Positions 1 through 64,000 of a stretch of DNA of 64,000 nucleotides are shown one piece after another; position 1 is the stretch's first letter; every line of letters starts with the position of its first letter. Made by a program: the position numbers and the translations under genes. The stretch lies in NCBI GenBank assembly GCA_024642205.1, contig JAHEBQ010000026.1, positions 1 through 64,000 of the forward strand, read 5' to 3'. The stretch comes from Planctomycetaceae bacterium (GTDB lineage: Bacteria; Planctomycetota; Planctomycetia; Pirellulales; Pirellulaceae). The notes beneath the pieces were generated by a model, which ran no database searches, was not told where the DNA came from, and was given only the letters and a program-made list of their open reading frames with translations.

Positions 1-577
1 AACTCTCTCTTGGCTCGTAAGAACTGGCTCTCCTCTTTTGTCCGATTTTACTTTCCCCAGGGTTCAAATTGCCTGTCCTTTTAATGCTTGTCATGCGGGG
101 TTCAAGATGCCTGTCCTTTTACTTGCTTGCTCCTTTTACTTGCTTGCTAATAATAGTTTTGTTCTTACCAGGGAATGGTGGCCGACATTGGTGACAGAAA
201 AGGTAGATATCGATCTGCCTTTGTGCGTAGGCCCTGGCGTGGCTGAAATTTTTACCCAGGTATTAAGACTAACTTATTATCAAGATTTTTTGAGTATTTC
301 CGCCCCCCAATCAATCCAATTGGAATGAAAACGATGAAGGTGCTATTTCAGGCACCGCGTGGCACACTAAAACAATGCAACTCAGACCGGTAGCTTGTTC
401 CAACAGTGGGCAGTTACGCTCGAGGATGGAGCTCACCGGTGGGCTGATCGAATTCTGAACGTAACATTCGACTTTCTCGTATCTAACGCAACGATCAAGA
501 AGTACGCATGGAAAGCGGTAACGGATGCCTGGTTGGATCTATCCCAATCACGCCTAATCGGTGCCGATGATGCCTCG
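1..577. other. Left-edge stretch with no supported gene
   Basis: No recognisable protein is encoded here. The rightward ORF at 38-328 lies over the short repeats at 61-148 and resembles no family I know. The TTG-started ORF beginning at 395 continues antisense to the TadE gene and looks like its shadow. A small hairpin (GGTGC...GCACC) lies near 340-356 but has no T-run. What the stretch visibly holds is repeat DNA. Confidence 0.5.
61..148. repeat. Short direct repeats with a GCCTGTCCTTTT core
   Basis: Two 22-base copies, GGTTCAAATTGCCTGTCCTT.. at 61-82 and GGTTCAAGATGCCTGTCCTT.. at 99-120, differ at two positions. They run into a perfect 17-base tandem duplication, CCTTTTACTTGCTTGCT, at 115-131 and 132-148. 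The GCCTGTCCT core recurs in the intergenic repeat near 5331, so this is probably a dispersed element of the genome. Function unknown. Confidence 0.75.
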
Positions 578-997
578 CTACCGCGCGATCTCACGACTCA
601 ATTGACACTTGCCTCGAAACGTCGGATTATTCATGAAGAAAGCTGGAAAAGACATGTTTTCGCGAAATGGAACCAATACCGTGACCGATACGTTTTCAGT
701 TCTTTCGTCGAACGCCGGCGGGTCGACCTCGACGGTGAAGTTATGGATGCCCACGGCCGTGAGCAACACGCGAGCCGATTCTCGTATTTTTTCCGGTGTC
801 GCACCTGGCAGAATCCCGGTCCGTGCACCTTCGTAAGCGGCGCTTTCGGTCGAATGCAAGATCATGTTGGCTCGAGCAAGTTCATAACTTCCAAACAACA
901 CCGTTAACAGGATCGGCAGGCAAAGTGCCATTTCAACCGAAAGGGTCGCGGCTCGCGGCGAATAGATGCCGCAGAGAGTTGTTGGTTTTCGATTCAT
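578..997 (-). CDS. TadE-like pilus assembly protein (minor pilin)
   Basis: TadE-family pseudopilin of about 139 residues. A short polar N-terminus runs into the conserved N-terminal pattern (RAATLSVEMAL) and one membrane helix (CLPILLTVLFGSYELA). The remainder is a small extracytoplasmic domain containing the usual SAAYEGARTG stretch. TadE proteins join the Tad/Flp secretion-pilus apparatus as membrane-anchored minor pilins. I chose the ATG at 997 because it puts the RxA..VE motif near residue 15. An ATG at 1030 and a GTG at 1063 are in frame; the GTG overlaps the upstream TAG (TAGTG), which would allow translational coupling. Last gene of a leftward four-gene cluster; no Tad motor or secretin gene is in the window. 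Confidence 0.85.
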   Translation of the reverse strand: MNRKPTTLCGIYSPRAATLSVEMALCLPILLTVLFGSYELARANMILHSTESAAYEGARTGILPGATPEKIRESARVLLTAVGIHNFTVEVDPPAFDERTENVSVTVLVPFRENMSFPAFFMNNPTFRGKCQLSREIAR

Positions 998-1062
998 GGT
1001 GCTTAAATACAAATTATTTGAAATGGACATGATAACATTGAATTGGTGGTCCTGGCGGAACA

Positions 1063-2103
1063 CTACTCGATCAATAACACCTGGAGCTGTTTCGCAATTG
1101 TTCGGAATGCTTTGATTAGTTGGTCATCGTTCTCGGCGTGAATAAATGTTCCGCCTGTTTCATCCGCGACTTTTTTCATCAGCTCCCTATCCGCACCCTG
1201 ACTGAAAGTGATCGTATGCACAACAATGCCGGCGCTTTTGCATTCCGCAGCCACGATTTCGGGCGAAACGCCTTCGTTGTGGTTTCCGTCGGTCATCAAA
1301 ACAATTGACTTCAGTGCGAACGCACGCGCTAGTAAATCGTATTGAACCGAATCAAGGCCGACTCTCAGGGCTTTTCCAATTCCTGTCCGCCCGCCGGGAG
1401 ACTCCTGTTCAAACGCTTTCGAGATTTCCGTCAAATCGGATGTAAGATCGACACGCTTTCGCGGGTCGGTTGAATAGACAGTCAGCGACACTCGCTCCTG
1501 TTGAACCGTTTTTTCCAATTCCGCCAAAAAGACATCCAACCCGTTCTTCAGTGCAGGGAATCTCCCGAATTCGCCCATCGAGCCAGAAACGTCCAGGACT
1601 ATGGCGATGTCCCGGTCAAGTCGAGTCGCGGTCGCCGATTGAACGGGCGAGAACGTGTCTTGTCCGAACATCTGCGCGAACATCATTCCCACGGGGCCGT
1701 CGGGGGAAGTAGACGTCCGTTCACCGCTGACCCTAACCGCGTTCAAGATGACGCCACCTTCGCGGAACGAAAATGATCCATCCAGATTCTCCGCTGACGT
1801 CCCAAAACGAATTTTCGTTGGATCAAGGGTCAACCCGACCCCGGCGACGGTATTTTGACTGGCGACGGCAAGCGCGGCATCGATCGCGGCTGGTTGCGAC
1901 TGTTCTCGCCCCAGTGCTTCGACGGCGGCTCGAGCGGCCGCGTCCGTGGCGGTGCGCAGCTCGCTGCGTGTGACGTGAATTCTTGCGATGTCAATCGCAA
2001 GCACCGCAGCGACAAACAATACCACGATGGAAACTGCAATCAGCGGAAGCATGGCTCCAGCACGACTCGATGGTCGGCAGCAAATCTCGGGCGAAATTTT
2101 CAC
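1063..2103 (-). CDS. TadG-like protein with von Willebrand factor A domain
   Basis: 346 residues. The N-terminus has a TadE/TadG-type leader and membrane helix (AGAMLPLIAVSIVVLFVAAVLAI) followed by the IDIARIHVTRSELRTATDAA stretch typical of TadG pilins. From about residue 165 there is a VWA domain with an intact metal-ion-dependent adhesion site (IVLDVSGSMGEF, DxSxS) and a later MTDGNHNEG loop. Such proteins are cell-surface or periplasmic parts of Tad pili, and the VWA domain suggests metal-dependent binding. The start is a GTG preceded by AGGATT. It lies 50 bases after the upstream TadE gene and its stop abuts the next one, so co-transcription is likely. Confidence 0.85.
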   Translation of the reverse strand: MKISPEICCRPSSRAGAMLPLIAVSIVVLFVAAVLAIDIARIHVTRSELRTATDAAARAAVEALGREQSQPAAIDAALAVASQNTVAGVGLTLDPTKIRFGTSAENLDGSFSFREGGVILNAVRVSGERTSTSPDGPVGMMFAQMFGQDTFSPVQSATATRLDRDIAIVLDVSGSMGEFGRFPALKNGLDVFLAELEKTVQQERVSLTVYSTDPRKRVDLTSDLTEISKAFEQESPGGRTGIGKALRVGLDSVQYDLLARAFALKSIVLMTDGNHNEGVSPEIVAAECKSAGIVVHTITFSQGADRELMKKVADETGGTFIHAENDDQLIKAFRTIAKQLQVLLIE

Positions 2104-2153
2104 GGTGGAATCCTGTAGATATGGGGCTTTGATTTGTCGTCGCGAAAGCTCGT

Positions 2154-2564
2154 TTACTCTTTGACCATGACCGCCCGCGCCGAGACAATTCGGTTTTTGA
2201 ACGGCCCGAACGGGATAAAGCTATTGGCGTCACCTGGCGCCGCAATTGTGACGCTGATAAATTCACCCTGTTTTGCATTCCTGACATTTTCAGGTGAAAA
2301 CGCGATTTGCACTTTGTTGAGCCGACGACCTGAAGCGACATTTTCAATGGCTGTGGTCGCGTCCGAGTTATTCCCGTCGGCCCGAATTGCGACTTTCGCG
2401 CCTTCGTAGGCCGACTGAATCAATGCTTGGCGAAGGAACAGCATGCTGGCTGCTTCGATCGAGCCAAGAACGATCAAAATAATCACAGGCAGGCAAACAG
2501 CGAACTCGACGACGGCCGCGCCACGGCGATTGACCGATGGGCGACGTTTTGTTTTTGGTTTCAT
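2154..2564 (-). CDS. TadE-like pilus assembly protein (minor pilin)
   Basis: 136 residues. A very basic N-terminus (MKPKTKRRPSVNRRG) precedes the canonical TadE segment AAVVEFAVCLPVIILIVLG, a single membrane helix, then the LIQSAYEGAKVAIR region and a short extracytoplasmic domain. This is the better preserved of the two TadE proteins here. It lies 38 bases after the HAMP-like gene and 50 bases before the TadG-like gene. Family-level call is secure; its role as a minor Tad pilin is inherited from the family. Confidence 0.88.
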   Translation of the reverse strand: MKPKTKRRPSVNRRGAAVVEFAVCLPVIILIVLGSIEAASMLFLRQALIQSAYEGAKVAIRADGNNSDATTAIENVASGRRLNKVQIAFSPENVRNAKQGEFISVTIAAPGDANSFIPFGPFKNRIVSARAVMVKE

Positions 2565-2602
2565 GGTTTGAATCCACTCTTGAGTACGGTATTTGTGTTT
2601 GC

Positions 2603-3070
2603 TTATGCGTTCGGACGCGAACTGGCGGATTCAACCAGACCCTGCAACCTGGCGATTTCCAGCTTCTGGGACTCTACCAAATCGGCAACCGCGTTAAACT
2701 CATTTGCCAATTGCGACCAGAAATCATCATCACGGAAGGCGCAATGATCGGTCTGTCCGATCGCCAATTGACGGAGATAGCGACGAATGCGTCCGATGGG
2801 CCCCACAAAGCGATTGCTGAATCGGATCGTATCGAGCATGAATGCCGGGAAAAGCGATATCATGACAATCGCCACGAACATGAACTCACCTGTTTCCAGG
2901 CGAAGCCGCTGGCTAAGTGTTTTTCCCGGATCGCCAAGCAGAGTCTGCAATAGAATAACGGCAACTGCGGCAGCGAAAAAGAAAATCAGCCAGTGGGAAC
3001 AAATTCGTCGAAGGAGCGCCCCTTGGACGTGACTGTCGACGTAGTTTTGTTTCCGTTGTGAACGTGACAT
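2603..3070 (-). CDS. Two-helix membrane protein with HAMP-like region
   Basis: 155 residues. Two hydrophobic segments (WLIFFFAAAVAVILL near 28-42 and FMFVAIVMISLFPAFML near 64-80) flank a short loop. After helix 2 comes a HAMP-like stretch (NRFVGPIGRIRRYLRQLAIG) and a helical tail (ELANEFNAVADLVESQKLEIARLQGLVE) that could form a coiled coil. There is no catalytic or receiver domain, so it is not a complete sensor kinase or chemoreceptor. First gene of the leftward TadE/TadG cluster, start ATG with GAGG upstream. Its placement suggests a structural or signalling role with the pilus; that is inference. Confidence 0.7.
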   Translation of the reverse strand: MSRSQRKQNYVDSHVQGALLRRICSHWLIFFFAAAVAVILLQTLLGDPGKTLSQRLRLETGEFMFVAIVMISLFPAFMLDTIRFSNRFVGPIGRIRRYLRQLAIGQTDHCAFRDDDFWSQLANEFNAVADLVESQKLEIARLQGLVESASSRPNA

Positions 3071-3535
3071 GGGGAACCTCGCATCAATTCTGTTGGTGTT
3101 ATCAGTGAGATAATCGTGAAAGCTTCAAAACCGTAGTTTACGTTTTTGAAAAAATCGTCAGCGACGTTTCATATTTTCCAAATGCTGCTCACCGACGTCG
3201 CCATTGGCGTCGTTCTGCCAATAAAACCTGCATCTTTGTTACAACATTACCCCGATGTGCCCGCTCAAGCGATGCCGAATTCGGATTCCTCGCTTGTCAA
3301 TTTCAAAATCCGTTTCCGGACCATTGGTGTTTCCCGAACTTGCAGCAGCCATCCTGGATTGTTTCCTAGTTGTCACGCAGTTGACGAAAGGAACGCCGTT
3401 GGATTATTCGCAAAATGCGGAGTTCGCCACCGGATGTCGATCCGCTGAAGAATGGCCAGCATCTCCGTCGAATCAAAAGAACAACAGCTCGAATTCATTC
3501 GGGCTCAAATACACACTCATCATGCAGGCACCGGT
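3071..3535. other. Divergent intergenic region, nothing recognised
   Basis: This gap separates the leftward Tad-like cluster from the rightward gene at 3536 and should carry both promoters. The small ORFs in it (3146-3448, 3255-3539) overlap each other in different frames and resemble nothing I know. I see no repeat, hairpin or clear promoter consensus. Confidence 0.4.
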
Positions 3536-4066
3536 ATGAGTCTAAAATTCGGTATTTACCTAGTCGAACAGCGAATCATTAGCCCAGAACAATTTTGTGG
3601 ACTGGTCAAGATTCAGCAGGAGGCGACCATGTCGCAGGCCAATATCGCATTGCGAAAAAACATCTTGACGATCAAGCAGGTCGCCAACGTGCTTGACATC
3701 GCCGAAATCAAACCGGAAAAATCGTTCATCCGGATTGCGATGGAACTCGACTTGATGGATCGCGCCGACGCGGATCAAATCCTGCATTTTCAGCAGGTTA
3801 GCTGCCCTTCGATACGGAAACTTGTTGTCGAATGTGGCCTCCTGACACAGCGTCAGTCGTCCGTGCTGTTCCTGCACTTTGAGCGAAACGGATCGACACC
3901 GATCCAAAACAGGGCAACCACGCAGCAGCGAACGACAACACATCTTCAGCCTGCTCCAAAGCCAGTTTCCCCTCCACCAGTGACGGCCATACCGGCAGGA
4001 GTACCTCAGCCAAAGTTCCAACAGCGACCAGTTGTGATTCGACAACAAACCACGCCAAACGGATAG
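3536..4066 (+). CDS. Hypothetical protein with three GspE-N-like helical repeats
   Basis: 176 residues from ATG 3536; the ORF opens 84 bases earlier at 3452. The first 115 residues contain three similar helical units of the form FGxxLVExRIISPEQ...KIQQ, FIRIAMELDLMDRAD...HFQQ and IRKLVVECGLLTQRQ...HFER. This pattern recalls the N-terminal domains of GspE/PilB secretion ATPases, but no ATPase follows. The tail is rich in Pro, Gln and Thr and probably unstructured. I do not know its function. Proximity to a Tad-like cluster is suggestive, but the gene is transcribed away from it. A 9-base hairpin follows the stop codon. Confidence 0.6.
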   Translation: MSLKFGIYLVEQRIISPEQFCGLVKIQQEATMSQANIALRKNILTIKQVANVLDIAEIKPEKSFIRIAMELDLMDRADADQILHFQQVSCPSIRKLVVECGLLTQRQSSVLFLHFERNGSTPIQNRATTQQRTTTHLQPAPKPVSPPPVTAIPAGVPQPKFQQRPVVIRQQTTPNG

Positions 4067-4079
4067 AATGGGCGAAATC

Positions 4080-4102
4080 GGGAATGAGAAATCCTCATTC
4101 CC
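4080..4102. other. Perfect 9-base inverted repeat
   Basis: GGGAATGAG, a five-base loop AAATC, then CTCATTCCC. It lies 13 bases after the stop codon of the gene ending at 4066. There is no T-run, so it is not a classical intrinsic terminator on the plus strand; it may be a weak terminator or a 3'-end stabilising hairpin. Confidence 0.5.
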
Positions 4103-4217
4103 AGCCGTGGCTTCCGCGGTAGCTCGACCTCGCCGTTGCGCGTTTTAGAATGACAAGCCGTTAACTGGCATCCCGCCAGAAACTCACCAAGCGATAGTCT
4201 GTTCACCGCTCGCGCAG

Positions 4218-4247
4218 AAAAAAAACAGCCAGTGGCGGCACTGACTG
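4218..4247 (-). terminator. Intrinsic terminator of rpsU
   Basis: Read on the minus strand, CAGTCAGTG, a four-base loop CCGC and CACTGGCTG form a nine-pair stem with one G-T pair, followed directly by eight T residues. It begins 30 bases after the rpsU stop codon. It is one of the two strongest terminators in the window and indicates that rpsU is a separate transcription unit here. Confidence 0.9.
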
Positions 4248-4276
4248 CTCGAATGATCGGTGGGACTGAAGTCTGT

Positions 4277-4474
4277 CTAACGCTTGGCCAACATACGATT
4301 TCTCTTGGACCGGCGCTCGGCTCGTAATCGCGCGCGACGTTTGGTTTCACTTGGTTTTTCGTAATACTCTCGTCGACGCATTTCTTTCTTGATTCCGCTG
4401 CGTTCAACCAGTTTTCTAAATCTCCGGACTGCCTCCTGAATGGATTCCTTGTCTCGCACCAACAGCTTTACCAT
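4277..4474 (-). CDS. rpsU: 30S ribosomal protein S21
   Basis: 65 residues, the usual length for S21. It opens with [20 protein letters not shown], has the [19 protein letters not shown] core and ends in a strongly basic tail ([16 protein letters not shown]). S21 is a late-assembling small-subunit protein near the mRNA exit and anti-Shine-Dalgarno region, involved in initiation. The start ATG has one of the clearest ribosome binding sites in the window (TTGGAGGAACA). It stands alone: no dnaG, rpoD or gatB-like gene adjoins it, and a terminator follows. Confidence 0.96.
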
Positions 4475-4904
4475 TGTTCCTCCAAACGAACCATCGAATT
4501 CACCTTTGCTTACAAATTACTCAAGTCAATCAGCCGAGAGACGTTATTGCGCGGCAACCTTGCGCTAATCGGCCTAATTCCGCAGCGGTTAAGCGGAAAC
4601 CTTAGATTTTAGCGGCATTTTCTCAACAGTGTCTATAGGCAAATGTGGAATGGAACGAGAATTCCAGCACAATCGGCAAGTTTCTAACTGATCTGGCTGG
4701 AATTCCGGTGTTGATTGGCAGGGTCGAGTCGATTTCGAGCCCGGATAGACATGCTTACCCAATCGTTATGACCAATCTTCGCGGCCAAATCCGGTTTCAT
4801 TCACCGCGGATTTCCGATGTTGTTCTAGACAGTTTCGTTTGACTGAATTGGTATCACACAACTCGAACCAGTCGAGATGTTGTATTTCACATCTGGAAGC
4901 AGTA
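4475..4904. other. Intergenic region upstream of rpsU, no gene supported
   Basis: The region separates leftward rpsU from the rightward gene at 4905 and must hold the rpsU promoter. The 65-residue ORF at 4645-4842 has no recognisable features and no good start context. I could not find a convincing -35/-10 pair by eye. Confidence 0.4.
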
Positions 4905-5252
4905 ATGCAGAGCGATTCTGAACATTCGAATATCCCTTCGAACGACCCGCGAAGCCAGATCCTCGTTGAGATTGGTAGGTCCTCCGATTCGACTCCGCCC
5001 GTTACCGCCCGTTGCGAGTCGTCTGAGCCATTGATCGGATACGAACTGGTCGCGGACCTGATGCGACGCCAAGATGACGTCATCGCGGAACTGGACGAGC
5101 TGAATGTTCGTATCGAATCTGCCATCAAGGAAATCAGCGAAGCGCGTCATCTGCAAGAGCAATCGACCCATGACGCTGCCCCTCAACCAAACTCGGCGGA
5201 TACTCCTTCGCCCGCCTCGGCCCCATTCAGTCCGATCCAAAAAGTAGCGTAG
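4905..5252 (+). CDS. Small hypothetical protein with central coiled coil
   Basis: 115 residues from ATG 4905, preceded by GGAAGC at good spacing; the ORF opens at 4839 without such a site. The N-terminal third is polar. The middle (YELVADLMRRQDDVIAELDELNVRIESAIKEISEAR) is strongly helical with heptad spacing, suggesting a short coiled coil and oligomerisation. The tail is rich in Pro, Ser and Ala. There is no signal peptide or membrane helix. Not recognised; it could be a small cytoplasmic structural or adaptor protein. Coding status rests on length, the start signal and the amphipathic helix. Confidence 0.5.
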   Translation: MQSDSEHSNIPSNDPRSQILVEIGRSSDSTPPVTARCESSEPLIGYELVADLMRRQDDVIAELDELNVRIESAIKEISEARHLQEQSTHDAAPQPNSADTPSPASAPFSPIQKVA

Positions 5253-5330
5253 CCATAACCCCGGGAGGGTGCAAATCCCTTCGCGGTATTCCTCGGCTAT
5301 CGGCTTCCATTGAATCTGGATCTAAGAAAC

Positions 5331-5423
5331 TTGCCTGTCCTGTTAGGAGCGTACTTGTCCTGTTAGGAGTGTATTGCCTGTCCTCTTGGGAGCCTATTCT
5401 GTTGGAAGCGTATTGATTGGAGC
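5331..5423. repeat. Degenerate tandem repeat, unit TTGCCTGTCCTGTTAGGAGC
   Basis: About four imperfect units follow each other. A full 23-24 base unit (5331-5354) is followed by a copy lacking GCC (5355-5373), a third reading TTGCCTGTCCTCTTGGGAGC (5374-5396) and a truncated TTCTGTTGGAAGCGTA (5397-5412), then a remnant TTGATTGGAGC. Each unit carries CCTGTTAGG-like inverted symmetry. The core matches the repeats at 61-120. It lies between two convergent genes. Confidence 0.8.
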
Positions 5424-5537
5424 ATCACCTGTTTCTCCTTCAAGCAGCGAAGCCATGATCGGAAACGGGACTTCTGAACCGACTCACCCCGCAAAACGCG
5501 GTATTGACGACCTGTGACGCCACGCGTAACGTCGTGA

Positions 5538-7304
5538 CTAGTCCGGCTGATCGAGATTTCCCGACTTGCGGATAGCCCATGTCAATCTGAGTCCCATCAG
5601 GATGGCAACGATGCAACCGGTTAGTCCAAGGAACGAAAGATCCTGGATTCCAAGTGGTCCTTTGCCGGGAAAGAAAAGTGGCGGGACTTTCGAGCTAAGC
5701 ATCATCGCCGATCCCAGAAACAGCGCGCTGGTCATCAATCCCATCACCAGCCGGTTGGCGGTAGGACCCAAACGACGATGATCCAGGTGGACATCGAAGC
5801 GTCCCGTTTGGACCTGTTCCAGGATATTCGAGATTCGCTGGGGCAGTTGGTCCACCAATTGCTCAACTTCCATGTAAAACCGGCGCATTTTCCGCAGCTG
5901 ACGTGAAGGAGACAACCGTTTCAAGACCAGCATTCGCTGAAACGGTTTCATGATTTCCATTAAACTGAAATCTGGATTGAGCAGTCGACCAGTACCTTCC
6001 AACGTAATCAGCACCTTAATCAGCAGTGACGCCTCGCTGGGCAACGTGATCTGGAACCGGCGTACCAAAGCCATGAAATCGCTTAACGCACCGCTCATGT
6101 CGAACTGGGAAACCACCAAGGCCGAGTATTGCCCTACGAAATCCGCGACGTCATTGGATAATGCAGATTCGTTTAAATCGACGGGACAGCGGCCCACGCG
6201 TTTGATCAACGTCGTCAAGGTAAATACGTCCTGGTTAACAATCGCAACCAGCATCGCCTCGATGTCCTCGCGAAGCTGTTCGCTGATCCGGCCAACCATC
6301 CCGAAATCGAGTAACCCAATGGTTCCGTCATCGGTAATGATGATGTTCCCTGGATGCGGATCCGCATGATAGAAGCCATGATTGAAAATCATGCTCAGAT
6401 ACAGATTCGCACCGACCCGGGCGACGTCGGCGGCATCGACACCAGGCAGTGGCTGGTCGCGCATGGAACGGAGATTCGTTCCCGACACGTATTGCATCGT
6501 AAGCATTCGCGAAGTGCAAAGCTCGTGAATCGGTTCAGGAATCAGGACGACCGGGTTCTTTTCAAACATCGCGCGGAACTGCCTCAAGTTCCGTTCTTCC
6601 CGTCCAAAATCCAGCTCGCGCCGCATCGTTTGTGACATTTCCCGGACGATCGCCACGGGTTGATAATTCCTGAAGTCTTCCAGCTTTTCGGCAAGTTGGG
6701 CCAGTCCCGCTAAAATATCGAGGTCCGTTTCCACGGTCCGCTCGATTCCTTCGTGACGGACCTTGACAACAACATCGACTGAGGGAGGCCCCAACGTTCC
6801 GTTGCCGTGCGCCGAGCGAGAGTTGATTTGGATCGATGAAAACGAGAACCGGTCGGCGTGAAGTTTCGCGCGATGGACCTGCCCGATCGATGCCGATGCG
6901 ATTGGCTCCGGTTCGAACGACAGGAAAATCTCCTCCATCGGTCGACCCAACTCGGTTTCTATGACAGCTTTGATTTTTTCAAATGAATCGCTCGGTGCGT
7001 TGGATTGCAATTGCTCCAACTCCTCAGCCAAATCCAAGCCGATCAGATCCGGACGAGTACTCAGTAACTGGCCGAATTTGATAAACGTGGGCCCCAATTC
7101 AGTCAACGCCATCCGGATCCGGGCATGATGAGTTAACTTGGATTGCGCTTCGCCACCTTGGGTTTTCAACCGATCGGTAATGAAGTCAATGTTGAAACGG
7201 CTTAACCAGTCGGCCAAGCCGTATTTGCTCAGCACCGATACAATTTCCGTCCAACGGCGAACGTTGCGGTATAGTTGGGGCACCGAAGTGATTGTACGTT
7301 TCAT
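5538..7304 (-). CDS. UbiB/ABC1 (ADCK) family atypical kinase
   Basis: 588 residues from ATG 7304; the ORF opens 72 bases earlier but without homologous sequence. Family hallmarks are present in order: the KxGQ motif (FIKFGQLLSTRPDLIG), the Ala-rich loop variant (ASASIGQVHRA), the metal-binding HADPHPGN segment and the LLDFGMVG activation motif. Two C-terminal hydrophobic helices (VMGLMTSALFLGSAMM and GLTGCIVAILMGLRLTW) anchor it in the membrane. UbiB proteins are unorthodox ATPases/kinases supporting isoprenoid-quinone synthesis or lipid handling. No quinone biosynthesis gene is nearby, so the substrate is open. Divergent from the PQQ-like gene. Confidence 0.92.
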   Translation of the reverse strand: MKRTITSVPQLYRNVRRWTEIVSVLSKYGLADWLSRFNIDFITDRLKTQGGEAQSKLTHHARIRMALTELGPTFIKFGQLLSTRPDLIGLDLAEELEQLQSNAPSDSFEKIKAVIETELGRPMEEIFLSFEPEPIASASIGQVHRAKLHADRFSFSSIQINSRSAHGNGTLGPPSVDVVVKVRHEGIERTVETDLDILAGLAQLAEKLEDFRNYQPVAIVREMSQTMRRELDFGREERNLRQFRAMFEKNPVVLIPEPIHELCTSRMLTMQYVSGTNLRSMRDQPLPGVDAADVARVGANLYLSMIFNHGFYHADPHPGNIIITDDGTIGLLDFGMVGRISEQLREDIEAMLVAIVNQDVFTLTTLIKRVGRCPVDLNESALSNDVADFVGQYSALVVSQFDMSGALSDFMALVRRFQITLPSEASLLIKVLITLEGTGRLLNPDFSLMEIMKPFQRMLVLKRLSPSRQLRKMRRFYMEVEQLVDQLPQRISNILEQVQTGRFDVHLDHRRLGPTANRLVMGLMTSALFLGSAMMLSSKVPPLFFPGKGPLGIQDLSFLGLTGCIVAILMGLRLTWAIRKSGNLDQPD

Positions 7305-7583
7305 GAATCGCCGGTTTGAATGACAAAAAAGTCTTTCGCCCGAGAAAACTTGATTGGGCAAACACTCGAAAAGCATCAGTCTTCCAATATTAACCTATTC
7401 GAGATGCCCGCAGGAATCAATTTCGGTCGCCGTCACGGAGACAGGATTTCTGCTAAACTGCGGTTTGGACCGGCAAACTGCTACGGTCGTTGCAATCGCA
7501 ACGTCGCACTTCGGGCAGAGCCGTCCAGTTTATTGCGGCCCGGTTTGCCGGCCGCGTTTTCTGTTCAGTCCAAGAAATGCAAA

Positions 7584-8897
7584 ATGAAGAAATATTCGTC
7601 AGGATGGGCGCTCGCAGGTGCCGTTTTTTTGTTCGTTGTGCTCGCAATGGCCCGCGGCAGCCTGAGTGACAATTGGCCTCAATGGCGCGGAGTTGACATG
7701 AGGAGCACGAGCAGCGACTCCCGGGTTCCTGTGGAATTTGGTAAAGGGAAAAACCTGCTCTGGCGGTTTCCCATGCCTGGACCTGCAGGCTCAAGTCCGA
7801 TCGTCTGGGATAATCAAGTGTTTGCAACCAGCGTCGACGGCGACAATCTGGTGTTAATCTGCGTTGGACTTGACGGAAAACTCAAATGGAAGAAACAACT
7901 CGAAGGTCGTGACCAGGACGTCAAGAGCCGCGATGGCGCCAACGCCGCAAGTCCATCGCCAAGCACCGACGGTGAACATGTCTGGACGATGATGGGAAAC
8001 GGCGTGATCCACTGTTTCACGGTCGATGGGGAACTCGTATGGAAAAAAGACCTTCAACTGGAATACGGCAAATTCAACATCCAGTTCGGAATGTCGACCA
8101 CTCCGATTCTCGATAACGGGAATCTGTATATCGCTTTGATGCACGGTGATATGCGTGACTTAACCACGACTTCGGTGGGGCAAGTGATTGCCCTGGACGC
8201 GAAGACCGGAAATCAGATCTGGTTGCACCTGAGAAAAACTGATGGAGTTGCAGAAAACACGCACTCGTATGCGTCGCCAACGATCTACCGGGACGCACAG
8301 CATGAGTTTTTGATCACTCATGGTGCGGACTACGTGATCGGTCATTCGCTCGATGACGGTTCCGAAATCTGGCGTTGTGGCGGATTCAACCCCAAAGGAC
8401 CAGGCTACAACAATTTCCTGAGACTGGTTTCTTCTCCGAGTTGCGGAGATGGAATCATCGTCGCGCCAACCGCCAAAGGACGAGCCGTGCTTGGACTGAA
8501 AGTTGATCTGAAGGGAGACGTGACCCACAACTCCGACGATTACCATTGGAAGCTGGAGAAGGGGACCCCCGATGTTGCAACTCCATTGATCTACAACGGA
8601 ATGGTCTACCTGGCCGGCGAAAAAGGCGACTTGACGTGCGTCGACGCGGCGACCGGGGAACAATACTACCGGGAGCGACTTTCAGCCGACAAGCAACGGG
8701 CCACCCCGGTTGCCGCAAACGGAAACATCTATGTCGCCGGTCGACGTGGCACCATTTACGTGGTCAAGTCCGGACCAGCACTGAAAGTCCTTTCCAGGAA
8801 TTCGCTCGACGAAGAGATCACGGCGTCACCGGCAATCTCTAACGGCAGGATTTTCATTCGAACCTTTGACGCCCTGTATGCGTTTGGCGAACAATAA
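7584..8897 (+). CDS. Secreted PQQ-like beta-propeller repeat protein
   Basis: 437 residues from ATG 7584 (MKKYSSGWALAGAVFLFVV), where a clear signal peptide begins; the ORF continues upstream to 7320 with unrelated sequence. The mature protein starts NWPQWRG and shows repeated propeller blades of the type GNQIWLHL, GSEIWRC and TCVDAATGEQYYRERL, as in BamB/quinoprotein dehydrogenase-like folds. The GRGDxxWxxP entry signature appears as GKNLLWRFPMPGPAGSSP. Such proteins are abundant in planctomycetes, periplasmic or exported, often scaffolds and not active dehydrogenases. No cytochrome or dehydrogenase partner adjoins it. Confidence 0.9.
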   Translation: MKKYSSGWALAGAVFLFVVLAMARGSLSDNWPQWRGVDMRSTSSDSRVPVEFGKGKNLLWRFPMPGPAGSSPIVWDNQVFATSVDGDNLVLICVGLDGKLKWKKQLEGRDQDVKSRDGANAASPSPSTDGEHVWTMMGNGVIHCFTVDGELVWKKDLQLEYGKFNIQFGMSTTPILDNGNLYIALMHGDMRDLTTTSVGQVIALDAKTGNQIWLHLRKTDGVAENTHSYASPTIYRDAQHEFLITHGADYVIGHSLDDGSEIWRCGGFNPKGPGYNNFLRLVSSPSCGDGIIVAPTAKGRAVLGLKVDLKGDVTHNSDDYHWKLEKGTPDVATPLIYNGMVYLAGEKGDLTCVDAATGEQYYRERLSADKQRATPVAANGNIYVAGRRGTIYVVKSGPALKVLSRNSLDEEITASPAISNGRIFIRTFDALYAFGEQ

Positions 8898-8973
8898 CAT
8901 CAGATTTTCATTGCTTGTTTGACCAGCCTTCCGTAATTCCACCTCTCAACCATTTTTTATCGAGGCGAAAACG

Positions 8974-10050
8974 ATGCAACCGCTCACGACATCCCACCTG
9001 GGTTTGGTTCTGTTTCTGGCAGCTAGCTGCTGTGGAAATGCAACTGTTACGGCCCAAAACGAATCCGGCTCGAAGCAGCTGGGTGTCAAAAAGCGCTATG
9101 CGATTGTGATTCACGGTGGCGCGGGGAGCAGTGCCAGGGATTTTGATCAACCTGCGATTGATTTGCGGCGGGCTTCGCTGCACGCCGCTTTGAACAAGGG
9201 TGTCGGGATTCTGGACGGAGGTGGCTCGTCACTGGATGCAGTTGAATCCGTTCTTCGGATACTCGAGGACGATCCACAATTCAACGCTGGCAAAGGTGCC
9301 GTCTTCAACGCGGCCGGCAGCCATGAACTGGACGCTTCGATCATGCATGGCAAAGACAAGTCCTGCGGGGCCGTTGCTGGCGTTTCGATCGTAAAGAACC
9401 CGATTTCACTGGCCCGATTGGTGATGAGTGAGACACGCCACGTTTTGCTGGCAGGGCAGGGCGCTGAAGAGTTCGCGCGACAACAAAAAGTAGACCTGGT
9501 GGAACCGACCTATTTCGACACTCCTGGAGCAAGGGAATCATGGGAGAAATTCAAGCTGAAAATTTCGGGGACCGGTCAGCTGAACCAGGAAAGTAATTCG
9601 AAATTCAAATTTGAGCCGCATTGGAATATCGGCACCGTCGGCTGCGTCGCACTCGACGCGGACGGCAACATTTCGGCCGGGACGACCACAGGCGGGATGA
9701 CGTACAAGCAATTCGGTCGTGTTGGCGACAGCCCGATTGTCGGCGCGGGGACTTACGCCGACAACGAAACGTGCGGAGTTTCTGCGACAGGTATCGGCGA
9801 GCAGTACATTCGCAACGCTGTCGCTTATGACGTTTCAGCTCAACTCAAGTACAAGAACGTCACGCTCGAAGAAGCCGTCAACGACAACTTGAATCGCCGC
9901 CTGAACAAGAATGATGGCGGTTTGATTGCGATCGACAAAGACGGGAACATCGCCATGGGATTCAACACGGGTGGGATGGCTCGAGCTGCCGCCGATTCCA
10001 GCGGACGTTTTGAAGTCCATTGGGGCAAGCCGGTATCGACGAATCAATAG
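8974..10050 (+). CDS. iaaA: Isoaspartyl peptidase / plant-type L-asparaginase (exported)
   Basis: 358 residues, family T2 Ntn-hydrolase. A signal peptide (LGLVLFLAASCCGNATVTA) indicates export; the LAAS-C context also allows lipidation. The domain opens YAIVIHGGAGS and has LDAVESVLRILEDDPQFNAGKGAVF. The autocleavage junction is NIGTVGCVALD, where Thr becomes the N-terminal nucleophile, followed by SAGTTTGGMTYKQFGRVGDSPIVGAG. These enzymes remove isoaspartyl residues from peptides and hydrolyse asparagine. Start ATG has GAGGCG upstream. It lies 76 bases after the PQQ-like gene and may be co-transcribed with it. Confidence 0.93.
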   Translation: MQPLTTSHLGLVLFLAASCCGNATVTAQNESGSKQLGVKKRYAIVIHGGAGSSARDFDQPAIDLRRASLHAALNKGVGILDGGGSSLDAVESVLRILEDDPQFNAGKGAVFNAAGSHELDASIMHGKDKSCGAVAGVSIVKNPISLARLVMSETRHVLLAGQGAEEFARQQKVDLVEPTYFDTPGARESWEKFKLKISGTGQLNQESNSKFKFEPHWNIGTVGCVALDADGNISAGTTTGGMTYKQFGRVGDSPIVGAGTYADNETCGVSATGIGEQYIRNAVAYDVSAQLKYKNVTLEEAVNDNLNRRLNKNDGGLIAIDKDGNIAMGFNTGGMARAAADSSGRFEVHWGKPVSTNQ

Positions 10051-10234
10051 CGATCCGTCGACCATGACATTCGGCTTGGGCGGTTGCGACCAGGATTCAA
10101 CCGAGAGCCAGGTTCGCTGTCCAGCAGGAGTGAAGGCATTTGCATACCGGTCGAAATTGTCCGGTATGGAGCAGATTCTGGCCGACGCGGGAATAAGCCA
10201 GCGCCAGGTCACGGAACCGAAAACCATGACCGGA

Positions 10235-11113
10235 CTAATTACCAATGGCAGTACCCGCTCCACCAATGTTCAGCTGCGTTCCGCCATTTGATCTCAGTCG
10301 TTCCAGGAGTCGACCGACCTCTTCATTGCTCTGTTGGGTCGCCCGAACGACTAACACCAAGGATGGCTCGTAGTATTGAATTGATCCAGGGCCACCATTA
10401 CGCTTCCAAAACGCAGGGTCAATCACGCTGGTGATCAAATCGACGAGATCCTGGCCGTGATCCCATGGCGGACCCAATCGTCCTCCAGCATAGTTGAACA
10501 GCTGACCTGGACCACCGGTCAACTCGCCAACCGAGTACTGTAATTCCAATGTAGAGGCGTACATCGCGCTGGTTGTGTCAGAAGCGCTCTCCGACGCGCC
10601 AGAGCCATTGTTGACATCACCGTCCCGATTGCCCGTGGAACGCAACACTTCGGGACCATTGGAATTAGTTTCCACGGTTTGATTTGCGTCGACATCAGCA
10701 GGAAGGTCGTCCTTCGACGATCCTCTCCTGAAGTGTTCCACTTTTCGATCTCTCCGCAATTTCGATTTGTGTTCGTCTTTCGAAAAAGTCTCCAATCGCT
10801 TCGCGATGACGGCACGCATTCCCTGAAGCTGCAGGCTCGTTTCAAACCGTGGATCGGTGACCAATTCCATGTGAAGCCGGCACAGGTTGTAGACAGCATT
10901 GCGTTCCCACTGGGGATCATCTTCCTTCGAAAGCTTCATGAAGGTCTTGAGATCTGACCGATATTCGCCGATCGAACGCGATTGGGAGTCTGCCGTCTCG
11001 CCTTGCATTACCCAGCCAAACGCCGGTGCAACTGGCATCCCCGACAGGAAACATAAACAGATCACGTAACGCCGAAGACTGCGTCGAGTCAAACTGCGAG
11101 AAAATAGTTGCAT
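10235..11113 (-). CDS. Secreted protein of unknown function
   Basis: 292 residues. A basic N-terminus and hydrophobic core (SLRRYVICLCFLSGMPVAPAFG) form a signal peptide. The first half is polar and helical; the middle (about 130-185) is low-complexity Asn/Ser/Gly/Asp. The C-terminal 100 residues form a compact segment (DLVDLITSVIDPAFW...YYEPSLVLVVRATQQSNEEVGRLLERLR) that resembles the small alpha/beta unit seen in secretin/STN-type N-domains, where a two-residue-spaced strand is followed by an amphipathic helix. That resemblance is my inference. Downstream of the PAP2 gene on the same strand but separated by about 200 bases. Confidence 0.65.
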   Translation of the reverse strand: MQLFSRSLTRRSLRRYVICLCFLSGMPVAPAFGWVMQGETADSQSRSIGEYRSDLKTFMKLSKEDDPQWERNAVYNLCRLHMELVTDPRFETSLQLQGMRAVIAKRLETFSKDEHKSKLRRDRKVEHFRRGSSKDDLPADVDANQTVETNSNGPEVLRSTGNRDGDVNNGSGASESASDTTSAMYASTLELQYSVGELTGGPGQLFNYAGGRLGPPWDHGQDLVDLITSVIDPAFWKRNGGPGSIQYYEPSLVLVVRATQQSNEEVGRLLERLRSNGGTQLNIGGAGTAIGN

Positions 11114-11315
11114 TGCGAGTCCTCCAGACGATCCAATGCCTTGCCAATGCTCATCGTACCCGAACTTCGATCCAACAGCAAATCGAAGGCGGCAGCGAGA
11201 GGACTCCGCAACATTTGCCGCATTTTGCGTTCAAGCCCAGCAGCAGACGCCTTCGCCAGCACAAGACCACGATCGGTCGGACCATTCCGGAGCACAGGCC
11301 TCTCAAGGAATATCT

Positions 11316-12062
11316 CTAAGCTGCACGACGATCAGCGCCGTCGTCACCGGATAACAACTTGATAGGGTTCCGGTTTTCATACCGCCCCAGGAAATACCCG
11401 AGTCCCCAGTTGTGGGTTAACGCACCTGCCATCAAAAATGCAATCGCGGCTCCGAAGCACACGTCGCTGGGCCAATGGGCGAACGACGTTACGCGTTGAA
11501 TCGAGCCCATGAGAGCCACGCCAAAAAAAAGCCATCGGGCTTTCGGAAAAACCCAAGCCAACCCGATCGCCAGTCCCCAACCAGTCGCGGCGTGCGCCGA
11601 CGGGAATGATTCCGAAGCGTAGATCACGTTAAACCGGTCGTTTGGCATCCAGCCCAGCCAGGTGTCCAAGATGCTGGCAGGAAAACTGGCGTTACACTGG
11701 TCATCGAAGTAACGGATCGGACGATTTCGGCCAATCAGGAATTTCATCAGTAGGACGCCAATCGCCGGCCAGAACGCGCATGTCAGGATCCTTGGGATGA
11801 ACCTTCGTTGGTGGTCAGCAAGGAGCCAGATTCCAACCGCAACCAGCATGACGCCGTATCCGTGCGAGAAGATTTCCGACAAACCCACAACCCGGGTCAA
11901 ATCTCCGGGCAAACTTTCAAACAGGTGAGGGTCCGCCAATACGAAATCATAGGGCAGGACTGCCAACCCGATCACCGTCAACAGCAACGCAATCAACCAG
12001 AATCCTCGCATCGCCGGACGGACCGATGGTTCTGGGGGAAATTGTCGAACGAATTTTTCCAT
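11316..12062 (-). CDS. PAP2-family membrane phosphatase
   Basis: 248 residues from ATG 12062 (a TTG sits just upstream). Six hydrophobic helices are visible. The three phosphatase motifs are present in order: KFLIGRNRP (KxxxxxxRP), FPSAHAATGWG (PSxH with Ala for Gly) and RVTSFAHWPSDVCFGA (SxxxxxHxxSD; the usual Arg is displaced). Family members dephosphorylate lipid phosphates such as phosphatidic acid, PGP or undecaprenyl pyrophosphate on the outer face of the inner membrane. It follows the flippase-like gene by about 55 bases, suggesting a joint role in lipid-carrier or phospholipid metabolism. Confidence 0.9.
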   Translation of the reverse strand: MEKFVRQFPPEPSVRPAMRGFWLIALLLTVIGLAVLPYDFVLADPHLFESLPGDLTRVVGLSEIFSHGYGVMLVAVGIWLLADHQRRFIPRILTCAFWPAIGVLLMKFLIGRNRPIRYFDDQCNASFPASILDTWLGWMPNDRFNVIYASESFPSAHAATGWGLAIGLAWVFPKARWLFFGVALMGSIQRVTSFAHWPSDVCFGAAIAFLMAGALTHNWGLGYFLGRYENRNPIKLLSGDDGADRRAA

Positions 12063-12119
12063 CAAGGGATCGTCGCAAATTTCCAGCGAATCGGAAATAG
12101 CATTCTCGCCGGTTATCCG

Positions 12120-13238
12120 TTAACGACCGAGTAATTCTTCGTTTGAATCCAGAATTCCGGCCACCTTGCTTCGATTCACGAACCAAAATCCTGCACCCAT
12201 GGCTGATATGCAAAGTAATCCGAATCGGAATGCGAACGCCACGATAACGCCGGTGGCACACGAAAAGGCCTCGTAAAGAAACTTTAAAGCCAACTCCATA
12301 CCGCCCAAGCCGCCTGGCAACGGCGCCGCGTTAGCAACCATCGAAATCGGCTCAATCAAGAAATGATTGGCCAAAGAAGGGTATTCCGTGGTCAATCCCG
12401 CAGCCATGGAATAGATCGCGACGACGAAACAGAGATTGACGATTACGCTCATCGATATGCAAACCACCACGGCTCCCGGCTTGCCACGATATACCAGGAC
12501 AACTTCTGTCAGCCGAACGACAAGAGGTCCGATCCTGGGCAGTGTGTACAGTTTTCGATACGTCGCCGTTTTCACGATTTGAGGTGCCAAAATAACGGTG
12601 ATCACACCAGCAATGCCGGCGAGGGTAATCGCAAACACGATTCGACAGGCATAATTCAAGGTCACCAATTTACCTGGGTGCGAACTGGCAATGCCTTCTG
12701 TATCGAGCAACAGAAAAGCGGCCGAAGCAAATGAAAACATGGTCAGCAGACCGACAACCCGATCGGCGATCACCGAACAGATTGCTTCCGGTGCACGATC
12801 GCGAATTTGCCGCGTTACGTAAAATGCTCGAAGCGTATCACCACCGATCACGCCAAATGCGAACAAACTGAAAAATGAACTGATGAATCCGATACGAACC
12901 GCATCAAACCAGGAAAACGGAAGGTCAAGAGCCCGCACCATCACGCGCCAACGAAAGAACGAAACAAGGTGGGCGCCAAGGCAGCCCAGAAAACCCATCG
13001 CGATCCAACCCCAACGCTTTTCGCTGGTAAGAAAGCCATCGAATTGCCTGTCCTGTCTTGCCGTATTGAACAAATACCAAAGGATACCGATCGACACCGC
13101 AAACTTGAACGTTGTAATCAGATTCCGTTTGACTTTTTCATTCACGTGGCAAGAGTTTTGAGCTGAAGATACGGAAGTTTGGATGATCGAATTTGACGGC
13201 GTATCTCCGTTGCGTAATGTCGGAAAACGGACAAGCAC
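12120..13238 (-). CDS. Flippase-like integral membrane protein (LPG synthase TM domain family)
   Basis: About 372 residues with eight or so membrane helices. The pattern FKFAVSIGILWYLFN, LVSFFRWRVMVRALDLPFSWFDAVRIGFISSFFSLFAFGVIGGDTLRAFYV and PLPGGLGGMELALKFLY matches the lysylphosphatidylglycerol synthetase-type flippase domain. These domains translocate modified lipids; stand-alone versions are common near glycosyltransferases. No aminoacyl-transferase domain is attached. The start is uncertain: GTG 13238 or GTG 13145, the latter giving an N-terminus right before helix 1. Between the FIST and PAP2 genes in one leftward run. Confidence 0.88.
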   Translation of the reverse strand: MLVRFPTLRNGDTPSNSIIQTSVSSAQNSCHVNEKVKRNLITTFKFAVSIGILWYLFNTARQDRQFDGFLTSEKRWGWIAMGFLGCLGAHLVSFFRWRVMVRALDLPFSWFDAVRIGFISSFFSLFAFGVIGGDTLRAFYVTRQIRDRAPEAICSVIADRVVGLLTMFSFASAAFLLLDTEGIASSHPGKLVTLNYACRIVFAITLAGIAGVITVILAPQIVKTATYRKLYTLPRIGPLVVRLTEVVLVYRGKPGAVVVCISMSVIVNLCFVVAIYSMAAGLTTEYPSLANHFLIEPISMVANAAPLPGGLGGMELALKFLYEAFSCATGVIVAFAFRFGLLCISAMGAGFWFVNRSKVAGILDSNEELLGR

Positions 13239-13270
13239 GTCGATCGTTCGAAATCGCTGGATAAGCGGCC

Positions 13271-14431
13271 CTAATCAAATAGCACAATGCTGGCGGTAAA
13301 GCCATGCAAAAAGTTCCGGTTTCCGACAGGTCCGATCTCTCCAGCGGCAAAAAAACCGGCTAACGGGATTTTTCCGCTCGATTGAACCATGGTCGAATCG
13401 TGATTCGCTTCAGGAAACAGGTTCACACCCCTGCCGTTGCAGGTAAACAGCAAGGCCGACCGATATGCTTTTTCCAGCACAGACTTTTTCAACATCTGTT
13501 CAAGTTCGACCGACGCGGATTGGCTGTCCCGGATATGAAACTGAACCGTCTGCCCCGGTCGAACGAAGTCTCCAATCGCAATCGAACGGGCTTCCTTGTC
13601 AATTCCGACCACGTTGCGAATCAAAAAATCGCCGTAGGCGAATGACTCCTGGTATTCGTTAACAACGCGACCGAGGTGCAGCCCATGTTGAAACATCGCT
13701 TGCTCACGGGTTGGCAACGTTTGAAACAGCTCGTAAACCACGTCCAACGCACACTTTCCTCCCAATTGCTCAATGATGTTGCGCTCGGATTTGGTGATCA
13801 CCATTGGCTCGCCGATCGGACGGCAACCCTGCGAGACGAGGGTTCGGATCGGAACCCCCGAGATACGAATTCCGACCAGGCCCTCGACAAATGTTTCGTT
13901 GTTTAAGAGCAACCGGGAGATGCCCGGGGCCTGCGCCCCACTGGCCATTCCACCAATGATCTTGATTCCCGGCCAATCTTCATTGAATCGTTCGAGCAAC
14001 ACGTCCGCCGGGAATCCGAAAGGTTCTCCCAACACAATCATATGGTCGCCTTCCGACCACTGTCCGTCGGTTTCCTCCGGCCAACCAACGATCGCGGATT
14101 CCTGCCCCGAGCGAACGAACCTCAGATGCATCGGCGTGATCCGGGATCCTGGCATCGATGCCGCCCAGACAGAAAGAGCCGTTTCATTTTCCAGTTCAAA
14201 CTCACCACCAATCACGGTCTCACAACTGCATCCCAAAACTGTTCTGGCACCCGTCAATTCCTGCATCGTTACCAGGCAGCGGTCAAATTCCCGGGGTGAA
14301 TAACCTGCCGCAAAGGCGATCACAAGATCGATCCTGCCCTCAATCGACGACCGAACACTTTCCGCAGTTTCTCGTACGGCAGTTTCCAGATCATCATGGA
14401 CCAGATGCGATTGGGCAAATTTTGTTTCCAC
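13271..14431 (-). CDS. FIST-domain sensory protein
   Basis: 386 residues with FIST N domain (about 25-215; RIDLVIAFAAGYSPREF, ARTVLGCSCETVIGGEFELE, IKIIGGMASGA) and FIST C domain (about 235-380; ALDVVYELFQTLP, RSALLFTCNGRGVNLF, PLAGFFAAGEIGPVGNRNFLHGFTASIVLF). The Cys-Asn-Gly-Arg-Gly core and GxxGxxGEIGP signature are diagnostic. FIST domains are predicted ligand sensors, often linked to amino-acid sensing and fused to signalling modules; here none is fused. Start is GTG. It leads the leftward set with the flippase-like and PAP2 genes, 32 bases upstream. Confidence 0.92.
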   Translation of the reverse strand: METKFAQSHLVHDDLETAVRETAESVRSSIEGRIDLVIAFAAGYSPREFDRCLVTMQELTGARTVLGCSCETVIGGEFELENETALSVWAASMPGSRITPMHLRFVRSGQESAIVGWPEETDGQWSEGDHMIVLGEPFGFPADVLLERFNEDWPGIKIIGGMASGAQAPGISRLLLNNETFVEGLVGIRISGVPIRTLVSQGCRPIGEPMVITKSERNIIEQLGGKCALDVVYELFQTLPTREQAMFQHGLHLGRVVNEYQESFAYGDFLIRNVVGIDKEARSIAIGDFVRPGQTVQFHIRDSQSASVELEQMLKKSVLEKAYRSALLFTCNGRGVNLFPEANHDSTMVQSSGKIPLAGFFAAGEIGPVGNRNFLHGFTASIVLFD

Positions 14432-14622
14432 GTAGACTTTCTATCGAGACGTTTGGCTAGGAGGCACAAGAAATTGAAATTGCGCCAATCGTTTTGAACA
14501 GCAGTGGGAGGGAAAGTGCCTCTGTCGAAATCGACGTTGATTCCCGGGATGACAATGTCCCCGGCAAGACGACCGTCCAAGTTCCACACGCTTCCTGATC
14601 CGTAACTGGCGAGGCCGAGGGA

Positions 14623-15540
14623 TTATTTCGCTCGCGAGGCGCTGATCAGTTGCTTGATCTGATCCTGAAGATTCCTGTCATCTGTCAACCTGGATGCAGC
14701 TTTATACTTGATCCGAGCTTCGGCGTACCTCTGTTCCGAATCCAGTTGCCTGGCTTCGGCGAGTGTCTCATCGAATTCGCGTTTCCGCAACTCCAGCTTC
14801 TTCGCACGCTGAGCCTTGATTTGGGCCACACTCAAATCGCCCCGTAATGCCGAGCTCTGGTCATTGCTGAATGTCACCGGTGCGGACGGTACGCTGCGCT
14901 TGCTCGGCTCGATGCGGGATCGCAGATCGAGCTGGCCGCTTTGCATTGCTCGGGTCACGCCGTTATCAATCGGTGCGACGTTGGAATACCCTGGATTCAA
15001 ATAGCCGGGTGCGACATTGCTAAAACCTGGGGCACCGCCGCCGACAACCGGAACGACCCCGGTTACAAAGGGTCGGTATTGGCCGCTGAACATCGATCCA
15101 CCGAACCCATTTTGGACGGTCAACGAAGGCGCGACCATCGTACTGGTTCGCGTACTCCCCTGTGCCAGGTTGAACCCCAGGGAATAACCACCATTGGGTC
15201 CGACATTTCCAAATCCAAACCTGGCCCCCGAGTTGGGGGTGTAGCCACCAAATAGAGGAATCGCTCCGCCAGTTCCGTTTTGAAAGAACACAAGATTGGG
15301 GAGCAACTGCCCCTGCGCACCGAGTCCGACCACGCGGGACCCGTTTGGACGACCGCCGGGTATCGAAAATCCGAAGTTACTTCCAAAGCTTTCGAAGTAG
15401 TTATCATGCACCGAAGTCAACGGCGTCGCGCCATTTATGTTCTGGGCGACCGGTCTTGCTTCTACCGAATGGCTAACTAACACGACAACGCAAACCACGG
15501 TCGAGATTTTTTGACGCAATCCCATCACACTACCTTTCAT
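14623..15540 (-). CDS. Secreted Gly/Asn-rich protein with C-terminal helical tail
   Basis: 305 residues. A signal peptide (LRQKISTVVCVVVLVSHSVEA) is followed by a glycine- and asparagine-rich region containing repeated short strands such as NSGARFGFGNVGPNGGYSLGFNL, which suggests a beta-rich surface or matrix protein. The last 90 residues are different: charged and helical (AQIKAQRAKKLELRKREFDETLAEARQL, then YAEARIKYKAASRLT, a TPR-like unit). Start is ATG 15540 or the ATG at 15525, which has AAAGGTAG ahead of it. I do not recognise the family. Upstream of the FIST gene but about 190 bases away. Confidence 0.65.
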   Translation of the reverse strand: MKGSVMGLRQKISTVVCVVVLVSHSVEARPVAQNINGATPLTSVHDNYFESFGSNFGFSIPGGRPNGSRVVGLGAQGQLLPNLVFFQNGTGGAIPLFGGYTPNSGARFGFGNVGPNGGYSLGFNLAQGSTRTSTMVAPSLTVQNGFGGSMFSGQYRPFVTGVVPVVGGGAPGFSNVAPGYLNPGYSNVAPIDNGVTRAMQSGQLDLRSRIEPSKRSVPSAPVTFSNDQSSALRGDLSVAQIKAQRAKKLELRKREFDETLAEARQLDSEQRYAEARIKYKAASRLTDDRNLQDQIKQLISASRAK

Positions 15541-15821
15541 CCATCAAGCCCCCGAATTCGTAGATTTTACGCCAGAGTCGGAGATTCGGCAAACGATCGA
15601 CTATCAAACGATTTCGAATGATTCCGGTGCAAACGACCCGCGCTGGAATTGCAGTTTTGCAAGCTAAGTAGCGAAGACGGACGAAAAGTGCTATTGGGTT
15701 AAGCTGGCGAGGTTTGATAAAAAGCCTGAAGGAATTCGCGATTATTCGATCTTCGGACAGATCCAAACCGAAGCGAACCACCATCGACGCTCAGAATTCA
15801 TGGATGAATTGAGGTAACAAA

Positions 15822-16184
15822 ATGGAATTTGTTCAACTTGCCGAATACGCGAATCTTGCGTTGACCTGGATTGGTTTCGGAACGGTCGTCGGTCTTGCCG
15901 CAAAAGCTGTGATGCCGGGACGGGATCCTGGAGGCGCGATTGCGACTGTTCTGATGGGGATCGTCGGAACATTGATCGGCTGCGCCATCCTGCAGTATTT
16001 TTCGGCTTCGGGAAGAGTCGTGGAACCGGTTAGTGTCGAAGGATTTGCGGTTGGCTCTGGTGGGGCACTCGTCCTGTTGATTTTCTACAAAGTGCTGGGG
16101 GGTTACTGGTTCACTGAAGGTGAACAAGCGACATGGCGGTCTCGCCGACGCCGCAAGCGATCCCGGGCCGCCTACGATGACTAG
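15822..16184 (+). CDS. GlsB/YeaQ/YmgE-family small membrane protein
   Basis: 120 residues. Three hydrophobic helices: LALTWIGFGTVVGLAAKAVM, GGAIATVLMGIVGTLIGCAILQYF and SGGALVLLIFYKVLGGYWF. The GLAAKAVMPGRDPGG turn and the glycine-zipper-like second helix fit the transglycosylase-associated/stress-response (YeaQ) family. The C-terminus is an unusually basic tail (WRSRRRRKRSRAAYDD). Family members are stress-induced and of uncertain function. The start ATG has a good GAGGT site. Monocistronic between a leftward secreted protein and a leftward protease. Confidence 0.88.
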   Translation: MEFVQLAEYANLALTWIGFGTVVGLAAKAVMPGRDPGGAIATVLMGIVGTLIGCAILQYFSASGRVVEPVSVEGFAVGSGGALVLLIFYKVLGGYWFTEGEQATWRSRRRRKRSRAAYDD

Positions 16185-16271
16185 TCAAGCTGATCGGGTT
16201 GATCCACGCAATACGGCCAAGACCTGCTCAGTATCGGTGACCGGTTCGCTGGTTGTCAAACTCGAACAGGC

Positions 16272-17351
16272 CTATTGTTCGCTGGAAGGAACGCCCGTTT
16301 GCCGGCGTCGTCGAATCCGGGCGCTCACGCGATCCAGGATGGAGCGTTCATCATCGGAAAGGCTGGAGATTCCGCCGCCATGCAGTTTCTTGAGAATTTC
16401 GTCGGCGCGGCGATCTTCTTCTTCCTCTTTGCGAACGATGACTTCACGACGCGCTTCCTGTTTTTCCTGGAGCCACTGGGAGTAGGCGGTGTTTTCGGTT
16501 TCACTGGAGAAATCCAGGAAAGACGACTCGCTATAGATTGCATCGTAGTCGATATCCTCAACGTCGTCCCAATCGGCCTCGTCGTCGCGAGTTTCAACGT
16601 GAAGCGAATAGTTTGAACTGAATAAAAGCGTTATTCCCATAAGCAGAAACAACAGCCAGGTCGGGTGAACGGGTCCAACCTGAATATCTCTGACAAACCA
16701 GGCCATTCCAATAAAAGCAAACGCGACGGCGGTTCCAATCAACTTGATCGCCGATTCGATACGCAGTTTTGGCAAGTCGACGTTCATGGTGGCAATCCAT
16801 GATCGAACAGCACCGGCACCATCAAATGGAAAACAGGGAATCAAATTGATCAGCATCAGCTGAAAATTCATCCAGGTTACGATCTCGGCCAGGGAGACCT
16901 GCCATTTCGCAGGGTTAAACCGATGCGGATCAACTGGGTTGATCAGATTGGCCATGTTCGAATGTTCCGCTTGCAACAATAACGCTGTTCCAAACAGGAA
17001 TACAACGCAATTCGCAAATGGCCCTGCCAGATAAACAAGGGCTCGGCCATATCCAGTCGGAGGCATGCTAAATTGAGAGTTGCCGCCCCATGGCATCAAG
17101 ACGACCGATTCAGCATGCCCACCGAGGTTGTTCAACGCAAACACATGGGCACCCTCATGAAGCAAAATGCTGCTGATCAAAATCAGAGCAGAAACCATTG
17201 CGGTTCCGAACAGAAAATTATCGTTGCTCGCGCCAGTGTTCCATTCCACACCAAAAATCACCGCAACAAACAAGAACAACAGCAAGTGGATTCGGACCGG
17301 AATCCCCATCCAACGACCGACGTTCGTGCTCCAGTTGAAATTGTCTGACAT
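16272..17351 (-). CDS. Site-2 protease (M50) family membrane metalloprotease
   Basis: 359 residues from ATG 17351, which has GCGGAG upstream; a TTG start 15 bases earlier is less likely. The zinc motif HEGAH is at about residue 65 in the second membrane helix (ILISSILLHEGAHVFALNNLGG), and the third-ligand motif NLIPCFPFDGAGAVRSW is at about residue 175. Six hydrophobic segments are present. Members cleave transmembrane substrates inside the bilayer; this is the minimal type without PDZ or CBS domain. The C-terminal 110 residues are cytosolic-looking, acidic then basic. No anti-sigma factor or obvious substrate is adjacent. Confidence 0.92.
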   Translation of the reverse strand: MSDNFNWSTNVGRWMGIPVRIHLLLFLFVAVIFGVEWNTGASNDNFLFGTAMVSALILISSILLHEGAHVFALNNLGGHAESVVLMPWGGNSQFSMPPTGYGRALVYLAGPFANCVVFLFGTALLLQAEHSNMANLINPVDPHRFNPAKWQVSLAEIVTWMNFQLMLINLIPCFPFDGAGAVRSWIATMNVDLPKLRIESAIKLIGTAVAFAFIGMAWFVRDIQVGPVHPTWLLFLLMGITLLFSSNYSLHVETRDDEADWDDVEDIDYDAIYSESSFLDFSSETENTAYSQWLQEKQEARREVIVRKEEEEDRRADEILKKLHGGGISSLSDDERSILDRVSARIRRRRQTGVPSSEQ

Positions 17352-17551
17352 CACAAGCTCCGCCAATTGCTCGTAGGAATAACGAGACGAGGGAAGTGGA
17401 ATTTCGAGCGAGTTCCTGACTCTCCGTAGTGTTCCCAGTTTATATTCTTCTTACTCGCCAATCAATCTTGCAGTTGAGCCGGTCGGTAATGGCCCATCAA
17501 ATCCTTTTCGAAATCACCGGTTTTATCAATTAATCCGGAATAATCTATCGC

Positions 17552-18652
17552 CTAAATTTTTGGGCGCAGGTACAGGTCGGATCGAATATTTTCGACCGAA
17601 TTGGACACCACCGGATCGCGTTCGCGATGCCAATGGACCGAATCCGGTATGTGCTCCGGTCGAAGCGGCCAATTCAAAAAAGGCGACCGTCCCAACGCTT
17701 TGGCCAATTTGTCCGAGTTTAGGGTGACGTTACCCGCCCTTGGTGGCATCGGCCCTGCTTCGATTCGCGGACAGCCCATCAAGTGCTCCGGGTCGTAACC
17801 ACCAACACGATTGACGATTTGTGCGATCTGAAACAGCGACAGTTTGACTTTACCCCCGGCATGAAACAATCCGGAAATTTTCCGAGCGATTACTTCTTCA
17901 ATCGTTTCGTTGAGACATTCAACATAAGTCGGAGTGCGAATCTCGTCGTAATACAACGTTGCCGGCTTGTTTTTTGCAAATCGAGATTGAATCCAGTCAA
18001 TCGCCCCGGCATGTCCATTGAAGCTGACCCCCATCGGAAGGGAAATCCTCAAAATGCACGATTCAGGTCTGGTCTCCTGAATCAATCGTTCTGCGTCGAC
18101 CATGGTCCGGCCATACACGGTCACCGGATCCGGCAAATCGGTTTCAACATGGTCACCGTCTCCCCTCCCCGAGTACACCAGGTCGATCGAGAGGTGTAAC
18201 AGCTGGATATCCGAGCGATCAATCGCTTTTAGCAAACTCCGGACGCCGTCGACGTTGACTCGTTCGGCCATTTGCGGATCCAGTTCGCAGGACTTTAATG
18301 CGCAACTGCCCCCGCAATTGAGAATCGATCGAATCTGATATTTGTCAATCAATTCTTTGAATCGGGATTCGTCCTCGATGTCGCAGGCCACGATTGATTC
18401 CCCACTGAGTGGCCAGTTTTTTACCGGCCGAAGCCCGATCACCTGGTCGCCGAACTTTTTTCGAAAGTGACCAAAGGCATTGTAACCGGCAACTCCGGCA
18501 ATGCCCGTAATTAACAGCGGCAACTGATCTGATTGCAGATCAAATTGCACTTCCGGAGGTTGATCCGTAATCAATGTCGCGACTTCTTGACCAACCGTCT
18601 CTGATTCCGTTGTCGAGAAGTGGCGTGTCGAATTGTGATCAAACTTGTTCAA
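17552..18652 (-). CDS. RmlD-like extended SDR with altered catalytic motif
   Basis: 366 residues. After a 40-residue polar leader the Rossmann start LLITGIAGVAGYNAFGHF appears, followed by IVACDIEDESRFKEL and VNVDGVRSLLKAI. These match dTDP-4-dehydrorhamnose reductase/sugar-nucleotide SDRs, and LHLSIDLVYSG supplies the active-site Ser region. The expected YxxxK is VYGRTMVDAER: the tyrosine is kept but Lys is replaced by Met. The C-terminal domain (RTPTYVECLNETIEEVI, GLFHAGG) is intact. It may bind a nucleotide sugar without normal oxidoreductase chemistry. Start appears to be TTG 18652. No other rml gene is present. Confidence 0.8.
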   Translation of the reverse strand: MNKFDHNSTRHFSTTESETVGQEVATLITDQPPEVQFDLQSDQLPLLITGIAGVAGYNAFGHFRKKFGDQVIGLRPVKNWPLSGESIVACDIEDESRFKELIDKYQIRSILNCGGSCALKSCELDPQMAERVNVDGVRSLLKAIDRSDIQLLHLSIDLVYSGRGDGDHVETDLPDPVTVYGRTMVDAERLIQETRPESCILRISLPMGVSFNGHAGAIDWIQSRFAKNKPATLYYDEIRTPTYVECLNETIEEVIARKISGLFHAGGKVKLSLFQIAQIVNRVGGYDPEHLMGCPRIEAGPMPPRAGNVTLNSDKLAKALGRSPFLNWPLRPEHIPDSVHWHRERDPVVSNSVENIRSDLYLRPKI

Positions 18653-18817
18653 AACGTTGGGACCAGAGACCTGGTAGTCGCGGTAACTTCATTTCCTTGG
18701 GAACTGACTCGAGGGGAATAAATCGCTAGAATGGATTTTGAGTTTTCATGTAACGCCGGCTCCGGGTAGGAGCCATCCAAAATGATGGAAAAACACTAGC
18801 TTATCCTTTATTTGACG

Positions 18818-19552
18818 ATGCTTCCATTTCAAATCAAAATTTGCGGAATCACGACCTCCGAAGATGCGATGAATGCATGTCGGTATGGGGCGGATGCCAT
18901 TGGTTTGAATTTCTTCGAACGAAGTTCACGATTCGTTGACGGTGAAACGGCTGGCTTGATCGCAAGTTCGGTTGACGAGTTTAATCGCCAAATAGCCGAA
19001 ACACCGCATTCGCAGGTGAAAAAAATTGGGGTATTCGTGGATATGCCGGTCCCGGAACTGGTCGCGATCGCTTGGCATGTCGGACTGGATGGAATTCAGC
19101 TCCACGGAAACGAATCTCCGCTGATTATCAGGAAGATTCGCTCGGAGCTGGAGAAATTAGCCCATCATTGCGTCCTGATTCGCGCGGTCAAGAGCAAGCC
19201 TGCCGAACCGACGGGCCAGGCAGTCGAAATGGATATGCAATCGGTCTCGGCGGAAATCACTGCTTGGATTGAGCAGAAAGTCGACCTCATTTTGCTAGAT
19301 GCTGCCGTACCCGGCCAATTTGGCGGAACGGGCATGACTGTTGATTTATCGAAAGTGCCGAAAATCGTGGGTGAAGTTCCATTCGTGCTGGCCGGAGGTT
19401 TGACACCCCAGAACGTCGCAAAGGCGATCCGGGAATCGGGCTATGGATCGGTCGACGTTGCGAGCGGGGTAGAATCGGCGCCGGGAGTGAAAGATCAGCG
19501 AGAAATGAAAGCATTCATCGACGCAGCACGCAGTGCGTTTGGTTTGGATTGA
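18818..19552 (+). CDS. trpF: Phosphoribosylanthranilate isomerase
   Basis: 244 residues from ATG 18818 (a TTG lies six bases upstream). It opens FQIKICGITTSEDAM with the catalytic Cys, has GADAIGLNFFERSSRFV, then VKKIGVFVDMP, LDGIQLHGNE, LILLDAAVPGQFGGTGMTVD with catalytic Asp, PFVLAGGLTPQNV and SVDVASGVESAPGVKD. All TrpF signatures are intact. It converts N-(5-phosphoribosyl)anthranilate to CdRP, the third step of tryptophan synthesis. It is slightly longer than usual because of an insertion around residues 125-155. No other trp gene adjoins it; the trpG/pabA-like gene is 26 kb away. Confidence 0.96.
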   Translation: MLPFQIKICGITTSEDAMNACRYGADAIGLNFFERSSRFVDGETAGLIASSVDEFNRQIAETPHSQVKKIGVFVDMPVPELVAIAWHVGLDGIQLHGNESPLIIRKIRSELEKLAHHCVLIRAVKSKPAEPTGQAVEMDMQSVSAEITAWIEQKVDLILLDAAVPGQFGGTGMTVDLSKVPKIVGEVPFVLAGGLTPQNVAKAIRESGYGSVDVASGVESAPGVKDQREMKAFIDAARSAFGLD

Positions 19553-19777
19553 TGAAAGTTCCATCCAGGGACGAAAACTCATGTTTTTCGAGAAAAACCG
19601 ATTGGATACGAATTTCAGCCGTTGTTGTATTCCGGTTGTTAATTATCATTGTTTGCGGTTTTAGACCTTACAAGCTGCGAACGCTTGGTCCGGACGCCTG
19701 TCGGCGCGAGACTTGGCATTTCTTTACAGTTCGCTTGAATTTCGAAGCGACATGTCCCTTTAAACTGAGAAGCACAA

Positions 19778-21283
19778 ATGAGCACGAGCGTGTCAGAACA
19801 ATACGTCTTTACCCCGGATCACAAGAATGGAATCGACTACAAAGTCGCGGACCTTTCGTTGGCTCAATGGGGCCGAAAAGAACTGGACCTTGCTGAGCAG
19901 GAAATGCCTGGGCTGATGGCGCTCCGGAAAGAATTCGGCAGCCAAAAACCACTTGCTGGTCAGCGAATCATGGGGTCGCTGCACATGACCGTTCAGACAG
20001 CTGTTCTAGCCGAAACGTTGGTTGAACTCGGTGCCGAGGTACGCTGGGTCTCCTGCAACATTTTTTCAACCCAGGACCACGCTGCGGCTGCAACCGTCGT
20101 TGGCAAACACGGAACCGTCGATGCGCCCGCTGGAATTCCAGTTTTCGCTTGGAAAAACGAGTCTCTAGAAGATTATTGGGCTTGCACCGAGAAAGCACTG
20201 GATTTCGGAAACGGTCTTGGCCCTACCCAGATCGTTGACGACGGTGGCGATGCCACGATGTTGATCCACAAAGGTGTTGAGTTCGAAAAAGCAGGGGCGG
20301 TTCCCGGGCCTGAAACAACCAAAAACACGGAATTCAAAGAAGTTCTCAAGACGCTAGCTTGGTGCCTTGAGCAAAACCCCCAACGTTGGACCAAGGTCGC
20401 AGAGGGATGTCACGGCGTTTCGGAAGAAACCACGACCGGGGTCCATCGGTTGGTTGAAATGGCCAAAGAAGGCTCGCTCCTGTTCCCGGCCATCAACGTT
20501 AATGACTCCTGCACCAAAAGCAAGTTTGACAATCTGTACGGATGCCGCCACTCGTTAATCGACGGCTTGAACCGCGCCACCGATGTCATGATGTCCGGCA
20601 AAGTCGCCGTGGTTTGTGGTTATGGCGATGTCGGTAAAGGCTGCGTCCAGTCGCTCGTCGGTCAGGGCTGTCGGGTTATCGTTACAGAGATTGATCCCAT
20701 TTGTGCTCTCCAAGCCGCAATGGAAGGCTACCAGGTGACAACACTCGAAGAAACACTCGAGTTTGCTGACATTTACATTACGACGACCGGCAACTTCAAC
20801 ATCATTACCGCAGAACATATGGCAAAGATGAAGGACAAGGCGATTGTCGGAAACATAGGCCATTTCGACAACGAAATCGAAATGAACGAATTGGAAAAGG
20901 TCACGAAAAAAACCAACATCAAACCCCAGTACGACATGTACACGTTTGAAGACGGTCACAGCGTTTTGATCCTTGCCGAAGGTCGATTGCTGAACCTGGG
21001 TTGCGCAACAGGCCACCCGAGTTTCGTCATGTCCGCTTCATTTACCAATCAAACCATTGCCCAGATCGACTTGGCATTGAATGCGCAAGGCAAACCAACT
21101 CTATCAGGTAGCACCTATGAGCGTGGTCAGGTCTACATCCTGCCAAAGATTCTCGATGAGAAAGTGGCTCGATTGCACCTTGGTCAACTGGGTGTGAAAC
21201 TGACAACGCTGAGCCAGGAACAAGCCGACTATATCAGCGTTCCGGTTGAAGGACCCTACAAGCCCGAGCATTATCGCTATTAA
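19778..21283 (+). CDS. ahcY: Adenosylhomocysteinase
   Basis: 501 residues. Substrate domain: [39 protein letters not shown] and [17 protein letters not shown] domain: [17 protein letters not shown] with GxGxxG. C-terminal SAHase signature: [12 protein letters not shown], then [21 protein letters not shown] and the terminal YKPEHYRY that donates Lys/Tyr across the dimer. It hydrolyses S-adenosylhomocysteine to adenosine and homocysteine, clearing the product of methylation. Start ATG has GAGAAG upstream. I looked for a SAH riboswitch in the 225-base leader and saw no match. A strong terminator follows. Confidence 0.98.
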
Positions 21284-21791
21284 TTGTTTGTCTCCCAGGT
21301 GAGAGAAACGTACGATTAGTTATCAATCTAATCTGGTTTAGCGCGGCTCTGAAAAATCAGGGTCGCGTTTTTTTGATAGCGAAGGACTCCTGGTCCTTAT
21401 TGCGCTCGCCGCCGATCCAGAAATTCATCATGGCTGCCAGGCTTCCCTTTTCGGGTTAGCGATTCCCAGGTGCAATTCTCTCACGGCCCATGACCAGAAA
21501 AGACTCCACTTTTCCACGCAATCCCGCGACATGCCAACTTGAATGCAGCTCAAATCGATTGCGTCAGCTCAATCAGGGTGACGAACGTCTGCAAGGCGGA
21601 AAATTCGTCCGCTTCATTACTCGCGGTCCCTCGGCGTAATCATTTTCACTTTTCCGTCGGAAATTATCGGTAATTTGCGTGCCCATTCAACTCTTCTGAA
21701 TTGCCCGGCCCACTGCCGCAAGCTTTAAGTTAAGCTGTATGGCAAACGCGGATGGTTGACTCGGCCTGTATAGCAAAGCGTAAGGGAAACG
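21284..21791. other. Intergenic region after ahcY
   Basis: Apart from the ahcY terminator near its start, I see no gene, repeat or regulatory element in this stretch. It presumably holds the promoter of the secreted-protein gene at 21792. Confidence 0.5.
21341..21374 (+). terminator. Intrinsic terminator of ahcY
   Basis: CGCGGCTCTGA, loop AAAA, TCAGGGTCGCG forms an eleven-position stem with two wobble pairs and one mismatch, followed by seven T residues. It lies 58 bases after the ahcY stop codon, marking the end of that transcript. Confidence 0.9.
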
Positions 21792-22496
21792 ATGATGAAA
21801 ATGACAAAAGCAATGAAAACCAAAACCGCGCCAGTTAGCCAACGGCTCATGCGGATCACAATTTGTAGTGCGGTCTTGCTTGTTGCTCCCACCGGTTTGG
21901 CGTCCGAGCCACGGGTCAATGTCATTCGCGCCCAGTCGTCAGATCTAAACTGTGCGGCTGAAGATATGCAAGAAGAAATCAAAGTGCACTTTCGCGGCAC
22001 AAGATGTTACAGGAAGCTTCTCGGCATCAACTCGCAGATTCAAACTCGTTCAGCCGCCGTCTTGAGACGCATTGATCGCAATCCATGCTATCGCGGAATG
22101 GATCGGGACATTGCGAAACTGAATGAACTGGCTTGCGAATTAAACGAGGCTTATAAAACCGCCATGGCAAAATCCGGCGAGGGAGTCGGGCGCCCCGTTG
22201 TCGGCGGTACCGAACATGTCGTTGACAAGCTGACCGGAATGCTTGTGTTGGCAGACGGCCTCAAAGCCACTTCGTTGAGTATTCTCTCCACTTCAAATCC
22301 AGTTCCGGATTTGATTTATCCACAGATCCTTGCTGATTCTGGTTCAGGTCTGAACCAGGATGTGGCCCCCGGCGTACCATCGGTAAGCAACGAACATCGA
22401 TTGCGACCAGAGTATGTTCCTGCTTTACCCCTTGAGACGCAAACACCGACGCGATCAGCACCAGAACCGGTTTTCCGAAGTGTGCTCGAAAAGTGA
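21792..22496 (+). CDS. Secreted protein of unknown function
   Basis: 234 residues. A long basic N-terminus leads to a signal peptide (LMRITICSAVLLVAPTGLASE). The mature part has a helical central region (LGINSQIQTRSAAVLRRIDR... IAKLNELACELNEAYKTAMAKS) with four cysteines spaced so that disulfides are possible, and a proline-rich C-terminal third (VPALPLETQTPTRSAPEPVF), probably unstructured. I recognise no family. Start may be either of the first two adjacent ATGs. It lies between ahcY and a DUF1015 gene with no sign of an operon. Confidence 0.6.
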   Translation: MMKMTKAMKTKTAPVSQRLMRITICSAVLLVAPTGLASEPRVNVIRAQSSDLNCAAEDMQEEIKVHFRGTRCYRKLLGINSQIQTRSAAVLRRIDRNPCYRGMDRDIAKLNELACELNEAYKTAMAKSGEGVGRPVVGGTEHVVDKLTGMLVLADGLKATSLSILSTSNPVPDLIYPQILADSGSGLNQDVAPGVPSVSNEHRLRPEYVPALPLETQTPTRSAPEPVFRSVLEK

Positions 22497-22684
22497 CGTG
22501 AGATTTTCAAGCGTCGAAAATTGGTAAGTGTTTTGCCGCGACAAGAAGTCCGGCTGCGTGCGACACAATCTTGACATCACGAGATCGCTAGCACTCCCCC
22601 TTGAACCACCACGTTGCCTGCGGGATAAAGACGCGTTTGGTGAACACACGTTTTCACGTTCCAAACGTTTCGGCAGGCTTTTTC

Positions 22685-24028
22685 ATGGCGGATATTCAAG
22701 CATTTCGAGGATTGCGATACGATCTGGGCAAAGTTGGACCACTTTCAGAAGTTGTCGCGCCTCCCTATGACGTGATTGACAACGATCAACAGGACCAACT
22801 GTACAAGCTCAACGACTACAATGTCGTCCGGTTGATCCTCAACCGCGGCGATTCACTGATGGGTGATCAAACCATCTACGATCGTGCCGCCGAACATCTC
22901 AAGACCTGGCGTCGAGATGGAATCCTGAAACCGGACAACGTCGGTTGCGTCTACGTCTATCACCAGACGTTTACGTATGAGGGTCAGGAGTTCACTCGAC
23001 GCGGATTTATGGCACGGGTCAAGATTGAGCCGTTTGGGGAAGGCAGGATCTATCCTCACGAAGAGACGCACGCGAAGGCCAAGGAAGATCGCTTTAAGTT
23101 GATGTCGGCTTGCAAGTGCAACCTCAGTCAGATTTTTGGAATTTATCCGGATCAAGAAAACTTGGCACAGGAAATCCTGGAGGCGGCGATTGAAGACCGT
23201 ACGCCATTGACCGCGGTCGATCCCCATGGCGTCAAGCACGAAATGTGGTTGGTCTCTAATCCAGACGCGATCGCTGCTGCCGCAGGCATCATGGGTCCGA
23301 AGCCAATCTATGTCGCCGACGGACATCACCGTTACGAGACGGCTAACAATATCCGAATCTCCGCCCGCGAGGCCAAAGAGTTGGGGCCAGATCACCCTGT
23401 GGATTACGTCCTGATGATGTGCGTAAGCATGCAGGACCCCGGCATGGTTGTCTTGCCAACACACCGACTTTTTCGCGGAGTCGATGCCATTACTTCGGAC
23501 CAGCTCATAACCAGAATTTCGGTCGCTTTCGACTGCGAAGTCGTTGGCAAAGGACCGGAATTCGCCCGGGATGCCTGGGACATGATCGCCGTCGAAGACA
23601 AGCAGTCGACAATGGGCTACTACTGCAGGGCGGATGATACCTGGGTGCTAGCACGGCTGAATCCAGCGGGCGAAGACATGATGAAAAATCTCGCAGTCGA
23701 TCAGAGTGACGAATGGCGGTCGCTTGGCGTCGCTCTCTTGCACAAGCTGGTGATTGGGAAGCTACTTGACTATTCCGACTTGCCTTCACCAAAGTACGTT
23801 CATGCAGTGGATGAAGTCATCCAGGGATTGAAAGTCGGTGACGATGCGGGCCGGGATGCGACGGGGCAACAAGGAAGTGGGGCAGCATTTGAGTTGGGTT
23901 GCCTCGTCATGCCTGCCTCGGTTCAACATGTCAAAGCGATAAGCGAACATGGTGAGCGAATGCCGGCCAAAAGCACTTACTTCTATCCAAAGCTCCTGAG
24001 CGGCATGGTAATCAATCCGCTTGAGTGA
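22685..24028 (+). CDS. DUF1015-family protein
   Basis: 447 residues from ATG 22685; the ORF opens at 22601 but the family sequence begins MADIQAFRGLRYDLGKVG. Characteristic blocks are VVAPPYDVIDNDQQ, NVVRLILNRGD, FTYEGQEFTRRGFMARV, IYPHEETHAKAKEDRFKLM, IYVADGHHRYETA and VLMMCVSMQDPGMVVLPTHR. DUF1015 proteins (sometimes called SerB-cluster or kinase-like) are conserved but not biochemically settled; some are linked to serine metabolism by neighbourhood. Here the downstream neighbour is the parS/parAB region, but transcription linkage is unclear. Full length; no truncation. Confidence 0.9.
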   Translation: MADIQAFRGLRYDLGKVGPLSEVVAPPYDVIDNDQQDQLYKLNDYNVVRLILNRGDSLMGDQTIYDRAAEHLKTWRRDGILKPDNVGCVYVYHQTFTYEGQEFTRRGFMARVKIEPFGEGRIYPHEETHAKAKEDRFKLMSACKCNLSQIFGIYPDQENLAQEILEAAIEDRTPLTAVDPHGVKHEMWLVSNPDAIAAAAGIMGPKPIYVADGHHRYETANNIRISAREAKELGPDHPVDYVLMMCVSMQDPGMVVLPTHRLFRGVDAITSDQLITRISVAFDCEVVGKGPEFARDAWDMIAVEDKQSTMGYYCRADDTWVLARLNPAGEDMMKNLAVDQSDEWRSLGVALLHKLVIGKLLDYSDLPSPKYVHAVDEVIQGLKVGDDAGRDATGQQGSGAAFELGCLVMPASVQHVKAISEHGERMPAKSTYFYPKLLSGMVINPLE

Positions 24029-24134
24029 AAAGACTGGCCATTCGTATGTGCTATTTCGGCGATTGACGCGAGCCACTCGATCTGGAAGCACCCTTGGGGA
24101 GGAGGAAATGCCGAACTTCCTCAAGATCCCCGCC

Positions 24135-24150
24135 AGTTTCACGTGAAACA
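24135..24150. promoter_or_regulatory. parS centromere site 1
   Basis: AGTTTCACGTGAAACA matches the widespread bacterial parS consensus TGTTTCACGTGAAACA at 15 of 16 positions, including the whole GTTTCACGTGAAAC palindrome. ParB binds here and spreads. It is about 440 bases upstream of parA. Confidence 0.95.
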
Positions 24151-24195
24151 GCGACCCACGATTGAATACGGTGTTCAGCCTGATCGATTGGGTTG

Positions 24196-24211
24196 AGTTT
24201 CACGTGAAACA
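24196..24211. promoter_or_regulatory. parS centromere site 2
   Basis: A second AGTTTCACGTGAAACA, identical to site 1 and 61 bases from it. Two identical sites just upstream of parAB make a functional centromere very likely. Confidence 0.95.
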
Positions 24212-24589
24212 GCCAATTGGAATCGGTGAAGGTTTCTGTTGCCATGTCGTTCAAAACACTCTCCCGACGAACCAGGAAGATAAACGGCCCGACCAGTAAG
24301 CGAGTCAATTGAACCGGCTGACGAACTTATCAACCAAAACGAATTTCCTGCGAATCAGTGAATCGATCCATTTGCCTGGTTGATTTTTCCAATCTACTTC
24401 ACAAACACGTGAATTCTCCGGTGGTCCTGGGAGTCCGAAACACGAATTCCGCCCGTTTGCGCGTATCGCCGACAAGAAACTGAGGGCAAACAGGCAAATT
24501 GAATCGCCAATTGGCATTTCACCACGTCGACGATAGTGTTATTTTTTCGGATCGGAAAGGATCCACCGAAAATACCATGGAATGGTGCC

Positions 24590-25336
24590 GTGTCTCGAAC
24601 CTTGTGCGTTGCAAATCAGAAAGGAGGCGTCGGAAAAACGACGACTTCGATCAACCTGGCAACGGGTTTGGCTATGGCAGGGCAAAAAACGTTGCTTGTC
24701 GACATGGATCCACAATGCAACGCGACTTCGGGGATCGGTTGTCAACCAGTCGACCGTCACCCCATGGTTGTTGACCAGGCGATTCGACACAGTGTTTTGC
24801 CCACTAGCGTGAGCGGGTTGAGCCTGCTTCCCGGATCAAAGTCGTTTCGCGACGTCGACATGCTAGCAAATGGAGGATCGGACGAGAGCCGCGTCCTCGT
24901 GGAACATTTAGCTAGCGGAACATCGCAATACGACTACGTGCTGATTGATTGCCCACCTTCCTTGGGGCATCTCACACAGACTGCTTTGGCGGCGTCGAAT
25001 GAAGTCTTCATGCCGATCCAATGCGAATATTTCGCGATGGAAGGATTGGCTCAAATGATCGAGTTGATCCGGAAAGTCATGCTGGAACGACCTGGACAAC
25101 TTACGTTCGGAGGCATTCTGCTGACAATGTACGACGAATCACTTGAGTTGACGGCAGAAGTCGACGATGAGGTTCGCGAATTTTTTGGAGAGGTTGTTTT
25201 TGATACCGTCGTTCCTCGGGATGTCAATGTAACCGAAGCGCCAAGTCACGGAATGAGCGTCATCGAATACGCGCCGCGATCGCGTGGAACACGAGCCTAT
25301 ATAGAACTGTGCATGGAGGTATTGGAACGTGACTAG
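24590..25336 (+). CDS. parA: Chromosome-partitioning ATPase ParA (Soj)
   Basis: 248 residues from GTG 24590, which gives the normal N-terminus MSRTLCVANQKGGVGKTTT; the ORF extends to a GTG at 24536 with sequence foreign to the family. Deviant Walker A is KGGVGKTT at residues 11-18, Walker A' is LLVDMDPQCNATSG, Walker B is VLIDCPPSL. No N-terminal helix-turn-helix is present, so it is the chromosomal type Ib-like Soj. ParA forms an ATP-dependent gradient on DNA that moves ParB-parS complexes. It overlaps parB by 8 bases and follows two parS sites. Confidence 0.97.
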   Translation: MSRTLCVANQKGGVGKTTTSINLATGLAMAGQKTLLVDMDPQCNATSGIGCQPVDRHPMVVDQAIRHSVLPTSVSGLSLLPGSKSFRDVDMLANGGSDESRVLVEHLASGTSQYDYVLIDCPPSLGHLTQTALAASNEVFMPIQCEYFAMEGLAQMIELIRKVMLERPGQLTFGGILLTMYDESLELTAEVDDEVREFFGEVVFDTVVPRDVNVTEAPSHGMSVIEYAPRSRGTRAYIELCMEVLERD

Positions 25337-26288
25337 GAAGAAACGATTGGGTCGAGGACTCGAGAACCTGTTAAACACAACCCGTGAGCCGGACGTCAAC
25401 GAGTCCGTCGCGATGGCGGATACCTACGTCCTTCCGGACGAAGCGCGTACGGCGCCAACGGAAGGAAACATACTGAACCTGAGCGTATACGAAATCGAAG
25501 ACAATCCGTTTCAACCTCGGCGTGTTTTTGGCGAGTCGGAAATTGCTTCGCTGGCCGAGAGTTTGAAAGAACATGACATTCTTCAACCCATCCTTGTGCG
25601 CATTGTTGACGGACGTTACCAACTGATCAGCGGCGAACGTCGTTTACGGGCTGCAATCAAAGCCAATTGGCAAACCATTCCAGCCCGTCTGCGGGAAGCC
25701 GATGATCGACTCGTTTCAGAATTGGCGATCGTGGAAAACCTGCAACGAAAGGACCTCAATCCGATAGAAAAAGCCCTTTCTTTCCGACGATACATTGACG
25801 AACATCATTGCACTCAGGAAGGGCTTGCCAGCCGACTGAAGATCGATCGTTCCACGATTGCCAACCTGATGCGTCTCCTGGAATTGCCTCGTCCGATTCA
25901 GGAAGCGCTTCAAAACGGACAGATCTCGGCGGGACACGCGCGAGCCCTGTTGCCGTTGGGTGACGAGCCCGTTCAGATTGAATTTTGCGACCAGATTGTT
26001 CGGGACGGCATGAGCGTGCGCGCGGTGGAACGGGCAGTGACCGACAAAATTACGGCGGAGGATTCCCTTGGAAGCAACGCGGCAATCAGAAAACAGCGAA
26101 CCCGCGACCGGCATATCGAGTCCCTTCAACAAGACCTGAAATCGGCATTGGGCACCAAGGTACAGATCAAACCCGGAAAAAATGAGCGTGGGCAAATCGT
26201 GATCCACTACGGCAATCACGCGGAGTTCGATCGACTTCGAGAGATTTTAACGGGGCAGGATCCAGCTGGAAAGTTTCGAGTCGCCTGA
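25329..26288 (+). CDS. parB: Chromosome-partitioning protein ParB
   Basis: 319 residues, GTG start inside the end of parA. The N-terminal KKRLGRGLENLL motif (ParA-stimulating peptide) is present. The CTP-binding ParB/Srx domain (about 50-140) includes NPFQPRRVF, GERRLRAA (102-109) and VENLQRKDLNPIEKA. A helix-turn-helix (EGLASRLKIDRSTIANLMRLLELP) recognises parS. The C-terminal dimerisation segment (TKVQIKPGKNERGQIVIHYGN...FDRLREIL) is intact. ParB is a CTP-dependent DNA clamp that loads at parS and recruits SMC. All catalytic and binding motifs look functional. Confidence 0.97.
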   Translation: MTRKKRLGRGLENLLNTTREPDVNESVAMADTYVLPDEARTAPTEGNILNLSVYEIEDNPFQPRRVFGESEIASLAESLKEHDILQPILVRIVDGRYQLISGERRLRAAIKANWQTIPARLREADDRLVSELAIVENLQRKDLNPIEKALSFRRYIDEHHCTQEGLASRLKIDRSTIANLMRLLELPRPIQEALQNGQISAGHARALLPLGDEPVQIEFCDQIVRDGMSVRAVERAVTDKITAEDSLGSNAAIRKQRTRDRHIESLQQDLKSALGTKVQIKPGKNERGQIVIHYGNHAEFDRLREILTGQDPAGKFRVA

Positions 26289-26462
26289 ATTCGAGGCGGA
26301 ATCGGGACGGTATCGGAAGCTTCCCCGGAAATCTGTGTAATTCGTTCGGAAACCGCTTTTTCCCGGTTCAAACCCAATTGCATGATTTCGGTTTGATCGG
26401 TAAAGTTAGGGCAGGCAAAATGGCCGGTCACTGCGTATAGAATTGGCCTGCCATAGATTCAT

Positions 26463-26537
26463 CGGGGTGTAGCGCAGTCTGGCTAGCGCACCTGGTTTGG
26501 GACCAGGGGGTCGAAGGTTCGAATCCTTTCACCCCGA
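26463..26537 (+). tRNA. tRNA-Pro (anticodon TGG)
   Basis: 75 bases without encoded CCA. The acceptor stem CGGGGTG pairs with CACCCCG, discriminator A. D-stem GCGC/GCGC, anticodon stem CCTGG/CCAGG with loop TTTGGGA giving anticodon TGG, T-stem GAAGG/CCTTT with loop TTCGAAT. It reads CCA and, by wobble or modification, other proline codons. It stands alone after parB. Confidence 0.97.
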
Positions 26538-26661
26538 CTTTAATTTTTCGATCACGTTGTTGGGTCGTATCGCTTTTGATAATCGAAGCAGGGATGATCG
26601 CGTTTTCGTTCAAATAATCGCGAAATGAACAGTTTCAATTATCAAAATTGGATGGAAACGA

Positions 26662-27252
26662 ATGGATTCTCCGCTCTCTTTCGATGACATTTTCATCGGG
26701 CACATCTGGGTGAGCCCACGTCGTACGATTACCGAGGCGGACGTAATTCAATTTGCGACGATGACAGGCGACTTGAATCCCCTGCATGTGGATTACGAAT
26801 TCGCGACGAAAAGCCATTATCGCCAGCCCATCGCCCATGGCTTGCTGGGCCTTTCCTGGGTTGCCGGACTCGGCAGCCATTTTCCCCACGTTAATACCCT
26901 GGCTTTTACCGCCGTTCGCAACTGGGAATTTAGCAGGCCGTTGTTTTTCGGGGATACAGTTTTCGTCGAAACCAAGTGTCTGGAAAAGTCGCCCGCTGGC
27001 CGCCGCGCCGGAAAAGTAGTTTGGCAACGAAGACTGTTCAATCAAACCGAACAAGTGGTCCAACAAGGAGTGTTTGAAACGCTTGTCGCTGTTGATCAGG
27101 AAATATTGCCAAGGACACATCGGAAGCCCAATACGGGTCGATCTGATGTCTCCCGAACAGACGACGCGATCGGACATGAGTCTTCCAGTCCTTCCGGTAG
27201 GCCGAAGGATCGTTCACGTGCTATCGGCTCGTCGTTTTTCGACAAACAGTAG
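26662..27252 (+). CDS. MaoC-like (R)-hydratase family protein
   Basis: 196 residues. A single hot-dog domain covers about 1-150: RRTITEADVIQFATMTGDLNPLHVDYEFA, then QPIAHGLLGLSWVAGL and FGDTVFVETKC. The hydratase dyad is visible as Asp in TGDLNPLH and His in the same motif. Family members hydrate trans-2-enoyl-CoA or related thioesters in fatty-acid breakdown or polyhydroxyalkanoate supply. After residue 150 comes an unrelated polar, basic tail (HRKPNTGRSDVSRTDDAIG...) that looks disordered and is not part of the usual family length. Stand-alone gene after tRNA-Pro. Confidence 0.9.
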   Translation: MDSPLSFDDIFIGHIWVSPRRTITEADVIQFATMTGDLNPLHVDYEFATKSHYRQPIAHGLLGLSWVAGLGSHFPHVNTLAFTAVRNWEFSRPLFFGDTVFVETKCLEKSPAGRRAGKVVWQRRLFNQTEQVVQQGVFETLVAVDQEILPRTHRKPNTGRSDVSRTDDAIGHESSSPSGRPKDRSRAIGSSFFDKQ

Positions 27253-27711
27253 CCGCTGTTTTTTCTCAACGCTTACGATTGTTGTCGAAAGTGTTGCTCT
27301 GGCACCAGCTTTTTCGGGTCGTTGCGGTTTGTATTCATCAATGGTTTGCATCGACGATTCCGGTCTCGGTGTCAGCAATGCGGGGTGTCGGAAAACCGCA
27401 TCGAGACACCCGCTAATCTGCCGCAGATAATTTCCGCCAAATCCACGCAGACTCAGACGGAATTCGGGGCGCCTCAGAAGAACGGAACTGGTACTGTCAC
27501 GACCTGATGACGACCCGGGTCGTTTCCCGGGACGAGCGTTCGCGGCCTGAGACATTCCAGGACACGTCCGCGTATCACCGCTAGCTGTCCCTGTAATCCC
27601 GATAATCGGCACAAACTCACTCAAGGTCTCTCGTTGCGCTCGTCGAATAGTTGAAAGGTGCTGTTCCCAAACACGGTAGCTCATGCGCCGATTTGTCAAT
27701 CAAACATCGCT
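27253..27711. other. Intergenic region ahead of the polysaccharide cluster
   Basis: No gene supported. The minus-strand 161-residue ORF (27214-27699) is Arg/Ser-rich, overlaps the MaoC end and resembles nothing known. The promoter of the rightward cluster is expected here but I cannot point to it. Confidence 0.4.
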
Positions 27712-28992
27712 ATGCTCAAAACCCAAAACAAAATAAACCCAATCATCACCAAAGCGAAAACGATCAAACGCCTTAACGCGTTCTTCGTTACCGGTCTTTG
27801 CGTATTTGTTCTCAGTTGCCTTTTCTGGCCTTTGTCGGCCAGTGACTTTCGCAGCATTGCCGCGATCACTGTGGCGGCCAGCAAGAACGACCAGTCGAAA
27901 ACTCAACTTGAGCAGGCACTGGCTCAAATTATCAGGGAAGAGACTTCCGACGAACGATTGGAAGCGATGGTTTCACAGATCGAGGTCGCCGGGAAAATCC
28001 ACACCCGGCAAATCGAATCCCGTGACCACAATTCAATGAGAAAAGCCCTTCAGATTTCGGTAAGCGAACGCGACTACGGTTATGACTTTCGATTGGGTTT
28101 CGACGGGCTCGGAGGCGCGGATGAACAGGAACTCGTCAAAATGCTGGCGCAACGAATCGCGAGTCGCTTAGCCCCAGAAACAGGTGGCCGACGTCCCAGT
28201 AAATCTACTTTAAACAAATCGATTGAATCATTGGCTCAGCTTCAAACGCAGCAGGCGCGAAGTTTTGACCTGGCAAAATGGATTGTTGATCAGATCGAAG
28301 ATGACCTTAAGTCGGTAAAAATATCCTTGGCGCGCATGGGAGATGGAGGGGCCGGATTGGCGAATGATCCAGACGCAGCCAATGCCAACGGTTCGCAGTT
28401 TCAATTCGCATCCAGCAGAAAAGTCATTGGAGACACGGGTGAATTGCAAGCCACGATCGAGTCGATTGACCTGAATTCGCTACGTGAAGTACTGGCCGAA
28501 ATGCAACAGCGGTTGGATGTCCAGAAAAACCTGATCAACGCACAGCCGCCAGTTTCCTCCAACACACTCAGCGCCGGTCAGTTCCTCGTGGGTCAACCGA
28601 ATCGAATCTTGACGCGGCCACTTGACGCGTCCCCTGGGAGTCTTGGCTTTTTCCTTGTTGGACTGACGTCTGTCATCGTCGGTTCGATTGTTGCATTAAA
28701 TTTTCAGCCGTTTGAATGCCGCGGTTTTGAGAACGCCAGGTCCGTTGGGCGCGTGCTGGGCATACCAGTCGTCGCACAGATTCTCGCTGAAACAACCTCA
28801 GAAAACTCCGAACCAAAAAAAAGACACGTCCCATGGGCCAACCGTGTATCGGCAATCGCCAGTTTATTGTTGTTTGGAATCTTTGTGGTAGTCGCTGGAT
28901 TCGTTTTAATCAATCCGGAGGTCCGGGAAGCCTTTTATGAAAACCCATTGTTTGGATGCGTTCAAATCATCCGAATGTTTGCAGGATATTAG
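27712..28992 (+). CDS. Wzz/GNVR-like polysaccharide chain-length membrane protein
   Basis: 426 residues from ATG 27712. An N-terminal membrane helix (FFVTGLCVFVLSCLFWPL) is followed by a periplasmic domain of about 300 residues. It has a small alpha/beta part (SISVSERDYGYDFRLGF-type, about 60-150) and helical segments (LREVLAEMQQRLDVQKNLI), then a second helix (LGFFLVGLTSVIVGSIVAL) and a third near the C-terminus (ASLLLFGIFVVVAGFVLI). The stretch between helices 2 and 3, FENARSVGRVLGIPVVAQIL, matches the post-TM segment of Wzz-type co-polymerases. Such proteins set polysaccharide length with a BY-kinase partner. First gene of the cluster with the ATPase, CpsD-like and galE genes. Confidence 0.7.
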   Translation: MLKTQNKINPIITKAKTIKRLNAFFVTGLCVFVLSCLFWPLSASDFRSIAAITVAASKNDQSKTQLEQALAQIIREETSDERLEAMVSQIEVAGKIHTRQIESRDHNSMRKALQISVSERDYGYDFRLGFDGLGGADEQELVKMLAQRIASRLAPETGGRRPSKSTLNKSIESLAQLQTQQARSFDLAKWIVDQIEDDLKSVKISLARMGDGGAGLANDPDAANANGSQFQFASSRKVIGDTGELQATIESIDLNSLREVLAEMQQRLDVQKNLINAQPPVSSNTLSAGQFLVGQPNRILTRPLDASPGSLGFFLVGLTSVIVGSIVALNFQPFECRGFENARSVGRVLGIPVVAQILAETTSENSEPKKRHVPWANRVSAIASLLLFGIFVVVAGFVLINPEVREAFYENPLFGCVQIIRMFAGY

Positions 28993-29083
28993 CTCATTTG
29001 ATTGACGTGTCTTCCAAACTCCGCTTGTTACAAACCAAAAGCTAAGCACTAATTTGCCCCATCAATTTCGACAGGATGTCGTC

Positions 29084-31807
29084 ATGTACGAACAAATATA
29101 CCACTTCCACTCGCGACCCTTCACGGCGACTCCGTATGTCAAGCATTATTTCGCCGGCCAGGCAATTCAACAATCACTTACCCAGGCAAGCATGTGCGTC
29201 GATCGGGGGACCGGTCCCGTGGTCGTCGTGGGTGCGACAGGCACTGGAAAATCATTGTTGCTTGCGATGCTGGAAGGACAGTTCCAGTCCCGATTCAATG
29301 TCGTCAACCTGGGTTGTGTCAGGTTGGACCAACGGCGGGAGCTTCTGCAAAGCCTGTTGCACGAGCTGCAATTACCGTTTAAAGATCTTTCCGAAACTGA
29401 GCTTCGGTTTTCACTGATCGACTATCTTAAGCCGAGCGAAAAATGCCCCAACGGAATTCTCTTGCTCGTTGACGAAGCCCAGGCACTGTCCGTTGACATG
29501 CTCGACGAGATTAGCCTGATCACGAACTTTGTCCGCGAAGGCCAACCCCGAGTTCGACTGGTGATGGCTGGAAGCCAGCGTCTGGAAGAGAATTTGAATC
29601 ACGCAACGTTGGAATCCTTCAATCAGCGAATCGCGGCACGATGTTACCTGGGTAATTTGAACCGAGATGAAACGGCAAACTACGTAACCGAACATATCGA
29701 CCGCGCCGGCGGCACCGGTTCCCGGTTGTTCCACGCCGACAGCCTGAGAGCGATTCACGACGTGTCGGATGGTTGTCCTCGCCTGATCAATCAAGTCTGT
29801 GATCAAGCCCTGATTCTTGCGGCGACTCGCGCCGAAAAGGAGATAACAGACGCTTGCATCCACGAAGCCTGGGCGGATGTTCAGAGTTTCCCCGGCTCAT
29901 TCAACCCTTCAACCTCCACTCCTGTCGTTGCTTCCGGTTTGAAAAACGACGAGAGTTGGACCGTGATCGAATTTGGTCAACTCGACGACGAGCACACCCA
30001 ATCTTCACCAGGGGCAGCTTGTGAGGAAGCAAACGCCAATGAAGCTCCGGTTCAGGAGCCGACCAGCAACACGCATGATTTCCAGGAATGCGTGCAAGGC
30101 GATCCAGACTGCGAAGCACAACAGGACGAAGCCCTGGCGCGTGAACCGCATTTCGCCGCAACCACTGGAGAAGTTGGACAAAGCGAATTCGACGGTCCAT
30201 CGATTGATTCAGAATCGCTCGACGAGCCACCCTTGAATATCGATGGATCCGCGGAAAACCAGTCGTGGCCAGAAACCGAATCGACTCGGGATCCTTTAAC
30301 TGTTGCCGATGCTACGGAGATGGCAGAACAACTGGCTGGCGTTTTCGGAACCGGGCTGGAAGACGAAAACGAGTTCAACCCAGAAAATGCCCAGATTTCG
30401 GACCTGGAACTGGAACAAGCACAAATTTTTGAGCAGGTAGAATTGGAACAGAACAATATCTTCGCAGACGATCAGCCTGACGAAGATTTCGTCGCTCTGG
30501 CCGATTTGGACACAGGAATTGACATCCAGGACCCATTGGACCGTCACGCCGATTATCAAATTGGAAACGAAGCGATTGACGACCAATCCCACGTCGAGTC
30601 CGAATCATTCGACTATGACAATGTTGAAGATCACGATCCGGCCTGGGATCGTCTGAATTCAGACTCGCTGGAACCTGCTTCCTTCGGAGCCGACACGGAC
30701 CAACCGGACCAGGGTGAAACGAAAGACGTTCGGGCGGTGGAACAGTCGACCAGGCAGCCAATCGAAACCATCGATCCATTCAACGAATCGTTCGAAGAAG
30801 AAGAAAACCTTTACGATCGGTATGCTCCTTTCGTTGCGCACCAGAACCAAAGTTCGCTTACGCTGACCTCGGAAGATCTCGCATTGTTAACTCCCGAAGA
30901 TGAATGCCTAACAACTGATTCGTCCGCGACCTCCGAAACCGACGCCATTTCCACGATCATCATCAACCAATTGGAACAACATGCCATCACCGAAGTCGAT
31001 CCGGCCATCGATGTCGATCCAGGTAACGTTGACGACAGTGAAGATTTACACACGCGCAATCTGGCTCACCCAGCTGCCGACGACGAAGACAGCGCCAATC
31101 CGGACGGCGACACCAACAGTTCCGAAATGCCGCATTGGGAGAACGACTCACTCGAGGAATTCGAAGCAATGGCAGTCGCGGGGGCCGATGATCGCTCCGA
31201 AACCGACGATGAAACGGAATGCACCGATTTTGGCCGAAAGCAAGAGGACCAGGAGGACGATGTCGATCCGGACATTCGGATGCAGGCGGAAGAAATTTTG
31301 AGACGCCTTGGCAAGTCCAAACACGTTTCATGTGAAACAACATCCGATGAGAACGCCAGCGATGACTCCCCTGCTAATGTTCCCCTGGACTCGAGCGACG
31401 CAGCGACCGGGAAACAGGATCTGGCAGGAGAGTCTCCAGTCAGCTCCCCGCAAGTCGAACTGGTTGACTTCGAATATGCCCAACAAACCGCTGCACTCGA
31501 TGAATCACAGCAGATTCTCAACGAGATACTCGAGCAAAGACACGCGTTGGCAAAGCAGCGCGAAATGCTGGAGGAGGGGCGGGCTCAATTGCCAAATGAA
31601 GCGAATTCAGGCGCCGACCCGCACACCGGAGACGACCAGGAGATGATCGTAGTCAGTCGCATGGAAGAGCGATCAGAACCAACGGGCTTCAAAGTCGAAG
31701 CGCCGGTTCCGTTCCCGTCGACGCCGGTCTCAACGGGCCGAGCCGAGCGAATGGACTATCAAAAGCTGTTCGACCAACTTCGCGAGATTTCCAATTCGAA
31801 CGAATAG
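29084..31807 (+). CDS. ExeA/GspA-type AAA+ ATPase with long acidic tail
   Basis: 907 residues from ATG 29084 (AGGATG upstream). The first 280 residues are a complete AAA+ module: MYEQIYHFHSRPFTATP, Walker A GATGTGKS, Walker B ILLLVDEAQAL, sensor 1 RLVMAGSQRLEE, and FNQRIAARCYLGNLN with the arginine-finger region. This is the ExeA-like ATPase found in type II secretion and in exosortase-linked exopolysaccharide loci. From about 290 to 880 the protein is dominated by Asp, Glu, Gln and Ser with no predicted membrane helix. It ends in a short coiled coil (QQILNEILEQRHALAKQREMLEEGRAQL) and a small C-terminal motif (YQKLFDQLREI). The tail is probably disordered. It contains a near-parS sequence. 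Confidence 0.85.
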   Translation: MYEQIYHFHSRPFTATPYVKHYFAGQAIQQSLTQASMCVDRGTGPVVVVGATGTGKSLLLAMLEGQFQSRFNVVNLGCVRLDQRRELLQSLLHELQLPFKDLSETELRFSLIDYLKPSEKCPNGILLLVDEAQALSVDMLDEISLITNFVREGQPRVRLVMAGSQRLEENLNHATLESFNQRIAARCYLGNLNRDETANYVTEHIDRAGGTGSRLFHADSLRAIHDVSDGCPRLINQVCDQALILAATRAEKEITDACIHEAWADVQSFPGSFNPSTSTPVVASGLKNDESWTVIEFGQLDDEHTQSSPGAACEEANANEAPVQEPTSNTHDFQECVQGDPDCEAQQDEALAREPHFAATTGEVGQSEFDGPSIDSESLDEPPLNIDGSAENQSWPETESTRDPLTVADATEMAEQLAGVFGTGLEDENEFNPENAQISDLELEQAQIFEQVELEQNNIFADDQPDEDFVALADLDTGIDIQDPLDRHADYQIGNEAIDDQSHVESESFDYDNVEDHDPAWDRLNSDSLEPASFGADTDQPDQGETKDVRAVEQSTRQPIETIDPFNESFEEEENLYDRYAPFVAHQNQSSLTLTSEDLALLTPEDECLTTDSSATSETDAISTIIINQLEQHAITEVDPAIDVDPGNVDDSEDLHTRNLAHPAADDEDSANPDGDTNSSEMPHWENDSLEEFEAMAVAGADDRSETDDETECTDFGRKQEDQEDDVDPDIRMQAEEILRRLGKSKHVSCETTSDENASDDSPANVPLDSSDAATGKQDLAGESPVSSPQVELVDFEYAQQTAALDESQQILNEILEQRHALAKQREMLEEGRAQLPNEANSGADPHTGDDQEMIVVSRMEERSEPTGFKVEAPVPFPSTPVSTGRAERMDYQKLFDQLREISNSNE
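31324..31339. promoter_or_regulatory. Possible degenerate parS inside the ATPase gene
   Basis: CGTTTCATGTGAAACA matches the parS consensus at 14 of 16 positions; the central CACGTG is CATGTG. It sits 5 to 7 kb from parAB, inside the acidic-tail coding region. It may be a weaker ParB site or chance. Confidence 0.45.
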
Positions 31808-31855
31808 GCTCTTGTTGACCATTGCCACCATTTAACTTTCCTTTTGTTTCAGGCC

Positions 31856-32974
31856 ATGACCTCAAAATCTCCGACCCCATCGACGGACCATGCCGTCTCC
31901 AGCCAGCTTGGCCGAAAGTGGCTTGAGTCGTCTGACAACCGTGTAGTGACCGATTCACCTGCTGACCAACAACCGGCGAGGAACTTTGTGTCGAAGGAAA
32001 TCCAACCCGGCGTTCTCGGCATGGATCAACTTTCTCGAGACGAATCCGGAGTGAAAAATCCGGCGCGACCCTCCGAACTCGCTCCCTTCTCCATCGCCAT
32101 CCCGGACGTTTCGGCAAACACCGGTAGCCCCGTCTCGATGTTGGACTATGCAGTGTTTAATAACCCGGAGGAGATGGCCCATGCGCTTGCCATCGCAAGC
32201 GAAGATCGACTGAACGCCGTTGGAGGAACGGGTTCATCGACACTCAACAGTAAGTCACGGAAAGGCGGAACAGGACGCCCGAACAGTACTCCATTGCGAA
32301 ACGACATTTCGGAGCCGCCAACCGAATGGACGGACATGCCGTCAACCAGAGAGACTCAACGAAACGACTTAGACAAACCTTCCGATCAAGCCACCAAAAA
32401 CCTGGCAATTGAAAAGTTGACCAACGCGATTGTCGAAAAGTTTCCCCTCGGTGACCCGACGGTTCTGCTGTTCGTAGGATCCGAGTCCAACAGGCATATC
32501 GACGAAACGTGCGCTCGGGTTGCATCTGAATTGGCGGATCGAAAAATCGGCCGAATTCTCCTGCTCGATTCCGATGCCGGAAGTCACGAGCTTTCCAACG
32601 CCAGCGGAGTCTCGGGTCAACCGGGTATTACCGATGTGGTTAACGACTCCGTCCCCTGGGAATCGACGATTTACGGCCGTTCTGCGACGGGGCTGGACTT
32701 CCTGGCGTCGGGAAAGGGCGTTTTCCACCATCCCGACTCCAGCAACCGACTTCGTCGCGCGGTGGCCGAAATGAAAAAAGAATACCAGTTCATCTGTATC
32801 GCGGCGGGAGATGCACAAGACCCTTCGGCCCGAATCTGGAATGACATCTGTGACGGAAGCTACCTGCTGGTAAGCATGAAAAACAGCAACCAGACCATTG
32901 CAAAATCGGCCGTGGCGGAAATGCAGTCCAGCGGCGCCCGGCTATTGGGATGTGTCGTAACAGACGTCGATTAA
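31856..32974 (+). CDS. CpsD/BY-kinase-like protein with degenerate P-loop
   Basis: 372 residues from ATG 31856 (TTG 12 bases earlier possible). The first 190 residues are polar and probably unstructured. The C-terminal 180 residues follow the tyrosine-autokinase/MinD fold: TVLLFVGSESNRHIDETCARVASELA, GRILLLDSDAGSHEL (Walker A'), GQPGITDVVNDSVPWE, GLDFLASGKGVF and YQFICIAAGDAQD. The Walker A GEGKST expected after VTS is SNRHIDE, so ATP binding is probably lost. No C-terminal Tyr cluster is present. In loci of this type the partner is the Wzz-like protein. I infer a scaffold or regulatory role. Confidence 0.7.
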   Translation: MTSKSPTPSTDHAVSSQLGRKWLESSDNRVVTDSPADQQPARNFVSKEIQPGVLGMDQLSRDESGVKNPARPSELAPFSIAIPDVSANTGSPVSMLDYAVFNNPEEMAHALAIASEDRLNAVGGTGSSTLNSKSRKGGTGRPNSTPLRNDISEPPTEWTDMPSTRETQRNDLDKPSDQATKNLAIEKLTNAIVEKFPLGDPTVLLFVGSESNRHIDETCARVASELADRKIGRILLLDSDAGSHELSNASGVSGQPGITDVVNDSVPWESTIYGRSATGLDFLASGKGVFHHPDSSNRLRRAVAEMKKEYQFICIAAGDAQDPSARIWNDICDGSYLLVSMKNSNQTIAKSAVAEMQSSGARLLGCVVTDVD

Positions 32975-33068
32975 AGCCCGGGCCTCGCTATTTCCTCGTT
33001 GAAACCGGCAGAAGACCGGTTCGACCCAGAAATGTGTCAGTACTTTTGTTCCTTCTGCTGGAGAATTC

Positions 33069-34103
33069 ATGCACGTCCTCGTCACTGGTGGAGCAGGGTA
33101 TATTGGCAGCCATACATGCCTTGAACTGCTAAACGCCGGGCACCAAGTCACAGTGGTTGACAATCTCAGCAACTCTTCGGAGGAATCACTGCAACGAGTC
33201 AGTACATTGACAGGCAAGGAAATTGCGTTCTTTCGAATCGACCTGCTGGACCAACTCGGTTTGGATGCGGTATTCCGGGACAACCAGTTCGATGCGGTGA
33301 TTCATTTCGCCGCACTGAAAGCCGTCGGCGAAAGCGTTGCCAAACCGCTGGCCTACTACCAGAACAACATCACGGGAACGGTGAATCTCTGTGACGCGAC
33401 GCAGCGACATCACGTCAGTCATTTCGTGTTCAGTTCGAGTGCCACCGTATATGGCATTCCCAGATCGTTGCCTTTGACCGAAACATCGGCAACTCCCATG
33501 GAAGAAGTGACCAATCCCTATGGCCGCTCAAAATTGATGCTGGAGTATATCCTGAAAGACTGGCAGGCCTCACAACCGCAGACCAATGTGGCGCTACTTA
33601 GGTATTTCAATCCGGTCGGTGCACATGAATCCGGGCAAATTGGCGAAGACCCCAACGGCATTCCTAACAACTTGTTACCTTATATCTCCCAGGTGGCAGT
33701 GGGAAAACTCGAAAGAGTCGGTGTATTTGGATGCGACTACGAAACGCCCGACGGGACCGGTGTTCGCGATTATATTCATGTCGTCGACCTGGCGCGTGGA
33801 CATGTTCTGGCCCTCGACAAACTGGCCGAAAACCCTGGTGTGGTAACGTACAACCTTGGAACCGGAAACGGTTACAGTGTGTTGGAGATCGTGGCTGCCT
33901 TTGAGCGCGCCTGCGGAAAAAAAATCCCCTTCACGTTCCTTGATCGACGGCCAGGCGACATCGCGGTGTGTTACGCAGACCCATCGTTGGCAAAAACTGA
34001 ACTGGGCTGGGTGGCGGAACGGGGAATCGACGAGATGTGTACCGATGGCTGGCGATGGCAATCGCAAAACCCCAGCGGTTACACCACGATCGCCGGTTCA
34101 TGA
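33069..34103 (+). CDS. galE: UDP-glucose 4-epimerase
   Basis: 344 residues, the usual GalE length. NAD motif GGAGYIGSHT at 7-16, DNLSNSSEESLQR, then VIHFAALKAVGESVAKPLAYYQNN, catalytic SSSATVYG and YGRSK (Tyr/Lys), NVALLRYFNPVGAH, GVRDYIHVVDLARGHVLAL and YNLGTGNGYSVLEIV. It interconverts UDP-glucose and UDP-galactose, supplying galactose units for surface polysaccharide. The start has CTGGAG upstream. It is the last gene of the rightward cluster, 94 bases after the CpsD-like gene, and converges with the hydrolase gene. Confidence 0.97.
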   Translation: MHVLVTGGAGYIGSHTCLELLNAGHQVTVVDNLSNSSEESLQRVSTLTGKEIAFFRIDLLDQLGLDAVFRDNQFDAVIHFAALKAVGESVAKPLAYYQNNITGTVNLCDATQRHHVSHFVFSSSATVYGIPRSLPLTETSATPMEEVTNPYGRSKLMLEYILKDWQASQPQTNVALLRYFNPVGAHESGQIGEDPNGIPNNLLPYISQVAVGKLERVGVFGCDYETPDGTGVRDYIHVVDLARGHVLALDKLAENPGVVTYNLGTGNGYSVLEIVAAFERACGKKIPFTFLDRRPGDIAVCYADPSLAKTELGWVAERGIDEMCTDGWRWQSQNPSGYTTIAGS

Positions 34104-34168
34104 GCGATTCGTCAGCCTATCGGCCGGGTCCCGGATCGTCCTGATTCGCCAGAAACAGGACCTGAATT

Positions 34169-35146
34169 TCACTGTTGAACCGAGGGTGTCTCCCTGGCCG
34201 TCGAATCAACCCTGGCGGGCGGATCGACCTGATTGACGAATTCCCGCAGTTCATACCAATACTCCGGAGGCAACGGGTCATAGTGCCCGAGGCCAGGCAA
34301 CTCGTTGAAACTTTTGGTTTTTGAGGGTGAATTGCGAAATAGTTTCCGGGCCAGTTCAATGGGAATCAGCTGGTCCTCCGAACCATGAGACTGGTACAAA
34401 GGACAGTCACAGGTCTTGATTTTTTCAGCAGAGGGATATTGGTTGCGCATGACATATCGAACTGGTAACCACGGGTAATTAAGCTGAGCTGCATCGGTTA
34501 TTGAACTGAACGTTCGTTGAAGAACCAATACCCTGCACCCATGCTGACTAGCCAGATGAACCGCTGGCCCTCCGCCGAGCGAATGGCCTACGATAATGAT
34601 TTCCTGTGGCGACTTCCCGGTATTGTGACAAATCCACTCCAACGCAGCTTCTGAATCGGCCAGCACTCCGGCTTCGGTCGGACTTCCATCACATTTTCCA
34701 TAACCTCGATAATCAAACACAAATACATCGGCGACCAGCGACTGCCGCAAATAATCGCCGATATAGCCTGCTGACTCGGCGACGTTTTCGGCATTCCCAT
34801 GGCATAGCAATACGGTTCGATCGGGATTGCCCGGAAGAATCGACTCGGGCTTTTTCAGATGCCAGCCAACCAATCGCGTTCCGTCTTTCGATGGAAAATC
34901 GATTTCTTGGTGGTTGAAGTCAACCGGCTCCCAGGTTCCGCGTGGATATTTTGATCCTGGATAAACAAGTTTGGTCTCGTTGGCGGCCAAAAACACCAGA
35001 ACGCCCAGGTAACCAAGCAATGCTACGAGCGCCAGAATCTTGATCGAATGCAGCCACGAACGCTTTTTCCTGCGAGCCGATCTCGCGGTCACAGAGTCCA
35101 CGCCAGGAATCGAAGATTCAACGCTGGCCTTTACTTCAGTGTTCAT
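34169..35146 (-). CDS. Membrane-anchored alpha/beta hydrolase
   Basis: 325 residues. One N-terminal helix (IKILALVALLGYLGVLVFLAA) suggests a signal anchor after a basic cytosolic stretch (ARRKKRSWLHS). The hydrolase fold has the oxyanion region LLCHGNAEN, the FDYRGYGKCDGSP loop, nucleophile elbow GHSLGGGPAV, acid near SHGSEDQLIP and His in GLGHYDPL. It resembles the bem46/ABHD13-like serine hydrolases of unknown substrate, probably lipid or peptide. Convergent with galE and divergent from the glycosyltransferase gene. Confidence 0.88.
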   Translation of the reverse strand: MNTEVKASVESSIPGVDSVTARSARRKKRSWLHSIKILALVALLGYLGVLVFLAANETKLVYPGSKYPRGTWEPVDFNHQEIDFPSKDGTRLVGWHLKKPESILPGNPDRTVLLCHGNAENVAESAGYIGDYLRQSLVADVFVFDYRGYGKCDGSPTEAGVLADSEAALEWICHNTGKSPQEIIIVGHSLGGGPAVHLASQHGCRVLVLQRTFSSITDAAQLNYPWLPVRYVMRNQYPSAEKIKTCDCPLYQSHGSEDQLIPIELARKLFRNSPSKTKSFNELPGLGHYDPLPPEYWYELREFVNQVDPPARVDSTARETPSVQQ

Positions 35147-35277
35147 TCTTGATCTTGGTACGGTTGGGGTGGAATTTCATGAGCGTTGTAGAATAAAGTA
35201 TTTCAGCGTGTCGACCAATCCAAAACACGCCTTTTCGGCGGCTTCCCGGGAAAACGTAATGATGGATCGAGAGTTCT

Positions 35278-36009
35278 GTGGAATCTAATCCTACCTTGCT
35301 CGTCGTTGTTGCAACCTACAACGAGATAGACAATTTGCCCCGTCTGGTTCACCAGATCACGGAATTGCTCCCGGATGCTGACATCCTCGTGATCGACGAC
35401 GCGTCCCCGGATGGAACCGGGAATTGGTGTGAACAGGCGTCGTCCAAATATCCTCGAATGTCGGTATTGCACCGTGAAGAGAAACTGGGGCTGGGTTCAG
35501 CGGCAATCGTTGGATTTCACTACGCAAAATCCAAGAGTTACGAACTCGTAGCGACGATGGATGCGGATTTGAGCCACGACCCCAAGAGCCTTGCCGAGAT
35601 GATTCTGATTGCCAAGGACCCGAACCGTGCTGGCGTCGGCGTCATCCTCGGCAGTCGCTATATCCCGGGGGGAGGAACCGAAGGCTGGCCCTGGAGTCGG
35701 CGAATCGCCTCCAAAGCGGTTAATCGTTTTGCGCGGTTGATGTTGCGCCTCAAGACACATGACAATAGCGGAGCATTTCGGGTCTACCGTGCATCGGCGC
35801 TCGAGCAACTGGATTTGAAAAAACTGAAGAGCTCCGATTTCGCGTACCTCGAGGAGATCCTCTGGCGACTGGCAACGAAGGGCGTCGTGATGCTGGAATA
35901 TCCGATCCTGTTTCGAAACCGCGAGCTGGGCCGGTCCAAGACCAGTGCCCTGCTGGGGCTGAAAGTATTCTGGCAGATCACGATGATGGGCGTAGGAGCC
36001 TGGAAATAA
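35278..36009 (+). CDS. Dolichyl/polyprenyl-phosphate mannose synthase-like GT2 glycosyltransferase
   Basis: 243 residues, a stand-alone GT2 domain. Motifs: VVVATYNEIDNLPRLV, ILVIDDASPDGTG, GLGSAAIVGFHYA, ATMDADLSHDP (DxD-type metal site), LGSRYIPGGGTEGWPWSRRIASKAVNRFARLML and the acceptor-helix ending EEILWRL. These fit the DPM1-type enzymes that transfer a sugar from GDP-mannose to a polyprenyl phosphate on the inner face of the membrane. No membrane domain is attached. Start is GTG 35278. A hairpin follows the stop codon. Confidence 0.93.
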   Translation: MESNPTLLVVVATYNEIDNLPRLVHQITELLPDADILVIDDASPDGTGNWCEQASSKYPRMSVLHREEKLGLGSAAIVGFHYAKSKSYELVATMDADLSHDPKSLAEMILIAKDPNRAGVGVILGSRYIPGGGTEGWPWSRRIASKAVNRFARLMLRLKTHDNSGAFRVYRASALEQLDLKKLKSSDFAYLEEILWRLATKGVVMLEYPILFRNRELGRSKTSALLGLKVFWQITMMGVGAWK

Positions 36010-36331
36010 TTGCCTGGCACCTGGCAATTCAGCCCATCAAGCAAGGAGTCGGCCTCACCTCGTCAAATTCGACCCCTGTGGATCTGATCGGTCGCCGGGA
36101 AAAAAGTGAGCCTGTACCACGGAAATCCTCGCTTCGCGAGGTTTCGTTTCTCGAGTCATAAGCGATTCAACGAATGCAATCCAGTGGTTGAAACGGCCGG
36201 ACCCTATCGGTAACGAGCAGATAACAATGCATTACAATCGCTGGAGTCGACTGTTGGAATGAATCCGATTATGCAAGACTGATCTTACCCAGCAATCATT
36301 TTCCCCACCACTGTTAGCAATCGTATCAAAC
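36010..36331. other. Intergenic region with a hairpin after the GT2 gene
   Basis: AATTGCC...GGCAATT, seven-base arms with an eight-base loop, lies at 36009-36030 immediately after the stop codon; no T-run follows. The rest has no gene or repeat that I can support. Confidence 0.45.
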
Positions 36332-36760
36332 ATGTTTTTGCCAGACATTTCACCCTTTCATTTGGCGTTCCCTGTCGATGACCTTGATGCCGCACGTGCA
36401 TTCTACGGTGGCGTGCTCGGATGCCCGGAAGGACGCAGTAGCGAACGGTGGATTGACTTCAATCTGTTTGGTCACCAGATCGTAGCACATTGGAAGGACG
36501 GACATGTCAAGCCGAGCCACACCAATCCAGTCGACGGACATGATGTCCCAGTACCGCATTTTGGTGTCGTGTTACCCTGGGAAAAGTGGGAAACACTTGC
36601 TCGACAATTGAAGGCGAAAAAGATCGAGTTCGTCATTGAGCCATACATTCGATTCAAAGGGGAAGTTGGCGAGCAGGCAACGATGTTCTTTCACGACCCG
36701 GCGGGGAACGCTTTGGAGTTCAAGGCGTTCAAGGATCCATCCCAGATTTTCGCGAAATAA
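36332..36760 (+). CDS. VOC (glyoxalase/bleomycin-resistance) superfamily protein
   Basis: 142 residues forming one VOC domain of paired beta-alpha-beta-beta-beta units: [23 protein letters not shown], then [35 protein letters not shown] and the end [20 protein letters not shown]. Metal-ligand candidates are His in FHLAF, His in PHFGV and Glu in LEFKAF. The PxG and DPxGNxLEF pattern is typical of stand-alone VOC dioxygenase-like proteins; the substrate is not predictable. Stand-alone gene. Confidence 0.9.
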
Positions 36761-37766
36761 GTGGTCGCCTGTGAATTCACAGGTAACCGATTCGCCAAAA
36801 AACCGACCGACATCGAAAGTACACTCGATCCGATTGAAGACCTGATCAAAACCGGATGCCGTGGCGTAAATTGGCCTTCCTGATGAGAGACGACAGCTTG
36901 ACCGACAACCCCGGGTTTTGCCAGGTACCATTCGGCTGTCGATGCCAGTCGACCGGGATGTCTACGGTGCTGTTTGGCACAACCTACCGGTATTGGGGGA
37001 TGAGCCACGCCGACTGATTAAATGCAAAATCAGCCATGAAAAAATACCTGACCGATTGCCGAACGTGGCTACTTTGCACGCCATTGATTTCGGCGGGGAG
37101 GCAAATCAACTGGCGTGGGCCTTTGGAAGCGAGCCATTTGAATGATGGGGTTGCGATTTCAACCCCCGCCAACGTGGCTGGGACGCGCCGCTATCGGCCA
37201 CGGGAAATCAAGTTCGTTTGTAAATTCGAATTGCCGTATCTGCCATTCGCCGACAGTTATTTTGAAATCGTAATGGTGTTTCAGTGTTTGCCCCTGTTCA
37301 TCAAACGGAAGACAGTTGCTTAACGGAGTTACGCCGGGTCACGTAGTCGGATGGTTTGCTTTGCGTGACGATTCAGAACGACCAAACGTGGCTGTCAAGG
37401 CAAGTCCGATTGCAGTTCATGGCTCATTTCGAAAAAGCCAGTCAATTCGACTCGACGATTCATGTGTCGCCGGCGACCCCTGCCCCTCCCATGCCGTTGC
37501 CAAGAATTGTCTTTCCGATGTCGAGGGACGCTTCCCGCAATTGTATTGTTGAGTGTTCCAGTGATTATGTGAGGGAATAATGGGGTCGCTTCTTCTATGT
37601 CCACCAGATTGCTCCGTGCGGGCACAATGGTTTCCAATCCGTTGTTCGGATGAACCCCACGTAGATCGAGAATACGAACGCAGTTGGACGCGCTTCGTTG
37701 ACAGCCGTTTTTTCGCCTCATAAAATCGTGATTCACAACCAGCACGCCCACTACCCGGAGTACCGC
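36761..37766. other. Gene-free kilobase, possibly decayed sequence
   Basis: About 1 kb between the VOC gene and acs with no recognisable gene on either strand. ORFs such as 37036-37323 and 37395-37751 (minus) are short, overlap in several frames and have no family features or good start signals. The acs promoter lies at the right end. It may be the remains of a lost gene. Confidence 0.5.
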
Positions 37767-39728
37767 ATGAGTGAAACAGCCTCAAGTCAAATCGACAATG
37801 TGATGCACGAAGACCGGTTGTTCCCGCCTTCGAGAGAGTTTGCCACTCGGGCGCGAATCGGGTCCGCCGAGCAATATCAGGAGATTTACGAACGCGCCAA
37901 AAACGACCCGCACGGATTCTGGGACGAAATCGCCAAAAACGAACTTCACTGGTTTGAGCCGTACACCTCCGTGCTGGAAGGCGAGACGACCAACGTTAAA
38001 TGGTTTGCCGGCGGAAAAACCAATCTCGCATACAACTGCCTGGATGCAAATATCGCCGCCGGTCATGGGGATCGGATTGCCCTCATTTGGGAAGGCGAAC
38101 CTGGTGATCAGCGCACTCTGACCTACACGGAACTTCATACCGAAGTCTGTAAATTCGCCAACGCGTTAAAGAAGCTCGGCGTCGGAGTCGGTGATGTGGT
38201 GTCAATTTACATGCCGATGACCCCGGAGATCGCGATTGCGATGCTGGCCTGTGTTAGAATCGGAGCGGTCCATTCGGTGATCTTCGCGGGTTTTTCTGCC
38301 GAAGCGATCGCCGACCGCAACCATGATGCCAGCGCCAAAGTGCAATTAACTTCCGATGGACTCTGGCGACGCGGAAAATGTATTCCGCTCAAGGAGACCG
38401 TAGACAAAGCCCTGGAAAAGTCGCCGACCGTAGAACATTGCATCGTTTTGAAGCGCTGTGAAAACGAATGCAACATGCAGGAAGGTCGCGATCATTGGTG
38501 GCATGAGTTGGTCCAGTCCGCTTCCGAAGATTGCCCGGCCACCCCATTGGACAGTGAAACAACATCGTTCATTCTTTACACGAGCGGTTCGACCGGCAAA
38601 CCCAAAGGGATACGACATACCACAGCGGGATACAACATCTGGACCAAAAAGACGTTTGAATGGGTGTTCGATTATCGCGACGAGGATATTTACTGGTGCA
38701 CCGCTGATTGCGGCTGGATCACAGGGCACAGCTACATTGTATACGGACCGCTTTCCGCAGGAGCAACCTGCTTGATGTACGAAGGTGCCCCGAACCACCC
38801 GGCGGAAGATCGTTTTTGGGAACTCGTCGAAAAGTACAAAGTCACGATCCTGTACACAGCCCCGACCGCGATTCGAGCCTTCGTCAAATGGGGAGATGAA
38901 CACGTCGACAAACACGATCTCTCCAGCCTGCGTTTGCTGGGAACCGTTGGCGAGGGGATCAATCCGGACACCTGGATCTGGTATCACGAGAAAATTGGAG
39001 GTGGCCGGTGTCCAATCGTTGATACCTGGTGGCAAACCGAAACGGGCGGAATCATGTTGAGCCCGTTGCCTGGGGCAACAGCCACGAAACCAGGAAGTTG
39101 TACGCAGCCACTCCCGGGAGTCGTTCCGGTCATTGTCGACGAAACGCTGACACCGGTCGAGCGAAACAATGGCGGCATGCTGTGCATCTCCCAGCCGTGG
39201 CCGGGAATGCTCCGTGGGATTTGGGGTGACGAAGAGAGATTCAAGCGCCAATACTGGGAAACTTTCCCCGGGAATTACTTGACTGGAGACAATGCCAGGC
39301 TGGATGACGACGGCTACTACTGGATCATGGGCCGCATCGACGACGTGATCAACGTGTCGGGGCACCGGTTGAGCACGATCGAAGTCGAAAGCGCTTTGGT
39401 CTCGCATCCCAACGTTGCGGAATGTGCCGCGGTTGGTCGTCCTCATGAAATCAAAGGACAGGCGATCGCGGTTTTCGTAACGATCAAGGACGCTGAGCCA
39501 ACGGATGAACTTCGCGACGATTTGCGGCGACATGTTCGAAAAGAAATCGGCGCGCTGGCCGTTCCCGATGATATCCGCTTCACCGAGGCAGTCCCCAAGA
39601 CGCGCAGCGGAAAAATCATGCGTCGCCTGCTTCGCGATATCGCCGCCGGCCACGAAGCAACCGGTGACACCAGTACACTCGAAGATTTCAGTGTCCTGGC
39701 AAAACTTCGCGAATCTGACGAACAGTAG
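37767..39728 (+). CDS. acs: Acetyl-CoA synthetase
   Basis: 653 residues from ATG 37767, with CGGAG six bases upstream; the ORF opens earlier at 37698. Adenylate-forming motifs are [16 protein letters not shown] (P-loop), [28 protein letters not shown] and the C-terminal catalytic Lys in [17 protein letters not shown], the site usually controlled by acetylation. Length and N-terminal block ([15 protein letters not shown]) match Acs. It makes acetyl-CoA from acetate, ATP and CoA through acetyl-AMP. Monocistronic in appearance. Confidence 0.97.
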
Positions 39729-39879
39729 TCAAGCCGGTCCTGGGCTCCTGACATGAGACAATCGTGGCAGTCGGCGGGTTTTACCAGACAACCAGACAAT
39801 CGTTGCATAACTGATTCAACTCTTCTGCCTCAAATGTGCGGGGCGGAATTCCAGTTCCTTGAACGACGGAAAGCATGAC

Positions 39880-40311
39880 TTGCCCGATATTTTCCACAGT
39901 TTGACGATCCGAAGCCCAGCAGAACGTGTCTTTGACGCCGTGTCGACACCCGCAGGCCTGACCCACTGGTGGGCCAACCAGGCGCAGGGAAATCCAGGCA
40001 TTGATTCCGAATACGAATTGCAATTCGGTCCCGAGTACATCTGGCGTGCGCGAGTTACGAAGTACCTGCCATATCGGGAATTCGAGATCGAGATGACCCA
40101 CTCGGACAATGATTGGGACGGCACGCGAGTTGGATTCGAGCTTAAGCCCGTGAACGAAGAAACACTGCTGGGCTTCTACCATGCAGGTTGGCCGTACGCA
40201 AATCAACACTTCCGGTCATCCAACTATTGCTGGGCGATGTACCTTCGATGCTTGAAGCGGTATGCAGAACTGGATGTCGTTGTTCCTTACGCCGATCGTT
40301 ATGACGGCTGA
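39880..40311 (+). CDS. SRPBCC/AHSA1-like protein
   Basis: About 143 residues from TTG 39880 (GGAAAG six bases ahead); another TTG start lies at 39859. One helix-grip domain: FHSLTIRSPAERVFDAVSTPAGLTHWWANQA, then strands YELQFGPEYIWRARV and FEIEMTHSDNDWDGTRVGFELKP, and a C-terminal helix SSNYCWAMYLRCLKRYAE. The opening AERVFDAVSTPAGLTHWW is typical of activator of Hsp90 ATPase homologue-like proteins, which bind hydrophobic ligands. Ligand unknown. Its stop is followed by 270 bases without a gene. Confidence 0.85.
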   Translation: MPDIFHSLTIRSPAERVFDAVSTPAGLTHWWANQAQGNPGIDSEYELQFGPEYIWRARVTKYLPYREFEIEMTHSDNDWDGTRVGFELKPVNEETLLGFYHAGWPYANQHFRSSNYCWAMYLRCLKRYAELDVVVPYADRYDG

Positions 40312-40584
40312 AAGCCGGCACATTCAAGCGGCGATACAGTCCCAGGTGCGTTCAACAAACATGCAGGAACGGTCAATGGAAACAGTCTAAAGGGTGTGAA
40401 CCGGTTAAACGTGCAGGGATCGGCTTTGGTTCTGATCCCGGTGCAAGACGTCGGCAGGGCATTGCCCGATCTGAGTGATTCCATTTCAATGGCATCCGAA
40501 TTCGGGATGGTTCGCGCTGAGTGCAACAAGTGATTCGGTAGATTTCCGTGCCTGGCTTTTCTTTCACTTTGAAAGTTCGTCAAG

Positions 40585-41154
40585 ATGTACCTGTTTTTTG
40601 ATACCGAGACTTCCGGCCTCCCTCGCTATTACAATGCGCCCGAATCCGATACGCGGAATTGGCCGCGACTCGTCCAGTTGGCCTGGGTGACCGGCGACTC
40701 TCTCACCACGGTTTCGGCACCGCAAGTATATTTGATCAAGCCTGACGAGTTCACTATCGATTCTCGCGCGTCCGCGGTTCATGGCATCACGACCGCGATG
40801 GCCAATGCCACCGGTGTTGCCTTAACACCGGTGCTCGACTCGTTTGTCCAGGCCGTCAATAATTCGACCGTCGTGGTCGCCCACAATATCGAATTTGACA
40901 CCAACATTGTCGGTGCAGAGTGCGCCCGCGAGGGAATCGCCAACCCAATTCGCCGCAGGCTGATGCGATGCACGATGAAGGAAGCGACCGATTATTGTCG
41001 GATTCCATCCCAACGCGGCTTCAAATGGCCGACGTTGACCGAACTCCACTGGAAACTGTTTCAGTCCGGATTAGCGGATGCGCATGACGCTTCCATTGAT
41101 TGCCAGGCTTGCATGAAGTGCTTCTTTCGCCTTCAGGAACTCAACGTGATCTGA
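40585..41154 (+). CDS. DEDDh-type 3'-5' exonuclease (DnaQ-like)
   Basis: 189 residues comprising one RNase H-fold exonuclease domain. Exo I is LFFDTETSGLP (Asp, Glu), Exo II is VVVAHNIEFDTNIV (Asp) and Exo III is HDASIDCQACMKCFF (His, Asp), so all DEDDh residues are present. It resembles the DnaQ proofreading family but lacks a polymerase-binding tail. A 15-residue insert follows Exo I (YYNAPESDTRNWPR). It could trim DNA or RNA ends. Stand-alone gene. Confidence 0.93.
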   Translation: MYLFFDTETSGLPRYYNAPESDTRNWPRLVQLAWVTGDSLTTVSAPQVYLIKPDEFTIDSRASAVHGITTAMANATGVALTPVLDSFVQAVNNSTVVVAHNIEFDTNIVGAECAREGIANPIRRRLMRCTMKEATDYCRIPSQRGFKWPTLTELHWKLFQSGLADAHDASIDCQACMKCFFRLQELNVI

Positions 41155-41267
41155 AAGATGAAAACTGGTCAATCCACGAGGCCACGTTGTTCATGACGTT
41201 GGCTATGCCGGCAAATTGCCATTGTCGTCCTGGCGCAATTCGGTAGACGGGCCAAGGTGCGGGTGTT

Positions 41268-41786
41268 CTAGCCTGACGCAGTTGCCGATTTTGGTTGGTA
41301 CATTGGCTTGTTACCCAAACCTCGGTGCGCGATCGTGAATTGGCCGGAATGAATGCCCTCGTGGTATGCAATGAACAGCAGCATCTGTGCCATGTTCGGC
41401 GCATCGGCAAATATGCCCTCGTCAGGCGTGGGGCTTTTCAGGAACTCATCCGACAATCCATCGATCGTCTCGAGTAATGCCGCACGTCGTTCACGACAGT
41501 AACTCACAACCTCTTCCGTCTCCGGGTATGCCGATGAATCAGAATGAATCTCGGAACCAAACCAGAACACGTCGTCCCAGTTTTTGTCGTCACCTGCTTT
41601 TGGATCAAGGCGTTTTAGAAACATGTTGTCCGCCAGCCCAAGATGACCGACAATCCACAATGGGTGGTTCGCCGTCGGATGCGCTTGATAAAGCCAGTCT
41701 TCGCGCGTGCTCATTGAGTCGATAAGCCCCTCAACCATTCGGCGGGACTGGTTCAGCGAGTAGATTACGTTGTCTTTTATCGACAT
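41268..41786 (-). CDS. DinB-family protein
   Basis: 172 residues, a four-helix DinB fold. Metal ligands typical of the family are visible as His in WIVGHLGLADNMF and the HxxxH pair in YHEGIHSGQ. It opens VIYSLNQSRRMVEGLIDSM. DinB/YfiT-like proteins act as metal-dependent transferases, for example with bacillithiol or mycothiol, or have unknown stress roles. Start ATG has AAAGG upstream. It is leftward, between two rightward or long leftward genes, with no partner. Confidence 0.9.
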   Translation of the reverse strand: MSIKDNVIYSLNQSRRMVEGLIDSMSTREDWLYQAHPTANHPLWIVGHLGLADNMFLKRLDPKAGDDKNWDDVFWFGSEIHSDSSAYPETEEVVSYCRERRAALLETIDGLSDEFLKSPTPDEGIFADAPNMAQMLLFIAYHEGIHSGQFTIAHRGLGNKPMYQPKSATASG

Positions 41787-42122
41787 GATGGTTGCCTTTC
41801 AAAATGGAACTCTGTCGGTGCATCGAATACACGGGCGTTTGGCCGATTGATCAGTTTATACGATCGCCAGCCCTGCTTGAAGGCAACACGCTCTTTTTCA
41901 CCCACCTCGTCTTCAAAAGGAGACCATTGGTGTTTTTGAGCGGCCGTTTGGACCCTGGGGCGGGCATCCGGCTACAGCCGGTTGATGTCATTGCGATGCA
42001 AAGAATCGCTGCGCGAAATAGCTGACTTTCATTACGAAACACGGACCTTAGGTCTGGACCTTGGTCACCAGCATGGCGGTGGCGCGCCTTCCAATGATGG
42101 CCGAAGGACCGCGAAAATACGG
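41787..42122. other. Intergenic region, nothing recognised
   Basis: Between the DinB and lnt genes, both leftward. Small ORFs here overlap the lnt end or have no family features. No terminator-like hairpin with a T-run was found. Confidence 0.4.
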
Positions 42123-43904
42123 CTATCGTCTCAGCCAGCCGATAATCCCTGTCAGCAAAACGATCCCGGCAAACAGCATGGGCACGAAATCGCCGACTCG
42201 TCGATACAGGCTTGTCCGATCGATCGAGCGTACATTGGCACGAATCACCTCAGGCTTTCGACGCGGACCGGTCTGCCGCAGTCGCCCGCAGGAATCGATG
42301 TCGGCGGAGATTCCAGTGTTGGCGCAAACCAAATGGGGCTTGCGCATTTCGACTGCTCGAAAAACGTTACACGCCAAATGCAAATCCAGGCAGCTAGTCC
42401 CGTAAAACCAACCATCATTGGTCATGTTGACCAACACATCCGGCTCGTTACCCGAATCCGCCAGCGAGTTGACTTGCCGCCGAATCAAATGTGGAACAGT
42501 TGTTTCGAAACATATACTGGGCGCAAGATTCACGTTGTTTCGCGTCATGATTTCAAACTGAGTACCCGGCGAAATGCCGCCACCGATGGGTGATAACTTT
42601 TTGATCAGAGGAAACCAATCTGCAAAAGGAACGTATTCGCCGAACATTACCAAATGGTTTTTGAAGTATCGATTCTCGATTTGACCGTCATCGCCAATCA
42701 GAAATGCGGATCCAAAGACTCGACCGTTGGCCGGATCCCGGGTCCCACCACCCGTTAATAATGGAATCGGCGTTGCAAATGTTTCGGGATACCCGGTTGC
42801 GTTGCTCCATACGCGGGTTCGAAGATTGGCGAACGCTTCTACCGTCTGCTCGTCGTTGATATCGGATATCAGGTCCGAATACGGACTAAAACCCGACTCG
42901 GGCCAGACAATCAGATCCAAATCCGAAAATTGCGAGCGAGCCTCCCTGGTCAGCCTGAAAGTTTCCGAAAGCTGGACCAACCGTTCTTCCAAAGTGATAT
43001 CAAATTCGACGTCATCCGAAGTCTGAATGAGCCCAATATTCAGACTCGAATCACTTTTATACTGAATTGGCTCCTCAAGGCGAAAACGGCCATAAAACAG
43101 GACGGCGACCATCGTCACACACGAAGCGGCAAACACAACACCATGCCGCTTGAGCGAGGATCGTCGGACGTCCGGGCTTTTTGTACCGGCTCGTGTTTTG
43201 AACAACGAAGCTCCGCCGCGAAGCAACGCTGTAAACCCGACGACAACCACCAGCATTGCAAACGTGAGAGTATAGGCGCCGAACAGATCGGCGACCTGGA
43301 TTACCATTGGATTTTTATATTGCGTATGCGAAAGGCAGACCATCGCCATTCCGGAAGCAAAGTTGCAGCGAATCCACTCGATGCCGGTCCACACTATCGG
43401 TACCGCCAAGAGTGCAGGAACACCGATCTGACGAACAAGGGCACGTGTCACCGCCACAAACATCGGCGTGTAGATCGCCATATAAACTGAGACCAGGACC
43501 CAACCTATCCAAAGCAAGGGATGCGGGATCGGAATGAAATAGAATGTCCCCAGCCAATACAGACATCCGGCATGGAAAAGCTGCCAGTAGGGCCGCCTGC
43601 CCGGCAAACGTTCGATTTGGACCAACCAGACCAACGGAAACGGCGCAATCCAGGCCAACCAGGACAGCCCAACAGGCGGAAAAGAAAGCCACAACATCAC
43701 CAACGAAGCGACTGCCACTCCAAAGACTCGAATGCCGCGTTCAGCTGCCAACGATTCTGATCCAGAATCGGAATTTAAGTCCGCAACGGGCTCCGGTAAT
43801 CGAGTTGCCTTTCTCGTGACAATTTTCGTTTTCGTTTTTTGATTCAATGTCGTGCTCAGCGTATTCCAAGGGCTCCAAATGCAAATGCTTCGTTGACGTT
43901 TCAA
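42123..43904 (-). CDS. lnt: Apolipoprotein N-acyltransferase
   Basis: Up to 593 residues; the family usually has about 510, so the true start is probably inside the first 60 codons (TTG 43904 and TTG 43847 are in frame; no ATG or GTG is well placed). Several N-terminal helices (VFGVAVASLVMLWLSF, MAIYTPMFVAVTRALV) precede the nitrilase domain. The catalytic triad is visible as Glu in LIVWPESGFSPYS, Lys in YFKNHLVMFGEYVPF and Cys in PSICFETTVPHL. Lnt adds the third acyl chain to lipoproteins at the inner membrane. Downstream of moeA by 16 bases. Confidence 0.92.
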   Translation of the reverse strand: MKRQRSICIWSPWNTLSTTLNQKTKTKIVTRKATRLPEPVADLNSDSGSESLAAERGIRVFGVAVASLVMLWLSFPPVGLSWLAWIAPFPLVWLVQIERLPGRRPYWQLFHAGCLYWLGTFYFIPIPHPLLWIGWVLVSVYMAIYTPMFVAVTRALVRQIGVPALLAVPIVWTGIEWIRCNFASGMAMVCLSHTQYKNPMVIQVADLFGAYTLTFAMLVVVVGFTALLRGGASLFKTRAGTKSPDVRRSSLKRHGVVFAASCVTMVAVLFYGRFRLEEPIQYKSDSSLNIGLIQTSDDVEFDITLEERLVQLSETFRLTREARSQFSDLDLIVWPESGFSPYSDLISDINDEQTVEAFANLRTRVWSNATGYPETFATPIPLLTGGGTRDPANGRVFGSAFLIGDDGQIENRYFKNHLVMFGEYVPFADWFPLIKKLSPIGGGISPGTQFEIMTRNNVNLAPSICFETTVPHLIRRQVNSLADSGNEPDVLVNMTNDGWFYGTSCLDLHLACNVFRAVEMRKPHLVCANTGISADIDSCGRLRQTGPRRKPEVIRANVRSIDRTSLYRRVGDFVPMLFAGIVLLTGIIGWLRR

Positions 43905-43920
43905 CTACAACGGTTTGACA

Positions 43921-45144
43921 TCAATCAAATGGCAAAAACTTCACCAGCTCACCTGCCGGGTGATGACTTGAATCGGCGGAAAAATAGATCAGCCCATCCG
44001 CATCTCCCAACGCCAACAGATCTGAGGATCCTCGCCAAACCAGCGGCTTGAATTTTCGCACCGAAGTACTATCGGACACACAACTTGCCGGCCAATAGGT
44101 GGGGCGGTCTCCACGTGTCTCGTGCGGCAAACTCAACTCACCAAACACCGCTTGACAATCGTCGAGTCGGCCACCCATCTGCCTGCGAATCGCGGCTCGC
44201 ACAAACAATTGAAATCCGACCAGACTGCTGACGGGATTGCCCGGCAAACCAAAAACGCAAGTCTGCCTGTCACCACGACCAAGGACGCCAAACCAAATCG
44301 GCTTGCCCGGTTTCACGAAGACTTTGTGAAAAACCTCCCGGACGCCGAGCTCCTTCAATATTCCGGGAACCAGGTCCATCGTACCGGCAGAAACACCACC
44401 GGAAAGTATCAGCAAGTCGTGGTCAAGCCCCCCGCTGATCTTCTCCCCCAATGCGGCCAGGTCATCTCGCCCCACTCCCAGGTCCGTGACACTCAAACCC
44501 AAACTGCGTGCCATCGCAATCAACATCGGACCGTTGCTGTTGCGAATCTGACCACGTGCCGGAACCGACGCACAGTCAACCAATTCGTTTCCCGTCGGCA
44601 AGACTGCGACCGTTGGCTTGTTGGCGACATCAACTACATGGGCTCCGACTTCGGCCAGCAGTCCAATGTCCGTGGGGCGAACCACATGCCCCTTGGTAAA
44701 CACCGTTTGGCCCTTGCGAAAATTAATGCCACAACGCAAGACGTGCTTTTCCGCCGCTAGAGATTCGATGTTCAGCGTGACCCATTGTCTTCCACCTGCA
44801 CATTCCGACTCGGTCTGTTCAACCATCACGACCGCATCCGCTCCTTCCGGGATCTGAGCACCTGTCATGATTTTCGCCGACTGGCCGGAACCCAGTACGC
44901 ACGCAGGACTATCGCCTGCAATGATTGTCTCGACAACCTCCAGGCGTTTGAGACCGGTGGCGACGTCCGCACTTCGCACGGCGTATCCGTCCATCACTGA
45001 TTTGTCGTGAGGCGGTGAATTCACATCGGCTATCACGTCGACCGCGAGGACATGACCGACCAGGTTTGCCAGCGAAGTCGACTCGACGGGAAGCGGTGTG
45101 ATCGTCTGGGCCAGTAACTGGAATGCTTGTTCAATGGAAATCAT
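43921..45144 (-). CDS. moeA: Molybdopterin molybdenumtransferase MoeA
   Basis: 407 residues, normal length. Motifs in order: SPPHDKSVMDGYAVRSADV, KIMTGAQIPEGADAVVMVEQTE, LPTGNELVD, RNSNGPML, LLILSGGVSAGTMDLV, KPGKPIWFG and VFGLPGNPVSSLVGFQLFV. MoeA inserts molybdate into adenylylated molybdopterin to complete the molybdenum cofactor. Its ATG overlaps the stop of the amidotransferase gene upstream (ATGA), and lnt follows by 16 bases, so the three genes form a leftward operon. No molybdoenzyme is in the window. Confidence 0.97.
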   Translation of the reverse strand: MISIEQAFQLLAQTITPLPVESTSLANLVGHVLAVDVIADVNSPPHDKSVMDGYAVRSADVATGLKRLEVVETIIAGDSPACVLGSGQSAKIMTGAQIPEGADAVVMVEQTESECAGGRQWVTLNIESLAAEKHVLRCGINFRKGQTVFTKGHVVRPTDIGLLAEVGAHVVDVANKPTVAVLPTGNELVDCASVPARGQIRNSNGPMLIAMARSLGLSVTDLGVGRDDLAALGEKISGGLDHDLLILSGGVSAGTMDLVPGILKELGVREVFHKVFVKPGKPIWFGVLGRGDRQTCVFGLPGNPVSSLVGFQLFVRAAIRRQMGGRLDDCQAVFGELSLPHETRGDRPTYWPASCVSDSTSVRKFKPLVWRGSSDLLALGDADGLIYFSADSSHHPAGELVKFLPFD

Positions 45145-45731
45145 GGCCCGGATATCTCAACAAAGTTTCGAAGCAAATCAATTCCCCGTTCGGTCAAAAA
45201 GCTCTCCGGATGGAACTGAACGCCAAACGTAGGAAAGCACTTGTGCTGGACAGCCATGATTTCTCGCGAACCGTCGGGCGCCTTCGCCCACGCACTGACT
45301 TTGAATTCATCGGAAAGCGTATCTGGACGGATGACGAGGCTATGGTAACGCGTTGCAACCATCGGGTTGGGCAGCCCGGCAAAAATGGCTTCGCCATTGT
45401 GTTCAATCTGGTCGGTCTTGCCATGCATCAATTGCTCCGCGCGAACGATCTTGCCGCCAGTCGCCTGACCGATCGACTGATGCCCCAAACAAACGCCGAG
45501 AAGTGGAATTTTCCCATGAAAGCGACTTACACATTCGACGGATATTCCAGCTTCATTCGGTGTGCATGGGCCAGGGGAAATGATGATATGTGTCGGCCCC
45601 AGTCGCTCGATCGCTTCCGTCGTAATTTTGTCATTACGATGCACCTCAATCTCCAGTCCGGCGTTGAGCTCGCCGAGCCGTTGAACGAGGTTGTAGGTGA
45701 ACGAGTCATAGTTATCAACGATCAGAATCAT
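45141..45731 (-). CDS. trpG: Anthranilate/aminodeoxychorismate synthase glutamine amidotransferase
   Basis: 196 residues from ATG 45731 (MILIVDNYDSFTYNLVQ), standard for TrpG/PabA; the ORF extends 46 codons upstream without family sequence. Class I amidotransferase motifs are IIISPGPCTPNEAGIS, the nucleophile in LLGVCLGHQSIGQATGG and the catalytic His-Glu in FGVQFHPESFLTERG. It supplies ammonia from glutamine to chorismate for anthranilate or p-aminobenzoate; sequence alone cannot decide which. The stop overlaps moeA by four bases. A palindrome lies 50 bases ahead of the start. Confidence 0.93.
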   Translation of the reverse strand: MILIVDNYDSFTYNLVQRLGELNAGLEIEVHRNDKITTEAIERLGPTHIIISPGPCTPNEAGISVECVSRFHGKIPLLGVCLGHQSIGQATGGKIVRAEQLMHGKTDQIEHNGEAIFAGLPNPMVATRYHSLVIRPDTLSDEFKVSAWAKAPDGSREIMAVQHKCFPTFGVQFHPESFLTERGIDLLRNFVEISGP

Positions 45732-45780
45732 GAATGTTTTCCGGGGTATCAAGCCACCTGCAGGATCGTTTTTTGCTAGC

Positions 45781-45809
45781 AAACCATTATCCACATAAAT
45801 GGTTTTTTT
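45781..45809. promoter_or_regulatory. Palindrome between trpG and the DegT-family gene
   Basis: AAACCATT, a nine-base spacer, AATGGTTT with a T-run on the plus strand. It sits in the divergent promoter region, 50 bases from the trpG start. It could be an operator or a weak terminator facing right; the stem is AT-rich. Function not established. Confidence 0.45.
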
Positions 45810-45918
45810 GTTAAGGGATCGTATTCTATTGACCCATCTCCGGCGGCTATCTATTTTCGCGTCACGCAATGACTGCGTTTACGAATTTTGCCGCCATTTT
45901 GCCCAAGGAAGAGGCTTT

Positions 45919-47118
45919 ATGACCATCCAAAATCTACGTGTCAACCACGGCACCGAGACGAGTTCCGTTACATCCGCTCCACTTCTTGATGTCGGAAGGG
46001 GAAATCTGCCACTGAAAGAAGAAATCATGGAGGTGGTTTCAGACATCATCGACACGGGTTGGTTCATCGGAGGACCCCATGTCAAACAGCTGGAAGATGC
46101 CGTTGCCGAAGTCAGTCAGACACAGTTTGCGATCGGTTGCGCTTCCGGAAGTGACGCAATCCTGCTGGCGCTTATGGCCATCGGAATCGAACCTGGCGAC
46201 GAAGTCATTTGTCCCAGCTTTACCTTCTTTGCCACTGCGAGTGCGATCCATCGCCTGGGCGGCAAACCTGTATTTGTTGATATTGAACCCAAGTCGTTCA
46301 ACCTGGATGTCCACAAAATCGAATCATTGATCACGGAGAAAACGAAAGCGATCATTCCCGTCCATTTGTTTGGCCAGTGCGCGGACATGGATCCAATTAT
46401 GGATATTGCCAGAAAGCACGACTTGAGAATCATCGAAGATTGCGCCCAGTCCATTGGTGCTACTGACTCGGATCGGGCCGCGGGAAGCATGGGTGCGATT
46501 GGATGTTTCAGTTTTTATCCAACCAAGAACCTTGGAGGATTCGGCGACGGTGGCATGCTCACGACCAATGATCCAGCGCTCGCCGATCGATTGCGATTAC
46601 TCGCCAACCACGGTATGCAACCGCGGTATTACCATGTGGAAGTCGGTATCAATAGTCGCCTGGATGCCATTCAGGCCGCTGTTCTAAACGCAAAAATGCA
46701 ATACTTGAGAGAGTATTCTGAACAACGAAAACAGAACGCGACACGGTACCGGAAATTGATGCTTGAATCCGGTCTCAGCTCACTTGTTTCGATTCCCTCT
46801 ACGTTGCCGCGTTGCGGTCATGTTTGGAACCAGTTTACCATCCGAATACCCAATGGACGCCGTGACGAGGTTCGCCAACAGCTCGCCGAAATGAATGTCG
46901 GCAGCGAAGTTTATTATCCTGTGCCCCTGCATCAACAGGAATGTTTTGCCTACTTGCGAGACGAAACGGGCCCCCTGCCCGAGACGGAACGAGCCGCCCA
47001 AGAGGTGCTAAGTCTGCCGATATTCCCGGAGATAACCGAGCAAGAGCAACGATACGTGGTTGATTGCCTGGCCAAGGCACTGGGCGCGAGCGCAGTACAA
47101 CTTCGGATGGTGGGCTAG
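45919..47118 (+). CDS. DegT/DnrJ/EryC1-family PLP aminotransferase
   Basis: 399 residues from ATG 45919, with AAGGAAGAGG upstream; the ORF opens at 45799. Motifs: FIGGPHVKQLEDAVAEVSQTQFAIGCASGSDAILLAL, VICPSFTFFATASAI, RIIEDCAQSIGA and FSFYPTKNLGGFGDGG, where Lys forms the Schiff base. These enzymes aminate nucleotide-linked keto-sugars for surface glycans or antibiotics. Leader residues MTIQNLRVNHGTE are unremarkable. It is divergent from the trpG operon and monocistronic; its sugar substrate cannot be read from context. Confidence 0.95.
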   Translation: MTIQNLRVNHGTETSSVTSAPLLDVGRGNLPLKEEIMEVVSDIIDTGWFIGGPHVKQLEDAVAEVSQTQFAIGCASGSDAILLALMAIGIEPGDEVICPSFTFFATASAIHRLGGKPVFVDIEPKSFNLDVHKIESLITEKTKAIIPVHLFGQCADMDPIMDIARKHDLRIIEDCAQSIGATDSDRAAGSMGAIGCFSFYPTKNLGGFGDGGMLTTNDPALADRLRLLANHGMQPRYYHVEVGINSRLDAIQAAVLNAKMQYLREYSEQRKQNATRYRKLMLESGLSSLVSIPSTLPRCGHVWNQFTIRIPNGRRDEVRQQLAEMNVGSEVYYPVPLHQQECFAYLRDETGPLPETERAAQEVLSLPIFPEITEQEQRYVVDCLAKALGASAVQLRMVG

Positions 47119-47269
47119 ATTGAAATCTGAAATCGCAAATGGTAACCAGGGAGAAACCCAGCGGTTCACTCCCCGGTTATCGATTTCACGGGGGACCGGT
47201 TCTGGGACCCCACATGAATTCAACAAGTCTCGGTAATCCAGCCGGATTGGCGGAGAAGACAGCTGAATT

Positions 47270-49516
47270 CTACCGTGGTCCAGCGGGCAGATGATCCAAG
47301 AAATAATTGGTCATCAGCTTGCGCAAATGCACACTTGTGTTTTCGCCTTCGTTGATCGAATGCGAACGATTTGGATAAGCCATCATGGAAAACTGCCTGT
47401 CCTGCTTGACCAATTCGTTGATTAACAACTCAATGGTCTGATAGTGACAATTGTCATCTCCGGTTCCATGAACAATCAGCAAATTTCCCTTGAGGTGTTT
47501 CGCAAAATGGATCGGCGAACCGTTTCGGTAACCGTCCGGATTCTTCGCGGGCGTATTCATGTACCGCTCCTGGTAAATCGAATCGTAGTACCGCATGTCC
47601 GGCACCGGTGCTATCGAAACACCAGTGTGGTACAGGTCGGGATACTTGAACATCGCGTTAAGCGTCATTGAACCGCCACCACTCCAGCCCCAGACACCGA
47701 CGCGACTGGCGTCCAGCCAGGGAAAGTGACTGACAATCCCTTTGACCGCAGAGGCCTGGTCGCTAGCGGGCAAAATACCGATTTTTTCATAAATGATTTT
47801 CCGAAAATCACGACCGCGTGGAACATTTGTTCCGCGATTATCAATGCTGCAGACTGCGTATCCTTGTTCGGCGAGCATGCGATGCCACAGGTAGTTATTG
47901 CCGCCCCAGGCGTTGGTCACTGTCGTTCCGACCGGCTCGCCATACACGTGAACAATCAACGGGTACTTTCGGAACGGGTCAAAATTTGCTGGCTTGATCA
48001 ACCACGCATCCAATAACGCTCCGTCGCCGACATTGACGCGAAGAAACATCGATTCGACCGGAATAAGCGCGTTTACTGCCTGCCTGGCGTTATCATTGGA
48101 AATGATTTGCCGCACCAATGTGTGTGCCGGTAACTCGACCAGATCCGTGATCGGTGGTTGCCCAAAACTCGAGTAGGTATGAAACGCAACTGTTCCATCT
48201 GGCGAAATGTCGTAGGAATTTGTGCCGGGAAAACTGTCGGGCGTTACGCGGATGGATTCGCCTCCCGTCAACGGCGAACGGTAAAGATACCTGTCTGTCG
48301 GTTTGTCCGGCGACGCAATGAAATAAACCGAATCGCCGGTTACACGCACCAGTTCAAACGCATCAAACTGGCCCGAAGTCACCCGTTTCATCTCGCCCGT
48401 CATTGCGTCAACCAGGTAAATATGACGCCAACCATCGCGTTCGCTGATCCAGACGAATTGCTTCCCGTCATTAACCTCAATGTCATCATCACAGGCTTCA
48501 ACCCAGGCCGCATCGGTATCCTTGAACAGCTCCCGAGTTTCGCCCGTCGTCGTGTCCGCCAGTCGCACTGAATTCTGGTTTTGATCGCGGTTGAGTTGCT
48601 GGACCATGACCTGGTCGTCGCCGGTCCACCTCGCACGGGGAATGTAATTCTCGCGTGGGTCGCCGGGAACTTCCAACCATTGCGTCGTTCCCTCGTTGAG
48701 ATTCACAACACCCAGACGAACGGCTGAATTTGCTTGCCCTGGCTTGGTGTGCTTGAATTTCTTGACTGTTGGATAAAGCGAATCCGTATTGTTGATTAAC
48801 GTGAATTCGCCGACTTCGGAAGTGTCGAATTCCCAGAACAAGATCTTTTGACTGTCGGGACTCCAACGAAAACCGTCTCTCAAATCGAACTCTTCTTCGT
48901 AGACCCAATCTGAAGTGCCATTGATAATATCGGGTGTCCGCTTTGCGGTAATTTTCTTGACATCCGCGGTCAATACGTCTTCCACGTAGACATCGCCCTC
49001 AGAAACGTAGCCCACCTTTTTTCCATCCGGTGAAAGTTTGGCGAACATCAGCGATGCCGATGGGCGATCGCTGCCGATTTGGCGAAGCGTGTTGGCAGTC
49101 CGATTCATCAACCAGTAGTCGCCGCGAGTATGTCGTCGCCAGACCTTGCGGGTGTTGGTAAAAATCAACGCAAGGTTTCGATCCGCGGACCATTGATGAT
49201 GGGCAATCGTCAACGGTTTGTCCCGTCCCGGGGGAAGCAACTGGGTCGCGGGAATCAGAACGGTTTCCTGGTTCGTTTTTGGATCAACCGCTACCAGGTC
49301 GACGGCACCTTCAATCGTCGGCGAGGGTATGTTGCGAATAAAACTGGAGCCTTCGGTTTCCCAGGTGGGAAAAAATGTATCAGTTGCAAATCGGTCCGAA
49401 GCAAATATCGATTCCACAGAGAGTGATTGTTGTGGTGCGGGTACCTGCCGGGCAAAGCCCTGGGAGGCAGAAAGAAATAAGAACAAACCAGCAAAGAAGC
49501 GAATTGATGTTTTCAT
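47270..49516 (-). CDS. Secreted S9 family (DPP-IV-like) prolyl oligopeptidase
   Basis: 748 residues from ATG 49516 with a signal peptide (IRFFAGLFLFLSASQGFA). An eight-bladed N-terminal beta-propeller domain (about 40-480; VYVEDVLTADVKKITA, WSPDSQKILFWEFDTSEVGEF, VWISERDGWRHIYLVD) is followed by the peptidase domain. Nucleophile elbow is GVWGWSGGGSMTLNAM; the acid is in VHGTGDDNCHYQ and His in YPNRSHSINEG. The EEFDLRDGFRW segment includes the paired Glu that binds the substrate N-terminus in DPP-IV. It removes X-Pro or X-Ala dipeptides from peptide N-termini outside the cytoplasm. Confidence 0.95.
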   Translation of the reverse strand: MKTSIRFFAGLFLFLSASQGFARQVPAPQQSLSVESIFASDRFATDTFFPTWETEGSSFIRNIPSPTIEGAVDLVAVDPKTNQETVLIPATQLLPPGRDKPLTIAHHQWSADRNLALIFTNTRKVWRRHTRGDYWLMNRTANTLRQIGSDRPSASLMFAKLSPDGKKVGYVSEGDVYVEDVLTADVKKITAKRTPDIINGTSDWVYEEEFDLRDGFRWSPDSQKILFWEFDTSEVGEFTLINNTDSLYPTVKKFKHTKPGQANSAVRLGVVNLNEGTTQWLEVPGDPRENYIPRARWTGDDQVMVQQLNRDQNQNSVRLADTTTGETRELFKDTDAAWVEACDDDIEVNDGKQFVWISERDGWRHIYLVDAMTGEMKRVTSGQFDAFELVRVTGDSVYFIASPDKPTDRYLYRSPLTGGESIRVTPDSFPGTNSYDISPDGTVAFHTYSSFGQPPITDLVELPAHTLVRQIISNDNARQAVNALIPVESMFLRVNVGDGALLDAWLIKPANFDPFRKYPLIVHVYGEPVGTTVTNAWGGNNYLWHRMLAEQGYAVCSIDNRGTNVPRGRDFRKIIYEKIGILPASDQASAVKGIVSHFPWLDASRVGVWGWSGGGSMTLNAMFKYPDLYHTGVSIAPVPDMRYYDSIYQERYMNTPAKNPDGYRNGSPIHFAKHLKGNLLIVHGTGDDNCHYQTIELLINELVKQDRQFSMMAYPNRSHSINEGENTSVHLRKLMTNYFLDHLPAGPR

Positions 49517-49774
49517 GGGACTAGGTTTCGCCAAACTGTTGAATTTCTCGTGAAGCCCGTATTCTAGACCGCCAGGTCCACGCGACTAAAGGGGTTTCCG
49601 GCGAATGTACTGAATCAAACTTGGCCGAATTCATGAACAAGCGGGTCGCAAACTCGATGTTTGACGGAAGAACAAATCAAGAAATCCCACATTAATTCGT
49701 CGATTTCATTGCCGAGTGGCTGATCGCCGAACCGTGGTGGAAAAAAGGACCTCACGCTGGACCTGGGCTGCGAA

Positions 49775-50527
49775 TCAACCCCACCAGCCGCCGTTGATGT
49801 GAATTGTCTGCCCGGTCACATAGGATGACAGATCACTCGCCAGAAAGAGAACCACATCTGCAATTTCACTCGGCTCGCCAAACCGCCCCAGAGGAATCAT
49901 CTTGATCATCGCTTGACGATTCTCTTCTGGAATTGACTTTCCCATTTCGGTATCAACCACTCCGGGTGCGATTGCGTTGACACGAATGTTTTGACGCGCA
50001 AGTTCTTTGCTGAGGACTTTGGTCAGCGCCACCACACCTGCTTTCGCCGATGCATAATTGGCTTGGCCAAAAAAGCCCGTGACCGCCGCGAGCGACGCCA
50101 CGTTGACGATCACGCCACCCTCGTTTAGGTGATCGACCGCCGCTTTGCAGGAGTTGAATACGCCAGTCAAGTTGGTCTCGATCACATCAGACCACTCGGG
50201 TTGGCTCATTTTCTTGAAACTTCGGTCGCGAAGAATTCCCGCGTTATTGACCAGGATATCCAGTCCGCCAAATGCGTTGACTGCGGATTCGCACATTTGG
50301 GCCAACTGTTCCGGATGACGAACATCGGCCGGTGACGAAATACATCGGTCGCCCAGTTCCTCGACTGCGGTTGCAGCAATCTTTTTGTTCAGCCCATCTG
50401 GATCATCAAAGTAATTGACTACCAGGTTCGCGCCTGCCTGATGCAGCGATTTGGCCGTTGCCAGACCAATGCCCTGACCGGAGCCCGTCACGATTGCCGT
50501 TTTTCCGCATAGGTCAATTTGTCTCAT
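49775..50527 (-). CDS. fabG: FabG-like 3-oxoacyl-ACP/CoA reductase (SDR)
   Basis: 250 residues. Classical SDR: TAIVTGSGQGIGLATAKSL cofactor loop, LDILVNNAGILRD, active-site Ser in VNVASLAA, YASAKAG, and the PG motif in NAIAPGVVDTEM. The ending SSYVTGQTIHINGGWWG is typical of FabG/acetoacetyl-CoA reductases. It reduces 3-oxoacyl thioesters with NADPH. The neighbours are an enoyl-CoA hydratase and an AtuA-like gene, so beta-oxidation-type or polyhydroxyalkanoate metabolism is as likely as fatty-acid synthesis; it lies 227 bases after the hydratase gene. Confidence 0.9.
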   Translation of the reverse strand: MRQIDLCGKTAIVTGSGQGIGLATAKSLHQAGANLVVNYFDDPDGLNKKIAATAVEELGDRCISSPADVRHPEQLAQMCESAVNAFGGLDILVNNAGILRDRSFKKMSQPEWSDVIETNLTGVFNSCKAAVDHLNEGGVIVNVASLAAVTGFFGQANYASAKAGVVALTKVLSKELARQNIRVNAIAPGVVDTEMGKSIPEENRQAMIKMIPLGRFGEPSEIADVVLFLASDLSSYVTGQTIHINGGWWG

Positions 50528-50754
50528 ATTCAGTCCGATTTATTTGCGATTGTTGGAGCGAGCGGAGTCCAGGTCGATTGTACATTCATTGAGCCCTTCG
50601 CAACGCCTTACAGTAAGGTTTCGAGGAAGGAACCGCTACCAACGAAGGACATCATGGAACCGACCTCCGATGTCAACCAAGCCATCTGGCTGGGAAAGGA
50701 TGACATTGCCTTGCAATCCTTCAATTTCCATCGTTTGTTCCGTTTTTCGCGAGA

Positions 50755-51543
50755 CTATTCCATTTGCCATTTCGTTTTACGTTTTTCAAGAAACGCCGCC
50801 AGTCCTTCCCTCGCATCGGCAGTTTCGCGGGCTTCTGCCGATACGTCGATGGACATCGCAACTTCCTCGCCGAGTTTGCCGCCACTGCAAGCCTGGAGAT
50901 GCCGTTTGGTTATCGCGAGCGCAGATTTAGACCCTGTCAAAATCGATTTGATCAATGAATCTACTCTCGTTTGCAATCTCTCGGCCGGTTCAACTGCAAA
51001 AGCGAGTCCGAGCCCAAATGCTCTGTCTGCGGTCATTCGATCGCCACTAAGCAATAGTTGATTTGCAGCACCCTTACCGATTCGGCGAACGAGAAACGGC
51101 GTCACGATTGCCGCCGTGATCCCCCGTGCCGGTTCGGGCAACATGACAAACGCATTGTCGCTGGCCACTACAAAATCACAGGCGAGAATAAGTCCGACGC
51201 CGCCCGCCAGCACCGGCCCCTGCACGACCGCGATCGTTGGTACGCTCAGTTGAAACAAGCTCAGCAATAGACTGGCGTAAACTTCTGAGTCCCTTTGCCA
51301 TTCCTGTTTCCCGGACTCCGATGAGGCACGTTGTTGCATCTCAGCCAAGTCCATCCCGGCGCAAAACACACTCCCTTCGGCGCGCAAAACCAACAAGCGG
51401 AGTGTTTCGTCATTGGACAATTCCTCGACCGCAACCTTTAACTGTTCGATGAAACCTCGCGTCAGGGCATTGCGTTTTTCCGGTCGATCAAGCGAAATCA
51501 TTCCAATGCCTGACGCAATCGAAGATTTGACAAAGGTATCCAT
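50755..51543 (-). CDS. Enoyl-CoA hydratase/isomerase family protein
   Basis: 262 residues, crotonase fold. Motifs: GIGMISLDRPEKRNALTRGFIEQL, LVLRAEGSVFCAGMDLAEM (oxyanion hole), PTIAVVQGPVLAGGVGLILACDFVVAS (second oxyanion hole), and PEPARGITAAIVTPFLVRRIG in place of the catalytic Glu block. One of the two hydratase glutamates may be altered (LAGGVGLILA), so isomerase, hydratase or lyase chemistry is uncertain. Divergent from the AtuA-like gene, 144 bases apart, suggesting shared control. Confidence 0.9.
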   Translation of the reverse strand: MDTFVKSSIASGIGMISLDRPEKRNALTRGFIEQLKVAVEELSNDETLRLLVLRAEGSVFCAGMDLAEMQQRASSESGKQEWQRDSEVYASLLLSLFQLSVPTIAVVQGPVLAGGVGLILACDFVVASDNAFVMLPEPARGITAAIVTPFLVRRIGKGAANQLLLSGDRMTADRAFGLGLAFAVEPAERLQTRVDSLIKSILTGSKSALAITKRHLQACSGGKLGEEVAMSIDVSAEARETADAREGLAAFLEKRKTKWQME

Positions 51544-51687
51544 ATCGTGGTCCGGGTTTTGATTTCAAAATCTCATTCTAGTGATTCTCCATTACGGAAC
51601 ATAGTGACCCGGCGGTGCCTCGTCGACGTTCCCTTGATTCGTTAGAATTGCAAATCAATTCACCTCACCCTAATTGGACCGTCCACC

Positions 51688-53070
51688 ATGGCAGCTCGCA
51701 AAATCAAAAAAGAAAAAGTCCTGATTGCAAACGGACAGGGTTTCTGGGGCGATAGTATTCTCGGGCCAATCCGGCTGGTTAACGAAGGACCACTCGATTA
51801 TTTGACGCTTGACTACCTTGCGGAAGTCACCATGAGCATCATGCAGAAGCTGAAAAGTCGAGACCCCAACAAGGGCTATGCGACCGATTTCGTCGACATG
51901 TGTCGCCGCGTCCTACCGACTTGCCATAAAAAAGGGATCAAGATCATTGCTAATGCAGGCGGTGTTAACCCGATCGCCTGCCGGGAAGCGCTGGCCGAAG
52001 TGATTCGAGAACTCGGAATTACGGGCATGAAAATCGGGATCGTCGAAGGAGACGACATCCTGGGCGACCTGAAATCGCTGATCGACGGCGGCGAAGAGTT
52101 CAAGAATATGGACAACGGTCAACCACTCGAACCATTCCTCGACCGGGTCAAAACCGCCAATGTTTACATTGGTGCCGAACCGATTGTCGAGGCACTCCAG
52201 CAAGGAGCCGACATCGTGATTACGGGTCGCGCAACAGATCCCTCCATTGTGCTCGCACCGATGATGTACGAATTCGGCTGGTCGATGGAAGACATGAACC
52301 TGTTAGCTGCCGGTACGATCGCCGGTCACATCGTTGAGTGTGGCGCCCAGTGTACCGGTGGAAACTACGTTCACTGGAAAGAGATCCCCGAGATGGCGCG
52401 AATTGGATACCCGGTCATCGAAGCCCATCCCGACGGTACGTTTGCGGTCACCAAACACGCGGGCACCGGCGGCAGAGTTTCGATCGAGACGGTAACCTCG
52501 CAACTGGTTTACGAGATGAGCGATCCGGCCAATTACATCACGCCCGATTGCGTCGCTGATTTCACTTCAATTCAGCTCCAACCAGATGGCCCCGACCGAG
52601 TTGCCGTTTCCGGGATCAAAGGCCGACTGGCAACCGATACTTACAAGGTTTCGATTTCCTTTCACGAAGGCTACAAAGTCATCAGTCAGCTCACCGTCGC
52701 TGGTCCCGATGCGGTTGAAAAGGCCAAACTCTGTGCCGAGATCGTATTCGACCGAGTCGCGATGGACGGCGTGACGTTTTCCGAAGAGGAAAAATTCGTT
52801 GAAATTCTTGGTACCAATGCATGTCACGCCGGGATCGTTCCGGCACCCGAAAATCCGGCCGAGGTCATTCTTCGCATTGGAGCCAGAAGCAGTGATAAGT
52901 CGAAGCTGGATCGTCTTGGAATGGAAATTGTGCCGCTGGTGACCAGTGGACCGCCGGGAGTGACCGGATTTGCCGGTGGCCGTCCCAAAGCAACCGAAAT
53001 CATCAGCTATTGGCCGGCGCTGCTGAGCAAAGGCAAAATCCAAACAAAGGTCTCGGTAGAGGAGGTCTAG
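51688..53070 (+). CDS. AtuA-like (DUF1446) protein
   Basis: 460 residues of the acyclic terpene utilisation AtuA family. Blocks: VLIANGQGFWGDSILGPIRLV, YLTLDYLAEVTMSIM, GIKIIANAGGVNPIACREAL, DIVITGRATDPSIVLAPMMYEFGW, GHIVECGAQCTGGNYVHW and PDGTFAVTKHAGTGGRVSIETVTSQLVYEM. AtuA is needed for citronellol/geraniol degradation in Pseudomonas, but the biochemical role is unsettled and relatives occur in other acyl-CoA pathways. No carboxylase partner is here. Divergent from the enoyl-CoA hydratase gene. Confidence 0.92.
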   Translation: MAARKIKKEKVLIANGQGFWGDSILGPIRLVNEGPLDYLTLDYLAEVTMSIMQKLKSRDPNKGYATDFVDMCRRVLPTCHKKGIKIIANAGGVNPIACREALAEVIRELGITGMKIGIVEGDDILGDLKSLIDGGEEFKNMDNGQPLEPFLDRVKTANVYIGAEPIVEALQQGADIVITGRATDPSIVLAPMMYEFGWSMEDMNLLAAGTIAGHIVECGAQCTGGNYVHWKEIPEMARIGYPVIEAHPDGTFAVTKHAGTGGRVSIETVTSQLVYEMSDPANYITPDCVADFTSIQLQPDGPDRVAVSGIKGRLATDTYKVSISFHEGYKVISQLTVAGPDAVEKAKLCAEIVFDRVAMDGVTFSEEEKFVEILGTNACHAGIVPAPENPAEVILRIGARSSDKSKLDRLGMEIVPLVTSGPPGVTGFAGGRPKATEIISYWPALLSKGKIQTKVSVEEV

Positions 53071-53285
53071 CGAAAAGTCGTGGGCGAAGAATTTGGAAGA
53101 TGGATATTTCAACGGCATCCAACTGATTTACCCCGGTCTTTCTGGCAAAGCAGTGTCCCATATGCAGCGTCAAGATTTGATTTTTGGGAAGTGGACCAGG
53201 TCACGAGCCCTGATGATCAAAAAAAACACCAGCAGCCATGGGCTCGTCCACTTCGACAACCCTTATTCCCGGCTGTGAACGAACC

Positions 53286-55148
53286 CTAGAACTTCCGCAA
53301 ACTTGTTTTCACCACTCCCTGTTCCTCGTTATCCACGTTCATCGAGGTGATTTTCCAGGCATCGTCACGGAGTTGAACCTGGAAGGTTGCGTCATACTTG
53401 TTTTCGCGCTCGTGGATGTGGCCCCAATGTTCGATTGTTCCGATCAGGTTCCACTTGCATCGATATCCAAAACCCGGGGCAGCATCTTCAACGCCGATCG
53501 ACGTACCCGTTTTTTGGCCTTCCAGTAAATTGACTTCGTTGACCCGGGCGATGGCCCCGCCTTGCTCTTTGACCTTTAGGCTCTGATTGATGTCGAGATA
53601 GAGTTTCCTCAATAATTCGCCATCAACGCTTTTTGCCAATGCGTCATACACGTCGCTTTCCTTATGGTAATCGAATGCACGAAACATGTTTTTGTGAAGC
53701 TGCGAGAAAACCTGCGTGGCGTCGTCGTCGGGGAGCTCAAAAACCGGTGCCTTGGCAAAAGGATTGGGGACTTCAAATGGCATCAGGGCGGTGGTGAAAA
53801 ATCCTGCGATCCCGCAAACACAGGCCATCGCCAGAGCCACTTTCCATTTGATGTTGAGCAACAGACTCGAAAACAGGACAAGCACTGCCAATCCGATCAA
53901 TCCAATCGTGACCCCCGGTAATCTCATGAGTGGCGGTTTGAGTGCGTCGACGTCGATGGTTGCCGAAACGCCAGTAATCGCTGGCAACGGCTCTCGGTTC
54001 GGTTCGTTCCAACGATACGTGTTGTCCTGCAGGAACATTGAAAACTGCGTCTTTTCGATCCTGTCGTATGCGAACACGACTGCGTCGACCGACTTGATCA
54101 CGTTGTTGAATTTGTCCCACACGACTTCCACTGTCGCCGGTGGTCCTTTGGTGCTGTACGACATGATGATGCCGACACGACCACTGGCCATACTGACTTT
54201 TCGCTTTTCTGCTTGGACGGCAAAATCCCGCAAATCGAGCCCGTAGAAATCGACGCGGTCGAAAACCGGCTGGACTTCCACCGAATCGATCGTGACCGGG
54301 TTGCCGATCGAGAAATAGGCCTTGATTTTCTCAGCCGCTGCCACCTGCTCGTCGACCTCAAGAAAGCTCGGGTCAGCTCGATCAATTTCCATCAAGGTCG
54401 CCAAAGTTGCCAACGGGATGAGCACCTCGTGACGGACTTCGTACGCCGTAATGTAGATAAACGAGTACACGCTGCTGTAACTGGTGATCCCGAGAGTTTT
54501 CTCGCGCTGTTCTTCAAACCACTTTTCCCATTCCTTTTCCGAAGCGTCCGTCGAAAGGATCGGCTTGTCCCAGTCAAACCGAAACGTCTCTGGCATGGCT
54601 GGCTTCATCATGTGCATGTAAGGCGTGTCGGAACCGGCTTGCTTCAGCAGGATCTTTAGCTCGGACGGGAGCAACGCTCCGTCGGCAACCATGTCCTGTT
54701 GAACCGTGATGAACTCGGGCGGCTGCTTGTAATTGAATTCTATCACGAAACCCATCGGGTAATTCATCAGCGTCCCGGCTTTGATTCCTTCTTCAGGAAT
54801 TTCAATGTTGACAATTTCGGTAATCCTGGGGTTCATCAATTCACCACTGGCGTCGCGAACCGTGATTTTTTCGGCGAGGTATTTTGCATGATCTTTGGTT
54901 GCGTCAAGCAGCTCTTCGCTGTCATACATTCCATCTTCCAGGGCTTCCACGCCCTGCAGTAATTCCAGGTCTTCCGCGAAACACTTGAGCCGCATCGTAA
55001 TCCGGGTACGAGTGACGTAAATATCGGCTTCGACAACGGAAACTGGGTGAATGGTCTCGCCGTTGAATGCGGCAAGCGTCTCGCCAACACAGGCAACGAA
55101 AAGCCCTATCGTGATCAGAAGGTGTATTGATTTCATGACTGATTTCAT
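53286..55148 (-). CDS. Large exported membrane-anchored protein of unknown function
   Basis: 620 residues from ATG 55148 (AGG at -9) or ATG 55136; the 735-residue ORF has an extra 115 residues without a plausible start. A signal peptide (IHLLITIGLFVACVGETLAAF) precedes a 430-residue extracytoplasmic region rich in beta-strands. Two adjacent helices follow (GVTIGLIGLAVLVLFSSLLLNI and VALAMACVCGIAGFFTTALM), then a C-terminal domain of about 160 residues (FRAFDYHKESDVYDALAKSVDGELL ... ENKYDATFQVQLRDDAWKITSM) that looks like an NTF2/TIM44-like fold. I recognise no family. It is convergent with the AtuA gene and divergent from argS. Confidence 0.75.
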   Translation of the reverse strand: MKSVMKSIHLLITIGLFVACVGETLAAFNGETIHPVSVVEADIYVTRTRITMRLKCFAEDLELLQGVEALEDGMYDSEELLDATKDHAKYLAEKITVRDASGELMNPRITEIVNIEIPEEGIKAGTLMNYPMGFVIEFNYKQPPEFITVQQDMVADGALLPSELKILLKQAGSDTPYMHMMKPAMPETFRFDWDKPILSTDASEKEWEKWFEEQREKTLGITSYSSVYSFIYITAYEVRHEVLIPLATLATLMEIDRADPSFLEVDEQVAAAEKIKAYFSIGNPVTIDSVEVQPVFDRVDFYGLDLRDFAVQAEKRKVSMASGRVGIIMSYSTKGPPATVEVVWDKFNNVIKSVDAVVFAYDRIEKTQFSMFLQDNTYRWNEPNREPLPAITGVSATIDVDALKPPLMRLPGVTIGLIGLAVLVLFSSLLLNIKWKVALAMACVCGIAGFFTTALMPFEVPNPFAKAPVFELPDDDATQVFSQLHKNMFRAFDYHKESDVYDALAKSVDGELLRKLYLDINQSLKVKEQGGAIARVNEVNLLEGQKTGTSIGVEDAAPGFGYRCKWNLIGTIEHWGHIHERENKYDATFQVQLRDDAWKITSMNVDNEEQGVVKTSLRKF

Positions 55149-55496
55149 TGAGACCTGGTTTTTTGCCCTCAAACGGACGTCCTCCTCGTCGGGAAGACGG
55201 TGGAGCGGTTTTTTTGTCTGGCAGGTGAGTATCCGGTTTCGACTTCTTGTCATCGAACTTCGTGACCAAAGTTGCTTCATCTCAGACCGGGTCTCCATTA
55301 AGCATACCCTTGAGGGATCGGATTGGGCAAACGGACGTTGTAACATGCGTCGATGAATCGGGACCAACCTTCGCCTTGCGGTTGGCGACTTTCCGGTAAA
55401 CCCAAGTCCGATTGCGGAGAAACCTGTTTTCTGTGAAATTTGTTTCATACACGCGTCGTTGCGGCTTCGCCCAAGCTCCCATTTTTTCGACAAGAC
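55149..55496. other. Divergent intergenic region before argS
   Basis: The longest ORF of the leftward gene and the longest argS frame overlap here, but neither extension has family sequence. The promoters of both genes are expected in it; I see no clear element. Confidence 0.4.
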
Positions 55497-57452
55497 ATGA
55501 ACGCACTTTCTGAGATCAAATCCAGGTTTTCCTCCGTACTTTCAGAATTTGTCGACGATCCGACGGAATTGCTGAACATGATTCGGCCGGCTGGCGACCC
55601 AAAATTCGGTGACTACCAGGCAAACTGTGCCATGCCGATGGGAAAACGACTGGGTAAATCGCCGCGAGAAATCGCCGCAGAACTGGTAAATCGAGTCTCG
55701 CTGGATGATTTTTGCGAAACTGTCGAAATCGCCGGCCCGGGTTTTATTAACTTGACGCTCAAGGACGATTGGATCAAGCAGATTCTGACAGCCGCCTTGC
55801 TCGACGATCGCCTGGCGATTGCGAAAGTAGCAAATCCAAAGACGTTTGTCGTCGATTACTCTTCGCCCAACGTCGCCAAACCGATGCATGTGGGCCACAT
55901 TCGTTCGACGGTCATCGGCGATGCTATTTCCAATGTCCTCCGTTTTGTCGGTCACGATGCGATCTCTGACAATCACCTTGGTGACTGGGGCACGCAGTTC
56001 GGCATGATCATTTACGGCTATAAACATTTCCTTGACAGAGAAGCCTACCGAACCGCACCTGTCACTGAACTTGGCCGATTGTACAAGCATGTTCGCAAGT
56101 TGATTGACTATCATGCCGCAGTTGCCCAACTCCCGGAAGCGGAAGCCAAACTCGCTGAATTGAAAACTACGCTTGCAGAACTGGTATCGAGGGAACCGTC
56201 GGGCGACAAGAAAGAGGATAAACAACACAACAAGCAGATCAAACTCCTGTCTGACAAGATTGCGGAACATGCGGAACGCATCGAGAGCCTGATGGACAAA
56301 GTCAATGAAGTCAAAAATACACCGGACCTGAAATCGCAGTCCGAACGACATTCCGGGATTAACCAGGCTGTTCTTCTGGAGACCGCGGCTCTTCACGAAG
56401 GTGATGAGACAAACAAGAAGCTCTGGGAGGAGTTCCTGCCGTATTGCCGCCAGGACATCCAGAAGATGTACGAACGACTGGGGATCAAGTTTGATTACGA
56501 ATTAGGCGAGAGTTTCTACCACGAAGAACTGGCCAACGTCGTTTCCGATCTGGAAGCCAAGGGATTTACGAAGGAAAGTGACGGAGCCATTTGTGTGTTC
56601 CTTGATCACCACGACGCACCGATGATCATACAAAAGCGCGACGGGGCTTACTTGTATGCGACAACTGACCTGGCCACGATCAAATACCGAATCGATCATT
56701 TCAATGCCGACGCCTGTTTGTATGTGGTCGACCACCGCCAGTCAGAGCACTTCGAGAAATTGTTCGACGTGGCGAAACTGTGGGGATACGGAGACGCGGA
56801 ACTCACCCATGTTGCGTTTGGCACCGTGATGGGGCCGGATGGCAAACCCTACAAGACGAGGTCGGGTGATACGGTTGGATTGGCCGGACTACTGGATGAA
56901 GCCGAAAGCCGCGCTCTTGAAATCACCCGGAATCAAAACCCGGACTTGCCCGATCAGCGACACAAAGAAATCGCAACCGTGATCGGAATTGGTGGGCTGA
57001 AATATGCGGATTTATCGCACAATCGAGGATCGGATTACGAATTCAACTACGACAAGATGTTGGCGCTCCGCGGAAACACCGCCACGTATCTTCAATATAG
57101 CTACGCGCGCGTCCAGGGAATTCTGCGGAAAACGGAGGCCGACGTGGAAGCGATTCGAGCCAATCCGTCGGCATTCGAGTTTGAACTCGACATCGAGCGT
57201 CAACTCGCCGTGAAATTGATTCGATTTGGCGAGGCGCTGGATGAAGTGCTCGTTGAATACAAGCCAAACTTCCTTTGCAATTACCTGTTCGAACTGTCTC
57301 AGCTGTTTGCCCAGTTTTTCGACCAATGTTCGGTGAAGGATGCCGGCTCCGAGTCGCTGAAGACCAGTCGCCTTCAGTTATGCGTTCTAACAGCCAGGAC
57401 GATCAAAACCGGCCTGGGATTACTGGGCATCGGGGTTTTGGACCAGATGTAA
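55497..57452 (+). CDS. argS: Arginyl-tRNA synthetase
   Basis: 651 residues from ATG 55497. Class Ia signatures: N-terminal Add1 domain (residues 1-110; PRPAGDPKFGDYQANCAM-like), VDYSSPNVAKPMHVGHIRSTVIGD with HVGH for HIGH, DNHLGDWGTQFGM, LYATTDLATIKYR, and FGTVMGPDGKPYKTRSGDTV in place of KMSKS, as usual in ArgS. An inserted charged helical stretch (about 215-285; ELVSREPSGDKKEDKQHNKQIKLLSDKIAEH) makes it longer than the E. coli enzyme. The C-terminal DALR anticodon domain is present. Convergent with the unknown membrane protein. Confidence 0.97.
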   Translation: MNALSEIKSRFSSVLSEFVDDPTELLNMIRPAGDPKFGDYQANCAMPMGKRLGKSPREIAAELVNRVSLDDFCETVEIAGPGFINLTLKDDWIKQILTAALLDDRLAIAKVANPKTFVVDYSSPNVAKPMHVGHIRSTVIGDAISNVLRFVGHDAISDNHLGDWGTQFGMIIYGYKHFLDREAYRTAPVTELGRLYKHVRKLIDYHAAVAQLPEAEAKLAELKTTLAELVSREPSGDKKEDKQHNKQIKLLSDKIAEHAERIESLMDKVNEVKNTPDLKSQSERHSGINQAVLLETAALHEGDETNKKLWEEFLPYCRQDIQKMYERLGIKFDYELGESFYHEELANVVSDLEAKGFTKESDGAICVFLDHHDAPMIIQKRDGAYLYATTDLATIKYRIDHFNADACLYVVDHRQSEHFEKLFDVAKLWGYGDAELTHVAFGTVMGPDGKPYKTRSGDTVGLAGLLDEAESRALEITRNQNPDLPDQRHKEIATVIGIGGLKYADLSHNRGSDYEFNYDKMLALRGNTATYLQYSYARVQGILRKTEADVEAIRANPSAFEFELDIERQLAVKLIRFGEALDEVLVEYKPNFLCNYLFELSQLFAQFFDQCSVKDAGSESLKTSRLQLCVLTARTIKTGLGLLGIGVLDQM

Positions 57453-57601
57453 CCCCCGCTATCGACCAATCCTGGATGATCCAATTCGTTGCCAGAGTTT
57501 CTTTCGATTGAACGGACGATACTCGGTACAACGACGAAGCATTGCCCTCGGTGAGCTGTTCATCTCACCAGCTGCGAAAAGCCCTCGGTTCGATTACCTC
57601 T

Positions 57602-58561
57602 TCAACCGTAAAACGAAAACGCGCACGCGGCACCCAGCAACAAAGCACCCACGCAAACGCCGATCACAAGACCCCTCGGCATCCTCCACCAGGCCAAAAT
57701 CCAACTCGCAACCAATCCGGTTACGGCGACAACGACTCCCGTGCCAACATTGATCACCGTTTGTTCCCCGGCAAACCCTGGAATTCCCAATTCGATAACG
57801 CCCGCCCGATCGCCACGAATTGCTTCGGCGAAGTATCCGATCGTCATCATGATCACCAAAGAGCTGCCCAACCCCAGTGCGAACCAGGCAAACTCCGTAA
57901 CGGTAAACAGCGAGCGAGGTGCCCGTCGAGTTCGAAATGTAATTGCTCCGTAGGCTAGCCCCAACAGTGCACCCACTGAAAGTCCACGGACAACGACAAC
58001 ATCGGTCAGCCCGTATCCTGCGGTGAATCCTCCGTAAATTGTCAAAACCAGTATGGAAATAGCGGTCCCCAGTGACATGGACCAGGCCATGTCGACAAAC
58101 CGATCTCGGCGGTTTCTGGCACTAATCCCATTCCACAACTTCAATGCCAGTCCAAGCATGAACAGCCATTTGGCGATTCGCCAACTGATGATCATCGTCG
58201 ACAATTCAACATGCTCCCGCGCCGAAGGAGACTGCCATGGCCAACGCATCGTCGGCCGGATGCCTGGACTGTGGGCACGTGGAGGATGCCAGATCGGAGA
58301 ATCTAGATCGTCGTTGCGAAGTCCAAACTTGCCGCTCCGATGATAGTTTTCTGGTTGATCGTGGTCTGGTTGATAGGAAATCCCTTCCCACGGAGGGAAC
58401 ATAATGACGTTCCCAACGAGCAACACGACCCCAAGTATGTACGCCAATCTCCCAAGCAGCCTCCGTTTGAAGCCGCGGGCCGCACGAATCTTGTTCGTAC
58501 CGTCGTCGCGGTAGAAAGAATTCGGCATTCCGGGCATCCGTTTCAAGATTGGGTCAGGCAT
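57602..58561 (-). CDS. Polytopic membrane protein of unknown function
   Basis: 319 residues. An N-terminal helix (RLAYILGVVLLVGNVIMF) is followed by a Pro/His-rich extracytoplasmic loop (DSPIWHPPRAHSPGIRPTMRWPW). About six further helices follow (AKWLFMLGLALKLW, MSLGTAISILVLTIYGGF, RGLSVGALLGLAYGAI, EFAWFALGLGSSLVIMMTIGYF, VINVGTGVVVAVTGLVASWILAW, LVIGVCVGALLLGAACAF). No catalytic motif seen. Start is probably ATG 58561 or the ATG at codon 9 or 12. Not recognised. Confidence 0.65.
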   Translation of the reverse strand: MPDPILKRMPGMPNSFYRDDGTNKIRAARGFKRRLLGRLAYILGVVLLVGNVIMFPPWEGISYQPDHDQPENYHRSGKFGLRNDDLDSPIWHPPRAHSPGIRPTMRWPWQSPSAREHVELSTMIISWRIAKWLFMLGLALKLWNGISARNRRDRFVDMAWSMSLGTAISILVLTIYGGFTAGYGLTDVVVVRGLSVGALLGLAYGAITFRTRRAPRSLFTVTEFAWFALGLGSSLVIMMTIGYFAEAIRGDRAGVIELGIPGFAGEQTVINVGTGVVVAVTGLVASWILAWWRMPRGLVIGVCVGALLLGAACAFSFYG

Positions 58562-58781
58562 AAAATACCACGACCTGAAAGGAGGTTATTCGTTCCAATC
58601 TGCAGGGTTCTTGGAAAGATCTCGAAATTGTTTAGGATTCCTTTCTGGGAATTGCGGCAGTTGATTCGGATTCAACCTGGACATTCGAGTCGCTGTGTTG
58701 GCCAGATCCCACCCTGTGCCTCGACAACGGTTGTAGGATGGGCATTCATGCCGGTGGCACGAAAGGAAACGGAGTTCGAAC

Positions 58782-59654
58782 GTGAAAACCTTGGCGGAAT
58801 CGCAAATCTTCAATCAGTTTCTCTGCGGGGATGCTGGGGACGTCGTCAGAAGGATGCCGGACCGGATGGTTGATACGGTCGTCACCAGTCCGCCCTACTA
58901 TCGGCAGCGTGATTACGGCTCCAAACAGCAAATCGGGCAGGAAATTTCCCCTGACGCTTACGTGGAACGGATGGCCGATCTGTTTCTTGAACTCAAACGT
59001 GTCGTCAAACCAACGGGCTCTGCTTGGGTGGTGATCGGCGACAAATACGACAATGGAGAATTGCTGGGAATGCCGTGGCGAGTCTGTCTGGCTCTAAAGG
59101 ATGTCGGTTGGGTTCTTCGAAGTGATTGTATCTGGCACAAACCCAATGCGATGCCTTCAAGCACAAAGTCACGTCCTACGGTTGATCACGAATATATTTT
59201 CTTTTTCAGTCATTCCAAAAAGGATTATTTCTACGATGCAGATGCCGTTCGCGAGCCACATGTGACCTTTTCCGAGCATTCAAAAATGAAAGGCGGCCGC
59301 GGGCATTTTGGCAAACGGGGGGGAACGCCCGAGAACGGAAAAAACGGCGGCGACCAGAATCTCCATGACGGTCGTTGGGATCAGGCATTCCATCCGAAAG
59401 GTCGCAACAAGCGCACCGTTTGGTCAATTCCTCTTTCCAAATTTCGTGACGCCCATTTTGCCGTTTACCCCGAATCCCTGGTCAAAACCTGCTTGAGCGC
59501 CAGCTGTCCAACCGGTGGCGTTGTATTGGATCCGTTCTCGGGAGCCGGCACAACCGCGATCGTCGCGAAGGCCTCGGGCAGAAAATTTATCGCAATCGAC
59601 TGCGTGCCGGAATATATTGATATCGCAAAAAAGCGGCTGGCAGCCAACGTCTAG
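58782..59654 (+). CDS. Orphan DNA methyltransferase, N4-cytosine type
   Basis: 290 residues from GTG 58782. Beta-class order: catalytic motif IV TSPPYYRQRDYG first, then GSAWVVIGDKYD, WHKPNAMPSSTKSRPTVDHEYIFFF, and C-terminal AdoMet motif I DPFSGAGTTAIVAKASGRKFIAID. SPPY in motif IV is characteristic of N4-cytosine enzymes, though some N6-adenine enzymes share it. An insertion of about 50 residues rich in Gly/His (HSKMKGGRGHFGKRGGTPENGKNGG) lies in the target-recognition position. No restriction endonuclease or mrr-like gene is adjacent, so it may be epigenetic or protective. Confidence 0.9.
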   Translation: MKTLAESQIFNQFLCGDAGDVVRRMPDRMVDTVVTSPPYYRQRDYGSKQQIGQEISPDAYVERMADLFLELKRVVKPTGSAWVVIGDKYDNGELLGMPWRVCLALKDVGWVLRSDCIWHKPNAMPSSTKSRPTVDHEYIFFFSHSKKDYFYDADAVREPHVTFSEHSKMKGGRGHFGKRGGTPENGKNGGDQNLHDGRWDQAFHPKGRNKRTVWSIPLSKFRDAHFAVYPESLVKTCLSASCPTGGVVLDPFSGAGTTAIVAKASGRKFIAIDCVPEYIDIAKKRLAANV

Positions 59655-59888
59655 GCGGCCCTTTCACTCAAATTTCAAACTCCAACGCAAAACATCACAA
59701 ACATGAAATCTGTCGTATCCCGGTCTTCGCTTGCGGCGTCCAGCCTCCAGGACAGGTCAAATGGCGGAAAACCAGGTCGGCAGGAATAACGGAATTGGTT
59801 GGGGATTGGAAATTTGATGGCACGTTGTGAGCATGAATTGACCTGCTTTTCCCTGTTCGTCCTAGTCCGGATCATAACGGAAAATTGA

Positions 59889-61811
59889 ATGACACTCACG
59901 ACCATCGACTACCTGATTATCGTACTCTATTTCGTCGTCATGCTCGGAATCGGATTCTGGTATCGCAGCCGGGCTGGCAAGAATATCACGGAGTACTTCA
60001 TCTCGGGTCGGTCGTTGCCGTGGTGGATTGCCGGCACTTCGATGGTTGCCACGACCTTTGCGGCAGACACGCCATTGGCGGTGGTCGGTCTAACGATACA
60101 GGATGGCATGGCCGGCAACTGGGTTTGGTGGGCGTTTGCCCTTGGCGGGATGATTACGGTATTTGTTTACTCTAGACTCTGGCGCCGGGCAGGCGTAATG
60201 ACTGACGTCGAATTGGTCGAAATGCGTTACTCGGGAAAACCAGCTGCAGCGCTTCGTGGGACACGGGCGATATATGTGGCCTTGATCGTTAATCCGATCA
60301 TCATTGGCTGGGTCACGACCGCGATGGTAATGGTGCTCAACGAAACGATACTTTACAACGTCGGCGCGAGCTCGATTGAGACCTCGCTGTTTGGTGACAA
60401 CGCATTGATGTACCGACCTTGGCTGATCATTTTTGGAACACTGGCGATGGTCGGCGTTTACGGAATGATGGCCGGCATGTGGGGAGTCGCGATTGCGGAC
60501 GTCTTGCAGTTTTGTTTCGCCATGTTTGGATGTATTGCACTGGCGTATTTGGCGGTCAATCATTTTGGCGGTGCACCCCAATTGGAAGCCAAAGTGATTG
60601 AGAACTTTGGTGACGAAGGCGCAGCCGCGTTTGATTTCATTCCCAGCCTCACGGGTGCAAATGCATGGATGCCCGTCTATGTTTTCCTGATCATGCTCCT
60701 GGTGCAATGGTGGGCCACGTGGTACCCGGGAGCCGAGCCCGGAGGAGGAGGATACGTGGTTCAGCGGATGGCAGCCTGCAAGGACGAACGGAATTCGATG
60801 CTGGCGACGCTGTGGTACCAGATTGCTCACTATTGTGTTCGGCCCTGGCCGTGGTTGATTGTTGCGTTTGCGGCGCTGGCAATGTATCCCCAACTCCGAG
60901 CTGGTGAGCTTGCAGACCGCAGTTTCAACTCGGGCGTTGGATTCCCCATGGTAATGCGCGACTTGAGCGGGCCGGGATTGAGCGGCCTGCTGATCGTGAC
61001 ATTTTTCGCCGCGTTCATGTCCACGCTCAGTACCCAGATGAACTGGGGTGCGTCCTACCTGGTCCGGGATGTCTACCAACGGTTCATGAAACCCGACGCG
61101 ACAGACAAACAGCTAACGGCGGCTTCGCGATATGCATCATTGATCGTCCTGGTCGCCGGTGCAGTGGCATCCGTTTTTATGGCGAACCTGTCGGTGGATG
61201 CGGCTTGGAAGATCTTGCTGGCACTGGGTGCGGGAACAGGCGCCGTGTTCATGCTTCGCTGGTTCTGGTGGCGAATCAACGCGTGGAGCGAGATTTCTTC
61301 GATGGTTGGCTCGCTGGTTTTTTTCCTGGCTTATGACAACGTCTTGATGTCGATTGCCGGAACCGACGAACTGGCGTCAGGAGAGATTTTCTGGTGGGGA
61401 ATCGATCCGGCACTGTCAGAGGTTAAAATGCTGACGGTCGCCATGCTGACGATTGCTTTGTGGCTGATCGTTACTTTCGTGACGCGGCCCGAATCCAGCG
61501 ACACTCTCGATGCGTTTTTCCGCCAAGTACGACCTGGCGGCCCGTTTTGGAAACCAGTTGCCGATCGCAATCCTGATGTCGTCGCGGACAAAGACGTCGG
61601 GCTTTCGATTGTTGCGGCATTGTGCGCGACCGGCATCGTTTACTCGACGATTCCGTGTATCGGCAATCTCATTTTTCAGCACTACGATCAAGCTTTGTGG
61701 TGCGGACTGGCAGCAATCGCATTTTCCACGAGCATGGTGGTCCTGTTGAAACGACTACTCACGAACTCGCCCAGGCAGCCAAGCTCAACGACCCACGAAG
61801 ATCAAACCTGA
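59889..61811 (+). CDS. Sodium:solute symporter family protein
   Basis: 640 residues with 13 or more membrane helices. It opens LTTIDYLIIVLYFVVMLGIGFWYRSRAGKNITEYFISGRSLPWW, the SSS core. TFAADTPLAVVGL follows in the first inverted repeat, and STLSTQMNWGASYLVRDVYQRFM is in the Na2-site region. The SLC5-like family uses the sodium gradient to import sugars, amino acids, organic acids or ions. Tryptophan-rich loops (QWWATWYPGAEPGGGGY) match the subgroup common in planctomycetes. Stand-alone gene; substrate unknown. Confidence 0.95.
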   Translation: MTLTTIDYLIIVLYFVVMLGIGFWYRSRAGKNITEYFISGRSLPWWIAGTSMVATTFAADTPLAVVGLTIQDGMAGNWVWWAFALGGMITVFVYSRLWRRAGVMTDVELVEMRYSGKPAAALRGTRAIYVALIVNPIIIGWVTTAMVMVLNETILYNVGASSIETSLFGDNALMYRPWLIIFGTLAMVGVYGMMAGMWGVAIADVLQFCFAMFGCIALAYLAVNHFGGAPQLEAKVIENFGDEGAAAFDFIPSLTGANAWMPVYVFLIMLLVQWWATWYPGAEPGGGGYVVQRMAACKDERNSMLATLWYQIAHYCVRPWPWLIVAFAALAMYPQLRAGELADRSFNSGVGFPMVMRDLSGPGLSGLLIVTFFAAFMSTLSTQMNWGASYLVRDVYQRFMKPDATDKQLTAASRYASLIVLVAGAVASVFMANLSVDAAWKILLALGAGTGAVFMLRWFWWRINAWSEISSMVGSLVFFLAYDNVLMSIAGTDELASGEIFWWGIDPALSEVKMLTVAMLTIALWLIVTFVTRPESSDTLDAFFRQVRPGGPFWKPVADRNPDVVADKDVGLSIVAALCATGIVYSTIPCIGNLIFQHYDQALWCGLAAIAFSTSMVVLLKRLLTNSPRQPSSTTHEDQT

Positions 61812-62045
61812 AACGATAGCAATGGAGCCCGAAACCAGGTTTCTGAATCCGCGGCTTTTCACCCGATTTAACAGTGGTATTTTTTGAAACGGCAGGGCTC
61901 AACCTGACGTAAACTATTGAATTTATCGTGTGGAATGTGCCCTTGAATTGTCGCTCAGGCACGCGATCGATCTTGGTCCCGACAACAATGTCAGCTAATA
62001 TTTCGGCTGAACATTACTCACGAAAAAATGTTTGCCAGGATTGAC

Positions 62046-63101
62046 ATGGATGTCAACACATCACCACGTATCTTGATCACTCGTCTCAGCCACATTGGCG
62101 ATTGCGTTTTGACGTTGCCAGTATTGGTTGCAGTTCGAAAGCAATTCCCGAATGCCTTCATTGCCTGGGCCGTTGAATCGCCAACTCACCGGCTGCTTGA
62201 GTTGCACCCGGATCTGGACGAACTCGTCTTGATTCCCAGGGGTTGGGCGGGACGACCAAAATGCTGGTTCGAGATTTCAAAAAAACTCAAGAGTTACCAA
62301 TTTGAAGTTGCCATTGATCCGCAGGGCATTACCAAGAGTGCCATGTTGGGCTGGCTGAGTGCAGCCCCAACGCGAATCGGCATTCGGGGGCGGTGGGGGC
62401 GTGAGCTTTCTCCTTTCCTGAATAATCGACTTGTGGAGACCAAGTCCTTGCACGTTGTCGATCGCTCGATCGAGTTGTTGGCCCCACTGGGTATCGAAAA
62501 TTGCAAGTTCAAGGACTGGCAGCCGGGACTGCCCGTTTGCCCGTACAGTCTTCGCGCGATGGAAAGCAAACTGGATCAAGGAATCATTGACTCTCGGTTC
62601 GTGTTGATTAATCCCGGTGGTAGTTGGGCTTCCAAACGTTGGGAAATGGACAGGTTCGGATCGGTGGCCAGTTACTTGAAACGACAACATGGTTTGACAA
62701 GTGTCATTGTCTGGGCCGGCGACGAGGAGCGAGAGATGGCGCAGGTGATTCACAATTTTGATGTGGACGCTTCGATTGTCGCTCCCCAAACCAGCCTGAA
62801 GGAACTGGCGGCACTGGCCAGCAAGGCACATTTTTTCCTGGGAGGCGACACCGGCCCGATGCATATCGCATCGGCTATGGGCTCTCCCTGTATCGGTCTC
62901 TACGGCACAACACGTCCGGAAGAATCTGGCGCCTATGGTCCTCATCACATCGCCATCCAAAAATGGTACCAGTCGGGGAGTTGCCGAAAGAGGCGCAATG
63001 CCGAAAACGAAGCGATGCGAGACATACTCGCCAGTGACGTATTTTCAGCTTGCGACGAGATGATCCGGTCGCAGGAAAGCCAGCAGCGATCCGCCGCTTG
63101 A
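62046..63101 (+). CDS. GT9 heptosyltransferase-like glycosyltransferase
   Basis: 351 residues from ATG 62046, preceded by AGGA at ideal distance; ATG 62028 is in frame but has no site. GT9 hallmarks: ILITRLSHIGDCVLTLPVL, VAIDPQGITKSAMLGWL, RIGIRGRWGRELSPFL, VLINPGGSWASKRWEMDRF, HFFLGGDTGPMHIASAMGSPCIGLYG. Members add heptose or related sugars to lipopolysaccharide core from ADP-linked donors. Donor and acceptor are not certain in planctomycetes. Its neighbours do not include other LPS-core genes. Confidence 0.93.
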   Translation: MDVNTSPRILITRLSHIGDCVLTLPVLVAVRKQFPNAFIAWAVESPTHRLLELHPDLDELVLIPRGWAGRPKCWFEISKKLKSYQFEVAIDPQGITKSAMLGWLSAAPTRIGIRGRWGRELSPFLNNRLVETKSLHVVDRSIELLAPLGIENCKFKDWQPGLPVCPYSLRAMESKLDQGIIDSRFVLINPGGSWASKRWEMDRFGSVASYLKRQHGLTSVIVWAGDEEREMAQVIHNFDVDASIVAPQTSLKELAALASKAHFFLGGDTGPMHIASAMGSPCIGLYGTTRPEESGAYGPHHIAIQKWYQSGSCRKRRNAENEAMRDILASDVFSACDEMIRSQESQQRSAA

Positions 63102-63179
63102 TTCGAAACGAACCAGGATTTACTACTGTCCCATTGGTCTGGCACTTCGGCGTCAGGAACACGATGGCGGACCGTCGCG

Positions 63180-63998
63180 TTACCATTTCGCGGTCGAGAC
63201 TTCAAACAGGATCGGCAAATGATCCGAAGCGGAATGCTTTCCCACGATCCGACTGTGCACGTGGATTTCAGGCGAAACGTAGGCCTGATCGATTGGGATC
63301 CGCACTACCCAGTTATCGGCGGGCCAGGTAGCCTGGTAGCCAAACCCGCGTCGACTGTCACGGTACCCGGTGTTTTCAGCGAATTCGACCAGGAAGTTTG
63401 ACCAGGGTACACAGTTGAAATCGCCCATGACTACGGTGGGGATATCCGCTTTCGAAAGTTCGTCGGCGACCTCAGTAAACTGCTGGTTTCGCAGTGACAT
63501 CCGGCGCCGGTCGGTAGGTGAAAGCGTGTGCAATGCTGCCAGTCGAATTGTCTGTTTGCCAAATGTCACGTTGGTCATGATAAACGGATTGTCGGTGGCC
63601 GATTTAGTCAACGGAACAACCTTCGTATCCGAAATGGGATACTTACTGAACATCGCGATTCCGAACCCGTGCCAACGCGGGATTCGGACCTGGTACGGAT
63701 AACGCTCATTCAGGCAATCGAGTGCCGTATGCCAATTCACGGTGTACTCGAGAATGCTGACGAAATCCGGATCAAATTCCCGAATCCGGTTCACAACTTC
63801 CGCGTGATTCGAATTGGGAGCGAGCACGTTGTACGACATCACTTTGAGTTTTTGCGGACCGGCAGGAGGCTGAAACCCCGGAAGATAAACCCACACGATT
63901 CCAATCATGCTCCAACACAGCGCGACCAGAAACATGCTACTCATCCACCACCGACGAGCCCCCAAAGCGAAAACGGCGAACGGCATCAGCAAGAACAT
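63180..63998 (-). CDS. Endonuclease/exonuclease/phosphatase family protein, edge of window
   Basis: 272 residues visible from an ATG at 63998; the gene probably begins further right because one or two more helices usually precede this domain. Visible helices: PFAVFALGARRW and MFLVALCWSMIGIVWVYLPGF. The EEP domain then runs: LKVMSYNVLAPN (catalytic Asn), DPDFVSILEYT (Glu), LAALHTLSP, VVMGDFNCVPWS (Asp/Asn), IDQAYVSPEI and SASDHLPILFEV (Asp-His). All catalytic residues are present. Family members hydrolyse phosphodiesters in nucleic acids or lipids; the membrane anchor suggests an extracytoplasmic site. Convergent with the GT9 gene. Confidence 0.88.
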   Translation of the reverse strand: MFLLMPFAVFALGARRWWMSSMFLVALCWSMIGIVWVYLPGFQPPAGPQKLKVMSYNVLAPNSNHAEVVNRIREFDPDFVSILEYTVNWHTALDCLNERYPYQVRIPRWHGFGIAMFSKYPISDTKVVPLTKSATDNPFIMTNVTFGKQTIRLAALHTLSPTDRRRMSLRNQQFTEVADELSKADIPTVVMGDFNCVPWSNFLVEFAENTGYRDSRRGFGYQATWPADNWVVRIPIDQAYVSPEIHVHSRIVGKHSASDHLPILFEVSTAKW

Positions 63999-64000
63999 GA

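Follow-up and report, generated by a model that had tools for sequence, protein, structure and literature searches.

A BY pseudokinase encoded with a predicted co-polymerase and an AAA+ ATPase in a putatively remodelled XrtA-type module of Planctomycetaceae

The 64,000-nucleotide stretch of DNA from a marine member of the Planctomycetaceae analysed here (the window) contains a gene for a protein, psK, that resembles bacterial tyrosine kinases (BY-kinases) and has no recognizable P-loop, which raises the question of what such a protein may do. The original prediction had described a CpsD/BY-kinase-like protein with a disordered N-terminal part and no C-terminal tyrosine cluster, possibly a pseudokinase scaffold whose function had passed to the neighbouring AAA+ ATPase. 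The open reading frame was confirmed and encodes 372 amino acids; the strings cited from its MinD-like core (LLLDSDAG, GQPGITDVV, and GLDFLASG) and the stretch SESNRHIDE are all present.

A Pfam search with psK gave no useful match. NCBIfam assigned it to TIGR03018 (XrtA-associated tyrosine autokinase, 4e-6) and TIGR01007 (6e-6), the TIGR03018 score of 26.2 bits being far below the curated cut-off of 230.65. All 38 aligned relatives of psK match TIGR03018, and a sequence search of the PDB identified the kinase domain of VpsO (2.5e-7). The structure was predicted with AlphaFold2 on the alignment of these 38 relatives and compared with the PDB by Foldseek, which returned VpsO as the best match (7e-12), then Wzc (5e-11), with Etk, CapB, and BceF among the further kinase-domain matches. 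The proposed CpsD/BY-kinase-like identity is borne out by TIGR03018 and by the similarity to VpsO and Wzc, and the core, as modelled, has the BY-kinase fold. An origin from TadZ/CpaE- or ParA-like proteins was ruled out by the TIGR03018 and TIGR01007 matches and the Foldseek results, which favour a BY-kinase.

Upstream of the core, residues 1 to ~175 are predicted to be disordered (pLDDT ~40-60), with two short helices at residues 17-25 and 104-114; the disorder had been foreseen correctly, its length of 190 residues was somewhat overestimated. A GxWL-type motif is found at the N-terminus in 19 of 24 genus members, and an ALKRLE-like N-terminal helix occurs in many other families, active kinases included. 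The N-terminal motif of psK and a motif in the tail of the ATPase may be docking elements.

At the aligned Walker A position psK reads FVGSESNRHIDETCARVA, compared to VTSSVPSEGKSVSSVNLA in an intact relative, and GK[ST] does not occur anywhere in the 372 residues, so that the reported P-loop without GKS/T is not compensated by an intact one elsewhere in the protein. Of the Walker A' motif (DxDxR) psK retains DSDAG, with both aspartates and without the arginine, while the Walker B segment ICIAAGDA has lost the catalytic aspartate seen in VVIDSPP of an intact relative. The EX2RX2R motif is absent in the alignment to intact relatives, and the last 30 residues, which include the terminal beta strand 363-369 of the AlphaFold2 model, hold no tyrosine, in line with the missing tyrosine cluster. 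As Walker B and EX2RX2R are gone as well, the loss is broader than originally stated. In same-genus orthologues Walker A, Walker B, EX2RX2R, and the tyrosine tail are likewise all missing; conservation within the genus is above the core average in IDETCARVA, the segment that comes after the lost P-loop. The assignment of psK as a BY pseudokinase is well supported.

In a sample of 60 relatives, including Mariniblastus sp. and uncultured Pirellulaceae of the phylum Planctomycetota, a psK orthologue was found in 24 of the 28 same-genus genomes (window included), and none of the 24 has GKS/T. Of the four genus genomes without psK, three (71-84% complete) show no ATPase either, and the contig of the fourth breaks off within the ATPase gene. 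For the psK core, dN/dS values of 0.03-0.13 were obtained from nine same-genus pairs with estimable dS, which indicates that the protein is maintained. A sequencing error or a pseudogene is ruled out by this low dN/dS and by a P-loop loss common to all 24 genus orthologues.

psK is the third gene of a conserved trio, WzzL, ATPase, and psK (Table 1), in the genus gene order parA-parB-maoC-WzzL-ATPase-psK-galE. The order of the trio is kept across the genus and also in other genera or families. Throughout the genus, the parA-parB pair (24536-26288) and a MaoC-like gene keep their synteny with the trio. Neither Wzx/Wzy nor a visible export lipoprotein was found among the neighbour genes examined at the window locus; an exosortase (PF09721, 6e-23) is encoded in the genome (G000), away from the trio locus. 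Some relatives retain the ATPase and sugar genes without psK, hence psK is dispensable in those lineages.

Table 1. Coordinates of the psK locus and of the sequence elements discussed (window numbering)
Feature	Position	Strand	Basis
WzzL, Wzz/TIGR03007-like polysaccharide co-polymerase (moderate confidence), no kinase domain, TM helices predicted: three	27712..28992	+	
WzzL cytoplasmic loop between TM2 and TM3, helix-strand FENARSVGRVLGIPVVAQI	28702..28833	+	
AAA+ ATPase, TIGR03015-like, ~620-aa acidic low-complexity tail	29084..31807	+	NCBIfam
LFxxLR motif conserved at the ATPase C-terminus, RMDYQKLFDQLREISNSNE	31748..31804	+	
psK, BY pseudokinase, 372 aa, stand-alone, CpsD/TIGR03018-like	31856..32974	+	ORF list, NCBIfam, AlphaFold2, Foldseek
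psK short conserved motif VSSQLGRKWL near the N-terminus (residues 14-23), within the disordered part; predicted helix 17-25	31895..31924	+	
psK core with the kinase fold (residues 177-372), mostly at pLDDT ~95	32384..32971	+	AlphaFold2, Foldseek
psK Walker A (P-loop) position, FVGSESNRHIDETCARVA, no GK[ST]	32471..32524	+	Alignment to intact relatives
psK remnant of Walker A', ILLLDSD with both Asp but without the Arg after them	32555..32575	+	Alignment
psK Walker B position QFICIAAGDA, catalytic Asp lost	32786..32815	+	Alignment
GalE-like NAD-dependent epimerase, next gene downstream of psK, syntenic in genus	33069..34103	+	
GT2 glycosyltransferase, in relatives often close to the trio	35278..36009	+	

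For the first protein of the trio, a single-sequence family search gave no significant match. Among its relatives 6 of 19 match TIGR03007 (best 3e-6), and Foldseek found its model to resemble WzzE and Wzc (9e-6) with a low superposition quality and a model pLDDT of 72. Based on these relatives and the moderate-confidence model, we assign WzzL with moderate confidence as a Wzz/TIGR03007-like co-polymerase. The loop following TM2 contains a conserved ...LGVPVVA... segment. In a model of EpsV and the Myxococcus xanthus BY pseudokinase EcpK, the EpsV segment that follows TM2 forms a helix and a strand resembling those in the kinase domain of Wzc, and it packs against the pseudokinase (PMC12004946). 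By analogy, the helix-strand of the WzzL loop appears similar to the part of a PCP-2 with which it docks on a BY-kinase.

For the ATPase, NCBIfam gave TIGR03015 (5e-42; score 144, below the curated cut-off of 324.5), and both Walker A (GATGTGKS) and Walker B (ILLLVDEAQ) are intact. Its tail of 620 residues consists of 26% D/E and 5% K/R. Long acidic tails of this kind occur throughout the order and in family f22, even without an adjacent kinase, and end in LFxxLR in 27 of the 37 long-tailed ATPases of a survey anchored on the ATPase, while the short ATPases beside active kinases lack the motif. As LFxxLR is retained in ATPases without psK, it is not simply a psK-docking motif, and the idea that it serves specifically to dock psK is weakened.

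Elsewhere in the phylum, in other classes, two loci (L162 and L164) contain an intact trio in the same order. At L162 an export lipoprotein (OPX, TIGR03027, 2e-31), a co-polymerase with three TM helices (TIGR03007, 2e-39), and an ATPase (TIGR03015, 4e-96) accompany a kinase (TIGR03018, 7e-51) that has GEGKS, IDSPP, EQYRAVR, and five C-terminal tyrosines; the trio of L164 is similar. The order TIGR03007-TIGR03015-TIGR03018 is also that of the window, where psK and the ATPase score below the cut-offs and WzzL is recognized through its relatives. The same-order trio with an intact kinase outside the class indicates that the window trio is a derived XrtA-type module. On these sequence comparisons it is probably a remodelled XrtA-type exopolysaccharide module in which the kinase has turned into a pseudokinase. 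It shares families and gene order with the XrtA/PEP-CTERM-associated trio of L162 and L164, but differs by its dead kinase, the scores below cut-off, the long acidic ATPase tail, and an export cluster whose remaining genes were not seen at the locus.

Among the ATPase-linked kinase homologues of the class, GEGKT is kept by two of family f17 (L083 and L085). In the kinases of family f23 the P-loop lysine is replaced, mostly giving GTTT or GTST, and the Walker B aspartate is usually kept, and in family f1, which includes the window, all catalytic motifs are erased. In a first survey, biased by a profile built from P-loop-less proteins, 31 of the 33 members of the class from other genera had no P-loop lysine. 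A second survey took the ATPase as its anchor and found 17 kinase-like proteins next to it. GK[ST] was seen in none of the 17, of which three (L192, L193, and L197) aligned only partly at the P-loop; most loci with a long-tailed ATPase in this survey had no recognizable kinase beside it. The P-loop lysine thus appears to be lost in nearly all ATPase-linked kinase homologues across the class, and several lineages have kept the ATPase but not the kinase. On the tree, whose branches are long, parsimony calls for two changes of the K/no-K label, but a single change is also compatible with it. Judged from their motifs, the relatives seem to show the stages from working kinase over dead kinase to no kinase.

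At four loci (L190, L194, L201, and L202), small proteins of 163-250 aa directly follow the ATPase, some with a psK-like N-terminal motif; they may be eroded kinase remnants, their profile match not being significant. Other BY-kinases of the class also deviate at the P-loop. Wzc-like full-length proteins (~710-745 aa) of other families have arginine in place of the lysine (GRTT; L056, L057, L062, L063, L064, and L070 of family f7, also L069 and L073) and keep Walker A' and mostly Walker B, while L074 and L078 have cysteine at this position. Stand-alone CpsD-like proteins of ~240-270 aa (L091, L094, L096, L097, and L099), unlinked to the ATPase, show GVST or GVTT for GKST.

The concept of a BY pseudokinase is already published. 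EcpK and HfsB are pseudokinases, each of which binds directly to a co-polymerase without a kinase domain (EpsV and HfsA, respectively) and thereby supports it (PMC12004946). Like EcpK, psK is a stand-alone BY-kinase fold without Walker A/B consensus and tyrosine tail, encoded with a PCP-2(-like) protein lacking a kinase domain, the identity of WzzL being of moderate confidence. Unlike EcpK, which ends in a Lys/Arg-rich helix, psK ends in a beta strand and has the long disordered N-terminus; WzzL has a third TM helix that EpsV lacks, and an AAA+ ATPase adjoins psK, whereas none is mentioned for EcpK/EpsV in PMC12004946. HfsB/HfsA of the Caulobacter holdfast, as described there, are also a pseudokinase and a kinase-less co-polymerase, but belong to another pathway and have no ATPase partner mentioned in that paper. 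With the active Wzc, VpsO, and CapB, psK shares the core fold but not Walker A, Walker B, EX2RX2R, and the tyrosine tail. The papers searched contained no description of the ATPase-linked trio or of the graded P-loop series.

The loss of the motifs for ATP use in a protein that is kept under strong selection within the trio points to a probably structural, scaffolding role. We consider psK most likely to be the kinase subunit of an XrtA-type co-polymerase module that has lost its catalytic motifs and serves as a scaffold for WzzL (probability roughly 0.6). The kinase-fold core would bind the helix and strand (...RVLGIPVVAQI) of the WzzL cytoplasmic loop, as EcpK binds EpsV, the disordered N-terminus with its conserved short motif would link further partners, and the adjacent AAA+ ATPase, not tyrosine phosphorylation, would power any cycle of assembly and disassembly. 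Sequence and structure prediction establish the fold, the motif loss, the purifying selection, the trio synteny, and the homology to the active trio, from which we infer the physical contacts, the scaffold role, and the ATPase as energy source.

Of the pseudokinase scaffold whose function passed to the ATPase, as originally predicted, the scaffold is the best reading, but the hand-over is not needed: the ATPase already adjoins the active kinase in relatives, hence it did not arrive as a replacement and no change of its role is required. In its full form this alternative, which we regard as rather unlikely, has the ATPase drive the co-polymerase cycle and leaves psK as an adaptor or decaying remnant that would mainly tether the ATPase via the disordered N-terminus. 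The intact Walker motifs of the ATPase agree with it, as do its survival beyond the kinase in several genera and its gain of a long acidic tail with the conserved LFxxLR, which the short ATPases beside active kinases lack. The candidate remnants that follow the ATPase in some families (195-250 aa) could be read in the same way, but are not significant by profile, and in the window genus the strong purifying selection on the psK core does not fit decay.

Binding of a nucleotide or another ligand through the altered pocket, with psK working as a ligand sensor, could explain why conservation in the genus is comparatively high in the DxD strand of Walker A' and in the helix IDETCARVA after the lost P-loop; the loss of the phosphate-binding Lys/Ser/Thr and of the Walker B aspartate in all genus members makes it improbable. 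Even less probable is a role moved away from polysaccharide, for example to envelope organization or chromosome positioning, to which the synteny of parAB and the MaoC-like gene with the trio throughout the genus and the lack of Wzx/Wzy beside it would point. The trio of other families is found apart from parAB or next to an epimerase and a GT2, so that the sugar genes are the more constant neighbours.

Returning to psK as a WzzL scaffold, a wider and only tentative extension is that the XrtA-type co-polymerase module of Planctomycetia has exchanged tyrosine phosphorylation for an AAA+ ATPase engine, the kinase fold being retained only as an adaptor that joins the co-polymerase to the ATPase, with lineages at the active, Lys-to-Thr P-loop, erased, remnant, and absent stages. 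With this locus the recently named group of BY pseudokinases with PCP-2 partners gains a deep-branching phylum, and the pseudokinase/PCP-2 pair a third conserved partner, the AAA+ ATPase. The stepwise loss of the P-loop in one class provides a natural series for the roles of BY-kinases beyond tyrosine phosphorylation, and bears on how a co-polymerase may cycle without phosphorylation.
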